A stretch of 47,756 nt of DNA from Zetaproteobacteria bacterium CG1_02_53_45 (GTDB lineage Bacteria > Pseudomonadota > Zetaproteobacteria > Mariprofundales > Mariprofundaceae). This document shows positions 1 to 47,756 of the stretch, in pieces (the stretch's first letter is position 1; every line of letters begins with the position of its first letter). Where the stretch lies: positions 1-47,756 of the forward strand of contig MNWZ01000086.1 in NCBI GenBank assembly GCA_001871925.1, written 5' to 3'. The translations under genes and the position numbers were made by a program. The notes below the pieces were generated by a model, which saw only the letters and a list, made by a program, of their open reading frames with translations, did no database searches and was not told where the DNA came from.

Positions 1-180
1 TGGGCGACCCATGCCGCCAGAGTAATCATTCAGATGCTCTTCAATCCGGATAAGTTCAAGGATGGTCACAAATTGCTGCTGCTTCTCAGTCAGCGGTCCA
101 AGCTCTTCCTCTAGCCATGGAAACAGCGATCCTTGAATTATTAGCCAGCTCTGTGATAATCCCTCTCGAAGATGATTCAT
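1..180 (-). CDS. IS transposase, N-terminal part (runs off window)
   Basis: LEEELGPLTEKQQQFVTILELIRIEEHL motif seen on the minus strand; open to the window edge. Confidence 0.8.
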   Translation of the reverse strand, partial: MNHLREGLSQSWLIIQGSLFPWLEEELGPLTEKQQQFVTILELIRIEEHLNDYSGGMGRP

Positions 181-296
181 CTTTGATCTCCTTTCTGGTT
201 TGGTTGTCGTCGATGACTTACCCTACCAGAAGGGAGTTTTTTCGCCTCTTCTCAAAGGCTGAATTCAGCAGGTTTGAAGACTTTTGCAAGAGGCTC
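1..296 (-). mobile_element. Right-hand part of an IS element (transposase 5' end plus terminal inverted repeat)
   Basis: Minus-strand ORF from ATG at 180 (SD GGAG upstream) reads MNHLREGLSQSWLIIQGSLFPWLEEELGPLTEKQQQFVTILELIRIEEHLNDYSGGMGRP, a typical DDE transposase N-terminus. GACTTTTGCAAGAGGCTC at 279-296 matches 17/18 the inverted end of the IS at 47490-47507. Confidence 0.85.
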
Positions 297-653
297 AGTT
301 TAACCAGAAGTTACAGCGACATGCTGACGATGTATCGCATGATGGTTTTCAATGTGCTGATGCATAACAGGGATGACCATGTAAAGAACTTTGCATTTCT
401 CATGGATGATGATGGTGAGTGGCGGTTGGCACCAGCATACGATTTAACCTGTTCATCTGGACCGGGCGGTGAGCATACGACTGATGTGGCAGGCAAGGGT
501 AGGGATATAACTGAAACGGATATGCTAAAGGTTGCAAGCGATGCAGGGGTCGAGAAATCAACAGCAAGAGATGTAATCGATCAGGTGCAAAGTATCGCGG
601 CTAATTCAGCTGATTATGCTGATCGGGTGGGACTGCCCTGCCTGGCCTCATAA
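297..653 (+). pseudogene. HipA-like protein C-terminal fragment, 5' end removed by IS insertion
   Basis: MVFNVLMHNRDDHVKNFAFLMDDDGEWRLAPAYDLTCS is the HipA_C kinase motif region. Homology-like sequence begins right after the IS TIR at 297; the first 60 codons of the ORF at 117 lie inside the IS. Confidence 0.8.
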
Positions 654-738
654 AACCACATCGCAAAAACTCTTAGTGTGAACAGGCTCTGGTACACCGG
701 ATTTGTTCTGAATCATCTTGTGTGGGTGAAATGAAAAA

Positions 739-760
739 GGCCCGCAATCGCTTGCAGGCC
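739..760 (-). terminator. Hairpin after the distal initiator tRNA
   Basis: GGCCTGCAAGCGATTGCGGGCC then TTTTT on the minus strand. Confidence 0.6.
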
Positions 761-767
761 TTGTGTT

Positions 768-842
<75 letters not shown>

Positions 843-860
843 TCAGGGTATTATAATAAA

Positions 861-900
861 AGGCCCGTAAGTGATCAGGAGGATCGAACTTACGGGCCTT
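861..900 (-). terminator. Hairpin between the two initiator tRNAs
   Basis: AAGGCCCGTAAG...CTTACGGGCCTTTT on the minus strand. Confidence 0.55.
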
Positions 901-905
901 ATGTT

Positions 906-980
<75 letters not shown>

Positions 981-1110
981 TTAAGGAGGCCGAACTATAG
1001 GGGCGAAGATCGATCTGTCAATCGCTATAAAAAGATGCTGCAGTTGCGGTTGACCGGGTAGCATATGCAGATAAAATCCAAACCAACCCCGGCAGCAAAA
1101 GGATCGATTT

Positions 1111-1773
1111 ATCTCTTCCACACCCCAACTGATACTGTTTGATTGCGACGGCACGCTGACCGATTCGCACGGTCTGATTGTCTCTGCCATGCAGCAGGCA
1201 TTTTCACTGGCCGGGCTGCAGCCTCCGTCTGAGCGCCAGGTCTCTGCGATTATCGGCATGTCGCTGCACAGTGCGGTGTTGGCACTGCTCAATGGCCGGG
1301 CTGAAATGCTGGAGCAGGTTATCGACGGGTATCGAGACAGCTATCGCGACAGTGAGTCGCAGGTGTCGCTGTTTCCGCATGTCTCTGAAACTCTGGGAGC
1401 TTTGCGTGAGCGCGGTTACTGGCTGGGTGTGGTGACCGGGAAATCTCATCCGGGTCTGCTGCGTGTACTCGACACATTCGAGCTTGCCGGGCATTTTCTG
1501 GTCCTGCGTACGGCGGACTGTACCCACTCCAAGCCGCATCCGGCCATGGTGCTGGAGTGCATGTCTGAAATGGGTGTTGAAAGTGATCAGGCCGTGGTGG
1601 TGGGGGATGCGCTGTTTGATGTGCAGATGGCCAATGCCGCGAATGTGCGTTCGATCGGTGTCTCATTCGGGGTGGCGGCAGGCAGTGAACTGATGGCTGC
1701 AGGAGCGCAAGCCGTGGTGGATAACTTTGCAGAGCTTCTGGAGTATTTTCCACCTTTGCACAGTCAGCTCTGA
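1111..1773 (+). CDS. HAD-superfamily hydrolase (phosphoglycolate phosphatase-like); start codon uncertain
   Basis: The reading frame upstream of the first ATG (1189) encodes ISSTPQLILFDCDGTLTDSHG, containing the HAD DxD nucleophile motif; later VVGDALFDVQMANAA and SKPHPAMV motifs. Confidence 0.8.
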   Translation: MSSTPQLILFDCDGTLTDSHGLIVSAMQQAFSLAGLQPPSERQVSAIIGMSLHSAVLALLNGRAEMLEQVIDGYRDSYRDSESQVSLFPHVSETLGALRERGYWLGVVTGKSHPGLLRVLDTFELAGHFLVLRTADCTHSKPHPAMVLECMSEMGVESDQAVVVGDALFDVQMANAANVRSIGVSFGVAAGSELMAAGAQAVVDNFAELLEYFPPLHSQL

Positions 1774-1854
1774 TGCTTCACAATAGCTGAGTGCTTATTT
1801 TATGTTACAATAAGCCAAAGCTATGTAGAGAAAGAACAACAGGAGTTGAGTCCC

Positions 1855-4122
1855 ATGCCCAAATTCGTCCGTTATGGCCTGATTGTTATTGTCCTGCTTA
1901 TTGCAGCCCTGCTGGTTGCACCGTTTTTTATCGATGTGAATACATATAAAACCCGGATTGAGCAGACGGTTGAGGATGCCACCGGTCGCAAACTCAGTAT
2001 CGGCAACATCAAGGCCTCGCTGTTTCCATGGATCGGTGTTGAACTGGAAAATGTGCACCTGGCAAATCGACAGGGTTTTTCCGAGCATGATTTTGCCAGT
2101 GTGCAGAAGCTGAATGTGAAGCTGGCCCTGATGCCGCTGTTGTCCAAAAATATCGAGATCAAGACGTTTGAAGTGGGCACGCCTAAAATTTATCTTGAAC
2201 GCCATGCTGATGGTGAAACCAACTGGGGCGACCTTGTTTCAGCCCAGCCTGCCGCAGCCGAGCCGGGTGAAATCAAAGCCGCTGATCAGGAAGCATCTGC
2301 TTCCCCCGCACTGGCAGCCCTGCAGGCGGAATCACTGAACCTGACTGCCGGCGAAGTGACCTGGGTGGATGGCGAAGCTGATCCTGTCGTGCTTGCAGAG
2401 CTGAATGTGGCGCTTAGCGATGTGCAGCTGGAGCGGCCTGTAGCGGTAAAACTCTCGGGTATTCTGTCCGGTAACGCGTTCGAACTGGATGCCAATGTCG
2501 GTCCGATTGGCGATCCGGCCAGGCTTGACCCCGTACTGTTGCCGATTCAGGGACATGTCAAAGCGGCCAATCTTCGTTTGTCACCGTTCAAGGAATTTAT
2601 CAGCGGCTGGCCTGAACAGTTGGGCGACATGAACAGCGCGTCAGTCGACCTGTATGCCAATATTGAACAACGGCCTGCCGGCATCCGTCTGGGTGAAGGC
2701 ACGCTGGCACTGAACTCCAAAATCAATCTGGGTTTAAGCTGGAGAGTTGAGATGGAAGATCAGGATCAGCTGAAAGTGAACAAAGTGGGCGTGGTGGTTA
2801 ACGGTAAAGAGATTCTTGAAGTTAAGGGTAGCGTGAAAAATCTTTCCACGACGCCGAACTTCCAGCTGCGCATCGACAGTCAGCCGCTGGAGCGCAGCTG
2901 GCTGGCCGGATTTGCACCTGAACTGAACAGTATGTATGCCGGGCACCCCGCACCGTGGAAACAGATCAAGCTCGGTACGCTTGTCGCAGGTGACGCCAAG
3001 CAGATGGACATTCGCGATATGCAGTTGATGCTGGATGATGAATTGCTGCAGATTTCCGGCGCTGTGGTTTATGCGACACCGGATATCCGACTGCGTATTG
3101 CCGCGCGCAACCTGCATATGGATCCGTGGCTGCCGCAGGGTAAAGAGCAACCGGCACAGGCTGGCGGGGCAGGAGCAGCCGGCGGCAAACAGGCCGATGC
3201 GGCTGAGCCGGATCTGCGTTTCCTCAAGCCATGGCGTGTGACGGCCAAAATGCAGGCCGATGCCCTGTTTTTGCGTGGGCTGGAGATGCGCAGTTTTAAT
3301 GTCAGTATCAACGGGGCGGACGGTCGCTTTGACCTGAGTCCACTGAGCTTCAAACTCTCCGGCGGCACTGTGACTGAAACTGCCAGTCTGGATGCGGCAT
3401 CCTTTCCGGCCAGGTGGAAAGAGTCGGTGCATATTACCGACGTCAAGGTGGGGCCGCTGCTCAAAGCGCTGGCCGATATGGATATGCTCGAAGGCACCAT
3501 GTCCATGGATACCAGCTTCAGGGCTACAGGTTTAACACCTGCCGGTGTCAAAACACTGAACGGACGCGGCAATGTGATGTTGCGTGACGGCAAGGTTAAA
3601 GGCATTGATATTCCCGGCACGATCAGGAAGTTCACTAATCCGGGGGCGGCAACCGGACCCAATGAAACCGACTTTGCCCAGCTTTCCGGCAGTTTTACAG
3701 TCACCAATGGTGTGGCCGACAATCAGGATCTGTTTATGGCTTCGCCACTGCTGCGTGTGACCGGCAAAGGTATCGTCGATCTGGTCAACAAGAGCATGGA
3801 CTATCATGTTGAGCCGCGCGTGGTGGGCACACTGATCGGGCAGGGCGATGCATCGGCTGTTCGCAAGGGGATCACTGTGCCGCTGCATATTACCGGCCCG
3901 TTTGACGCGCCCAGGGTCAGGCCTGAAATAAACGCCAAAACGCTGATGGAAAATGCCCCGGCTCTGCTTGAAAAAGGAAAAGTCGGCGGTGCGCTGGGCA
4001 AGATTCTCGGCGGCAGGCAGGGTAGTCAGCCGGCACCAGCTGACCAGCAACCGGCAACGCAGCCGGAGTCACCGGAAAAGAAAATTCTCAAAGGTCTTGG
4101 AGGCATGATTCCAGGCTTCTGA
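1855..4122 (+). CDS. AsmA family protein
   Basis: N-terminal TM then DVNTYKTRIEQTVEDATGRKLSIG; long beta-rich body; ATG 1855 preceded by AGGAG. Confidence 0.85.
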   Translation: MPKFVRYGLIVIVLLIAALLVAPFFIDVNTYKTRIEQTVEDATGRKLSIGNIKASLFPWIGVELENVHLANRQGFSEHDFASVQKLNVKLALMPLLSKNIEIKTFEVGTPKIYLERHADGETNWGDLVSAQPAAAEPGEIKAADQEASASPALAALQAESLNLTAGEVTWVDGEADPVVLAELNVALSDVQLERPVAVKLSGILSGNAFELDANVGPIGDPARLDPVLLPIQGHVKAANLRLSPFKEFISGWPEQLGDMNSASVDLYANIEQRPAGIRLGEGTLALNSKINLGLSWRVEMEDQDQLKVNKVGVVVNGKEILEVKGSVKNLSTTPNFQLRIDSQPLERSWLAGFAPELNSMYAGHPAPWKQIKLGTLVAGDAKQMDIRDMQLMLDDELLQISGAVVYATPDIRLRIAARNLHMDPWLPQGKEQPAQAGGAGAAGGKQADAAEPDLRFLKPWRVTAKMQADALFLRGLEMRSFNVSINGADGRFDLSPLSFKLSGGTVTETASLDAASFPARWKESVHITDVKVGPLLKALADMDMLEGTMSMDTSFRATGLTPAGVKTLNGRGNVMLRDGKVKGIDIPGTIRKFTNPGAATGPNETDFAQLSGSFTVTNGVADNQDLFMASPLLRVTGKGIVDLVNKSMDYHVEPRVVGTLIGQGDASAVRKGITVPLHITGPFDAPRVRPEINAKTLMENAPALLEKGKVGGALGKILGGRQGSQPAPADQQPATQPESPEKKILKGLGGMIPGF

Positions 4123-4156
4123 TGACAGGGGAATAGCCGGGTAATCTAAAAAAGAG

Positions 4157-4774
4157 ATGCATGTATTTGAACACCTCCGGTTAAATCCGGAACGACCGCA
4201 GATTCGCCAGATTCGGCGCGCAGTAGAGTTGCTTCGACAGGGGCACTTTGTTGTTGTGCCGACAGATACAACCTATGTGCTGCTCTGCCTGCCGCAGGCC
4301 GGTGACGCGATAGCCGGGATTCGCGCTTTCAGGCGACTGGATGACCACCATATGTGGTCGGTGGTTTGTGCCGATCTGTCACAGGCGGCCAACTGCGTGC
4401 GTATCGATAACGTTGCTCACCGTATTCTGAAACGCTGTTTGCCGGGTCCATACACCTTTATTCTGCCTGCGAGCTCGACGCTGCCGCGCAGGATTTTCGG
4501 TAAACGCAAGGATGTCGGCATCCGTATGCCTGATCATCCGGTTTGTCAGATGCTGCTCGAAGAGCTGGGCGAAGTCGCGCTGGCGACTACACTGCAGCTG
4601 CCCGGTCAGGATGAGCCGGAATATGATCCGGATGAGTTTGTAGCGCGGATCAGACATCTATCCTGTGGCATCATTGATGCAGGTTGGGGAGGGATGGTGC
4701 CGACCACGGTTGTGGATCTGTGTGACGGTGAACCTGTTTTGCTGCGTGAAGGGGCGGGAGAGTGGCCTGCATAA
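4157..4774 (+). CDS. Sua5/YciO/YrdC family protein (YciO-like)
   Basis: GHFVVVPTDTTYVL, CLPGPYTFILPA, VGIRMPDHPVCQMLL motifs. Confidence 0.85.
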   Translation: MHVFEHLRLNPERPQIRQIRRAVELLRQGHFVVVPTDTTYVLLCLPQAGDAIAGIRAFRRLDDHHMWSVVCADLSQAANCVRIDNVAHRILKRCLPGPYTFILPASSTLPRRIFGKRKDVGIRMPDHPVCQMLLEELGEVALATTLQLPGQDEPEYDPDEFVARIRHLSCGIIDAGWGGMVPTTVVDLCDGEPVLLREGAGEWPA

Positions 4775-4873
4775 CAGTTGGGCTGGAAAATTGACTGAAT
4801 TGGCATCCTTCCTGCTGGTGATTCAGGAATAATAAACTAGGCTTGCGCAATCATTATATCAGAGGGGTAAACT

Positions 4874-5398
4874 ATGAAGGCGTTTCTTGAAAAATTATTG
4901 TGGAATTCGCGTTATATGACGCTACTGGCCGTCTGGTCGTGTATAGTCGGCATGGCGCTGTTGTTTATTCTCTCTGCGCTGGATATGGGTAAACTGCTGA
5001 TTGAGTTTATTGATGTCTATTTTATGGGCCATGAATACCCGGCGGGCGACTTCCATACCGCTGTTGTCAGCCATGTGATTACTGCCGTGGATGATTTCCT
5101 GCTGGCCATGGTGCTGCTGATTTTCGGCCTCGGTGTCTACGAGTTGCATATCGATCATATCGAATGTGCGCGTGATAATCCTGCTGCCGGTAAACTGCTG
5201 CAGATCGAAAGCCTGGATGACCTTAAGGATCGCCTGGGCAAAGTGATTCTGATGATTCTGATCGTTGCCTTCTTCAAGAATGTACTGCATGTAAAATTCG
5301 ATGATCCGCTGAACATTCTCTACATGGGCGGCGGCATCTTCCTTGTTGCACTGGCGCTCTACTTCGGCCACAAGGCTGGCGGCAGCCATAAATCGTAA
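4874..5398 (+). CDS. YqhA/UPF0114-like membrane protein
   Basis: Size and FGLGVYEL(H)ID...LDDLKDRLGKVILMILIVAFFK pattern typical of UPF0114. Confidence 0.75.
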   Translation: MKAFLEKLLWNSRYMTLLAVWSCIVGMALLFILSALDMGKLLIEFIDVYFMGHEYPAGDFHTAVVSHVITAVDDFLLAMVLLIFGLGVYELHIDHIECARDNPAAGKLLQIESLDDLKDRLGKVILMILIVAFFKNVLHVKFDDPLNILYMGGGIFLVALALYFGHKAGGSHKS

Positions 5399-5404
5399 GC
5401 TGAC

Positions 5405-6100
5405 ATGACCAGACGGCTGCTCTGGCAACGCATACTCGATGTTTCCCTGTTTGCGGCAACCATGGGCGCTGTTGCCACTTCATTGGTGGAGGGTTTGCCT
5501 GATTGGACAGTGATGGCCGTGCTGGTCTCCTTTGTTGTCATGTTTTTTACACGCTGGTGGGTTGCTGAGGACCGAAAAGTCTGGATGAAGGCCAACTGGT
5601 TTGATCTGGTGCTGGTTGTATTGCTCTCATCCCCGATTTTGCGCATGCTGATGGCACTGCGTCTGGTCGGTCTGGTGCCTGCCTTGCGGATAGGTGTGCT
5701 GATCCGCTCCAACCGCGAGCGGCTGATGCGCATGCTGGTTCTATCGGGCGAAAGCCTGCCCGCGGCCATGGCCATGATTTTCGGCACTGTATTCGTATTC
5801 GGTACCAGCACCTATTTGCTGGAACATGGCCACAACCCCCAGTTCGGGGAGTTGCCGGACGGTCTGTGGTGGGCTTTTGTGACGCTGACGACAGTCGGTT
5901 ACGGAGATATAGTACCTATCACTTCCGGTGGACGCATCGTGGCGGTTTTCACCATGATTTTCGGTATCGTCGTTTACTCACTGGTGATCGCCAACCTGAC
6001 CGTCTTCCTTGAAAACTACGGGCATCAACATGCAGCCGCAAAGAAAACGACGGCAGAAGCCGCTGTGAAAGCTGAGGCCGTCGAGAAAGGTCAGGAATAA
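5405..6100 (+). CDS. Voltage-gated-like potassium channel family protein
   Basis: Selectivity filter TLTTVGYGDIVP with pore and S6-like helices. Confidence 0.9.
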   Translation: MTRRLLWQRILDVSLFAATMGAVATSLVEGLPDWTVMAVLVSFVVMFFTRWWVAEDRKVWMKANWFDLVLVVLLSSPILRMLMALRLVGLVPALRIGVLIRSNRERLMRMLVLSGESLPAAMAMIFGTVFVFGTSTYLLEHGHNPQFGELPDGLWWAFVTLTTVGYGDIVPITSGGRIVAVFTMIFGIVVYSLVIANLTVFLENYGHQHAAAKKTTAEAAVKAEAVEKGQE

Positions 6101-6144
6101 ATGCCTGCTTCGCAGGGATGTCGTGGTTTGCTTAGACGCGCGGT

Positions 6145-6561
6145 TTAACTGGTAATATATTCCTTTAGCCTGGCAATCAGATGCTCTTTTTCGTCGAGCA
6201 TCAGTGCGACCATATCACGCAGTGAAACGATGCCGATGAATGTTTCACCATCAAATACAACCAGATGCCGGCAGCGGTTTTCTTTCATTAAGTCCAGGCA
6301 GCGTTCGACATCCGCATCCGGTTTAACTGCAACCGGAGGCTGGCTTGTGACATCGCCCACCTTCACCCCGGCCGGATCCAGCCCCTCCCCGATGACCCGC
6401 ATCATTAAATCACGTTCGGTGAACAGGCCTTTGATGCCATAGGCGCTGGTTACGGCAATGGAGCCGATATAACGTGTTGCCATCTGTTTTGCCGCATCCA
6501 GTACGGAACTGTTTTCGTCGATGGTCGCGACATTGCGTTGAATTTGTGAAGTGATAATCAT
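6145..6561 (-). CDS. CBS-domain protein
   Basis: MIITSQIQRNVATIDENSSVLDAAKQMATRYIGSIAV...GLFTERDLMMRVI...IGIVSLRDMVALML; GGAGGT SD 4 nt before the ATG at 6561. Confidence 0.87.
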   Translation of the reverse strand: MIITSQIQRNVATIDENSSVLDAAKQMATRYIGSIAVTSAYGIKGLFTERDLMMRVIGEGLDPAGVKVGDVTSQPPVAVKPDADVERCLDLMKENRCRHLVVFDGETFIGIVSLRDMVALMLDEKEHLIARLKEYITS

Positions 6562-6772
6562 AGGACCTCCCGGCAGAACGCAGGCAGCACTACGGCTGCA
6601 GGCATCTATCAGTATAGTCATTGTAACGTGCTTCACAACGTGGGAGATGCAATCGGGTTGTCGCTGTGATATCACTTGCGCGCAATATTTCCCCTGAGTG
6701 GTTGACATAGTCCACTTTAATGAAAAGCCGCTTTTCTGCACACTCTCTTCAGCCAATGAAAAGGAGGCGAAC

Positions 6773-7261
6773 ATGAAAAAGATATTATTAGGACTGTTCA
6801 TTGTTTCATTCTCATCCATATCGGCCTACGCAGGACCACAGGAACGCGGCATGGTGACCGGTGCTGCCGTCGGAGCCACGGCCGGCGCTGTGATTGGTTC
6901 ACAGACCAATGAAACAGCGCAGGGCGCGCTGGTCGGGGCCATGTTCGGTGCTATTGCCGGAGTTATTCTGAGTGACGCCCATGCCGCACCGGTTCAATAT
7001 CGGGGGCATCAAACGGCTGTTATACAGCATCGCGACAGGCATGAGTATCGTGAATATGGTTATCGCGGGCACGATCGTTATGCACATGCTGAGAGAAATC
7101 GTTACGATGACAGGTCAGACTACCGTCATGATCACGAATATCGCGAACACCGTGGGTATGATAAGCGGTCAGCGTACAGGGCGCAGCAGCATCGGGAGTA
7201 TCGTCAGTTCAGTCGTGATCGCCACGGTGATACCAGATATTACGCCCGTTCCGGTTCATAG
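6773..7261 (+). CDS. Glycine-zipper secreted protein with Arg/His/Tyr-rich tail
   Basis: AAGGAGG SD, signal peptide MKKILLGLFIVSFSSISAYA, GAAVGATAGAVIGSQTNETAQGALVGAMFGAIAGV glycine zipper, then charged repeat-like tail. Confidence 0.8.
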   Translation: MKKILLGLFIVSFSSISAYAGPQERGMVTGAAVGATAGAVIGSQTNETAQGALVGAMFGAIAGVILSDAHAAPVQYRGHQTAVIQHRDRHEYREYGYRGHDRYAHAERNRYDDRSDYRHDHEYREHRGYDKRSAYRAQQHREYRQFSRDRHGDTRYYARSGS

Positions 7262-7405
7262 AACCTGAAGCAGGTGATGATACCACCACACCTGAGTGAA
7301 AAGGTTCATTGAGCATTAGCGGGGGATCAACACACTCTTATAAGATTCAGGCTTAACATTTCATGAAGAAAACTTCCTGAAAAAGTCGCGAAGGACCAAT
7401 AAAAA

Positions 7406-7430
7406 GGGGCGCCGATCGGCGCCCCTTTTG
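7406..7430. terminator. Bidirectional intrinsic terminator
   Basis: AAAAAGGGGCGCCGATCGGCGCCCCTTTT perfect hairpin between convergent genes. Confidence 0.85.
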
Positions 7431-7445
7431 TGTTTGAACGGTTGA

Positions 7446-8648
7446 TTAAGCCAGTGTTGCAGCGGCTTTGGCAATGCGGTTGACCGCATCTTCGAGCGTA
7501 TCCTGGCTGACTGCATAGGAGAAACGCAGGTGGCCGGGAGAGCCGAATTCCGTACCCGGCACAAGGGCGACTCCAGCCTCATCCAACAGCCATTCGCAAA
7601 CCTTCAGATCATCGTCAAGTGTTAAACCGGACGGTGTCGTTTTGCCGAGCCAGCCCGTCACAGAAGGGAAAACGTAAAATGCGCCGTCGGGTTTGATGCA
7701 GTGCATGCCGTCAATAGCGTTAATCGCATCAACCAGCCAGTTGCGACGGAGTTCGTAGGTGCGCACCATCTCATCAAGTGCATCGGTCGGACCTGTCAGG
7801 GCAGCCAGAGCGGCTTTCTGGGCGATTGAATTGGGATTGGATGTGCTCTGACTCTGGATCTTTTCCATCGCCTTGATGATTGTTGCAGGGCCGGCACAGA
7901 AGCCGATACGCCAGCCGGTCATGCAATATGCCTTGGATACGCCATTGAGTGTGATGGTCTGATCTTTCAGGTCGGGATTAACCTGCGCAAAGGTGACAAA
8001 TTCTTTGCCGTCAAAGAGGATTTTTTCATACATGTCGTCAGTAGCGACAATCAGGCCGGGGTGTTTACGCACCACCTCGCCGATACTGGCCAGCTCTTCA
8101 CGGGTATAGGCCATGCCGGTCGGGTTGGAAGGGGAGTTCAGGAACAGTACCTTGCAACGGTGGCAGAGTACCTCTTCCAGTTGCGTTGCGGTAATTTTAA
8201 AGCCGGATTCAGCGCTGGTTTCAACAATGACCGGAACACCTTCTGTCAGTTTTACCATATCCGGGTAGGAAACCCAGTAGGGGGCCGGGATAATGGCCCG
8301 CTCACCCGGATTCATGACTGCCATCAGCAGGTTGAAAATACACTGCTTGCCGCCGGTGGAAACAAGAATCTCCGCGGCCGAGTAGTCCAGGTCATTGTCG
8401 CGCCTGAATTTGTCAGCTACCGCCTGGCGCAGCTCAGGTATACCGGCTACGGCCGTGTAGCGGGTGAAGCCTGAGTTGATTGCTGCAATGCCGGCTTCAC
8501 GGGCTGCCTGCGGCGTTTCGAAATCGGGTTCGCCTACGGAGAGCGAAATGATACTTTTACCGGCGGCGCGCATCTCTGCGGCCTTGGCGGTAATAGCCAG
8601 AGTGGCCGATGGTTTAACCTGTTGGACTCGGATAGATAATCGTTTCAT
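7446..8648 (-). CDS. Pyridoxal-phosphate aspartate aminotransferase (class I/II)
   Basis: SVGEPDFETP, NSPSNPTGMAY, NGVSKAYCMTGWRIGF (PLP lysine), LRFSYAVS. Confidence 0.93.
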   Translation of the reverse strand: MKRLSIRVQQVKPSATLAITAKAAEMRAAGKSIISLSVGEPDFETPQAAREAGIAAINSGFTRYTAVAGIPELRQAVADKFRRDNDLDYSAAEILVSTGGKQCIFNLLMAVMNPGERAIIPAPYWVSYPDMVKLTEGVPVIVETSAESGFKITATQLEEVLCHRCKVLFLNSPSNPTGMAYTREELASIGEVVRKHPGLIVATDDMYEKILFDGKEFVTFAQVNPDLKDQTITLNGVSKAYCMTGWRIGFCAGPATIIKAMEKIQSQSTSNPNSIAQKAALAALTGPTDALDEMVRTYELRRNWLVDAINAIDGMHCIKPDGAFYVFPSVTGWLGKTTPSGLTLDDDLKVCEWLLDEAGVALVPGTEFGSPGHLRFSYAVSQDTLEDAVNRIAKAAATLA

Positions 8649-8706
8649 ACCCTTAATGTTGCCACGGAAATGCGAATGCTCAAGAGGGGTGTTGAAAGGA
8701 GGCGAA

Positions 8707-11337
8707 TTATTGCGTCAGTTGCCAGTAATAAAATGGCCATGCGCCGAAGAGTGTGTACGAGGTATGCGCATCATTCTGCTGTTCTACGCGGCCCGCCAGC
8801 TTGCCTTCGGCGCTGATTTTTGCGCTGCCACGGTAAAAATCGTCCTGCTGTTGCAGTTTGATAAAGCTGAATGTTGTATCCTTCCCTGCGATGCGGAAAC
8901 GGCTTTCCAGTTTTTTAAATGCGTGCAGTCTGGTTTCCGGCGTTTTGAAGCCGAGCATTTCGGTCAGTGACTCGGCCTTGCCCTGCTGTTTCCACTCGCC
9001 ACTGTAGATCAGGATATCTCCGTTGGTTTGCTGCCACTGTGCACTATGCAGATCGGGGATATTACCATGCAGTTCCAGGTTGGCATGCAGGGTACCTTTT
9101 ACCTCGGCCTGCAGCACAGGGAAAATGCCCTGAATCTGCTCCAGTTGCACATCCCTGAAGCGTACCTTTCCATGCAGGCCCAGCCCCTTCTTGTTCGGCT
9201 GTAAAACAAGGCTGCGGGATGTGATCTCTCCGCCTGCAAAAGCTGCCTTCAAATCTTTCAGCCTGAGTTTTCCGGCCTTCCATACATATGCGGCATTCAG
9301 CTCCTGCCAGTCATTCTGTAACAGATTTACATTCACCTGTTGGATGGAACCGCTGATTACCATCTTGTCGCCCGCCTGCCCGGGCGGGGCAGGCAGCCTG
9401 TTTAAATCCAGATGAGCAGAGAGCAGATCGATTTCTCCGCGCTGGTCAGCAAAGGATAGGTAGCCTTTAATTTCGGCCGGCCCGTGAATGCCGTCGAGCC
9501 GCAGGCGATGACTGCTCAAGCGCCCCTCGCTTACCGCAACAGCGCCGCTCGCATTCCACGTTTCACTGCCAAAGTTCTGCAGCTGCCAGTTTCCGTTCAT
9601 CTGCTGCAACCATCCCTGCTCACTGTTTTCAGGCCAGCTCGATGAACTGCTGCCTTTGACAATGCCGCGGAAACTGTTCAGCTGCCCGGTCATGCGGATG
9701 GATCGGGCCTTTAATTGATCAAAGTTGACGGCAACATGGCTGATTTGCAGTGATTGCCGTTTACTCTTTTTTAACCACTTCAGCTGCTGCAGTGTTGCAT
9801 CACCCAGCTGACAATCATGCAGTGCTATGGCTTTGAACTGATTGCCATGGTCGTTGCCATCCCATGAAATTTCAGCCTGACACAAGGCAGCTGTTTTTGC
9901 CGGTTTGGCGAACAACTCGCCATAAGCAACAAGAGCACTGCCGGCATCGACTTTCAGGCCGAGTTTTTTGGCATTGCCATTCTGCACCAGTTGCAGCTCA
10001 CCGTTGATGATGCCGGACGCCTTGATGTCGGGGCGTGCATCGAGCGAGGCAAGCAGCACATTGGATAGCGGCTGCCAGAAACGGCTTTCCACCTGTTCTG
10101 CGACAATAAACATCTTTTTCAGGCCGGATGTTTGTTGCGAACTGGTGATTTGCATGCTGCCGCCGATGCCCGGAGAGGTCAGTGTAGCTTCAGCCTGCCA
10201 TGAACTGGCATTTCCGTTGAGTTTACCCGTCGTGAGCTGCAGCTCCGGCAAAGCTATCTCTTGATCATCATTGTAATGAAAACGTCCCTGCTTGAGATTG
10301 AAGCCGATCTCGCCCTGCCATGCCTCGTGATTCCAGCGGATATTGGCATCGAGTTTGGTGCTGCCGAACAACTGCTGGTGGAATTTAACGCCTGCCGGCA
10401 TAACAGGTGACCAGGTTTGCAGTTCAATATTGCCTGCTTGCAAGCGGGTCGAGCACTGGTTCTGCAGACATTGTCCGTTAATGGCAATAACGGCCGAATC
10501 ACTGAGGTGAATAAAGCTGTCATGCCAGTTAAGCTGATCCTCATCCGGATGACGCAGCTTGCCACGCAACCTGACCGGCTCCTCCTTATCATCGCTGCTC
10601 AGTTCGAGCTCTCCGAATACTGCCCAGTCACTGTTTTTGATAATATCCAGCGTCAGGGCACCACTGAGCGCACCGTTCTTCTGGCTGATAAATGCATGCA
10701 CTGCTTTGGGGGTAAATGGCTGGATTCTGGCAAGTGCGACCTGATCGAATTTCAGTTTGCCGAAACCGCCTTTGATTTCGCCACTCGCGAAACTCAAGCT
10801 GCCATGGCCACTGATCGACTGTTTATCCTGTTGAGCCTGAATTTCCCACAGGGTTTCGCTGTTTGGGCCAATGTCCCTGAGTTCAAGATGCAGGTTATTG
10901 AGTATGTCTTTGCCATCCATAGTCTGAATGGTGCTGCGAATCAGGTGAATGCGTTCAACAGGTAGTGCGGAGATAGAGCCCGAAGTCAGCTGCATGGAAC
11001 CGGGCCTGATTTTGATCAGGGCATCATGGATATCGAGCGTGTCCACTTCAACCTTGCCGAGCAGCAGTGGCAGCAGGCGGATAGTGATGCTGATATGACC
11101 GGCCGCAATCTCGTATTGGGGGTGTTTGAATGAAACCCTGTCCAGCCTCAGACCGATGCCGTGCAGCAAACTCAGCGATGTCTGTTCCGCCTGCAGCTTT
11201 ACATCGGTGAAGCGGGTGAGTTCACGGTCAAGGTGTGCCTTGACCTCCTGCACATCCAGTCTGACCCAGAAAAGTGCAACTGCCAAACTGACCAGGGCTG
11301 CGCCGGCAAACAGGATCCTGCGCAGCCCTTTCGTCAC
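8707..11337 (-). CDS. Large AsmA/YdbH-like translocation-associated protein
   Basis: Single N-terminal TM followed by about 830 aa beta-rich AsmA-like sequence (VKLQAEQTSLSLLHGIGLRLDRVSFKHP). Confidence 0.65.
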   Translation of the reverse strand: MTKGLRRILFAGAALVSLAVALFWVRLDVQEVKAHLDRELTRFTDVKLQAEQTSLSLLHGIGLRLDRVSFKHPQYEIAAGHISITIRLLPLLLGKVEVDTLDIHDALIKIRPGSMQLTSGSISALPVERIHLIRSTIQTMDGKDILNNLHLELRDIGPNSETLWEIQAQQDKQSISGHGSLSFASGEIKGGFGKLKFDQVALARIQPFTPKAVHAFISQKNGALSGALTLDIIKNSDWAVFGELELSSDDKEEPVRLRGKLRHPDEDQLNWHDSFIHLSDSAVIAINGQCLQNQCSTRLQAGNIELQTWSPVMPAGVKFHQQLFGSTKLDANIRWNHEAWQGEIGFNLKQGRFHYNDDQEIALPELQLTTGKLNGNASSWQAEATLTSPGIGGSMQITSSQQTSGLKKMFIVAEQVESRFWQPLSNVLLASLDARPDIKASGIINGELQLVQNGNAKKLGLKVDAGSALVAYGELFAKPAKTAALCQAEISWDGNDHGNQFKAIALHDCQLGDATLQQLKWLKKSKRQSLQISHVAVNFDQLKARSIRMTGQLNSFRGIVKGSSSSSWPENSEQGWLQQMNGNWQLQNFGSETWNASGAVAVSEGRLSSHRLRLDGIHGPAEIKGYLSFADQRGEIDLLSAHLDLNRLPAPPGQAGDKMVISGSIQQVNVNLLQNDWQELNAAYVWKAGKLRLKDLKAAFAGGEITSRSLVLQPNKKGLGLHGKVRFRDVQLEQIQGIFPVLQAEVKGTLHANLELHGNIPDLHSAQWQQTNGDILIYSGEWKQQGKAESLTEMLGFKTPETRLHAFKKLESRFRIAGKDTTFSFIKLQQQDDFYRGSAKISAEGKLAGRVEQQNDAHTSYTLFGAWPFYYWQLTQ

Positions 11338-11341
11338 GCTT

Positions 11342-12775
11342 TTATCCCTTTAGCAGTTCGACCAGGCGCTGATTGACCAGACCCGGATTGGCTGTGCCGC
11401 GCGATGCTTTCATCACCTGCCCGACAAAGAAGCCCATCAGCTTGTCTTTACCGCCACGGTAGCCTTCCACCTGGGCCGGATTGGCTTCCATGACCGCAAG
11501 GATAATGGCATCAATGGCGCCGGTGTCGCTAACCTGTTTCAGGCCTTTGGCTGCAATGATGGCATCGGCACTGTCGGCTGATTCCATCATGGCATCGAGA
11601 ACGGTTTTGGCCGCATTGCCCGAGATGGAGCTGTCTTCAATGCGATCGAGCAGTTCAGCCAGTCGCTTGGCAGAAACAGGCGACTCGGAGAGATCCGAAC
11701 CAGCTTCATTCAGGCGACCGAGCAGTTCATTGGCCATCCAGTTGGCACAGCGTTTCGGGTCAACAGGGTGGGCTGCAACCAGTGATTCATACCAGGCTGC
11801 CAGTTCCAGTGTCTGGGTCAGCACATCGGCATCGTAGGAGGAGAGGCCGTACTCGGCTTCAAAGCGCTGGCGCAACTGGCCGGGCAACTCAGGCATACCT
11901 GCCCGGATGGCATCGACCTGCTGCTGTGATACACGCAGCGGCGGCAGATCCGGTTCCGGGAAGTAGCGGTAATCATGGGCTTCTTCCTTGCTGCGCATGG
12001 AGCGGGATTCATTTTTGACCGAGTCCCACAAACGCGACTCCTGCACCACGGCACCGCCATCTTCAATGATTTCAATCTGGCGCACGACTTCAAAATCAAT
12101 GGCCTGCTTGATGAAACGGAAAGAGTTCATGTTTTTCATTTCGGTACGTGTACCGAACGGCTCGCCCGGACGGCGTACCGATACATTGGCATCGCAGCGG
12201 AACTGACCCTTTTCCATATCGGCGCCGGAAACACCGAGAAAACGAATCAGCTGGTGCAGCTGCTTGAGATAAGCAATGGCCTCATCTGCAGAGCGCATAT
12301 CCGGCTCGGAAACGATCTCCATCAGCGGCACGCCGGAACGGTTCAAATCGATATGGGATACGGCATCAAGCCCTTCATGCATCGATTTTCCCGCATCTTC
12401 TTCCATATGAATACGGGTGATGCCGATACGTTTTTCGTCGCCGTCCTTGTTCGGAATATCCAGATAACCATGTTCCACAATCGGCACGGCAAACTGGGAA
12501 ATCTGATATCCCTTGGGCAGGTCAGGGTAGAAATAGTTTTTGCGGTCGAACTTCGATTCCAGATTGATCGTGGCATTGATGGCCAGTCCGGTCAGAATGG
12601 TTTTATCGACGGCAACGGTATTGAGCACAGGCAACTGCCCCGGCATGCCGAGACAGACCGGGCAGGTTTGCGTGTTCGGCTCGGCACCGAATTCGGTGGA
12701 GCAGCCGCAGAAGGCTTTGGTATTGGTGTTGATCTGGCAGTGGACTTCCAGTCCGATTACGACTTCCCAGCTCAT
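11342..12775 (-). CDS. gatB: Asp-tRNA(Asn)/Glu-tRNA(Gln) amidotransferase subunit B
   Basis: MSWEVVIGLEVHCQINTNTKAFCGCSTEFGAEPNTQTCPVCLGMPGQLPVLN. Confidence 0.97.
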   Translation of the reverse strand: MSWEVVIGLEVHCQINTNTKAFCGCSTEFGAEPNTQTCPVCLGMPGQLPVLNTVAVDKTILTGLAINATINLESKFDRKNYFYPDLPKGYQISQFAVPIVEHGYLDIPNKDGDEKRIGITRIHMEEDAGKSMHEGLDAVSHIDLNRSGVPLMEIVSEPDMRSADEAIAYLKQLHQLIRFLGVSGADMEKGQFRCDANVSVRRPGEPFGTRTEMKNMNSFRFIKQAIDFEVVRQIEIIEDGGAVVQESRLWDSVKNESRSMRSKEEAHDYRYFPEPDLPPLRVSQQQVDAIRAGMPELPGQLRQRFEAEYGLSSYDADVLTQTLELAAWYESLVAAHPVDPKRCANWMANELLGRLNEAGSDLSESPVSAKRLAELLDRIEDSSISGNAAKTVLDAMMESADSADAIIAAKGLKQVSDTGAIDAIILAVMEANPAQVEGYRGGKDKLMGFFVGQVMKASRGTANPGLVNQRLVELLKG

Positions 12776-14238
12776 GCTTCACCTCCGAATCCGGCCGGTA
12801 TCTGTAACCAGTCGGTTGCAGCTTCATAAGCTGATGCGGCGCCCAGAATCAGATCTTCGCGCCATGCCGGTGCAATCCACTGCAGACCGACAGGCAAGCC
12901 TTCGACAAAACCGCACGGCTGTGAGAGGCCGGGCAGACCCGCCAGATTCACCGCGATAGTGAAAATGTCGGAGAGATACATGGTCAACGGGTCATCGGTT
13001 TTTTCACCGAGTTTAAAGGCGGTGATCGGGCTGGTCGGCGTGGCAATCACGTCCACCTGTTCAAACGCATCAATGAAGTCCTGACGGATTTTGGTGCGTA
13101 CGCGCTGTGCCTTGATGTAGTAGGCATCATAATAACCCGAGGAGAGGGCAAAGGTGCCGGTCAGGATACGCCGTTTGACTTCCGAGCCGAAACCTTCATC
13201 GCGGCTGCGGGTGTACATGTCGAGCAGGTCTTCCGGATCTTTGCAGCGCTGACCGAAGCGCACGCCGTCATAACGGGAGAGGTTGGCCGAAGCTTCCGAT
13301 GGCGCAATGACATAGTAGGCGGCCACGGCAGCTTCCGTATGCGGCAGGCTGATATCGATGATTTCGGCACCGAGCTCCGCACACCGGCGCAAAGCTTCTT
13401 CGATGGAGGCGCGCACACCCGCATCCATGCCGTCCACGAAATACTCTTTCGGTTTGCCGATCTTTAAACCTTTCATGTCGGTCTTGTCGCAGGAGCCCAG
13501 CCAGTCGATCACAGGCGCATCACTGACGCAAGTGGAGTCCATGGAGTCATGGCCGCAGATGGCGGCCGTGATCATGGCCGAATCTTTTACGGTGCGGGTC
13601 ATAGGTCCGGCCTGATCAAGTGAAGAGGCAAAAGCGATAATGCCGCGACGCGAAACACGGCCGTAGGTCGGTTTCAGACCGGTAATGCCGCAGATCGAGG
13701 CGGGCTGGCGAATCGAGCCGCCGGTATCGGTGCCCAGAGCCGCCGGTGTAAGAGCAGCAGCAACGGCAGCAGCAGAGCCGCCGGATGAGCCGCCGGGAAT
13801 ACGATCGGTATCCCACGGATTGCGGCAGACGCCGAAGGCCGAGGTTTCAGTCGATGAACCCATGGCGAATTCATCCATATTGGTTTTACCGACGAGCACG
13901 GCACCGGCCTCTTTCAGGCGGGTGATCACATGCGCGTCATAAGGGGCGTGAAAGCCTTTGAGGATATTGGAACAGCACTGCGTCGGGCCATCCTGGGTGC
14001 AGAAAATATCTTTCACGGCAATCGGCAAACCTTCGAGCGCACGCGGTGCATGTTTGGCGCGATAGGCATCGGAGGCTTCCGCCTGTGCCAGAACATGGGC
14101 CGGGTCAATATGGACAAAGGCGTTAAGGTTGTCGTTGTGTTCAGCAATACGATCAAGATAGAGACCGGCGAGCGCAACAGCAGTGGTTTCTCCGGCATCG
14201 AGCCGGGTTTTCAGTTCAGACAGCGTAGTAAATGGCAT
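12772..14238 (-). CDS. gatA: Asp-tRNA(Asn)/Glu-tRNA(Gln) amidotransferase subunit A
   Basis: PIAVKDIFCTQDGPTQCCS, GGSSGGSAAAVAA, GTDTGGSIRQPAS amidase signature. Confidence 0.97.
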   Translation of the reverse strand: MPFTTLSELKTRLDAGETTAVALAGLYLDRIAEHNDNLNAFVHIDPAHVLAQAEASDAYRAKHAPRALEGLPIAVKDIFCTQDGPTQCCSNILKGFHAPYDAHVITRLKEAGAVLVGKTNMDEFAMGSSTETSAFGVCRNPWDTDRIPGGSSGGSAAAVAAALTPAALGTDTGGSIRQPASICGITGLKPTYGRVSRRGIIAFASSLDQAGPMTRTVKDSAMITAAICGHDSMDSTCVSDAPVIDWLGSCDKTDMKGLKIGKPKEYFVDGMDAGVRASIEEALRRCAELGAEIIDISLPHTEAAVAAYYVIAPSEASANLSRYDGVRFGQRCKDPEDLLDMYTRSRDEGFGSEVKRRILTGTFALSSGYYDAYYIKAQRVRTKIRQDFIDAFEQVDVIATPTSPITAFKLGEKTDDPLTMYLSDIFTIAVNLAGLPGLSQPCGFVEGLPVGLQWIAPAWREDLILGAASAYEAATDWLQIPAGFGGEA

Positions 14239-14516
14239 CAGTCAATCACCTTCGGCACAACATAGAGGCCGGATTCGGTATTCGGGGCAGGGGTCTGCAG
14301 GGCATCGCGGCGGTTGCTGTTGGTGACAACATCAGCGCGTTGCGGCATGGCAACATCATGCGGATGTGCAGTCGGCGGGACACCATCGGTGTTTATAGCA
14401 GCAAGTTGTTCCACATAACCGATTATACTTGATAACTGGGGGCCGAACTCGGCAGCCTCCTCGTCAGTCAGGCGAATGCGGGAAAGCATCGCCACTTTTC
14501 TTACATCAATTTCCAT
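14238..14516 (-). CDS. gatC: Asp-tRNA(Asn)/Glu-tRNA(Gln) amidotransferase subunit C
   Basis: MEIDVRKVAMLSRIRLTDEEAAEFGPQLSSIIGYVEQLAAINTDGVPPTAHP; adjacent to gatA. Confidence 0.95.
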   Translation of the reverse strand: MEIDVRKVAMLSRIRLTDEEAAEFGPQLSSIIGYVEQLAAINTDGVPPTAHPHDVAMPQRADVVTNSNRRDALQTPAPNTESGLYVVPKVID

Positions 14517-14834
14517 TATCTTATAGCCTCTCACTAAAGCGCATGGACATTCTCCCATGCCGCGATATGAAAACAGACAGTCACGGGGTGAAAAAAGGTC
14601 TGTGCGCGTGATGATCTGGTTTCATATTTAAATCGGAAGCGAAGCATAGCCACAATATGCCATCGACTCCACCGGCAGCTTGCCTGTCCAAACAGACAGG
14701 ATAGATTCAGAACCAATCAGCAGGATTCCCGCAAGATCATTTCAATATGTTGCGGGTCACAGTTTGTCTCTTTTCAGGCGTGTATACTGGGGCGGCAGGG
14801 CTATACTGATACATATTCATGGGGTGAAAACAAG

Positions 14835-15068
14835 ATGAATAGGTCAAACGGGAACAAGAGTGATGATCACCGCGACGATCGGGATAACCCGAACAGGAAG
14901 ACGCGCCTGAATGCGAAGCTGGATGAGTTGATTTCCGAAGAGAAGGACGTGCTGTCAGGCAGTGGTGAGGGCAGGGAACTGGAGCTGCAGGATCGGCTGG
15001 ATCATTTTATGAATCGCTTGCAACAGCGTATGGAGCCCTTTACCCGGCAAACAGAGCCAGGATTGTGA
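14835..15068 (+). CDS. Small charged hypothetical protein (77 aa)
   Basis: ORF with upstream GGGGTG and position ahead of the SH3 gene; no family recognised. Confidence 0.5.
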   Translation: MNRSNGNKSDDHRDDRDNPNRKTRLNAKLDELISEEKDVLSGSGEGRELELQDRLDHFMNRLQQRMEPFTRQTEPGL

Positions 15069-15107
15069 GATTGAGCAGGCTGCTCGCCTGCAAGCAGGAT
15101 TGATGCG

Positions 15108-16226
15108 GTGCAGGGCGATAGCGGCAAGCCGGCTGACAAGCTGTCGCATCGCGATGAAAATGTGGCGGTAGCTGCTGATGTGAAAGATGTTGTGGTCGAA
15201 TCAGCCCCGGCCCATCCTGTTGATGATGATACCTCCTGGTTATCGCATCTCGAAGAAGATCCCGAGGCTGATGAGTGGGATCTGGAGCCGCGCGCAGATG
15301 AGTCCGTCTCTGGCGAATCCGGCCCGGTTGAACAGGCTCTCGCCAGCATATCAGGTCTCGAAGTCCAGCCGCAGGAGGCTGATGACGATGTGCCGGAGCG
15401 TAGTAGTGGTGCATCCAGCCCGGATAAACCGCTGCCCGCGGATGAAACGTTCGGCGTTTACAAAATCAGGGAGCTCAATGAGCCTGAGGCAGTCGGCGAT
15501 GAATCAACATCGAAGCGAGCCATGCAGATCGCTGGTGCTATTGCCATCGCTTTACTGCTGGTCTGGGCTCTGTGGCCAAGTGGTGAACAGGCACAGGTCG
15601 CCGGCAAGCAGGATCAGGTTGCAGAAAAACCGGCACAACCGGCCAAAAAGCCGGTTCCGGTTGTCACTGAACCTGTGCAGGAAGAAAAAGAGGTCGTGCC
15701 GGCAGCGACTGTCGCCACCACTGAAAAACCGCTGGTTCAGGATAAAGCTGAACGACTGACTGTTCTGATTTCGACCGGCAATGTGCGCGATAAACCGGGT
15801 GCTACGGCCAAAGTGTTGTTCACGCTGAAAAAAGGATCTGTGGTCAGCGTGCTTGAATCAAAACAGGGATGGTACCGGATTGTTAGCGCCGACGGCCGCA
15901 ATGGCTGGGCCTATGAGAGTCTGTTTGTTGCGCCCGAAGCGCTGCAAAAGGATCAGCCGAATAAAACCCCGGCAAAAGCAGAGAGTGTTCCGGCTGCAAC
16001 TCCGGTCCCTGCAGAAAAGACGACGCCTGCTTTAGAGCCTGCTCCGGCTGCGAAACCGACTCCGGCTGCAGAGGTGGCAACGCCCGCAGCACAAGCTCCG
16101 ACCGCAGAAGCAACCGCAGAAGCACCTGCGCCTGCAGAACCTGCTCCGACTGCGGAAGCAGCTCCGACTGCAGAGGCGGCAACGCCCGCAGATCAGCCGG
16201 CTGAAAAAGCTGTTGAGCAGCCGTAA
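15108..16226 (+). CDS. Single-pass membrane protein with bacterial SH3 domain and Ala/Pro/Glu-rich tail
   Basis: TM AMQIAGAIAIALLLVWALW; SH3b-like LTVLISTGNVRDKPGATAKVLFTLKKGSVVSVLESKQGWYRIVSADGRNGWAYESLF; low-complexity C-terminus; probable GTG start. Confidence 0.75.
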   Translation: MQGDSGKPADKLSHRDENVAVAADVKDVVVESAPAHPVDDDTSWLSHLEEDPEADEWDLEPRADESVSGESGPVEQALASISGLEVQPQEADDDVPERSSGASSPDKPLPADETFGVYKIRELNEPEAVGDESTSKRAMQIAGAIAIALLLVWALWPSGEQAQVAGKQDQVAEKPAQPAKKPVPVVTEPVQEEKEVVPAATVATTEKPLVQDKAERLTVLISTGNVRDKPGATAKVLFTLKKGSVVSVLESKQGWYRIVSADGRNGWAYESLFVAPEALQKDQPNKTPAKAESVPAATPVPAEKTTPALEPAPAAKPTPAAEVATPAAQAPTAEATAEAPAPAEPAPTAEAAPTAEAATPADQPAEKAVEQP

Positions 16227-16280
16227 TTCTTTTGTCGTTGGGTTGTCGACCTGATTCCGTCGACCTGATTCGATTATGCC

Positions 16281-16910
16281 ATGAGGATATTCTGGCGAGG
16301 ATCGTGCAAACGACTGTTGCTAGCGGCACTGCTGCTATCGTTCGTTGCATGTTCATCATCTCCGCAGTTGCCGGGACTCTCACCCGATGCGGTGATTCTC
16401 GCTTTTGGCGACAGCCTGACTTATGGCTCCGGGGTGAGCTCTGATCAGACCTATCCGGCGGTGCTCTCCAGATTGAGCGGGCACGCGGTGGTCAATGCCG
16501 GAGTGCCGGGCGAAGTCACTGCAGCAGGGCTGCTTCGATTACCCGGATTGCTTGATCAGGCGCAGCCTGAACTGATGGTCCTCTGCCATGGCGGCAATGA
16601 TATGCTCAGAAAAAGTTCACTGGAAAGGACCAAATCCAATATCCGTGCTATGGTCGAACTTGCCCGTTCACGGGGTGTTTCAGTGCTGCTGCTGGCGGTA
16701 CCTCAACCCGGAATATTCATGTCGCCGCCTGCTTTATATCAGGAAGTTGCCGATGCATTGAATACGCCGCTGGAAGCGGATGTGTTGGCTGAAATTCTTG
16801 CCGAACCGGCATTGAAGTCGGATCAGATTCACCCCAACGCACAGGGTTATCGGATGATTGCCGAAGCGGTATATCAGCAGTTGCTGGTGACGGGCGCTAT
16901 TCAGCCCTAG
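16281..16910 (+). CDS. GDSL/SGNH esterase (TesA-like arylesterase), lipoprotein-like
   Basis: LAFGDSLTYGSGV, VLCHGGNDML, DQIHPNAQGYRMIAEAV; lipobox-like VACSSS. Confidence 0.9.
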   Translation: MRIFWRGSCKRLLLAALLLSFVACSSSPQLPGLSPDAVILAFGDSLTYGSGVSSDQTYPAVLSRLSGHAVVNAGVPGEVTAAGLLRLPGLLDQAQPELMVLCHGGNDMLRKSSLERTKSNIRAMVELARSRGVSVLLLAVPQPGIFMSPPALYQEVADALNTPLEADVLAEILAEPALKSDQIHPNAQGYRMIAEAVYQQLLVTGAIQP

Positions 16911-16947
16911 ACAGTTGAGGGTTTCTTGGATGTGTGCGGTGAAGCCG

Positions 16948-17655
16948 TTATACCATCTCGATGGGGCTGCGGTAGATAAAACCGCCATTACTCCTGCTCT
17001 GCGTATCAATATGGTAGATGTCGCAATTATTCGGGTTGGGCTGGGCTTCAAACCACTCATAGGGCAGATGCAGCCACTGCATTACAAAGGCGCGTAAGGT
17101 CACCCCGTGACATACAACAATAATATTGCTGACACCGTGCCGCTCGGCATCACGATGAAACGTGCCGAAGGATTCGTGCACACGCACTGCGACATCAAAG
17201 CGGCTTTCGCCCAGTGGCATGCGCGCCCAGAAACGCCCTTCGTGACTGGCCGCCAGCGTGTAGTGGGCATGCTCCAGCGGGAAACGTATTGGCAGTTCAT
17301 CATCCGGAATACCGTCAAAGAGCCCGAATTGCTGTTCGCACAGGTTGATATGTTCACGGTAGTCGGTATGCGGAAATTTTCTGCGCAGTTCGGCAGCCAG
17401 CAGTTCCGCCGTTTGACGGGTTCGTTCGTAGGGACTGCTCCAGATGCGCAAGGCTACATCATCGGGCAGTGATATCAGTTCGCGCAGCGCCGAACCGGCC
17501 AGCGTGGCCTGCCGTTTGCCGGTCTCGGATAATGCAATGGCGTGATCCGGTGCGGAGCGATGAATGGATGGATCGACATTACCCTGACTCTGGCCGTGGC
17601 GGATGAGGTAGATGTTTTGAACGGACTCTGCGGGGTTAAATCTGGATTCGGACAT
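16948..17655 (-). CDS. Histidine phosphatase (phosphoglycerate mutase) family protein
   Basis: IYLIRHGQSQGNVD, LSETGKRQA, SSPYERTRQTAELL, VCHGVTLRAF. Confidence 0.92.
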   Translation of the reverse strand: MSESRFNPAESVQNIYLIRHGQSQGNVDPSIHRSAPDHAIALSETGKRQATLAGSALRELISLPDDVALRIWSSPYERTRQTAELLAAELRRKFPHTDYREHINLCEQQFGLFDGIPDDELPIRFPLEHAHYTLAASHEGRFWARMPLGESRFDVAVRVHESFGTFHRDAERHGVSNIIVVCHGVTLRAFVMQWLHLPYEWFEAQPNPNNCDIYHIDTQSRSNGGFIYRSPIEMV

Positions 17656-17821
17656 TCGCTCTCTCATTGTTTTGCAAATATTTTTTTGCGCTGTGCCCAT
17701 GCAGTGATGCAGGCAAAACCGGGTTTGCGAATTTACCAATTGCATTGAGATTGTTCGAGCGGTGGATGCGAGGCCGGGGTGGGCATTTGAAGATGGGCAC
17801 GTTTATTGTAGTCAATAACTT

Positions 17822-18475
17822 CTACGGTTCGAATAGACCGATATGAAACAGACTGCCCTGATAGCTGAGAATGACCCCGTTCGGGGTGATCTCTTCCAGC
17901 GTCAGGTTCTTAGCGATGGACTGTTTCTCTTTTCTGACGCTGCCATTGACAAATACCATGCGTCTGGCCGGGTCGCTGTCGTAAATATGGCCTTCGATTT
18001 TAATCTCCGGAAGGGCGTTCTGCACTGTGACGGGAAGCTCATAGCGTGACGGTATATTTGTCTTTGCAACCTGCTCAACCCCGGACGGTGCGTCAGAAAT
18101 CGGTGTGACCGGTGCTATCTCGGGCAGTTTCTCACCGGCTTGTACCGGCGCACTGGCAGGTTCGGAAACTGGCGCTGCCTCAATGCTAGAGGGTGCCTCC
18201 AGAGGTGGCATTTCCGGTTCGGTTACCGCCAGAGTTATGGCCGGATTATCCCCGACAGGCGCCTGCGCCTGATGGTCTGCCACAACGGGCTGCATGGTGT
18301 AAATCCGGCTGAGCAGAGCGATGGCGATAAGCGCGCCGGTCAGGATAAACAGTGGCAGGGCGAGGCGGCGTTTACGCGATTCGGGCTGGGCGATAATGGC
18401 CTGCAGTTGTTGAGAAACGTTGAGGTTGCTGCGTTTTTCTTCTGACTTTCTCAGCGCGTCGAGAATATAGGACAT
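17822..18475 (-). CDS. gspB: General secretion pathway protein B-like
   Basis: MSYILDALRKSEEKR N-terminus; C-terminal IEGHIYDSDPARRMVFVNGSVRKEKQSI. Confidence 0.85.
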   Translation of the reverse strand: MSYILDALRKSEEKRSNLNVSQQLQAIIAQPESRKRRLALPLFILTGALIAIALLSRIYTMQPVVADHQAQAPVGDNPAITLAVTEPEMPPLEAPSSIEAAPVSEPASAPVQAGEKLPEIAPVTPISDAPSGVEQVAKTNIPSRYELPVTVQNALPEIKIEGHIYDSDPARRMVFVNGSVRKEKQSIAKNLTLEEITPNGVILSYQGSLFHIGLFEP

Positions 18476-20217
18476 CAGCTCTCCGACCTGCTGTTCAAGC
18501 GGGGTGTTTGCAGGCCAATACGCTCATTGATACGGATCAGCGTCTGCGGGCCTGCTATCCCATCGGCCGGCAAGCCCTGCGCTTTTTGGAAGTCTGTCAG
18601 CCGGTCCACCAGCAGCGCATCCATCTGCAGGAAAGCTCTGGGGGGGATCAGTTTGCCCTGCACTGCATCCAGTTGCGAAGCCAGCCATTGGATTACCTTG
18701 CCGGAATCTCCCGGCTTGAGCTCTTTTTCATAACCCGGAGGTTTGCTCCAGATCAGGGTCACCTGATTCTGCCAGTGCTGCTCGAGCTCCGAGAGATCAA
18801 TTTCCCACTGTTGCAGTTCCAGCGCGATGGTGACGCGGTCGCCTTCAATAGCACGGATCACTGCATAGTGCTGCCGGCCATCGCTACCTGTCAGCTCAAA
18901 CACGGCAGGGCGGTTGAGTCCTTTAAGCAGCCATGCGTTGGCCTGCTGCTGCAGGCAGGCAAGCTTTTTATCCACCAGCTGATCGCAGGGATCAACGTCA
19001 TCGGCGTTGAGCAGTTCAGTTTGCCAGATATCCGCCAGCGTTCTGAATGCCAGCATTTTTGTACCGGTTTGTTCAATGGTGCCCCAGATATCATTGGAGA
19101 AGAGAGAGACGGGCTGTTCATTCGCCGCGGCATCGGCCGTATCCAACTCCGCTTGCTCTATATTCTCTGCCTTCGGCTCTGTGTCAGCGGCATCGGCACC
19201 CCCCTGCACCTGTTCGGGTTGCGCGACAGGCTCTGCCTGCACTTCCGTGGTCGCCATGACCGTCGTTTGCTTGTCAGCGCTGTTTTGCGCTTCAAGACGG
19301 TTAAAATAGAACGCTGCCGAAACGGCCACCGCGATGGTCAAGGCCGATGCGACCAGCAGCGGCAACAGCGGGCGGCCTGAATGGCTGCCCGGCTCACCGA
19401 ACACCTCAATGCTTGCCTGCCGGACATGTTCCGGACGTGCCTCTCTGCCGCCCTGACTATAAAGTCCGAGCAGGATACGGTCGCAGAACAGGTTGATCAG
19501 GCGCGGCGTGCCCTGACTCTCCTTGTGAATAAGGTTGATGGTCTTGTCTGTGAACAGTGGTTGATCGCAGCCTGCTACCGAGAGGCGATGGCGGATATAT
19601 TCGCCGGTTTCAAAGCGACTGAGCGGTTTCAGGTGATAGCGTACAGTGATGCGCTGGGAGAGCTGTCTGAGCTCATGCTTCTCCAGCATGGCTTTCAGCT
19701 CCGGTTGACCGAGCAGCACGATCTGCAGCAGTTTACGCTCGTTTGTTTCCAGATTGGTCAGTAGCCGCAACTCTTCGAGCACATCCACACTCAGGTTTTG
19801 TGCCTCGTCAATCATCAGTACGGTATTTCGCCCCCGGCTATGTGCCCTGATCAGGCGGGCGCTGATCAGGTCGGTGAAGTCCTTGATGCTGACATTGAGG
19901 TGGGCGTAATTTTTAGGGTAACTGATGGACAGCTCATCGCATATGGTGGCCAGAAGCTCGCGCACGGAAAGCTTCGGATTGATGATCCAGGCAATATCGC
20001 AGTTTTCCGGTGCCTGTTCCAGCAGCTTGCGGCTGATCGTGGTTTTGCCCGTGCCCACTTCACCGGTCAGCAGTACAACGCCGCCTTCACCCTGCAATCC
20101 GTAGATCAGGTGTGCCAGCGCCTCCTGATGTTGATGTGTCATGTACAGGTAGCGTGGGTTGGGAGCGATGGAGAACGGGGCCTCGCTCAAACCGAAATAT
20201 GCTGAATATATGTTCAT
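18475..20217 (-). CDS. ExeA/GspA-like ATPase with C-terminal peptidoglycan-binding domain
   Basis: MNIYSAYFGLSEAPFSIAPNPRYLYMTHQHQEALAHLIYG, Walker A LTGEVGTGKTT, Walker B LMIDEAQNL, PG_binding_1-like C-terminus. Confidence 0.92.
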   Translation of the reverse strand: MNIYSAYFGLSEAPFSIAPNPRYLYMTHQHQEALAHLIYGLQGEGGVVLLTGEVGTGKTTISRKLLEQAPENCDIAWIINPKLSVRELLATICDELSISYPKNYAHLNVSIKDFTDLISARLIRAHSRGRNTVLMIDEAQNLSVDVLEELRLLTNLETNERKLLQIVLLGQPELKAMLEKHELRQLSQRITVRYHLKPLSRFETGEYIRHRLSVAGCDQPLFTDKTINLIHKESQGTPRLINLFCDRILLGLYSQGGREARPEHVRQASIEVFGEPGSHSGRPLLPLLVASALTIAVAVSAAFYFNRLEAQNSADKQTTVMATTEVQAEPVAQPEQVQGGADAADTEPKAENIEQAELDTADAAANEQPVSLFSNDIWGTIEQTGTKMLAFRTLADIWQTELLNADDVDPCDQLVDKKLACLQQQANAWLLKGLNRPAVFELTGSDGRQHYAVIRAIEGDRVTIALELQQWEIDLSELEQHWQNQVTLIWSKPPGYEKELKPGDSGKVIQWLASQLDAVQGKLIPPRAFLQMDALLVDRLTDFQKAQGLPADGIAGPQTLIRINERIGLQTPRLNSRSES

Positions 20218-20930
20218 CTACCTTCCTGCGACAAAATCCATGTGGCGATTTCACGGTAGACTGGCACAGCGTCGAAGGGGATTCGAGTAGAAAATGGATT
20301 GAACCGGAAATCGCGCAGGATCAGCTCATAATGATCACAGGGCAGTGTGGCAATATGTTTACCCCACTTCGCTGAGGCAACGGAGACCTGGGCATCATTA
20401 TCCCCCTCCTGTTGCTGAATATGACGCCCATAACGGCGAACGATCCACGGCTGATCGCCGGGCGGGCGCATGGCACTGTAACTGCGATAGCAAATATGCG
20501 GCAAATCAGGCGTGCGGGCATTGAATTTGGACATGTTCTCTGTGGTCATGTTTTGCACGCCTGTCAGCAGCCTGAAGGGAGAAAGCCGACTGCAGACAAA
20601 GTCGGCGGCAGCACTACCCCGGTGCGGCGTGGCCAGTGTGGTCAGGCTTGCTACTTTATCTCCACCACCGAGATGCGTAATCCAGTAGCGCGCATCAAGC
20701 CCGCCCATGGAGTGGGCCACCAGATGCAGCGGCCCCTGCTCATGTTGCAGCTGTTTTGCCAGAGCGGCTGCGCATTTTTCAATACTGCTGACCCGGGGCA
20801 GGCTGGGTACCAGCACGCGTAACCCCATGTGTTCATAGCGTTGCCGGATATTGCCAAAATACTCAAAGCATAACAGTTTGCGAAAGCCGAACAGCCCGTG
20901 AATCAGAACGACCGTTGGCCGCCGGTTCAT
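20214..20930 (-). CDS. Alpha/beta hydrolase (lipase-like)
   Basis: VVLIHGLFGF, LVAHSMGGLDARYW nucleophile elbow. Confidence 0.88.
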   Translation of the reverse strand: MNRRPTVVLIHGLFGFRKLLCFEYFGNIRQRYEHMGLRVLVPSLPRVSSIEKCAAALAKQLQHEQGPLHLVAHSMGGLDARYWITHLGGGDKVASLTTLATPHRGSAAADFVCSRLSPFRLLTGVQNMTTENMSKFNARTPDLPHICYRSYSAMRPPGDQPWIVRRYGRHIQQQEGDNDAQVSVASAKWGKHIATLPCDHYELILRDFRFNPFSTRIPFDAVPVYREIATWILSQEGR

Positions 20931-22363
20931 TGCTTCTTGTTAAGAATCTTCAGCAGTGACAACTGTGGCGAGCGGGGCCCTTCAATAGCAACTGGGTAAT
21001 TGCCCGAGAAGCAGGCATCACAATGTGATTCACGCGGTTTGCCTACGGCCTTGTACATGCCTTCAAAGCTGACAAAGGCCAGTGAGTCGGCGCCGATGGC
21101 CTTGCGCATCTCTTCGAGGTCCATCTTGTTGGCCATCAGTTCAGCGGCATCGGGTGTGTCGACACCGTAAAAGCAGGAGTGCTTGGTTGGCGGGCTGGAA
21201 ATGCGCATATGGATTTCAGCGGCACCGGCGGCACGTACCATCTCGACGATCTTGCGGCTGGTAGTGCCGCGAACGATGGAGTCATCCACCAGTACGACGC
21301 GTTTGCCTGCAATCAGTTCGCGGTTGGGGTTGAGTTTAAGTTTCACACCGAAGTTGCGGATCGATTGCTTGGGCTCGATAAACGTGCGGCCGACATAATG
21401 GTTGCGGATCAGTCCCATCTGGAACGGAATACCCGATGCTTCGGCAAATCCCATGGCAGGCGGCACGCCTGAGTCCGGCACCGGGATAACGAGATCCGCA
21501 TCGACAGGGGACTCTTTGGCCAGCTCAACACCGATCTGGTAACGGGCTTTATAGACATTCACGCCTTCAAGCGTGGAGTCTGGACGCGCAAAGTAGACAT
21601 ATTCAAAAACACAGAAGTGCGGTTTGCAGTCGTTGCCCAGCGGTTTAAAGCTGGTCAGGCCGCTATCTTCAATGACAACCATTTCACCCGGCTCAACATC
21701 ACGCACATATTTGGCGCCGATCAGATCAAAGGCGCAGGTTTCCGAGGCCAGAACCCAGGAATTATCCAGTTTGCCCAGTACCAGCGGACGGATACCGTCA
21801 CGGTCTCGTACACCGACCAGTCTTTTTTCCACCAGCACCAGCAGTGAGAAGCCGCCGGCAAGTTGTCTGACCGCTTCGCTCAGACGTTCGGTCATGGTCG
21901 CAGCTTTGCTGCGCGCCACCAGATGAATCAGTACCTCGGTATCGGATGTGGACTGGAAGATCGAACCGTCTTTCTCCAGCTGTTTGCGCAGTTCAGGCGC
22001 ATTGACGATGTTGCCGTTGTGACACATGGCGATGCCGCCATGGGCATATTCAAACGAAAATGGCTGGCAGTTACGCAGCCCCGAGTCACCTGATGTCGAG
22101 TAACGTACATGGCCGATACCATGCCGGCCTGTGAGTTCCTTGATTTCCGATTTGTGAAAAATATCGGCAACAAGGCCCATGCCGCGATGGGAGTGAAAAC
22201 TGTGTCCATCAGTGCAGACAATGCCGGCGGACTCCTGTCCGCGGTGCTGCTGTGCATACAACCCCAAATAGGTCAGGTTGGCAGCTTCCGGGTGATCAAA
22301 TACACCAAATACACCGCATTCATCATGGAAATGGTCGTTACTATCGCATTCGACGCTCATCAT
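20927..22363 (-). CDS. purF: Amidophosphoribosyltransferase
   Basis: DECGVFGVF (propeptide-type catalytic Cys), LYAQQHRGQESAGI, VVLVDDSIVRGTTS; Cys residues FCVFEYVYFARPDS, HSCFYGVDTP, CDACF match the Fe-S (B. subtilis) type. Confidence 0.97.
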   Translation of the reverse strand: MMSVECDSNDHFHDECGVFGVFDHPEAANLTYLGLYAQQHRGQESAGIVCTDGHSFHSHRGMGLVADIFHKSEIKELTGRHGIGHVRYSTSGDSGLRNCQPFSFEYAHGGIAMCHNGNIVNAPELRKQLEKDGSIFQSTSDTEVLIHLVARSKAATMTERLSEAVRQLAGGFSLLVLVEKRLVGVRDRDGIRPLVLGKLDNSWVLASETCAFDLIGAKYVRDVEPGEMVVIEDSGLTSFKPLGNDCKPHFCVFEYVYFARPDSTLEGVNVYKARYQIGVELAKESPVDADLVIPVPDSGVPPAMGFAEASGIPFQMGLIRNHYVGRTFIEPKQSIRNFGVKLKLNPNRELIAGKRVVLVDDSIVRGTTSRKIVEMVRAAGAAEIHMRISSPPTKHSCFYGVDTPDAAELMANKMDLEEMRKAIGADSLAFVSFEGMYKAVGKPRESHCDACFSGNYPVAIEGPRSPQLSLLKILNKKQ

Positions 22364-22367
22364 GGCC

Positions 22368-22967
22368 TCATTTCGAACTGTTTTCGAGAATTTGTTTTAA
22401 AGCTTCCCTGTCCTTTAACGGGATCAGGTCTTTCATCTGTTCACTGGCGGGACTCTCTGCTACGGGCTTCCTGGCAGCCCCCTGTCTGGAGAACGGGTAA
22501 CCCTCGGGAATCATCTGTCCCAGCATATCACCCAGTTCAATCGCATAGGGTGCCAGAGTACTCTGTTTCAGCCAACCGCCTGCATCGGGCTTGCTGTAGG
22601 AGGTATAAACCAGAAAACAGAGGGCAATCAGGAACGTGCCGCGGGCGGCGCCGAAAAAGACACCCAGCGTGCGATCGGTGGCGGTCAGTGCGGCCATGTC
22701 AACGAGGTTGCGAATCAGTGCGCCGAGAAGTCCGACGACTATCATGACAGTCACGAAGACAAGTCCGAAGCCTGTAATATCGGCAACGGTCGGGTTGTCG
22801 ATCCAGGGGCTGATAAATTCGCCGGCCTGTCCGGAAAACTGACCGGCAAGCAGGAATGCGGCGACAAGCCCGATCAGAGAAATGATCTCGCGTACAAAAC
22901 CACGCCACAATGACAGCACCATCGACAGTCCGACAATCAGAATCAGAATATAGTCAATAAAATTCAA
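22368..22967 (-). CDS. cvpA: CvpA family membrane protein
   Basis: MNFIDYILILIVGLSMVLSLWRGFVREIISLIGLVAAFLLA; adjacent to purF. Confidence 0.92.
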   Translation of the reverse strand: MNFIDYILILIVGLSMVLSLWRGFVREIISLIGLVAAFLLAGQFSGQAGEFISPWIDNPTVADITGFGLVFVTVMIVVGLLGALIRNLVDMAALTATDRTLGVFFGAARGTFLIALCFLVYTSYSKPDAGGWLKQSTLAPYAIELGDMLGQMIPEGYPFSRQGAARKPVAESPASEQMKDLIPLKDREALKQILENSSK

Positions 22968-23004
22968 AACATTCCTCTGTGATGCTCATGCCAGAATACC
23001 ATGA

Positions 23005-24393
23005 TCAGCTTAACAGCTTCTGTGCCGCATCGGATAAGTGCTTCACCGCTGTCAGCTGCAGAGGTGATTTCGTGCTGCTGCGCATGTTAGCAATGATGTT
23101 TGCCTTCTGCACCCTCTGGTGGTTTCCATGCGGCAATACCACATGCGTAAAGCCCAGGCTGGCGGCCTCCTTGGCGCGCGGTTCGGGTTGGCCGACAGGG
23201 CGGATTTCACCGGTCAGGCCTACCTCGCCGAAGACCACGACGTTGTGTGGCATGGCTCTTTCCTGATAGGCCGAGAGCATGGCCAGAAGTACGGCGAGAT
23301 CTGCTGCCGGCTCCTGGATGCGTGCGCCACCGGCAATATTGACATACACATCATGCTGGGAGAGCGGCAGGCCGACGCGGCGTTCCAGTACGGCGGTAAG
23401 CATGGCTACGCGCGCTGCATCAAGGCCAACGGCGGAACGCTTGGGCGTGGAATAAACCGTGGGGGCGATCAGCGCCTGCACTTCGACCAGCAGCGGACGG
23501 GTTCCCTCCATACAGGCGAGTACCACTGAACCGGGCGTATCTGCGCTGCGCTCGGCCAGAAACAGGCGGGACGCATCGACAATGCCGAGCAGTCCCTGAT
23601 CGGTCATTTCAAACACGCCGATTTCACCGGCCGGGCCAAAACGGTTTTTCACTGCCCTGAGGATTCTGTGGGCGTGGCCGCGATCGCCTTCAAAGTAGAT
23701 CACCGCATCCACCATATGCTCAAGCACTCGGGGGCCGGCCAGGGCGCCGTCCTTGGTGACATGGCCGACCAGAATCATGGCGTGCCCCTTCTGCTTGGCG
23801 CTCTGCACGAGAGCCGCAGCGCAATCCCTGACCTGTGATACCGTGCCCGGTGCGCTGGTCAGGCGTGTGCTGACGGTGGTCTGGATGGAATCGACAATGA
23901 CGATGCCCGGTTTTGTTTTATCAATGGTGGCCAGAATGGATTCCAGTTCGCAGGCGGAGACCAGCATCAGGTTGTCATCGAGCGCCCCGATACGTTCGCC
24001 GCGCATGCGCACCTGCTGCACCGACTCTTCGCCGGTTACATAGAGCACCTGTTGCGATTTGTCGGAAGCGGCCAGTTTGGCTGCAGCCTGCAACAGCAAG
24101 GTGGATTTTCCGATGCCCGGATCACCACCGATCAGCACGGCCGAACCCGGCACCAGTCCGCCACCGAGCACGCGATTGAGCTCCTCTATATCGGTGGAGC
24201 GGCGTGGGCTCTGCTGGCGGGAAATATCGGTGATGGATGTGGTGGCAAGGGCTTTTCCCTTACCGCCGATGCGGGGGGAAGTCTCAATCACCTGTTCGGT
24301 GATGCTGTTCCATTCTCCGCAATCGCTGCATTGGCCGCTCCATTTGCGATGCTCGGCACCGCATGATTGACAGACAAAGAGTGATTTAGCCAT
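23005..24393 (-). CDS. radA: DNA repair protein RadA
   Basis: FVCQSCGAEHRKWSGQCSDCGEWN zinc finger, GGDPGIGKSTLLLQ, KNRFG motif, Lon-like C-terminus. Confidence 0.97.
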   Translation of the reverse strand: MAKSLFVCQSCGAEHRKWSGQCSDCGEWNSITEQVIETSPRIGGKGKALATTSITDISRQQSPRRSTDIEELNRVLGGGLVPGSAVLIGGDPGIGKSTLLLQAAAKLAASDKSQQVLYVTGEESVQQVRMRGERIGALDDNLMLVSACELESILATIDKTKPGIVIVDSIQTTVSTRLTSAPGTVSQVRDCAAALVQSAKQKGHAMILVGHVTKDGALAGPRVLEHMVDAVIYFEGDRGHAHRILRAVKNRFGPAGEIGVFEMTDQGLLGIVDASRLFLAERSADTPGSVVLACMEGTRPLLVEVQALIAPTVYSTPKRSAVGLDAARVAMLTAVLERRVGLPLSQHDVYVNIAGGARIQEPAADLAVLLAMLSAYQERAMPHNVVVFGEVGLTGEIRPVGQPEPRAKEAASLGFTHVVLPHGNHQRVQKANIIANMRSSTKSPLQLTAVKHLSDAAQKLLS

Positions 24394-24471
24394 GGCCGGG
24401 GAGACTAACCGGAAAAGCTGACAGTGCCATGCGTAATAGCAGGAGGATAAGTGACTGAAAGTGCTGGTTAA

Positions 24472-25653
24472 TTATTTTATCTGTTCCAGCCAGCAGTCGG
24501 TGAGTCCGAGCGCAGGGCAGGCCTCAAGCATGGTGCTGACCGCCTCGGCATGGGTGTCATACGGGCCGATGCGAACGCGGTGAATAAGCTTGTCTCCGAC
24601 CGCGACGGTTGAGATAAACGGCTGTTTTTCACCCGGTGGCACATTGATTTCCGAGGTCATGGCTGCGGCATTGGCCATGGAGTCAAACGACGCGATATTG
24701 ATGGCCCATTTGGCGGCGGTTTTGGCCGTTGCTGCCCGGACAGGTTCAGCCTTGGCTTGCGCCGGTGTGTCGGCCACCGAAGTCGCGGGTAGGTTGCTGT
24801 CGCCCTCAAACAGGATCTGCCACTTGCCGTTATCGCTGTTGCGGACAAGCTCGAGGCGCTTGCGGTTCGATGCGGCGTAATTGCTGGATTTGTAGACCTG
24901 ATCAAACTCAACCACTGTGGCTTTACCATAGGGTGTCTGTTTGGCTGTTCCGATCACTTTCAGGTTGGAAATAGCAACCTGAATAAAGGTTTTACGGCCA
25001 TTTACACGTCGTTTGTAAGTGCTCCACGAGGTATAGTCGTATTCCGGGGTTTTAAAGGCGGCATGGTAGTGGGAGAGGTAGGCATCCGCATTGAGCGATT
25101 GCCAGTCTTTGCGCCACTGTTCAATATCCGCGTTCATATCATCGGGATACGCTGCAACAGTTTTAACGACTTTTTCCGGTGCGGGGGCTGCGATCGCCAG
25201 GGCGGGCTGTTTCTGATTGTTCAGGCTTTCGGTGAAAGCGAGCAGCCGTTGATCAGCGCGTTTGAGTGCAAAACTGAGTCTGGCATGTTTCAGCTTGCTG
25301 ATATCACCGTCGACAGCATGGGCATATCTGCCTGCCCGCACTGCTGCTTCAACGGACTGGCGGCGATAGGCTTCAGCCCTGATCAGTGCGGCCAGCGGGT
25401 TTTTCTCTGCAGCGGGAGCGTTAAGGAAGCTGATCGCTTCCTCATTGTTGCCGGCATCCAGTGCAAGCTTGCCGAGCAGCACTTCGCGCTCGCCTTTGTC
25501 CAGTGCGCGTACGGCTTCGTGCCGGCCATCCTTGAGCATCTGATAAAGTTGTTCTCTGTCCGCTGTGTCCGAGGCAGAGAAACTTTGTACTGATGCAAGC
25601 AGCAGGGAGGCAAACAGGAGCAGTGAGCAGGTGATGTGGTTGATTTTAAACAT
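24472..25653 (-). CDS. Secreted protein with NTF2-like (Cds6-type) and SPOR domains
   Basis: Signal peptide; WRKDWQSLNADAYLSHYHAAFKTPEYDYTSWSTYKRRVN...; C-terminal WAINIASFDSMANAAAMTSEI...HRVRIGPYDTHAEAV SPOR-like. Confidence 0.75.
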   Translation of the reverse strand: MFKINHITCSLLLFASLLLASVQSFSASDTADREQLYQMLKDGRHEAVRALDKGEREVLLGKLALDAGNNEEAISFLNAPAAEKNPLAALIRAEAYRRQSVEAAVRAGRYAHAVDGDISKLKHARLSFALKRADQRLLAFTESLNNQKQPALAIAAPAPEKVVKTVAAYPDDMNADIEQWRKDWQSLNADAYLSHYHAAFKTPEYDYTSWSTYKRRVNGRKTFIQVAISNLKVIGTAKQTPYGKATVVEFDQVYKSSNYAASNRKRLELVRNSDNGKWQILFEGDSNLPATSVADTPAQAKAEPVRAATAKTAAKWAINIASFDSMANAAAMTSEINVPPGEKQPFISTVAVGDKLIHRVRIGPYDTHAEAVSTMLEACPALGLTDCWLEQIK

Positions 25654-25655
25654 AA

Positions 25656-26711
25656 TTATCCATCTATTTCTTCCTGCACATGGACATTGGAGTGCGGCTG
25701 GCCGGCCTGATTGCCGGACGCCGGCTCCTTGGATGGCAGGGGTGCGTGCGGATTGCTTAGCGCGTCGCTATCCGGTTGCGACAGCAGCTTTTCGGAAGTT
25801 TCATCGAATGATGCGTATGCAATCAGTGTCTTTTCCTTGGGGATGTTGGTCACCATCCACTGGATCAGGTCGCCCCACATACGTGAAATCTGCGCCTGAC
25901 TGGGCATGATGCCGGCATAGGGCAGTTCCACTGTGATGACCGGAATCTGATGCTGCACGCCGGCGCTGTTACCGAGCGAGCCGGGGTAGGTGCCGATCAG
26001 CTTCAGGTGCAGTTGGCCCAGATTGTTCGGGCCGACAGGCGGGCCATCGAAATCCAGTACGCCGTAAGGGGCGTGTACCGATACGATGACGTGCGGTTTA
26101 AATGTCCGGATCTCTTCATATAACCAGTGTGATTCCGGTTCGCTCAGAGGCGCTGTGCCGGGATATCGCCTGGGATCATGATTCGTCTGTTGCCAGTATC
26201 GGCTTGTTTCCTCGTGCCAGTTCGGTGTCGGCATATTTCGATTAAGATCGACACCATGGGCATTCAGGCGCTGCGACTGCGCTTGCAGCAGACCATCCGG
26301 GTTGACCAGTGGCGACACATGCCAGTGGAACAGCCCCGAGTGGTGGACGTCCAGTGTTTGCATCCAGTTGAAAACAATGCTGACCGAGCTGTATTCATCG
26401 CCGTGCGTGCCGCCAAGCATCAATACCCGGGCGACCGGTTGCCGGGCCGCCAGCGGCGGGTACTCCTTCATCAGAATAGCCTGACCGTTGACCGAGCGGG
26501 CTCCGGTATCCTGCAGAAGGCTGTCCAGGCAGCGGCGGTTGCTGACACTGCCCAGCTTGTTGCCGATACGCTTGCACTCTTCAGCGACTGCGGGATTTAC
26601 GGGTTGTTGCTGCGCATATGCAATCCCACTGCCTGTGCAAAGCAGGGAGAGCAGGGATGCCAGCAGTGAAGGGATCAAATGCAGCCTTGAAAGAGGCGAA
26701 GTGGTTTTCAT
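25656..26711 (-). CDS. M14-family zinc carboxypeptidase (murein peptide amidase-like)
   Basis: LGGTHGDEYSSVS, GVDLNRNMPTPNW, VSVHAPYGVLDFDG, VITVELPYAG; signal peptide from ATG 26711. Confidence 0.88.
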   Translation of the reverse strand: MKTTSPLSRLHLIPSLLASLLSLLCTGSGIAYAQQQPVNPAVAEECKRIGNKLGSVSNRRCLDSLLQDTGARSVNGQAILMKEYPPLAARQPVARVLMLGGTHGDEYSSVSIVFNWMQTLDVHHSGLFHWHVSPLVNPDGLLQAQSQRLNAHGVDLNRNMPTPNWHEETSRYWQQTNHDPRRYPGTAPLSEPESHWLYEEIRTFKPHVIVSVHAPYGVLDFDGPPVGPNNLGQLHLKLIGTYPGSLGNSAGVQHQIPVITVELPYAGIMPSQAQISRMWGDLIQWMVTNIPKEKTLIAYASFDETSEKLLSQPDSDALSNPHAPLPSKEPASGNQAGQPHSNVHVQEEIDG

Positions 26712-26767
26712 GCGCGCAACGATAGCCGTTGCATATCGGTGTGCCAATCGGCGTTTTCGTAGCCGGC

Positions 26768-27565
26768 TCAATTTGTTTTGAAATGTTTTTCGGCCAGCAG
26801 CAAGAGCCCGGTCAGCGTCAGGTGGGGCTCATGCTGATGGATTTCAGGTAGGTCCTGCAGCAATAGTGAAATCAGACCGCCGGTAGCAATCACCGGCGCC
26901 AGTTCATAACCGGGCAGCCGCTGCAGGCGTTTAATGATGCCGGCATAGCTGTCCACCGCCCCCCAATAGGAGCCGGCCTGCATGCTGCTGGCAGTATCGC
27001 GTGCGATCAGGACGTTATCGCGTTTGATGGATACCTCGGGCAATTTCGCCGCACGCTTGCACAGGGCGGCCAGTGAAACCTCAATACCGGGCAGAATCAG
27101 GCCGCCGGCATAGTGACCATCAGGCGTGACGACATCAAACGTTGTGGCTGTGCCGCAGTCGAGTACGATGACGGGAGCGCCGAACTGTTCTCTGGCGGCC
27201 ACGGCATTGACGATGCGGTCAGCGCCGACCTCACGCGGGTTTTTGTAATCCACGGCCATGCCGGTTTTGACATCGGTGGAGCCGACAAAAGCCGGTTTGA
27301 TTTTGCAGATGCGTTCGCAGGCAGCGGCAAGCGGCACATCAAGGTGAGGGACAACGCTGGCAATCATGATGCCTGCAATGCCTTCGGCAGGCTGGCCGGA
27401 TTGCTCAAACATACCGTGCAACTGCCAGGCCAGTTCATCGGGCGTGAGTTGTCGCTCACTGGAGAGACGCCAGTCGGTCAGCAGTTTGCGGTTCTCATAC
27501 AGGCCGAAGACCATCTGTGTATTGCCGATGTCGGCCACAAGAAAACGCGAGGTTTCAGTTGTCAT
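26768..27565 (-). CDS. coaX: Type III pantothenate kinase
   Basis: FLVADIGNTQMVFGLYE, NPREVGADRIVNAVAA, VLDCGTATTFDVV, IATGGL. Confidence 0.96.
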   Translation of the reverse strand: MTTETSRFLVADIGNTQMVFGLYENRKLLTDWRLSSERQLTPDELAWQLHGMFEQSGQPAEGIAGIMIASVVPHLDVPLAAACERICKIKPAFVGSTDVKTGMAVDYKNPREVGADRIVNAVAAREQFGAPVIVLDCGTATTFDVVTPDGHYAGGLILPGIEVSLAALCKRAAKLPEVSIKRDNVLIARDTASSMQAGSYWGAVDSYAGIIKRLQRLPGYELAPVIATGGLISLLLQDLPEIHQHEPHLTLTGLLLLAEKHFKTN

Positions 27566-28521
27566 AGTAACTCCAGATCACCGGCGATAATACGCCGGAT
27601 CTCATCGCCTGTATCGAGCAACAGGGCACCGTCATCGTCCAGTGCTGTTGCCAGTCCGTAGATATAATCGCGCCCGTCAAACACGCGTACCGATTGGCCC
27701 GAAGCGGCATGTGCCTGCCACCAGGCCCTGTGCACCGGCGCAAATCCCTGCTCCATATACAGCGCATACCAGTGATCCAGTGCCTGGATGATGGCGGTGG
27801 CCACTTCCAGTCGGGAAACGTTCCGGCATGCGGCCGACTCAAGGTCGGTGACCCGTTGCGTGATGCTCTCGGGCCAGCCATCAGCAGGGGCCTGTAAATT
27901 GATGCCGAAGCCGAGCACGACGGCATGCACGCGCCCGGGCTCGGCGCGCATTTCAGTGAGGATGCCGGCCAGTTTGGCGCCTCTGTGTAACAGGTCATTC
28001 GGCCATTTGATGCCAAGATCCGGCACAAAGCGGCTTAAACCATCGTGCAGGGCGACTGCGGTGAGCAGGGAGAGTTGCGGCACCTGCTCGGGTGGCAGGG
28101 CAGGGCGCAGCAGTACGCTGCAGGCCAGCGACTCGGGCAGGGTATGCCAGACGCGGCCCATGCGTCCTTTGCCGGCAGACTGGGATCTGGCAATAATCAC
28201 CAGCCCTTCCTCAGTGCCCAGTTCCGCCTGCTGCATGGCATCGCGATTGGTTGAGCCGGTTTCATCAAGCATGATAATGCTGTTGCCGATACAGCGGGTG
28301 GATAACCGTGAGGCCAGCATGCCGGCAGTAAACGCTTCCGATTTCAGCAGGTAACCCTGCCCCGGACAGGCCTGAATATCGGCACCATCCTTGCGCAGCG
28401 CTTCGATATGTTTCCACACACCTGTTCGCGACAGCCCCAGTTCTGTGGCCAATGTGTCGCCTGAAACGGGTTTCCGGCTGAGTCCGAGCCGGGTCAGGAT
28501 AAATTCGCGCGAAGCATTCAA
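27562..28521 (-). CDS. birA: Biotin--[acetyl-CoA-carboxylase] ligase / biotin operon repressor
   Basis: HTH N-terminus LATELGLSRTGVWKHIEALRKDG; SAGKGRMGRVWHTLP (GRGRRGR-like) and KWPNDLLHRGAKLAGILTE. Confidence 0.95.
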   Translation of the reverse strand: MNASREFILTRLGLSRKPVSGDTLATELGLSRTGVWKHIEALRKDGADIQACPGQGYLLKSEAFTAGMLASRLSTRCIGNSIIMLDETGSTNRDAMQQAELGTEEGLVIIARSQSAGKGRMGRVWHTLPESLACSVLLRPALPPEQVPQLSLLTAVALHDGLSRFVPDLGIKWPNDLLHRGAKLAGILTEMRAEPGRVHAVVLGFGINLQAPADGWPESITQRVTDLESAACRNVSRLEVATAIIQALDHWYALYMEQGFAPVHRAWWQAHAASGQSVRVFDGRDYIYGLATALDDDGALLLDTGDEIRRIIAGDLELL

Positions 28522-29357
28522 GAGGCACGACTGCCGGTAATGCGCATGGAAAGATCGAGTGCCGGTGAGGAGTGGGTGATGGCGCCGATGGCAATGCGGT
28601 CTATACCGGTTTCGGCATAGGCATGGGCATTGGTCAGGGTGATGTTGCCCGATGCCTCAAGCAGAATGGATGTTGGAATGATAGATCTTGCCCGGCTCAC
28701 CTGTTCCGGCGTCATATTATCGAGCAGAATAATATCCGGGCAGACGGTGACGGCTTCTGCCACCTCGTCCATGGTTTCGCACTCCACTTCCACCCAGACC
28801 GCTCTTTCCAGGCTGAAGCAGGCATTGACGGCATCGGTGATGGAGCCGCAGGCTTCAATATGATTTTCCTTGATCAGCATACCACCCTGCAGGTTTACCC
28901 TGTGATTGATGCCGCCGCCATGCAGCACGGCCTGCTTTTCAAGCAGGCGCAGTCCAGGGGTGGTTTTGCGCGTGTCGGCAATTTTGCACTGCGTATCCTT
29001 GATTACCTCGACATACAGATGTGTGGCGGTCGCAATGCCGGAAAGGTGCTGCAGGAAGTTCAGTGCGGTTCGCTCTGCCGCCAGCAGGGAGCGCAGAGGG
29101 CCATTCAGTTCACAAACCAGATCACCCTCGCTGACCTTGTCGGCATCGGCGAATTTCCAGTCGCAGACTATGCTCGCATCGACTCTGGCAAATACATCGC
29201 GGGCGATTGTGAGGCCGGAGAGGATACCGTTGGCCTTGGCGGTGATGCGGGCCGTGCCCAGTGCGCCTTCAGCAATAGTGGCCAGTGACGTCAGATCGTT
29301 AAAGGCTGCGTCTTCTTCCAGAGCAAGATTTATCAGGGTCAGATGAGGTGATTGCAT
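28518..29357 (-). CDS. nadC: Nicotinate-nucleotide pyrophosphorylase (carboxylating)
   Basis: ALNFLQHLSGIAT, DTRKTTPGLRLLEKQAVLHGGGINHR, LLDNM, LEASGNIT. Confidence 0.96.
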   Translation of the reverse strand: MQSPHLTLINLALEEDAAFNDLTSLATIAEGALGTARITAKANGILSGLTIARDVFARVDASIVCDWKFADADKVSEGDLVCELNGPLRSLLAAERTALNFLQHLSGIATATHLYVEVIKDTQCKIADTRKTTPGLRLLEKQAVLHGGGINHRVNLQGGMLIKENHIEACGSITDAVNACFSLERAVWVEVECETMDEVAEAVTVCPDIILLDNMTPEQVSRARSIIPTSILLEASGNITLTNAHAYAETGIDRIAIGAITHSSPALDLSMRITGSRAS

Positions 29358-29369
29358 CAGCCTAACTCT

Positions 29370-29471
29370 ATGAAACATCGGTTAAATGTCATCATAGTGA
29401 TTTGCATCATGTTGCTAATGGCGGGTATGATGAGCATGCTGCTGTTCATGTCTGTATTTTATGTGGCATGA
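29370..29471 (+). CDS. Putative 33-aa hydrophobic membrane microprotein
   Basis: ATG...TGA reads MKHRLNVIIVICIMLLMAGMMSMLLFMSVFYVA; below the ORF-track length cut-off; no clear SD. Confidence 0.4.
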   Translation: MKHRLNVIIVICIMLLMAGMMSMLLFMSVFYVA

Positions 29472-29490
29472 TTTCGCACCTGGAGAGTGA

Positions 29491-30870
29491 ATGACTAACG
29501 ACAATGCAACAGTGCTGGTTGTGGATGACACGCCTGAAAACATTGATGTGCTTCGGGGCTTGCTGAAATCGCACTACAAGGTGAAGGTGGCGATTAACGG
29601 GGCACAGGCATTGAAGTTGTGCATGTCTGATACGCCTCCCGACCTGATTCTGCTCGACGTGATGATGCCCGGCATGGATGGTTATGAAGTGTGTCGCAGG
29701 CTGAAGGCCGATCCGCGCACGCACGGTATTCCGGTGATTTTTGTGACGGCCATGAATGAAACCCATGATGAGATACTCGGCTTTGAAGTCGGCGGTGTCG
29801 ATTATATCAATAAACCGGTAACGCCTGCGGTTGTGCTGGCGCGGGTGAAAACCCAGCTCAAGTTGCGTTCGGCTTACCGTTTTATTCGCGATACCTTCGG
29901 CCGTTACCTCTCTGAAGAGATTGTCGATAACCTGATTGATTCGCCGCAGGGCTTGCAACTCGGTGGTGAGAAACGGCTGGTCACGATTCTGATGGCTGAC
30001 TTGCGCGGTTTTACCTCGATCGGCGAGCGCCTGCCTGCCGAATCGGTGGTTGATATGATCAATATCTTCCTCTCTGCCATGACCGATGTGATTCAGAAAT
30101 ATCAGGGCACCATTGATGAATTTATCGGCGATGCGATTCTGGCTATTTTTGGCGCTCCGGTTCAGCGCGAGGACGATGCCATGCGAGCGGTACGTTGTGC
30201 CATCGAGATGCAACTGGCCATGGAAGCGGTGAATGCCAGTTATGCGGCCGCCGGTTACCCGCAGGTGGAAATGGGTATCGGTATTAATACCGGGGAAGTG
30301 ATTGTTGGTAACATCGGCTCCCAGAAGCGCAGTAAATACGCTGTGGTGGGGCGCCATGTGAATACAACATCACGCATTGAGTCATACACCGTTGGTGGTC
30401 AGATTCTGGTTTCAGAGAGTACCAGATATGCCTGTGCCGGGCTGTTGCAGATTAATGACGAGATGAGGGTGATGCCCAAAGGTATCTCTGAGGAGATTAG
30501 TATTTTTGATGTCGGCGGCGTTAACGGCGATGAACCATTGATGCTGGTCGACAAGTCCGTGTCCGACTTCACAGCGTTCCCCATCCCGGTCAGGGTTCAC
30601 ATGCTGGAGCTTAAGGGAACACAGTCAAAATCATTGTTTCAGGGAGAAATCCTGCGCATGGCCGGCAGGGTTATGGAAGTACGCTCCGATTATGCCTATG
30701 ACAACTTCAGTAATTTAAGGGTCACGCTGCCGGATGGATCCGGCCGTAGTGCTGATACCCAGTTTTATGCCAAGGTGATCAGGCAGGTTGCCGATAAACC
30801 TGTCATCCTGCGCTTGCATGCAACCTATTTGCCTGCAGAAGTGCAGAAGATACTGGAGACTGGCGTTTAA
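29491..30870 (+). CDS. Response regulator with class III adenylate/guanylate cyclase domain
   Basis: REC: VLVVDDTPENIDVLRGLL, LILLDVMMPGMDGYEVCRRLK, KPV. Cyclase: LMADLRGFTSIGERL, DEFIGDAILAIFGAP, VNTTSRIES. Extra C-terminal domain of about 110 aa. Confidence 0.93.
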   Translation: MTNDNATVLVVDDTPENIDVLRGLLKSHYKVKVAINGAQALKLCMSDTPPDLILLDVMMPGMDGYEVCRRLKADPRTHGIPVIFVTAMNETHDEILGFEVGGVDYINKPVTPAVVLARVKTQLKLRSAYRFIRDTFGRYLSEEIVDNLIDSPQGLQLGGEKRLVTILMADLRGFTSIGERLPAESVVDMINIFLSAMTDVIQKYQGTIDEFIGDAILAIFGAPVQREDDAMRAVRCAIEMQLAMEAVNASYAAAGYPQVEMGIGINTGEVIVGNIGSQKRSKYAVVGRHVNTTSRIESYTVGGQILVSESTRYACAGLLQINDEMRVMPKGISEEISIFDVGGVNGDEPLMLVDKSVSDFTAFPIPVRVHMLELKGTQSKSLFQGEILRMAGRVMEVRSDYAYDNFSNLRVTLPDGSGRSADTQFYAKVIRQVADKPVILRLHATYLPAEVQKILETGV

Positions 30871-30979
30871 TGGCTATGATGCTGACGACTGCTGCAGGTC
30901 AGTGTGATACAGGTCGCATCGTCCAGCCATTACTGCGGCTAAGGTTTTTATTCATGTCTATTGTTGCCAAGGTGAACCG

Positions 30980-31780
30980 ATGAGCCTGATTCTGCATTTC
31001 TCCGATTCCCACCTCTATGCCGACAAGCAGGGTGAGCTCAAGGGGATCAGGCCTTATGACAGCTTTCGGGCTGTTCTGGCGCATGCCTATAACAACTATC
31101 CGAAACCGGATGTCATTATTCTCGGTGGCGACATGGCTCAGGATGAGTCCGCTCCGACGTACAGAATGGTTGTGGAACTGTTACGTGAATATGACTGGCA
31201 GGCGCCCGTGATGATCTCGCCGGGCAACCATGCCAATCTGTCTATATTGCAGGGCAGCCTGATTCCATACCTGAATACCCTGTTTTCCTATAGTGACCAC
31301 CTGCAGCTTGAGTCGTGGCAGGTGATCACGCTTAATACGCATGATAGGGGAAATGTCGGCGGTTATATTACCGAACAGGAGCTGGTCAGGCTTAATAAGC
31401 TGCTGCTGGCCTCCGGCGACAAACCGACGCTGATAGCGCTGCATCATCATCCGATTCCTGTCGGTAGCCGCTGGATGGATGCGATTGACCTGTCCAACCG
31501 GCAAGATCTGTGGAAAGTGATCAAGCAATACACTCAGGTGAAGGCACTGCTGTGCGGTCACATTCATCAGCACTTCGATGCCGTGTTTGAGGGGGTCAGG
31601 GTGCTCGGCTCCCCGTCCACATGCGTGCAGTTTACACCGGGTGAAGATGAATTTGCCATTGATGAGGTATCGCCAGGTTATCGCTGGATAAAGCTCGAAG
31701 ATCACGGTGAGATTCGTACCGGTGTTGAGCGCATCGAAGGGTTTATTCCACCGGATTTGAATAATACAGACCCATACTAA
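30980..31780 (+). CDS. cpdA: CpdA/Icc-like 3',5'-cyclic AMP phosphodiesterase (metallophosphoesterase)
   Basis: HFSDSHLYA, LGGDMAQDES, SPGNHANLS, LIALHHHPIPVGSRWMD, LLCGHIHQHFD, GSPSTCVQFTPG. Confidence 0.85.
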   Translation: MSLILHFSDSHLYADKQGELKGIRPYDSFRAVLAHAYNNYPKPDVIILGGDMAQDESAPTYRMVVELLREYDWQAPVMISPGNHANLSILQGSLIPYLNTLFSYSDHLQLESWQVITLNTHDRGNVGGYITEQELVRLNKLLLASGDKPTLIALHHHPIPVGSRWMDAIDLSNRQDLWKVIKQYTQVKALLCGHIHQHFDAVFEGVRVLGSPSTCVQFTPGEDEFAIDEVSPGYRWIKLEDHGEIRTGVERIEGFIPPDLNNTDPY

Positions 31781-31815
31781 AGAAGCGCCGACTAAGTCAG
31801 CGCTTCTTTAGTATG
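31773..31815. terminator. 16-bp perfect inverted repeat spanning the cpdA stop codon
   Basis: CATACTAAAGAAGCGC-cgactaagtca-GCGCTTCTTTAGTATG; stop TAA at 31778-31780 lies in arm 1; no following T-tract. Confidence 0.6.
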
Positions 31816-31863
31816 CCATAAATTGTTTGCCTGTCAGTTTCTACAATCCTTTACCGTGTGTCG

Positions 31864-32487
31864 TTAGTGCCCCTTTGGGGTGGTTGCAGGCGCTGAGCTA
31901 TGCGTTGCCGGTGTCTTGCTGCCCGTGTTGTAAGAGGGTTTCGACGGGATCAGGAAGAAGGCCAGAATGTAGATAATGATAAAAATGACCGGCGCTATCT
32001 TGATAAACAGTGGCAGTTTATGTGCTTTCTCTTTCAGTGTGCGCAGCAGCGGCGCCAGGGTCACGCGTTGCGACATGATGACGTTGGTCTGGCGTTCCAT
32101 AATCGCGGCAAGAATCGCATAGGCCAGTTCATGCTGGCTCTGCATCAGTCCGGTGAAGGCATCCTGTGTCAGGCTGTAGATTACGCACGGTTCCATTGCG
32201 GTTACATCGGCAGTGCGGCGTTTCCTGTTCAGAAAGGTGAGTTCGCCGAACAGGGTTCCCGGTTCGATTTCAGCCAGTGTGATACGGCCTTCATAGCGGT
32301 TGTTGTCTTCAACCTTGGCGCGACCTGAATACATGATTTCTAGCGTGCCGCCAGGTTGTCCTTCAGTAATAATTTTTGCGCCTGCTGCGATATTGGCTTC
32401 ATTGATACATGACAATGCCCGCTTTTCATTTTCGGACAGTGGTCTGTTGATGATGTTTTTTTCAAGCCATGCAATATCAATTGCCAT
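31864..32487 (-). CDS. Cyclic-nucleotide-binding domain protein with C-terminal TM helix
   Basis: cNMP fold with phosphate-binding cassette FGELTFLNRKRRTADVTA; TM APVIFIIIYILAFFLIP; no HTH. Confidence 0.85.
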   Translation of the reverse strand: MAIDIAWLEKNIINRPLSENEKRALSCINEANIAAGAKIITEGQPGGTLEIMYSGRAKVEDNNRYEGRITLAEIEPGTLFGELTFLNRKRRTADVTAMEPCVIYSLTQDAFTGLMQSQHELAYAILAAIMERQTNVIMSQRVTLAPLLRTLKEKAHKLPLFIKIAPVIFIIIYILAFFLIPSKPSYNTGSKTPATHSSAPATTPKGH

Positions 32488-32642
32488 GAGTGTCTCCCTG
32501 TTGCTGTAAATATTACCCATATATAGTCGAGGATGAAATATAATCAACAACAGTATCTGGATAGAGGTTAATATTTGCTTTGACGAAGGCTGCTCATCAT
32601 TGCTGATTTATTCAGTGATTTTAGTCACTGCTAAAGCGCTGC

Positions 32643-33368
32643 CTATAAGAGCCACATCACAAAACCGACAGTGATCATGGCTGCCGGTGTATTCCACTGG
32701 CCGGGAATAATCGCACGCGTGGCCGATGCGGTCATGCTGGCAATCAGCGTGGCAATAAACAACGTCTGCCAGTCAGTGCCGTGATAGACATGCAGGCTCC
32801 AGCAGAGCAGGAACGTGGATACGACGATCAGCACCAGGTGTCCGGCCAGCGTCTGTTCAGGGTGGGCGGGAAATCCCAGCTTTAGAAAACCGAAACGGAT
32901 TTCACACAGCTGGTCAATCCAGCCGGCGGCAGGAAAAGCCAGACACAAACAGAGTGCCAGACCGAAACCGAATTCAGGGATCGCCTGAAACCAGAGGGCG
33001 GCAATAAGCAGGGCGGCAAGCGTATGAATAAGCGGCAGCAACCTGAAGGTGGGATAAATCGCAGGTTTGCTGTTTTCAGTTTGCCTGCTCCAGGCAAAAC
33101 GCAGTTGCTGCCAGAATGGTGTGCGCACAGTCATGGCAAGCAGGCTCACGGCGGCAAGTGCTGCAATGCCTGCGGTCAGCCAGCGAGCATCTGTATACAC
33201 TGGCCACATCACGACCCAGATGGCTAACAGCGGCGGCATGGATTGCCGGATGGTTTGCGGTGGCACGCCACGGCGCAGAATCATGACGGAAAACCAGGTC
33301 AGTTGCAGGATGCCAAAGACAACCAGTCCGCTTAATACAAGATCCGTGACTTCCATATTTTCAATCAT
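32643..33368 (-). CDS. Polytopic membrane protein (possibly cytidylyltransferase/dolichol-kinase-like)
   Basis: About 7 hydrophobic segments; GFPAHPEQTLAGHLVL and C-terminal ATRAIIPGQWNTPAAM are loosely reminiscent of that family. Confidence 0.45.
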   Translation of the reverse strand: MIENMEVTDLVLSGLVVFGILQLTWFSVMILRRGVPPQTIRQSMPPLLAIWVVMWPVYTDARWLTAGIAALAAVSLLAMTVRTPFWQQLRFAWSRQTENSKPAIYPTFRLLPLIHTLAALLIAALWFQAIPEFGFGLALCLCLAFPAAGWIDQLCEIRFGFLKLGFPAHPEQTLAGHLVLIVVSTFLLCWSLHVYHGTDWQTLFIATLIASMTASATRAIIPGQWNTPAAMITVGFVMWLL

Positions 33369-33439
33369 GCCGGCACGCTAGCCGCTCTTCTCCTTTGCCG
33401 AAAGCAGCGCTTATAGTTAGTTTGTCCAGTCAGGGAGGT

Positions 33440-33586
33440 ACTGATTTATTGGCCTGCTGCCAAAAATCAGTGCGAAAAGGCAAAGGTGCGAACTTAGCTT
33501 TTCTCACAAAATCAATGGTTTGCGCCATCGGTTCTGGTGCCCCTGACATGGGTCGCGCGGAAACACTGAATAATTCAGCGTTTTCC
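33440..33586 (+). ncRNA. Candidate five-hairpin structured element, copy B (5' of rpiA)
   Basis: Hairpins 33440-33471, 33474-33503, 33510-33533, 33537-33556, 33564-33580; same order, spacing and compensatory changes as 47258-47396. Confidence 0.55.
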
Positions 33587-33608
33587 TAGTTTTATATGGA
33601 GGGAATGA

Positions 33609-34274
33609 ATGACGCAGGACGAAATGAAACAGAAAGTGGCTGAAGCTGCTTTGGAATATGTAAGGGCGGGCACGATAGTCGGCGTAGGTACAGGTTCAAC
33701 CGCCAATATGTTTATTGATGCACTGGCCGGCATGAAAGACAAAATTCTGGCGACAGTGGCAAGTTCGGAAGCAACGGCAAAACGTCTGGCCGGTCACGGT
33801 ATTCCTGTTCTGGATTTGAATGAAGCTCTCAAACAGGTCGACTCACTGTCGGTATATGTTGATGGCGCCGATGAATTTGATACGGAAAGGAATTTGACCA
33901 AAGGCGGCGGCGGTGCCTTGACGCGTGAGAAAATTGTGGCTGCTGCAGCCGTGCAGTTTGTCTGTATTGTTGATCAGTCCAAGCAGGTGGAGTTCCTTGG
34001 CGCTTTCCCGCTGCCGATTGAAGTGATTCCGATGGCAGAGGAGTTGCTGATGGGCGAAGTGGTGAAGCTGGGGGCCAGACCGGTCGTGCGCGAAGGTTTT
34101 ATCACTGATAACGGCAATATCATTATTGATGTGCACGGTTTGAAAATTACCGATCCGCGCAGAATGGAAGACCACCTGAACAGTATTCCGGGTGTGGTGA
34201 CCAACGGTATTTTCTCACATCAGGGCGCTGATATTGTGCTGATGGCTACACCTGAGGGCGTGGAAAAACTGTAA
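33609..34274 (+). CDS. rpiA: Ribose-5-phosphate isomerase A
   Basis: [48 protein letters not shown]-like [14 protein letters not shown]. Confidence 0.97.
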
Positions 34275-34303
34275 CAGGTATACAGGGTGTTCAGGGAGCT
34301 GGC

Positions 34304-34447
34304 ATGGCAAACAGGTCACTGCTAACAGGGCGATCTGTTGCTATCAGCTCCCTCTGTCTTTTGCTTTCACCACTGTATGCAAAGGATCTCTCAAATAAAT
34401 CGATTCGCCACGACGCATGTTTTTGCGCCAGATGGAGAGCCGGGTGA
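34304..34447 (+). CDS. Putative 47-aa secreted peptide or 5' part of a frameshifted gene
   Basis: MANRSLLTGRSVAISSLCLLLSPLYAKDLSNKSIRHDACFCARWRAG; signal-peptide-like N-terminus. Confidence 0.25.
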   Translation: MANRSLLTGRSVAISSLCLLLSPLYAKDLSNKSIRHDACFCARWRAG

Positions 34448-34635
34448 TGCCGGCCTGTTTGTCGGTCAGGGGGTGGCAGGTTTTCTGCAGAAGCTCTATA
34501 CTCCGAAAGCTTTGCGGGGGAAATGCAGGCCATGTTTGTTGAACAGGAGCAGCCGGGAAAGACAGACTTTTCAAGTTTACTATAGCACTATAGTTTGCTC
34601 AGAAGTGTTAGTCGGTTGTTAAGGAGATTATTGCT

Positions 34636-36750
34636 ATGAGGGATACGGTAACAGGTTCAGGGATGCAGCATGTGATTTTGCAGATGAATCCGTTGCAGCT
34701 TTCCATACTGGTTGGTATTCCCTTTGTACTGGTTTTCGCGTCGATCAATTTCTCGCTCGGTCTGTATGCGTTGGGGCAGATCGAGATGTTGATGGTGGCG
34801 ACCCTTGCAGGCTTGTACTGGTGGTCGAAAAGAAAACATCCCCGCTTTTTACTCAAGAACCTGTTTGTGTTGCATCCTGCCATGCTGTTCTCCTTTCTTT
34901 TTCTGCAGGGTGGTTTCAGTGATATCGGTTTTATCTGGAGCTTCGGTTTCCCTTTTATTGCCTGCCTGAGTGCGGGCTCCCGTATCGGTATGGTGTGGAC
35001 GCTTGTATATGCAGTGCTGGTTGCTGCTCTGGGTTTCGGCATGCAGGAGATCAGCTGGCAGAAGGTGGTTTATATCGGGCTTGCCTATCTGGCCTTCAGC
35101 CTGATTGCTTTTTACACTGTGATTTCAAGAGAGAAGAGAGAGCAGGAAAAAGAGCTGCGTTTGCATGAAACGACTTCAAAGCTAAAGCATGAGGAACATG
35201 CACTGGTGAGCAGTAAAATCAGCCATCGTGAACTGCTCAATGCGCTGCCGTATGCGATAGCCGTGTTCAGTGGCGAGAGATGGATTTATTGCAACTGGAG
35301 TGCCGTACTGCTGCTGGGCGTCGACTCTGTCGAGCAGATGGTTGGCTCATCCCTGTTTGATTATATCGACCCGGAAGAGCATGGGCGCACAAGAGAATTT
35401 GTCAGGCATATGACTGAAACCGGCAGGCCGGGGACATTGTCGAATGTGAAAATTCTACGCAGGCAGGGAGAGCCGTTCACAGGGCTTCTTCAGGTTAGTC
35501 CGGTCGATCATGAAGGCCAGCCGGCATTTCTGGTGGCACTGGAGGATGCAACCGAGCGGGGAAACCAGGAGTTGGAGCACTACAACCTGCAGGCACAGTT
35601 GGAGCATGCTCAGCGGCTGGAGTCGCTCGGGATGCTGGCAGGCGGCATCGCACATGATTTCAATAACCTGCTGGCCGCCATTATGGGCAATGCGGAGTTA
35701 GCCAAAGTGAAAATGGGGCGGCAATCTCCTGCTGCAAATTATATCGAAAATATCATCGGCAGTTGCGATCACGCGGCTGAACTGTGCAAACAGATGCTCG
35801 CCTATGCAGGCAAGGGCAGTTATGAGCTGGAAGTTATCAATCTCAATGAACTGATCAAATCGATGGGCAAGCTGATCAGGGCATCGGTGAGCAGTAATAT
35901 CACCTTGAAAATGAAGCTTGATGGCAACTTGCCCGGCATCGAAGGGGATATGGCCCAGGTGCAGCAGCTGCTGTTGAATTTCATTGTCAATTCCGCCGAT
36001 GCCATTGGTAAAGCTCCGGGCGAAATCAAGGTCACCAGTGGTGCCAGGCTGTTGCAGCGTGAAATGCTCGATGGCCTGTATAATGGCGCGGAGTTGCCGG
36101 AACGGGAGTATGTTATTGTCGAAGTCAGGGATAATGGTTGCGGCATGGACCTGGCTCTGCAGGCCCGCATATTCGATCCGTTTTTTACCACCAAACAGAC
36201 CGGCAGCGGACTGGGGCTTTCTGCAGTACTGGGTATTGTACGCGGCCATCAGGGCGCGATTCAGCTGTTCAGTGCGCCGGGCAAAGGCACGGCCTTCCGT
36301 GTCTATTTCCCCTCCACCGATCAGTCCTTTAAAGAGACTATGGTAACGACCACGGAGGTGGAGGCCTGGCATGGTGAAGGCACGGTGTTGATTGTAGATG
36401 ATGATTCGCGTGTGCGCTCTGTCGCCAGCGCCTTTATTCAGAATCTCGAGTTTGACGTTATCACCGCCGATGACGGCAGGGAAGGGCTGGATCTGTTTAA
36501 GGAGCATCATCAGAAACTTGTAGCTGTGCTGCTTGATATGACGATGCCGGTGATGGGCGGTGTGGAAGCCATGCTCGGCATGCGTGAGTTTGATCGCAGT
36601 GTGCCCATCATACTGGTTTCCGGTTATTCGGAAGTCGAAGCAGGCACACTGGTCAGTGGTGACCGCCCCAATGCATTCCTGCAGAAACCGTTTAAAGCCA
36701 AAGCCCTTAAATCCATCCTGTATGAAGTGATGCAAGAACGCGCCGAATGA
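34636..36750 (+). CDS. Hybrid sensor histidine kinase (membrane, PAS, HisKA, HATPase, C-terminal REC)
   Basis: Multi-TM N-terminus; AGGIAHDFNNLLAAIMGNAEL H-box; DNGCGMD, TTKQTGSGLGLSAVLGIV; REC VLIVDDDSRVRS, LLDMTMPVMGG, KPF. Confidence 0.95.
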   Translation: MRDTVTGSGMQHVILQMNPLQLSILVGIPFVLVFASINFSLGLYALGQIEMLMVATLAGLYWWSKRKHPRFLLKNLFVLHPAMLFSFLFLQGGFSDIGFIWSFGFPFIACLSAGSRIGMVWTLVYAVLVAALGFGMQEISWQKVVYIGLAYLAFSLIAFYTVISREKREQEKELRLHETTSKLKHEEHALVSSKISHRELLNALPYAIAVFSGERWIYCNWSAVLLLGVDSVEQMVGSSLFDYIDPEEHGRTREFVRHMTETGRPGTLSNVKILRRQGEPFTGLLQVSPVDHEGQPAFLVALEDATERGNQELEHYNLQAQLEHAQRLESLGMLAGGIAHDFNNLLAAIMGNAELAKVKMGRQSPAANYIENIIGSCDHAAELCKQMLAYAGKGSYELEVINLNELIKSMGKLIRASVSSNITLKMKLDGNLPGIEGDMAQVQQLLLNFIVNSADAIGKAPGEIKVTSGARLLQREMLDGLYNGAELPEREYVIVEVRDNGCGMDLALQARIFDPFFTTKQTGSGLGLSAVLGIVRGHQGAIQLFSAPGKGTAFRVYFPSTDQSFKETMVTTTEVEAWHGEGTVLIVDDDSRVRSVASAFIQNLEFDVITADDGREGLDLFKEHHQKLVAVLLDMTMPVMGGVEAMLGMREFDRSVPIILVSGYSEVEAGTLVSGDRPNAFLQKPFKAKALKSILYEVMQERAE

Positions 36751-36777
36751 AAGCACGATGTGCTTTCATTCGGCGCG
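36739..36777. terminator. 18-bp perfect inverted repeat spanning the kinase stop codon
   Basis: CGCGCCGAATGAAAGCAC-gat-GTGCTTTCATTCGGCGCG; TGA stop 36748-36750 in arm 1. Confidence 0.6.
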
Positions 36778-37027
36778 ATAGTCTGAATAAAGCAAGGCAC
36801 GGGGTACTTTTAGTCGACGCGTTAGTCTCAACAGAACAAGACATGGCTATTTTTTGCAATTCACTGCCATATCGGTATAACTTCGACATTCAAATTTAAC
36901 GGGGAAAGACGTATAGTTTTTCCCATCTTCGGAACTTTCATGTCATGCGTGTGTAAGCTGTGCCCCCGTCTACTGTTTCATCTGGCGGTGGGCAGGCGCA
37001 TCAACTGAATAATAAAGGACTGTCTTT

Positions 37028-40000
37028 ATGAGTGAGAAAAACGATTACGATATTGATGACATCAAGGATCTGGATGGTATTTCGCATATCCAGCTGCGTC
37101 CCAATATGTATTCCGACACAGGCCCGGAACTTGGCTGCCACCATATTGCACAGGAAGTGCTCGATAACTGCGGTGATGAAGCGATCGGCGGTTTTTGCAC
37201 CCGCATCATTGTTGAGCTGGAATCAGACACGGTTGTCGCCATCACCGACAATGGCCGGGGCATTCCGGTCAAGGAAAATGCCAGCGGCATGTCCGGTGTT
37301 GAGCTTGTGCTGACCAAGGATAAAGCCGGCGGCAAATTCGACCATAACTCTTACAAGGTGTCCGGTGGCCTGCATGGGGTCGGTATCACCGTCACCAATG
37401 CACTCTCCTCATGGCTGGAAGCCACGGTCAAACGCGATGGCGGCGAATTCAGCATGCGTTTTGAGAACGGGCGCACTGTCGAAAAGCTGAAGAAGATCGC
37501 TGATGTAGGGCCGCGCACCCACGGCACCAGAATCCGGTTTTCCCCTAACCCGAAATATTACGATCGTGCCAAATTCCGCGTACAGCAACTGCGCCAGCAG
37601 GCGATGGACAAGGCGATCCTGATTCCCGGTCTGGAGGTGATCTTCAAAGCGCCCGGACTGGAAGATGAAACCTTCTGTTTCAGAAACGGTCTGGCCGAAT
37701 TCATGACATCATTGATGGATGAAACACCGATCTTTGAATTTACCGGGCAGCTCGGTGATATGGAGAAGGTCCACTGGTTCTTCGCCGCATTCCAGGAAAC
37801 CATGCCGGTCTATTCCAAATCCTATGTGAATACCATTTCCACCCCTCGCGGCGGCACCCATGAGAAAGGCTTTGAAAGCGGTTTGCTCAAGGCTGTACGT
37901 GAATATATCGAAATGCGCCCGGAGCTGAAAAAGACACTCGGCAAAAATACCAGGATTGCCGCCTCCGACCTGATGACCAACACCCAGCTGGGTCTCTCTG
38001 TCTATATTCAGGATGTCTCGTTTGAGGGGCAGACCAAGCAGAAACTCACTTCCGGTGAAGCCACCAAGTTTGTCGGCGGCGTGATTCATGATTCGGCCAC
38101 GCTCTGGCTCAACCGCGATGCCGAAGTCTCCGATGCCTGGGTCAAACTGATCATTGAACGGGCGACTTCCAGAACAGCTGCGGAAAACGGCAAGGCCAAG
38201 AAGGTGGATCGCAAAACCTTCACCGGTCGCACGCCGCTTCCCGGCAAGCTGCTGGATTGTCGCAGCAACGATATTGAAAACACCGAACTCTATCTGGTCG
38301 AGGGCGACTCGGCCGGTGGTTCCGCCAAGCAGGCCAATGACCGTGATCTGCAGGCGGTATTCCCGCTCAAGGGCAAAATCCTCAACTGTGAGGGTGTAAC
38401 ATCGGAGGATGCCGCCAATAGTGAAGCGGTTGCCGACCTCAACACAGCCATCGGCACCGGCATCGGCGAGCATTGCGATGTGGAAAAACGGCGCTACGGC
38501 AAAATCATTGTGATGACGGATGCCGATATCGACGGCTCGCATATCCAGACTCTGCTGTTTACCTACTTCTGGAGGCAGATGCGGCCGATGGTCGAGGCCG
38601 GGCGCATCTATATAGTTCAGCCACCGCTCTACGGTGTCACTATCGGTAAACAGAAACATTATGCCCAGGATGATGAAGAGCTCGACGGCCTGAAAGCCAT
38701 GGCTCTGGCCGAAGGCAAAAAGATTGAATACATCCGCTACAAAGGTCTTGGTGAAATGGATCCGCCGGAGCTGGCGGAGACCTGTATGGATGTTGAAAAC
38801 AGAATCCTTATTCAGGTCAAACCCGAAGTTGCCCGTCGTATGGATGCGCTGATGACCAAGCTGATGGGTGAAGATGCCGCCCAGCGCCGGGATCTGCTGA
38901 TGGGCAAGGAGATCGAAGACGCGGAGTTTGTCAGCGATCCCTGTGATGTGACCCAGGACGTTGAAGAGATCAAGTGCTTCAAACCCTACGATTCCGGTAA
39001 CAATACGATCGCGCCGTTTGAAACGGTATTCCGCGAGCTCTACCGCAGTTATGGCTTGAAGGTGGTTGGCGATCGCGCTATTCCCGATGTGCGTGATGGT
39101 TTGAAGCCGGTGCACCGCCGCATCCTTTACGCAATGGAAAAGCTCAAGTTGCGCTCGAATGAAAAAACCAAGAAAGCCGCTCGCGTAGTCGGTGATGTGA
39201 TCGGTAAATATCATCCGCATGGTGATTCGGCCGTGTACGGGGCCATGGTGCGTATGGCGCAGCCCTGGGTGATGCGCTATCCACTGGTACATGGGCAGGG
39301 TAACTGGGGTTCGATCGACGGCGATTCTGCCGCTGCCATGCGATACACAGAAGCCAGGATGACTCCTATCGCAGAAGCCATGCTCTCCAGCGACCTGAAA
39401 GACGGCATTACACCTTACCAGCCGAACTATGACGATCAGGATAAAGAGCCCATGGTGCTCCCCGCACCATTCCCGCTGGTGATGATGAACTCCTCCACCG
39501 GCAACCCTGCGGTGGGTTTTAAAACGGAAATTCCCTCGCATAACCTGACCGAACTGCTGGGTGCCTGCATTGCCATCGCCAGACGACGGGCAAAGAGCGG
39601 CGAAATGGAATCGGCAAAGGATTTTGCCATGGTGCGCAAGTATATCACCGCACCGGATTTTCCCGGCGGCGGTATTCTGGCCACCACGCATGAAGAGCTG
39701 GAAGCCATGTATGCCAGCGGTTACGGAAAAATGCTGCTGCGTTCCAAATGGCATGTGGAAGAGTTGCCAAGGGGCATGTGGCAGATTGTTGTGACAGAGA
39801 TTCCTTACGGCATCGAGAAGTCGCCGCTGCTGATCGAAATGGGCATGCGTATCTCGGATAAAACCATCGCCGAGTCGCGTCAGTTGCCGATGATTGACGA
39901 TCTGCGTGATGAGTCCAGTGCTGAAGGCATCCGCATTATCCTCTATCCGAAATCGAAAAACCTCGATCCGGAACAGATCATGCTTCACCTGTTCTCCGCA

Positions 40001-41284
40001 ACAAACCTGCAGGTCACTATCCAGTATGCCACCTACGCACTGGAGAAGTGGCATGAGACCGCCAATGGTGAGCGTTACCGCCTGCCCAGTCTGTTCCCGC
40101 TGGACAAGATGATTCGCTCTTTCCTGGATTACAGGGAGCAGCTGGTCATGAACCGCTCTCAGGTCCGGCTGGCTGAAATCATGGCCCGATTGCACATTCT
40201 TGAGGGTCTGCTGCTGGCTTACCCGAACATCCGTGAAATTGTCGAAATCATCCTCGATAATGATGAGCCGAAACCGATTATCATGGCGCGTTATTCACTG
40301 TCTGAAATCCAGACGGATGCGATTCTGGCTATCCGGCTTTCACAGCTGCGCAAACTCGAAGAGATGAAGCTGCAGGCCGAGCATGACAGGCTCAGCGCGG
40401 AAGCGGCCGAATTGCATCAGGTGATTGATGATGATGCGCATCGCTGGAATCACATTACGGCCGAGCTTAAGGATGCACTGAAGAAGTTTGGCGACGAGCG
40501 CAGGACCGTTGTTGATTTCAATGCGCCAAGGGCACGCACGATGAGCCGTGAACAGATCGTTGTGCGTGAGCCGATCACTGCCGTACTCTCCAAACAGGGC
40601 TGGCTGAAAGGCATGCGCGGATCGAATATTGATGTCTCCGCGGTCAAATTCAGGGAGGGGGACAGACTGCTGGATTCGGCAGTCGGGCACACCACCGACC
40701 AGCTGGTGCTTGTCGGCAGAACAGGTCGTGCATTTTCCATGCTGGCGGCGGATCTGGCCGGCGGACGCGGGGCAGGGGACCCGGTATCGAAAAACTTCGT
40801 ATTCAATATCAATGATGCGCCTACGCGCATGGTCATGGTCAAACCGGAATCGGAATACCTAGTTGCAACTACTGCCGGCCACGCATTCCGGGCTATGGGC
40901 AGCGATATGCTGACGGCGAACAAGAAGGGCAAAGCCTTCCTCAATTTCCCGGCAGGCTCAAAACTGCTCTGCATCAGCGAGTTCGGGGCGGAAGATGATG
41001 CCATCGCGTTCATTGATTCGGATGGCCGACTGGGCATTGTGAAAAAGGATGAATTCCCGCTGCTCGGCAAGGGTAAGGGGCTGACTGCGATCTCCCTGAA
41101 AAAGGGTTCCAAAGGCATGCGTGATGCCGCGCCAATTAATATGGCTGACGGTATCAGGGTCGGGACGGAAAAGCGCGCCACCACCATTACGCCCGAAGAG
41201 ATCAGTGAGTTTTATCTGACGGAAAGGGGTAAGGCGCCCAAAGGCCTGCCCATGGCGGCAGTGAATGGTATGATTGTCAGTTAA
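37028..41284 (+). CDS. Fused type IIA topoisomerase: ParE-type then ParC-type subunit in one ORF (1418 aa)
   Basis: [82 protein letters not shown]. Then [39 protein letters not shown] (active Tyr) and a beta-pinwheel-like C-terminus; no internal stop. Confidence 0.95.
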
Positions 41285-41396
41285 ATGCGCTGTCGGAAGA
41301 GGTCTTGGATGCATGGGTTGCTTTTATGAAGGAGTTGAAAGCAACCAGCGGTATCCTCGGCCATCTGAAGTAATCGAACTCGATTCGAGTCATCAG

Positions 41397-41425
41397 AGCC
41401 CTCTGCGAAAGCAGGGGGCTTTTTC
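41397..41425 (+). terminator. Intrinsic terminator
   Basis: AGCCCTCTGC-GAAA-GCAGGGGGCTTTTTCG. Confidence 0.85.
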
Positions 41426-41457
41426 GTTGAGATCCCACAGGGGGGGCATTGCTTTGA

Positions 41458-41485
41458 TGTCAATGATTGATAACAAAGATTGACA
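41458..41485. promoter_or_regulatory. Inverted repeat overlapping a -35-like TTGACA upstream of the TA operon
   Basis: TGTCAAT-(14 nt)-ATTGACA; TTGACA 41480-41485. Confidence 0.45.
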
Positions 41486-41540
41486 TAAATAGTGGCATCT
41501 TCCAAAATATCTTCTCAAACACGTTCATATGGAGGCTGAT

Positions 41541-41789
41541 ATGAATTTCAGTTTAACCCCTAATCTGGAACAGTTCGTTAGAGATCGTGCTGCAACCGGC
41601 GATTACAACAATGCCAGTGAAGTGGTGCGTGAAGCGCTCAGGTTACTTAAACGATGCGAAGAGCAGCGTGCATTGAAACTGGAACGATTACGATCATCTG
41701 TCCGTGCCGGCGATGATGCTATTGCCAATGGTGACTTTGTGGATGTGAATAGCGACGAAGAGTTGGACGCTCTCTTTGCCGGCTTCTAA
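41541..41789 (+). CDS. parD: ParD-like (CopG/RHH) antitoxin
   Basis: MNFSLTPNLEQFVRDRAATGDYNNASEVVREALRLLKRCEE; GGAGG SD before ATG 41541. Confidence 0.88.
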   Translation: MNFSLTPNLEQFVRDRAATGDYNNASEVVREALRLLKRCEEQRALKLERLRSSVRAGDDAIANGDFVDVNSDEELDALFAGF

Positions 41790-42084
41790 ACGATTGCGAA
41801 TCTCCGGTCCTGCCCGAACCGATCTTGCTGCAATCGGGAAGTACACTGAGCGAGAGTGGGGAGCCGATCAAAAGAGAAAATACCTTGATTGCATCAGGCA
41901 GTGCCTGAAATCGCTGGCTCAGAACCCGGCTTTGGGGATGCATCGGGATGATATTGATCAGGGGCTGAAATCCCATCCCGTTGAACGGCATATGATCTTC
42001 TACCGGGAATCAGTAAACGAAATAGTCATTGTCCGGATTCTTCATCAAAGTATGGATGTAGAAGTGAACGGTGCCAGGTCTTGA
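41776..42084 (+). CDS. parE: ParE/RelE-superfamily toxin
   Basis: RLRISGPARTDLAAIGKYTEREWGADQKRKYLDCIRQCLKSLAQNP...ERHMIFYRESVNEIVIVRILHQSMD; overlaps antitoxin by 14 nt. Confidence 0.9.
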   Translation: MPASKRLRISGPARTDLAAIGKYTEREWGADQKRKYLDCIRQCLKSLAQNPALGMHRDDIDQGLKSHPVERHMIFYRESVNEIVIVRILHQSMDVEVNGARS

Positions 42085-42195
42085 ATCTTGAATTTAGCAA
42101 TTCCAGACTAGCTGATTAGTTGAATGCCCCCGGTGGTGCGGGCTTCTTCCAGTGGATAAAGACTCAGCTGATTCTTCGATATAGTCTCGGGGCCT

Positions 42196-43230
42196 ATGCA
42201 AATCAGCGATTTTGATTTTGAATTACCTGAACATCTGATAGCCAAGAAGCCACTTGGGCAGCGCGATGCTTCGCGCCTGCTCTGTCTGTCCGAGTCAGAT
42301 GACTCTTTGGTGGACGGATTGATTCGGGATCTGGCTAACTATGTGAAACCCGGCGATGTCTGGGTGCTCAATGACACCAAAGTGATTCCGGCCCGTCTGG
42401 TCGGGCAGAAGCCAAGCGGTGGCAAGGTTGAAGTGCTGCTGCTCGAACCGTCAGATCAGCCCAATGTCTGGCTGGCCTGGGGTAAAGCCAACAAGCCGAT
42501 GAAACCGGGTACGCTGATTGAATTCGCGGACGGTTTTTCTGCTCGCGTATTAAAGCGCGACGGTAAAAATATCGAAGTGTTGTTGATGGCTGAAGATGTG
42601 GGCGCTGCGATTGAGGCCTATGGCCATATGCCGTTACCCCCTTATATCGACCGGCCCGATACCGAAGAGGACAAAGCGCGTTACCAGACCGTATTTGCCA
42701 AACATGCCGGAGCCGTGGCAGCTCCCACGGCAGGCTTGCATCTGACCCATGAACTGATGGCGGCGATGCAGCAGGCGGGAGCCAGCTTTGCCCATGTTAC
42801 CCTGCATGTCGGCCCGGGTACGTTCCAGCCGGTGCAGGTGGATGATGTGAATCAACATGTGATGCATGAAGAGGGGTACATCGTACCCAAAGAGACTGCT
42901 GATGCGGTGAATCAGGCCAAAGCCGAGGGGCGGCGTGTGGTGGCAGTCGGTACGACAAGCCTGCGCACGCTGGAAGCTGCCTCAGTGCAGGGGAAGTTGC
43001 AGGCCGGTTCAGGCCGGACTTCCATCTTTATTTATCCCGGTTACCATTTCAACATTGTGGACGCACTGTTAACCAACTTTCATCTGCCGAAATCCACCCT
43101 GATTATGCTGGTGGCGGCACTCGCCGGACGTGATCGGGTCATGGATGCCTATGCCTTTGCCAAAGGCCATGCCTATCGTTTTTACTCCTATGGAGATGCG
43201 ATGTTTGTGCCGCGTCTGAAACAGCTATGA
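42196..43230 (+). CDS. queA: tRNA preQ1(34) S-adenosylmethionine ribosyltransferase-isomerase
   Basis: FDFELPEHLIAKKPLGQRDASRLL, VLNDTKVIPARL, HVTLHVGPGTFQPVQ, TNFHLPKSTLIMLV. Confidence 0.97.
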   Translation: MQISDFDFELPEHLIAKKPLGQRDASRLLCLSESDDSLVDGLIRDLANYVKPGDVWVLNDTKVIPARLVGQKPSGGKVEVLLLEPSDQPNVWLAWGKANKPMKPGTLIEFADGFSARVLKRDGKNIEVLLMAEDVGAAIEAYGHMPLPPYIDRPDTEEDKARYQTVFAKHAGAVAAPTAGLHLTHELMAAMQQAGASFAHVTLHVGPGTFQPVQVDDVNQHVMHEEGYIVPKETADAVNQAKAEGRRVVAVGTTSLRTLEAASVQGKLQAGSGRTSIFIYPGYHFNIVDALLTNFHLPKSTLIMLVAALAGRDRVMDAYAFAKGHAYRFYSYGDAMFVPRLKQL

Positions 43231-44831
43231 AAATTTATATTGCTCAAATTACGCCCAGAGTCGGCGACCTGAACGGCAATGTTCACCAGATTCATGCAGC
43301 GATGGCAGAGGCGGCAAACTGCTGCTGCGATCTGGTTGTTTTTCCCGAACTGGCTGTGACCGGTTACCCGCCTGAAGACCTGCTGTTGCGGCCTCTCTTT
43401 CTCGATGAGGTGGAAAAGGCTGTGGCTGCGGTTGTGGCAGTCAGCGGTAATGTCTGTGTGGCATTCGGTACGCCGCGTCGCGATGGCAGCGGCCTGCGCA
43501 ACAGTGTTGTGATGGCCCGGAACGGACACGTGGTCGGCTATTATGACAAGCAGCAACTGCCCAATTACGGTGTGTTTGATGAGCAGCGCTATTTTACCGC
43601 AGGCAGTGGACACGGATTTATATTTGAGTCGAACGGCTGGCGCATCGGTGTCGGTATCTGCGAAGATATCTGGCATGATGAGTTGGCTTCCAGACAAACC
43701 GGCAGCCGCTGTGATGTCTGGCTGAACCTGAACGCTTCGCCGTTCCATATGGGTAAACAGCTGCAGCGTGAGGCACTGGTGAAACGCCGGGCCAGACAGT
43801 TCGGCGCGCCTGTTGTCTATGTGAATCCGGTTGGCGGGCAGGATGAGATTGTTTTTGATGGCGGTTCATTTGCCGCCGACAGTTCGGGTAATCTGCTGTT
43901 GCGCGCGCCGATGTTCGAACCATGGTGCGGGGTGCTGGATCTGGCTGCTGTCGGCAGCGAAGAGCTGGCGCCGATGCCGGCCGATCTGGAGCAGGTATAC
44001 AAGGCGCTGGTGCTGGGCGTAGCCGATTATGTGCAACGTAACGGTACTGCTCAGGTGGTGATCGGTCTCTCCGGCGGCATCGATTCTGCGCTCACCGCGG
44101 CTATTGCCGTGGATGCACTGGGTGCGGAAAATGTACTGGGTGTGCTGCTGCCGTCGCGTTACTCCAGTGACCACTCGATTTCTGATGCCGAGGCACTGGT
44201 TCATAATCTGGGGATCGAAGCGATCACATTGCCGATTGCCGAGGGTGTGGATGCAGTTGAACATACGCTGGCGGATACGTTTGTATCCTGGGGCAAAGCT
44301 GCCCCCGACCTGACCGAAGAGAATATTCAGGCACGCATTCGCGGTGTGCTGTTGATGGCGATTTCCAACAAAACCGGCCGTATGGTGCTGACTACCGGTA
44401 ACAAGTCGGAGATGGCGGTTGGTTATGCCACGCTCTATGGTGATATGGCCGGCGGTTTTGCCGTGCTTAAGGATGTCTACAAGACGCAGGTGTTTGCACT
44501 GAGTCGCTGGATTAATCGCGAAAAAGAGATTATTCCTGAAAACACCATCAGCAAACCGCCGTCGGCGGAGCTCAGACCTGATCAGAAGGATTCGGATTCG
44601 TTGCCGGATTACGACGCTCTGGATGCCATGCTTGCGGCCACGATCGAGGAGCGTCTGAGCGTGGAAGAGATTGCCGCGCGCGGTTACGATCTGACCGAGG
44701 TCAAACGGGTGGTGCGTATGCTGCAGTTGGCCGAGTACAAACGCAGGCAGGCGGCACCGGGCGTAAAAATTACAGAGCGGGCATTCGGCCGTGATCGGCG
44801 TTACCCGATTACGCACGCCTTCAGAGAATAG
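43227..44831 (+). CDS. nadE: Glutamine-dependent NAD+ synthetase
   Basis: MKIYIAQITPRVGDLNGN nitrilase domain, PELAVTGYPPEDLLL, VIGLSGGIDSALTAAIA, TGNKSEMAVGYATLYGDMAGG. Confidence 0.97.
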   Translation: MKIYIAQITPRVGDLNGNVHQIHAAMAEAANCCCDLVVFPELAVTGYPPEDLLLRPLFLDEVEKAVAAVVAVSGNVCVAFGTPRRDGSGLRNSVVMARNGHVVGYYDKQQLPNYGVFDEQRYFTAGSGHGFIFESNGWRIGVGICEDIWHDELASRQTGSRCDVWLNLNASPFHMGKQLQREALVKRRARQFGAPVVYVNPVGGQDEIVFDGGSFAADSSGNLLLRAPMFEPWCGVLDLAAVGSEELAPMPADLEQVYKALVLGVADYVQRNGTAQVVIGLSGGIDSALTAAIAVDALGAENVLGVLLPSRYSSDHSISDAEALVHNLGIEAITLPIAEGVDAVEHTLADTFVSWGKAAPDLTEENIQARIRGVLLMAISNKTGRMVLTTGNKSEMAVGYATLYGDMAGGFAVLKDVYKTQVFALSRWINREKEIIPENTISKPPSAELRPDQKDSDSLPDYDALDAMLAATIEERLSVEEIAARGYDLTEVKRVVRMLQLAEYKRRQAAPGVKITERAFGRDRRYPITHAFRE

Positions 44832-44858
44832 GAATAATCGTTCACCGCCGCACAAAAG

Positions 44859-45721
<863 letters not shown>

Positions 45722-45817
45722 CGCGGTCTGAGATTGCCTTTTTATACGGCTTGTGACAAAGTCCCGTTTCCTCTTTTACCGGGTGGGACTATCTATTTTT
45801 GATACAGGAGAACAGTT

Positions 45818-47251
45818 GTGAGTGACGCAGTCCAAAAGGTCTTTGACCTGATTCAAGAAAATGAGTGCGAGTTTGTTGACGTTCGTTTCACCGATACGCG
45901 CGGCAAATGGCAGCACGTAACTTATCCAATCCATCAATTGAGCGAAGATTCTTTCGAAGACGGCTTTGCCTTCGATGGCTCATCTGTAGCCGGCTGGTGT
46001 GATATTAACAATTCAGACATGGCTCTGATTCCTGATCCTGCAAGTGCAAATATCGATCCGTTTTTCGAAGCCTCCACACTGGTGCTGGTTGCTCAGGTGA
46101 TCGATCCGATTACCGGTCAGGATTACAACCGCTGCCCGCGTCAGGTTGCCCAGCGCGCACTGAACTACATCCGTTCAGCCGGCATTGCCGATACCGCATA
46201 CTTCGGTCCTGAACTGGAATTCTTCATTTTTGACGGTATTACCTGGAATAATGAAATGGGCAGCTGCGGTTACCAGATTGAATCCGAAGAGGCTGCATGG
46301 AACTCCGGCAAGAACTTTGCTGATGCTTCCGAAGGCATGATGCGCAACTCAGGTCATCGTCCACGCGTGAAGGGTGGTTACTTCCCGGTTCCGCCAATCG
46401 ACTCCCTGCATGAAATCCGCAGCGACATGTCGCTGGTACTGACCGATCTGGGTATTCATGTGGAAGCCCATCACCACGAAGTGGCAACTGCCGGTCAGTG
46501 CGAGCTGGCGATGAAATTCGCCGAGTTGATCCAGAAGGCTGATGAAGTGCAGTGGTACAAGTATGTGATCCACAACGTGGCGCATGCTCACGGCAAAACC
46601 GCCACCTTCATGCCTAAACCGATCTACGGTGACAACGGTACTGCGATGCATGTGCACCAGTCGCTGTGGCTCAAGGGCAAGAATCTGTTTGCAGGTAACA
46701 AATACGCCAACCTGTCACAGGAAGCGCTGTGGTACATCGGTGGTATCATCAAGCATGCCAAGGCATTGAATGCGATTACCAATGCTTCGACCAACTCGTA
46801 TAAACGTCTGGTTCCGGGCTTCGAAGCGCCGGTCATGCTGGCTTACTCAAACCGTAACCGCTCTGCATCCATCCGTATTCCTGTTGTGAACTCTGATCCG
46901 GCTCGCCGTATCGAAGTGCGCTTCCCGGACTGCACTGCTAACCCGTACCTCGCATTCACCGCGATGATGCTGGCTGGTCTTGACGGCATTGCTAACAAGA
47001 TGGATCCGGGCGAAGCTGCGGACAAGAATCTGTACGACCTGCCACCGGAAGAGGGTAAGTTGATTCCTACTGTTTGTGGTTCTCTGGAAGAGGCTCTGAA
47101 CGCACTGAGTGCGGATCGTGACTTCCTGAAAGTCGGTGGCGTCATGGACGATGATATGATCGATGCTTATATCGAGCTGAAGATGGAAGAGCTTAATGAA
47201 GTTCGTATGCGTCCGCATCCGAAGGAATTCGAACTCTACTACTCGTGCTAA
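45818..47251 (+). CDS. glnA: Glutamine synthetase type I
   Basis: [31 protein letters not shown], adenylylation-type [10 protein letters not shown]. Confidence 0.98.
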
Positions 47252-47257
47252 GATGCT

Positions 47258-47396
47258 CTGAATAACTTCGTCTTGAAGTTATTCAGTACGCAAAGGCAAA
47301 AGCGTGGTTTTTCCTTTGCTCACAATATCAAGCACTTACAGTGCGTGATATTGGCGGGACATTCATGTCCCGCAGGATTCTCTGAATTTTTCAGAG
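47258..47396 (+). ncRNA. Candidate five-hairpin structured element, copy A (3' of glnA)
   Basis: Hairpins 47258-47286, 47290-47319, 47324-47352, 47354-47373, 47380-47396; see copy B at 33440-33586. Confidence 0.55.
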
Positions 47397-47432
47397 TATC
47401 TCTAACTGTTAGCTGAACAGAAATCAGAAAAA

Positions 47433-47457
47433 GGCCGCCCATCGGGCGGCCTTTTTT
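47433..47457 (+). terminator. Intrinsic terminator downstream of glnA
   Basis: AAAAAGGCCGCCC-ATC-GGGCGGCCTTTTTT. Confidence 0.92.
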
Positions 47458-47489
47458 GTGTCTTTGGATTTGCTTTTATTTATTTACTA

Positions 47490-47756
47490 GAGCCACTTGC
47501 AAAAGTCTGAGAAAAATTGAATGTCAGCGCCTAAGCCGTTGGATTTATCGTTTTAATTTTCGTTCTTCCTGCGGGTTTCTCCAGGTTGAGTCATTTTTCC
47601 GGCGTTTTCCGGTTTTCAGGGCGAGCCATGCCATGGCATTGATATCATCATGCCTTTTGATGCTTCAGGTTTGGCGTATAGACAGGTTATTGAATCATAC
47701 GCATGAGTTGGTCCGCCGTAAGAGCCAGGATACCGAACATCAAATGACACATCGCC
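47490..47756 (-). mobile_element. Left part of a second copy of the same IS family (runs off window)
   Basis: TIR GAGCCACTTGCAAAAGTC 47490-47507; minus-strand transposase C-terminus MCHLMFGILALTADQLMRMIQ* ending at 47687. Confidence 0.8.

Follow-up and report, generated by a model that had tools for sequence, protein, structure and literature searches.

The window, a stretch of 47,756 nucleotides from Zetaproteobacteria bacterium CG1_02_53_45, contains two homologous five-hairpin elements, one upstream of rpiA (copy A) and one directly downstream of glnA (copy B). Both are, with a probability of about 0.93, copies of a non-autonomous IS5-family MITE of Mariprofundaceae. New here is a family of IS5-type MITEs whose interior is an unusual, modular hairpin array.

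Two copies in the window

A first-pass annotation had reported five-hairpin elements with the same hairpin order at both places. This was confirmed by end-to-end alignment of 33434-33585 with 47251-47401, and the bounds were set at 33434-33585 for copy A and 47251/47252-47401 for copy B. The two copies share a mean column identity of 75%, so the low linear identity claimed earlier was overstated. The identities of rpiA and glnA were confirmed by NCBIfam models, and copy A stops 23 nt short of the rpiA start. No further full copy was found in the window by the covariance-model search. The window also carries two tandem tRNA-Met genes (768-842 and 906-980, minus strand). The features of the two copies are as follows.

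33430-33433, left flank of copy A, TCAG, an eroded target duplication forming an imperfect pair with the right CTAG
33434-33585, plus strand, MITE copy A, five-hairpin, upstream of rpiA (covariance-model match 131 bits, E 1.5e-34)
33434-33450, plus strand, left terminal inverted repeat of copy A, GGAGGTACTGATTTATT, IS-A type (2 mismatches against the IS-A end GGAGATGCTGATTTATT)
33440-33471, plus strand, HP1 of copy A (sequence and fold; 11 of 11 consensus pairs)
33474-33503, plus strand, HP2 of copy A (the outer 6 bp are intact and the inner stem is disrupted; 3 consensus pairs are lost and 7 remain)
33510-33522, plus strand, predicted IHF site AATCAATGGTTTG (consensus WATCAANNNNTTR) in the middle of copy A, where it overlaps HP3
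33537-33556, plus strand, HP4 of copy A (covariance-model match, consensus pairs)
33559-33585, plus strand, HP5 of copy A, terminal hairpin holding the right terminal inverted repeat (covariance-model match)
33569-33585, minus strand, right terminal inverted repeat of copy A (2-4 mismatches against the consensus ends)
33586-33589, right flank of copy A, CTAG, a YTAR target
47248-47251, left target duplication of copy B, CTAA, with the TAA serving as the glnA stop codon (congeners have the empty site TGCTAA)
47252-47401, plus strand, MITE copy B, directly 3' of the glnA stop codon (152.9 bits, E 1.5e-40; model match from 47251)
47258-47286, plus strand, HP1 of copy B (fold)
47290-47319, plus strand, HP2 of copy B (fold)
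47323-47353, plus strand, HP3 of copy B (fold)
47326-47338, plus strand, predicted IHF site TATCAAGCACTTA at the centre of copy B
47354-47373, plus strand, HP4 of copy B (fold)
47375-47401, plus strand, HP5 of copy B, terminal hairpin with the right terminal inverted repeat (fold, covariance-model match)
47402-47405, right target duplication of copy B, CTAA
47427-47457, plus strand, native glnA intrinsic terminator, outside the element, moved about 150 bp downstream by the insertion

Copy B folds into a near-perfect row of five hairpins (-64.4 kcal/mol, z -10.3), exactly as had been drawn for 47258-47396. For copy A, the earlier drawing stood in part: its hairpins are homologous and alignable, but HP2-HP4 as drawn are absent from the minimum-energy fold (z -3.3). 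Copy A is eroded, with 5 of 44 consensus pairs broken. That this copy, taken alone, folds just moderately better than shuffles would fit chance hairpins in two intergenic regions. This explanation can practically be dismissed, as it is refuted by the homologous copies found genome-wide, 24 of them near full length at E<1e-20 and with common ends and target sites.

Family size and distribution

A covariance model was built from 18 copies of the host genome, a 2.44-Mb draft in 171 contigs. The search for further copies in this genome and its relatives was successful. In the host, matches at E<=0.01 numbered 72, the 24 near-full copies included; fragments (dozens) or composites account for many of them. 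The element is present in 20 of 41 sampled Mariprofundaceae genomes and in 10 of 14 genera. In the named scan, matches were confined to Zetaproteobacteria, namely Mariprofundus erugo P3, Mariprofundus sp. KV, and Mariprofundaceae and uncultured Zetaproteobacteria assemblies; M. erugo has 71 matches. One genome of the same phylum but outside the order (G041) has 14 matches, which suggests horizontal spread. No DNA similar to the element was present in the plasmid collection searched, and the literature library searched yielded nothing on MITEs or repeats in Mariprofundus or Zetaproteobacteria.

Ends, target sites and probable IS5 partners

The element is about 150 bp long, which is too short to encode a transposase, and has terminal inverted repeats of about 17 bp. 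The ends are of two types, GGAGATGCTGATTTATT and GGATACTCTGAAAAACT; a degenerate end pattern matched the genome 54 times, compared with 0 for the reversed control. The same ends are found on two transposase-bearing elements of the host genome, IS-A and IS-B. IS-A is multi-copy and breaks contigs; IS-B (C125:23402-24545, 1144 bp) is flanked by CTAG on both sides and has a broken gene. Intact relatives in two other genomes (G004 and G020) encode proteins of 316 and 317 aa that pass the NCBIfam IS5 model, and the transposases score 266, 324 and 337 bits against a cut-off of 140. The IS in G004 lies at about L279:172-1327, and a deleted MITE adjoins its right end. As for REP/BIME, GTAG-tagged palindromes that go with a Y1 (RAYT) transposase, the ends of the element match DDE-type IS5 elements instead. 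The MITE interior has no match to the interior of IS-A or IS-B, which shows that internal deletion of these ISs would not by itself give the MITE. A PF01609 search recovered mostly other multi-copy ISs at contig ends, and the partner IS was not among them. In most copy-rich congeners, such as M. erugo, no IS5-group transposase was found at E<=1e-10, perhaps because the IS was lost or collapsed during assembly. Three IS-A copies (L080, L084 and L073) are interrupted at one shared internal position by an element with the end AGGGCAATCGCATTAAAA, apparently the multi-copy DDE_Tnp_1 IS seen at contig ends (L068).

Across 102 copies, the flanking 4-mers have the consensus YTAR on both sides, and perfect 4-bp target duplications were present in 50 copies, compared with a shuffled mean of 16.3 and maximum of 29 (2000 shuffles). 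The duplicated CTAA of the glnA copy includes the glnA stop TAA. The corresponding empty site was found after glnA in 17 congeners, where CTAA is conserved; in congeners the glnA intrinsic terminator lies directly 3' of glnA. In one further congener (G017, L168), an independent 27-bp end-to-end palindrome, GGAAGTGCTGATTCAATCAGCATCTCC, is inserted in the same CTAA, which is duplicated. Upstream of rpiA, about ten congeners are without any element, and those present in G019, G020 and G017 are eroded or of another kind. The imperfect TCAG/CTAG flanks of copy A are a point against the MITE reading, as are the missing IS5-group transposases of most copy-rich congeners, the unmatched interior and the lack of the IHF consensus in the autonomous ISs. 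A one-hairpin version of about 44 bp was seen at one host locus (L075).

Central IHF consensus

IHF is a DNA-bending protein. Midway along the element, the conserved linker TCACAA(A/T)ATCAA continues into a perfect match to the IHF consensus WATCAANNNNTTR. Among 102 copies, 46 have this consensus perfectly and 82 with at most one mismatch, compared with a shuffled mean of 0.7. The whole window contains only two matches, at 33510 and 47326, one in each copy. The host genome has an IHF-beta gene scoring above the NCBIfam cut-off, and the consensus is absent from the autonomous ISs checked. The consensus used is that cited in PMC5896051.

These features suggest how the element may move. An IS5 transposase supplied in trans would recognise the element ends, and IHF bound at the predicted central site would bend the short element and bring its two ends together. 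Cutting and joining at YTAR would then give the 4-bp duplication. Since YTAR contains TAA or TAG, an insertion at a stop codon would rebuild the stop and be harmless. The hairpins would serve the element while it is mobile or as DNA, rather than regulate rpiA or glnA; we infer that lineages still spreading preserve them and that they erode afterwards.

Gene context

For the gene-context statistics, each locus was taken with flanks of 1.5 kb and ORFs were called by a simple procedure. Copies are almost all intergenic, lying beside many unrelated genes and in either orientation: 28 are sense, 16 antisense, 26 between convergent and 26 between divergent genes, and 3 lie inside a simple ORF call. 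An in-frame stop codon is abutted by 31 of 102 copies (30%), compared with 141 of 912 flank YTAR sites (P = 4e-4). The TAA or TAG within YTAR helps to explain this abutment, and part of the enrichment reflects gene avoidance because the control YTAR sites include coding ones.

This context bears on the reading of the first-pass annotation, in which the element is a new structured RNA family acting in sense as a cis-regulatory leader of rpiA. Its stable folds, the significant covariation inside the structure and the position of copy A, 23 nt before rpiA, speak for such a leader. The element is, however, not conserved upstream of orthologous rpiA genes, and in about ten congeners the ribosome-binding site is present but the element is not. 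It adjoins many unrelated genes in either orientation, and this dispersion is explained by the hallmarks of a mobile element. The Rfam search gave no match for copy A; near copy B it gave only terminator matches below the gathering threshold, mostly covering the glnA terminator. The stems also show no excess of G-U mismatches (see below). We therefore consider a sense-acting rpiA leader very unlikely. What refutes the RNA-family claim is mobile-element evidence that the first-pass annotation had not considered, namely the terminal inverted repeats, the YTAR duplications, the empty sites and the transposase-bearing elements with the same ends.

Once inserted, the hairpins might instead serve host transcripts at the RNA level, whichever way they point, as RNase III or decay insulators of the kind proposed for Neisseria NEMIS. 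This would fit the intergenic position of nearly all copies, many of them directly 3' of a stop codon, and the glnA copy lying between stop and terminator. Part of the stop abutment follows from the YTAR target, however; divergent (26), convergent (26) and codirectional (44) sites are all used, and sense-oriented copies lack any wobble signal for the sense strand. Such insulators thus seem improbable, if less so than the rpiA leader.

Covariation of the hairpins

The earlier claim that structure is kept with covariation holds across more than 100 copies, though two sequences alone could not show covariation. In the alignment of 110 copies (A3), 92.4% of pair cells were standard, compared with 80.1% after shuffling and 29-44% in slid pairings. 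Double changes were found in 36 of 44 pairs, and 597 cells were changed on both sides, compared with 200 in the shuffled alignment. Covariation was then assessed against a tree-aware null written for this analysis in the manner of R-scape (threshold E<0.05). With 102 copies, seven column pairs were significant, and all seven lie inside the structure (HP1, HP2, HP4 and HP5), which bears out the covariation reported by the first-pass annotation.

The mismatches in the stems comprised 126 G-U and 163 A-C cells, with 66 G-U and 84 A-C among single changes on terminal branches and 20 G-U and 46 A-C in copies in transcribed sense orientation. The absence of a G-U excess over A-C argues against selection on a sense-strand RNA. 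Counted as events in the stems of A3, A-C slightly exceeded G-U (111 versus 78, P = 0.02); this surplus is possibly a minus-strand or mutational effect.

The main rival for the covariation part is mutational: template switching during replication would repeatedly use one arm of a hairpin to rewrite the other, with no selection on structure, and this mechanism is able to yield the same double changes (PMC8794818). As an explanation it is limited to the hairpins and does not conflict with the MITE reading. The 118 one-step double changes inferred between Watson-Crick pairs, 32 of them clustered within 2 nt, agree with it, as do the lack of a G-U excess and an inverted HP4 loop in two copies (L184 and L244). 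Partly against it, inverted loops are otherwise very rare, with 0 clear cases in HP1-HP3, and conservation of the linker and of the HP4 loop equals or exceeds that of the stems. In addition, the ratio of kept to broken pairs was 73:228 on terminal branches but 45:60 on internal branches (P = 4e-4), and relatively rarer broken pairs on internal branches are what purifying selection in active lineages would give. Our reading is that lineages which continue to spread preserve the structure, and that it decays once a copy has inserted. Even so, template switching is quite possible as the source of the stem covariation, at somewhat less than even odds.

Longer variants of the MITE hold extra hairpin cassettes. 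One three-hairpin cassette of about 70 nt separates HP3 from HP4 in the host; in M. erugo it is found in the opposite orientation within HP2. Composites with inserted cassettes were seen in M. erugo (L206, 1655-1873; L210, 1817-2034) and in the host (L013, 206-425; L023; L086). Tentatively, the interior may be a modular hairpin array that is selected, together with the central IHF bend, as single-stranded or cruciform DNA (or as RNA of either strand) during transposition. If so, R-scape-type covariation would arise without a functional RNA, and cassettes would behave as modules that are gained, inverted and lost.

Relation to known elements

The closest described relative is MITEPsy1 of Pseudomonas syringae, which was shown to transpose in vivo (PMC3189936). 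According to the available text of its description, it too is non-autonomous, has the ends of the IS5-type ISPsy2, GGAAGGTCTGAAAAAGCC and GTATCCTCTGAAAAAGCC, close to the IS-B-type end GGATACTCTGAAAAACT here, and gives a 4-nt duplication of CTAG or YTAA. It differs in its length of 100 nt and its host, Pseudomonas rather than Zetaproteobacteria, and neither a five-hairpin interior nor an IHF site is part of that text (PMC3189936). The 155-bp type of Correia/NEMIS of Neisseria is likewise an intergenic MITE of about 150 bp with an internal IHF site and a strong foldback, but has 24-bp terminal inverted repeats with TA termini and a TA-type target instead of a 4-bp YTAR duplication, and its foldback pairs end to end instead of forming a row of five hairpins (PMC2229807). 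Its internal IHF site has a counterpart here, at consensus level, in the predicted site. QMITE1 of Coxiella burnetii is multi-copy, with the conserved IHF consensus WATCAANNNNTTR and a stable foldback, but is a single long palindrome of about 400 bp with other duplications (PMC5896051). The CIR repeats of Caulobacter and Brucella are intergenic and have separate hairpin arms, a linker and a conserved protein-recognition motif; they differ from the element here in having two arms, a GANTC methylase motif and no terminal inverted repeat, and their mobility is unproven (PMC2229807).

The family provides a worked case of significant covariation, usually read as proof of a functional RNA, inside a mobile DNA element, and a large natural set of covarying hairpins for separating selection from template-switch correction. 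It places predicted IHF-type bend sites near many genes of iron-oxidising Zetaproteobacteria, and its YTAR target shows how an element can land on stop codons without harm.

Elements also insert beside one another. In G004, a MITE, TTAG, the IS, TTAA and a deleted MITE lie in a row (L279, 20-1411), and in M. erugo three elements stand in tandem (L210).
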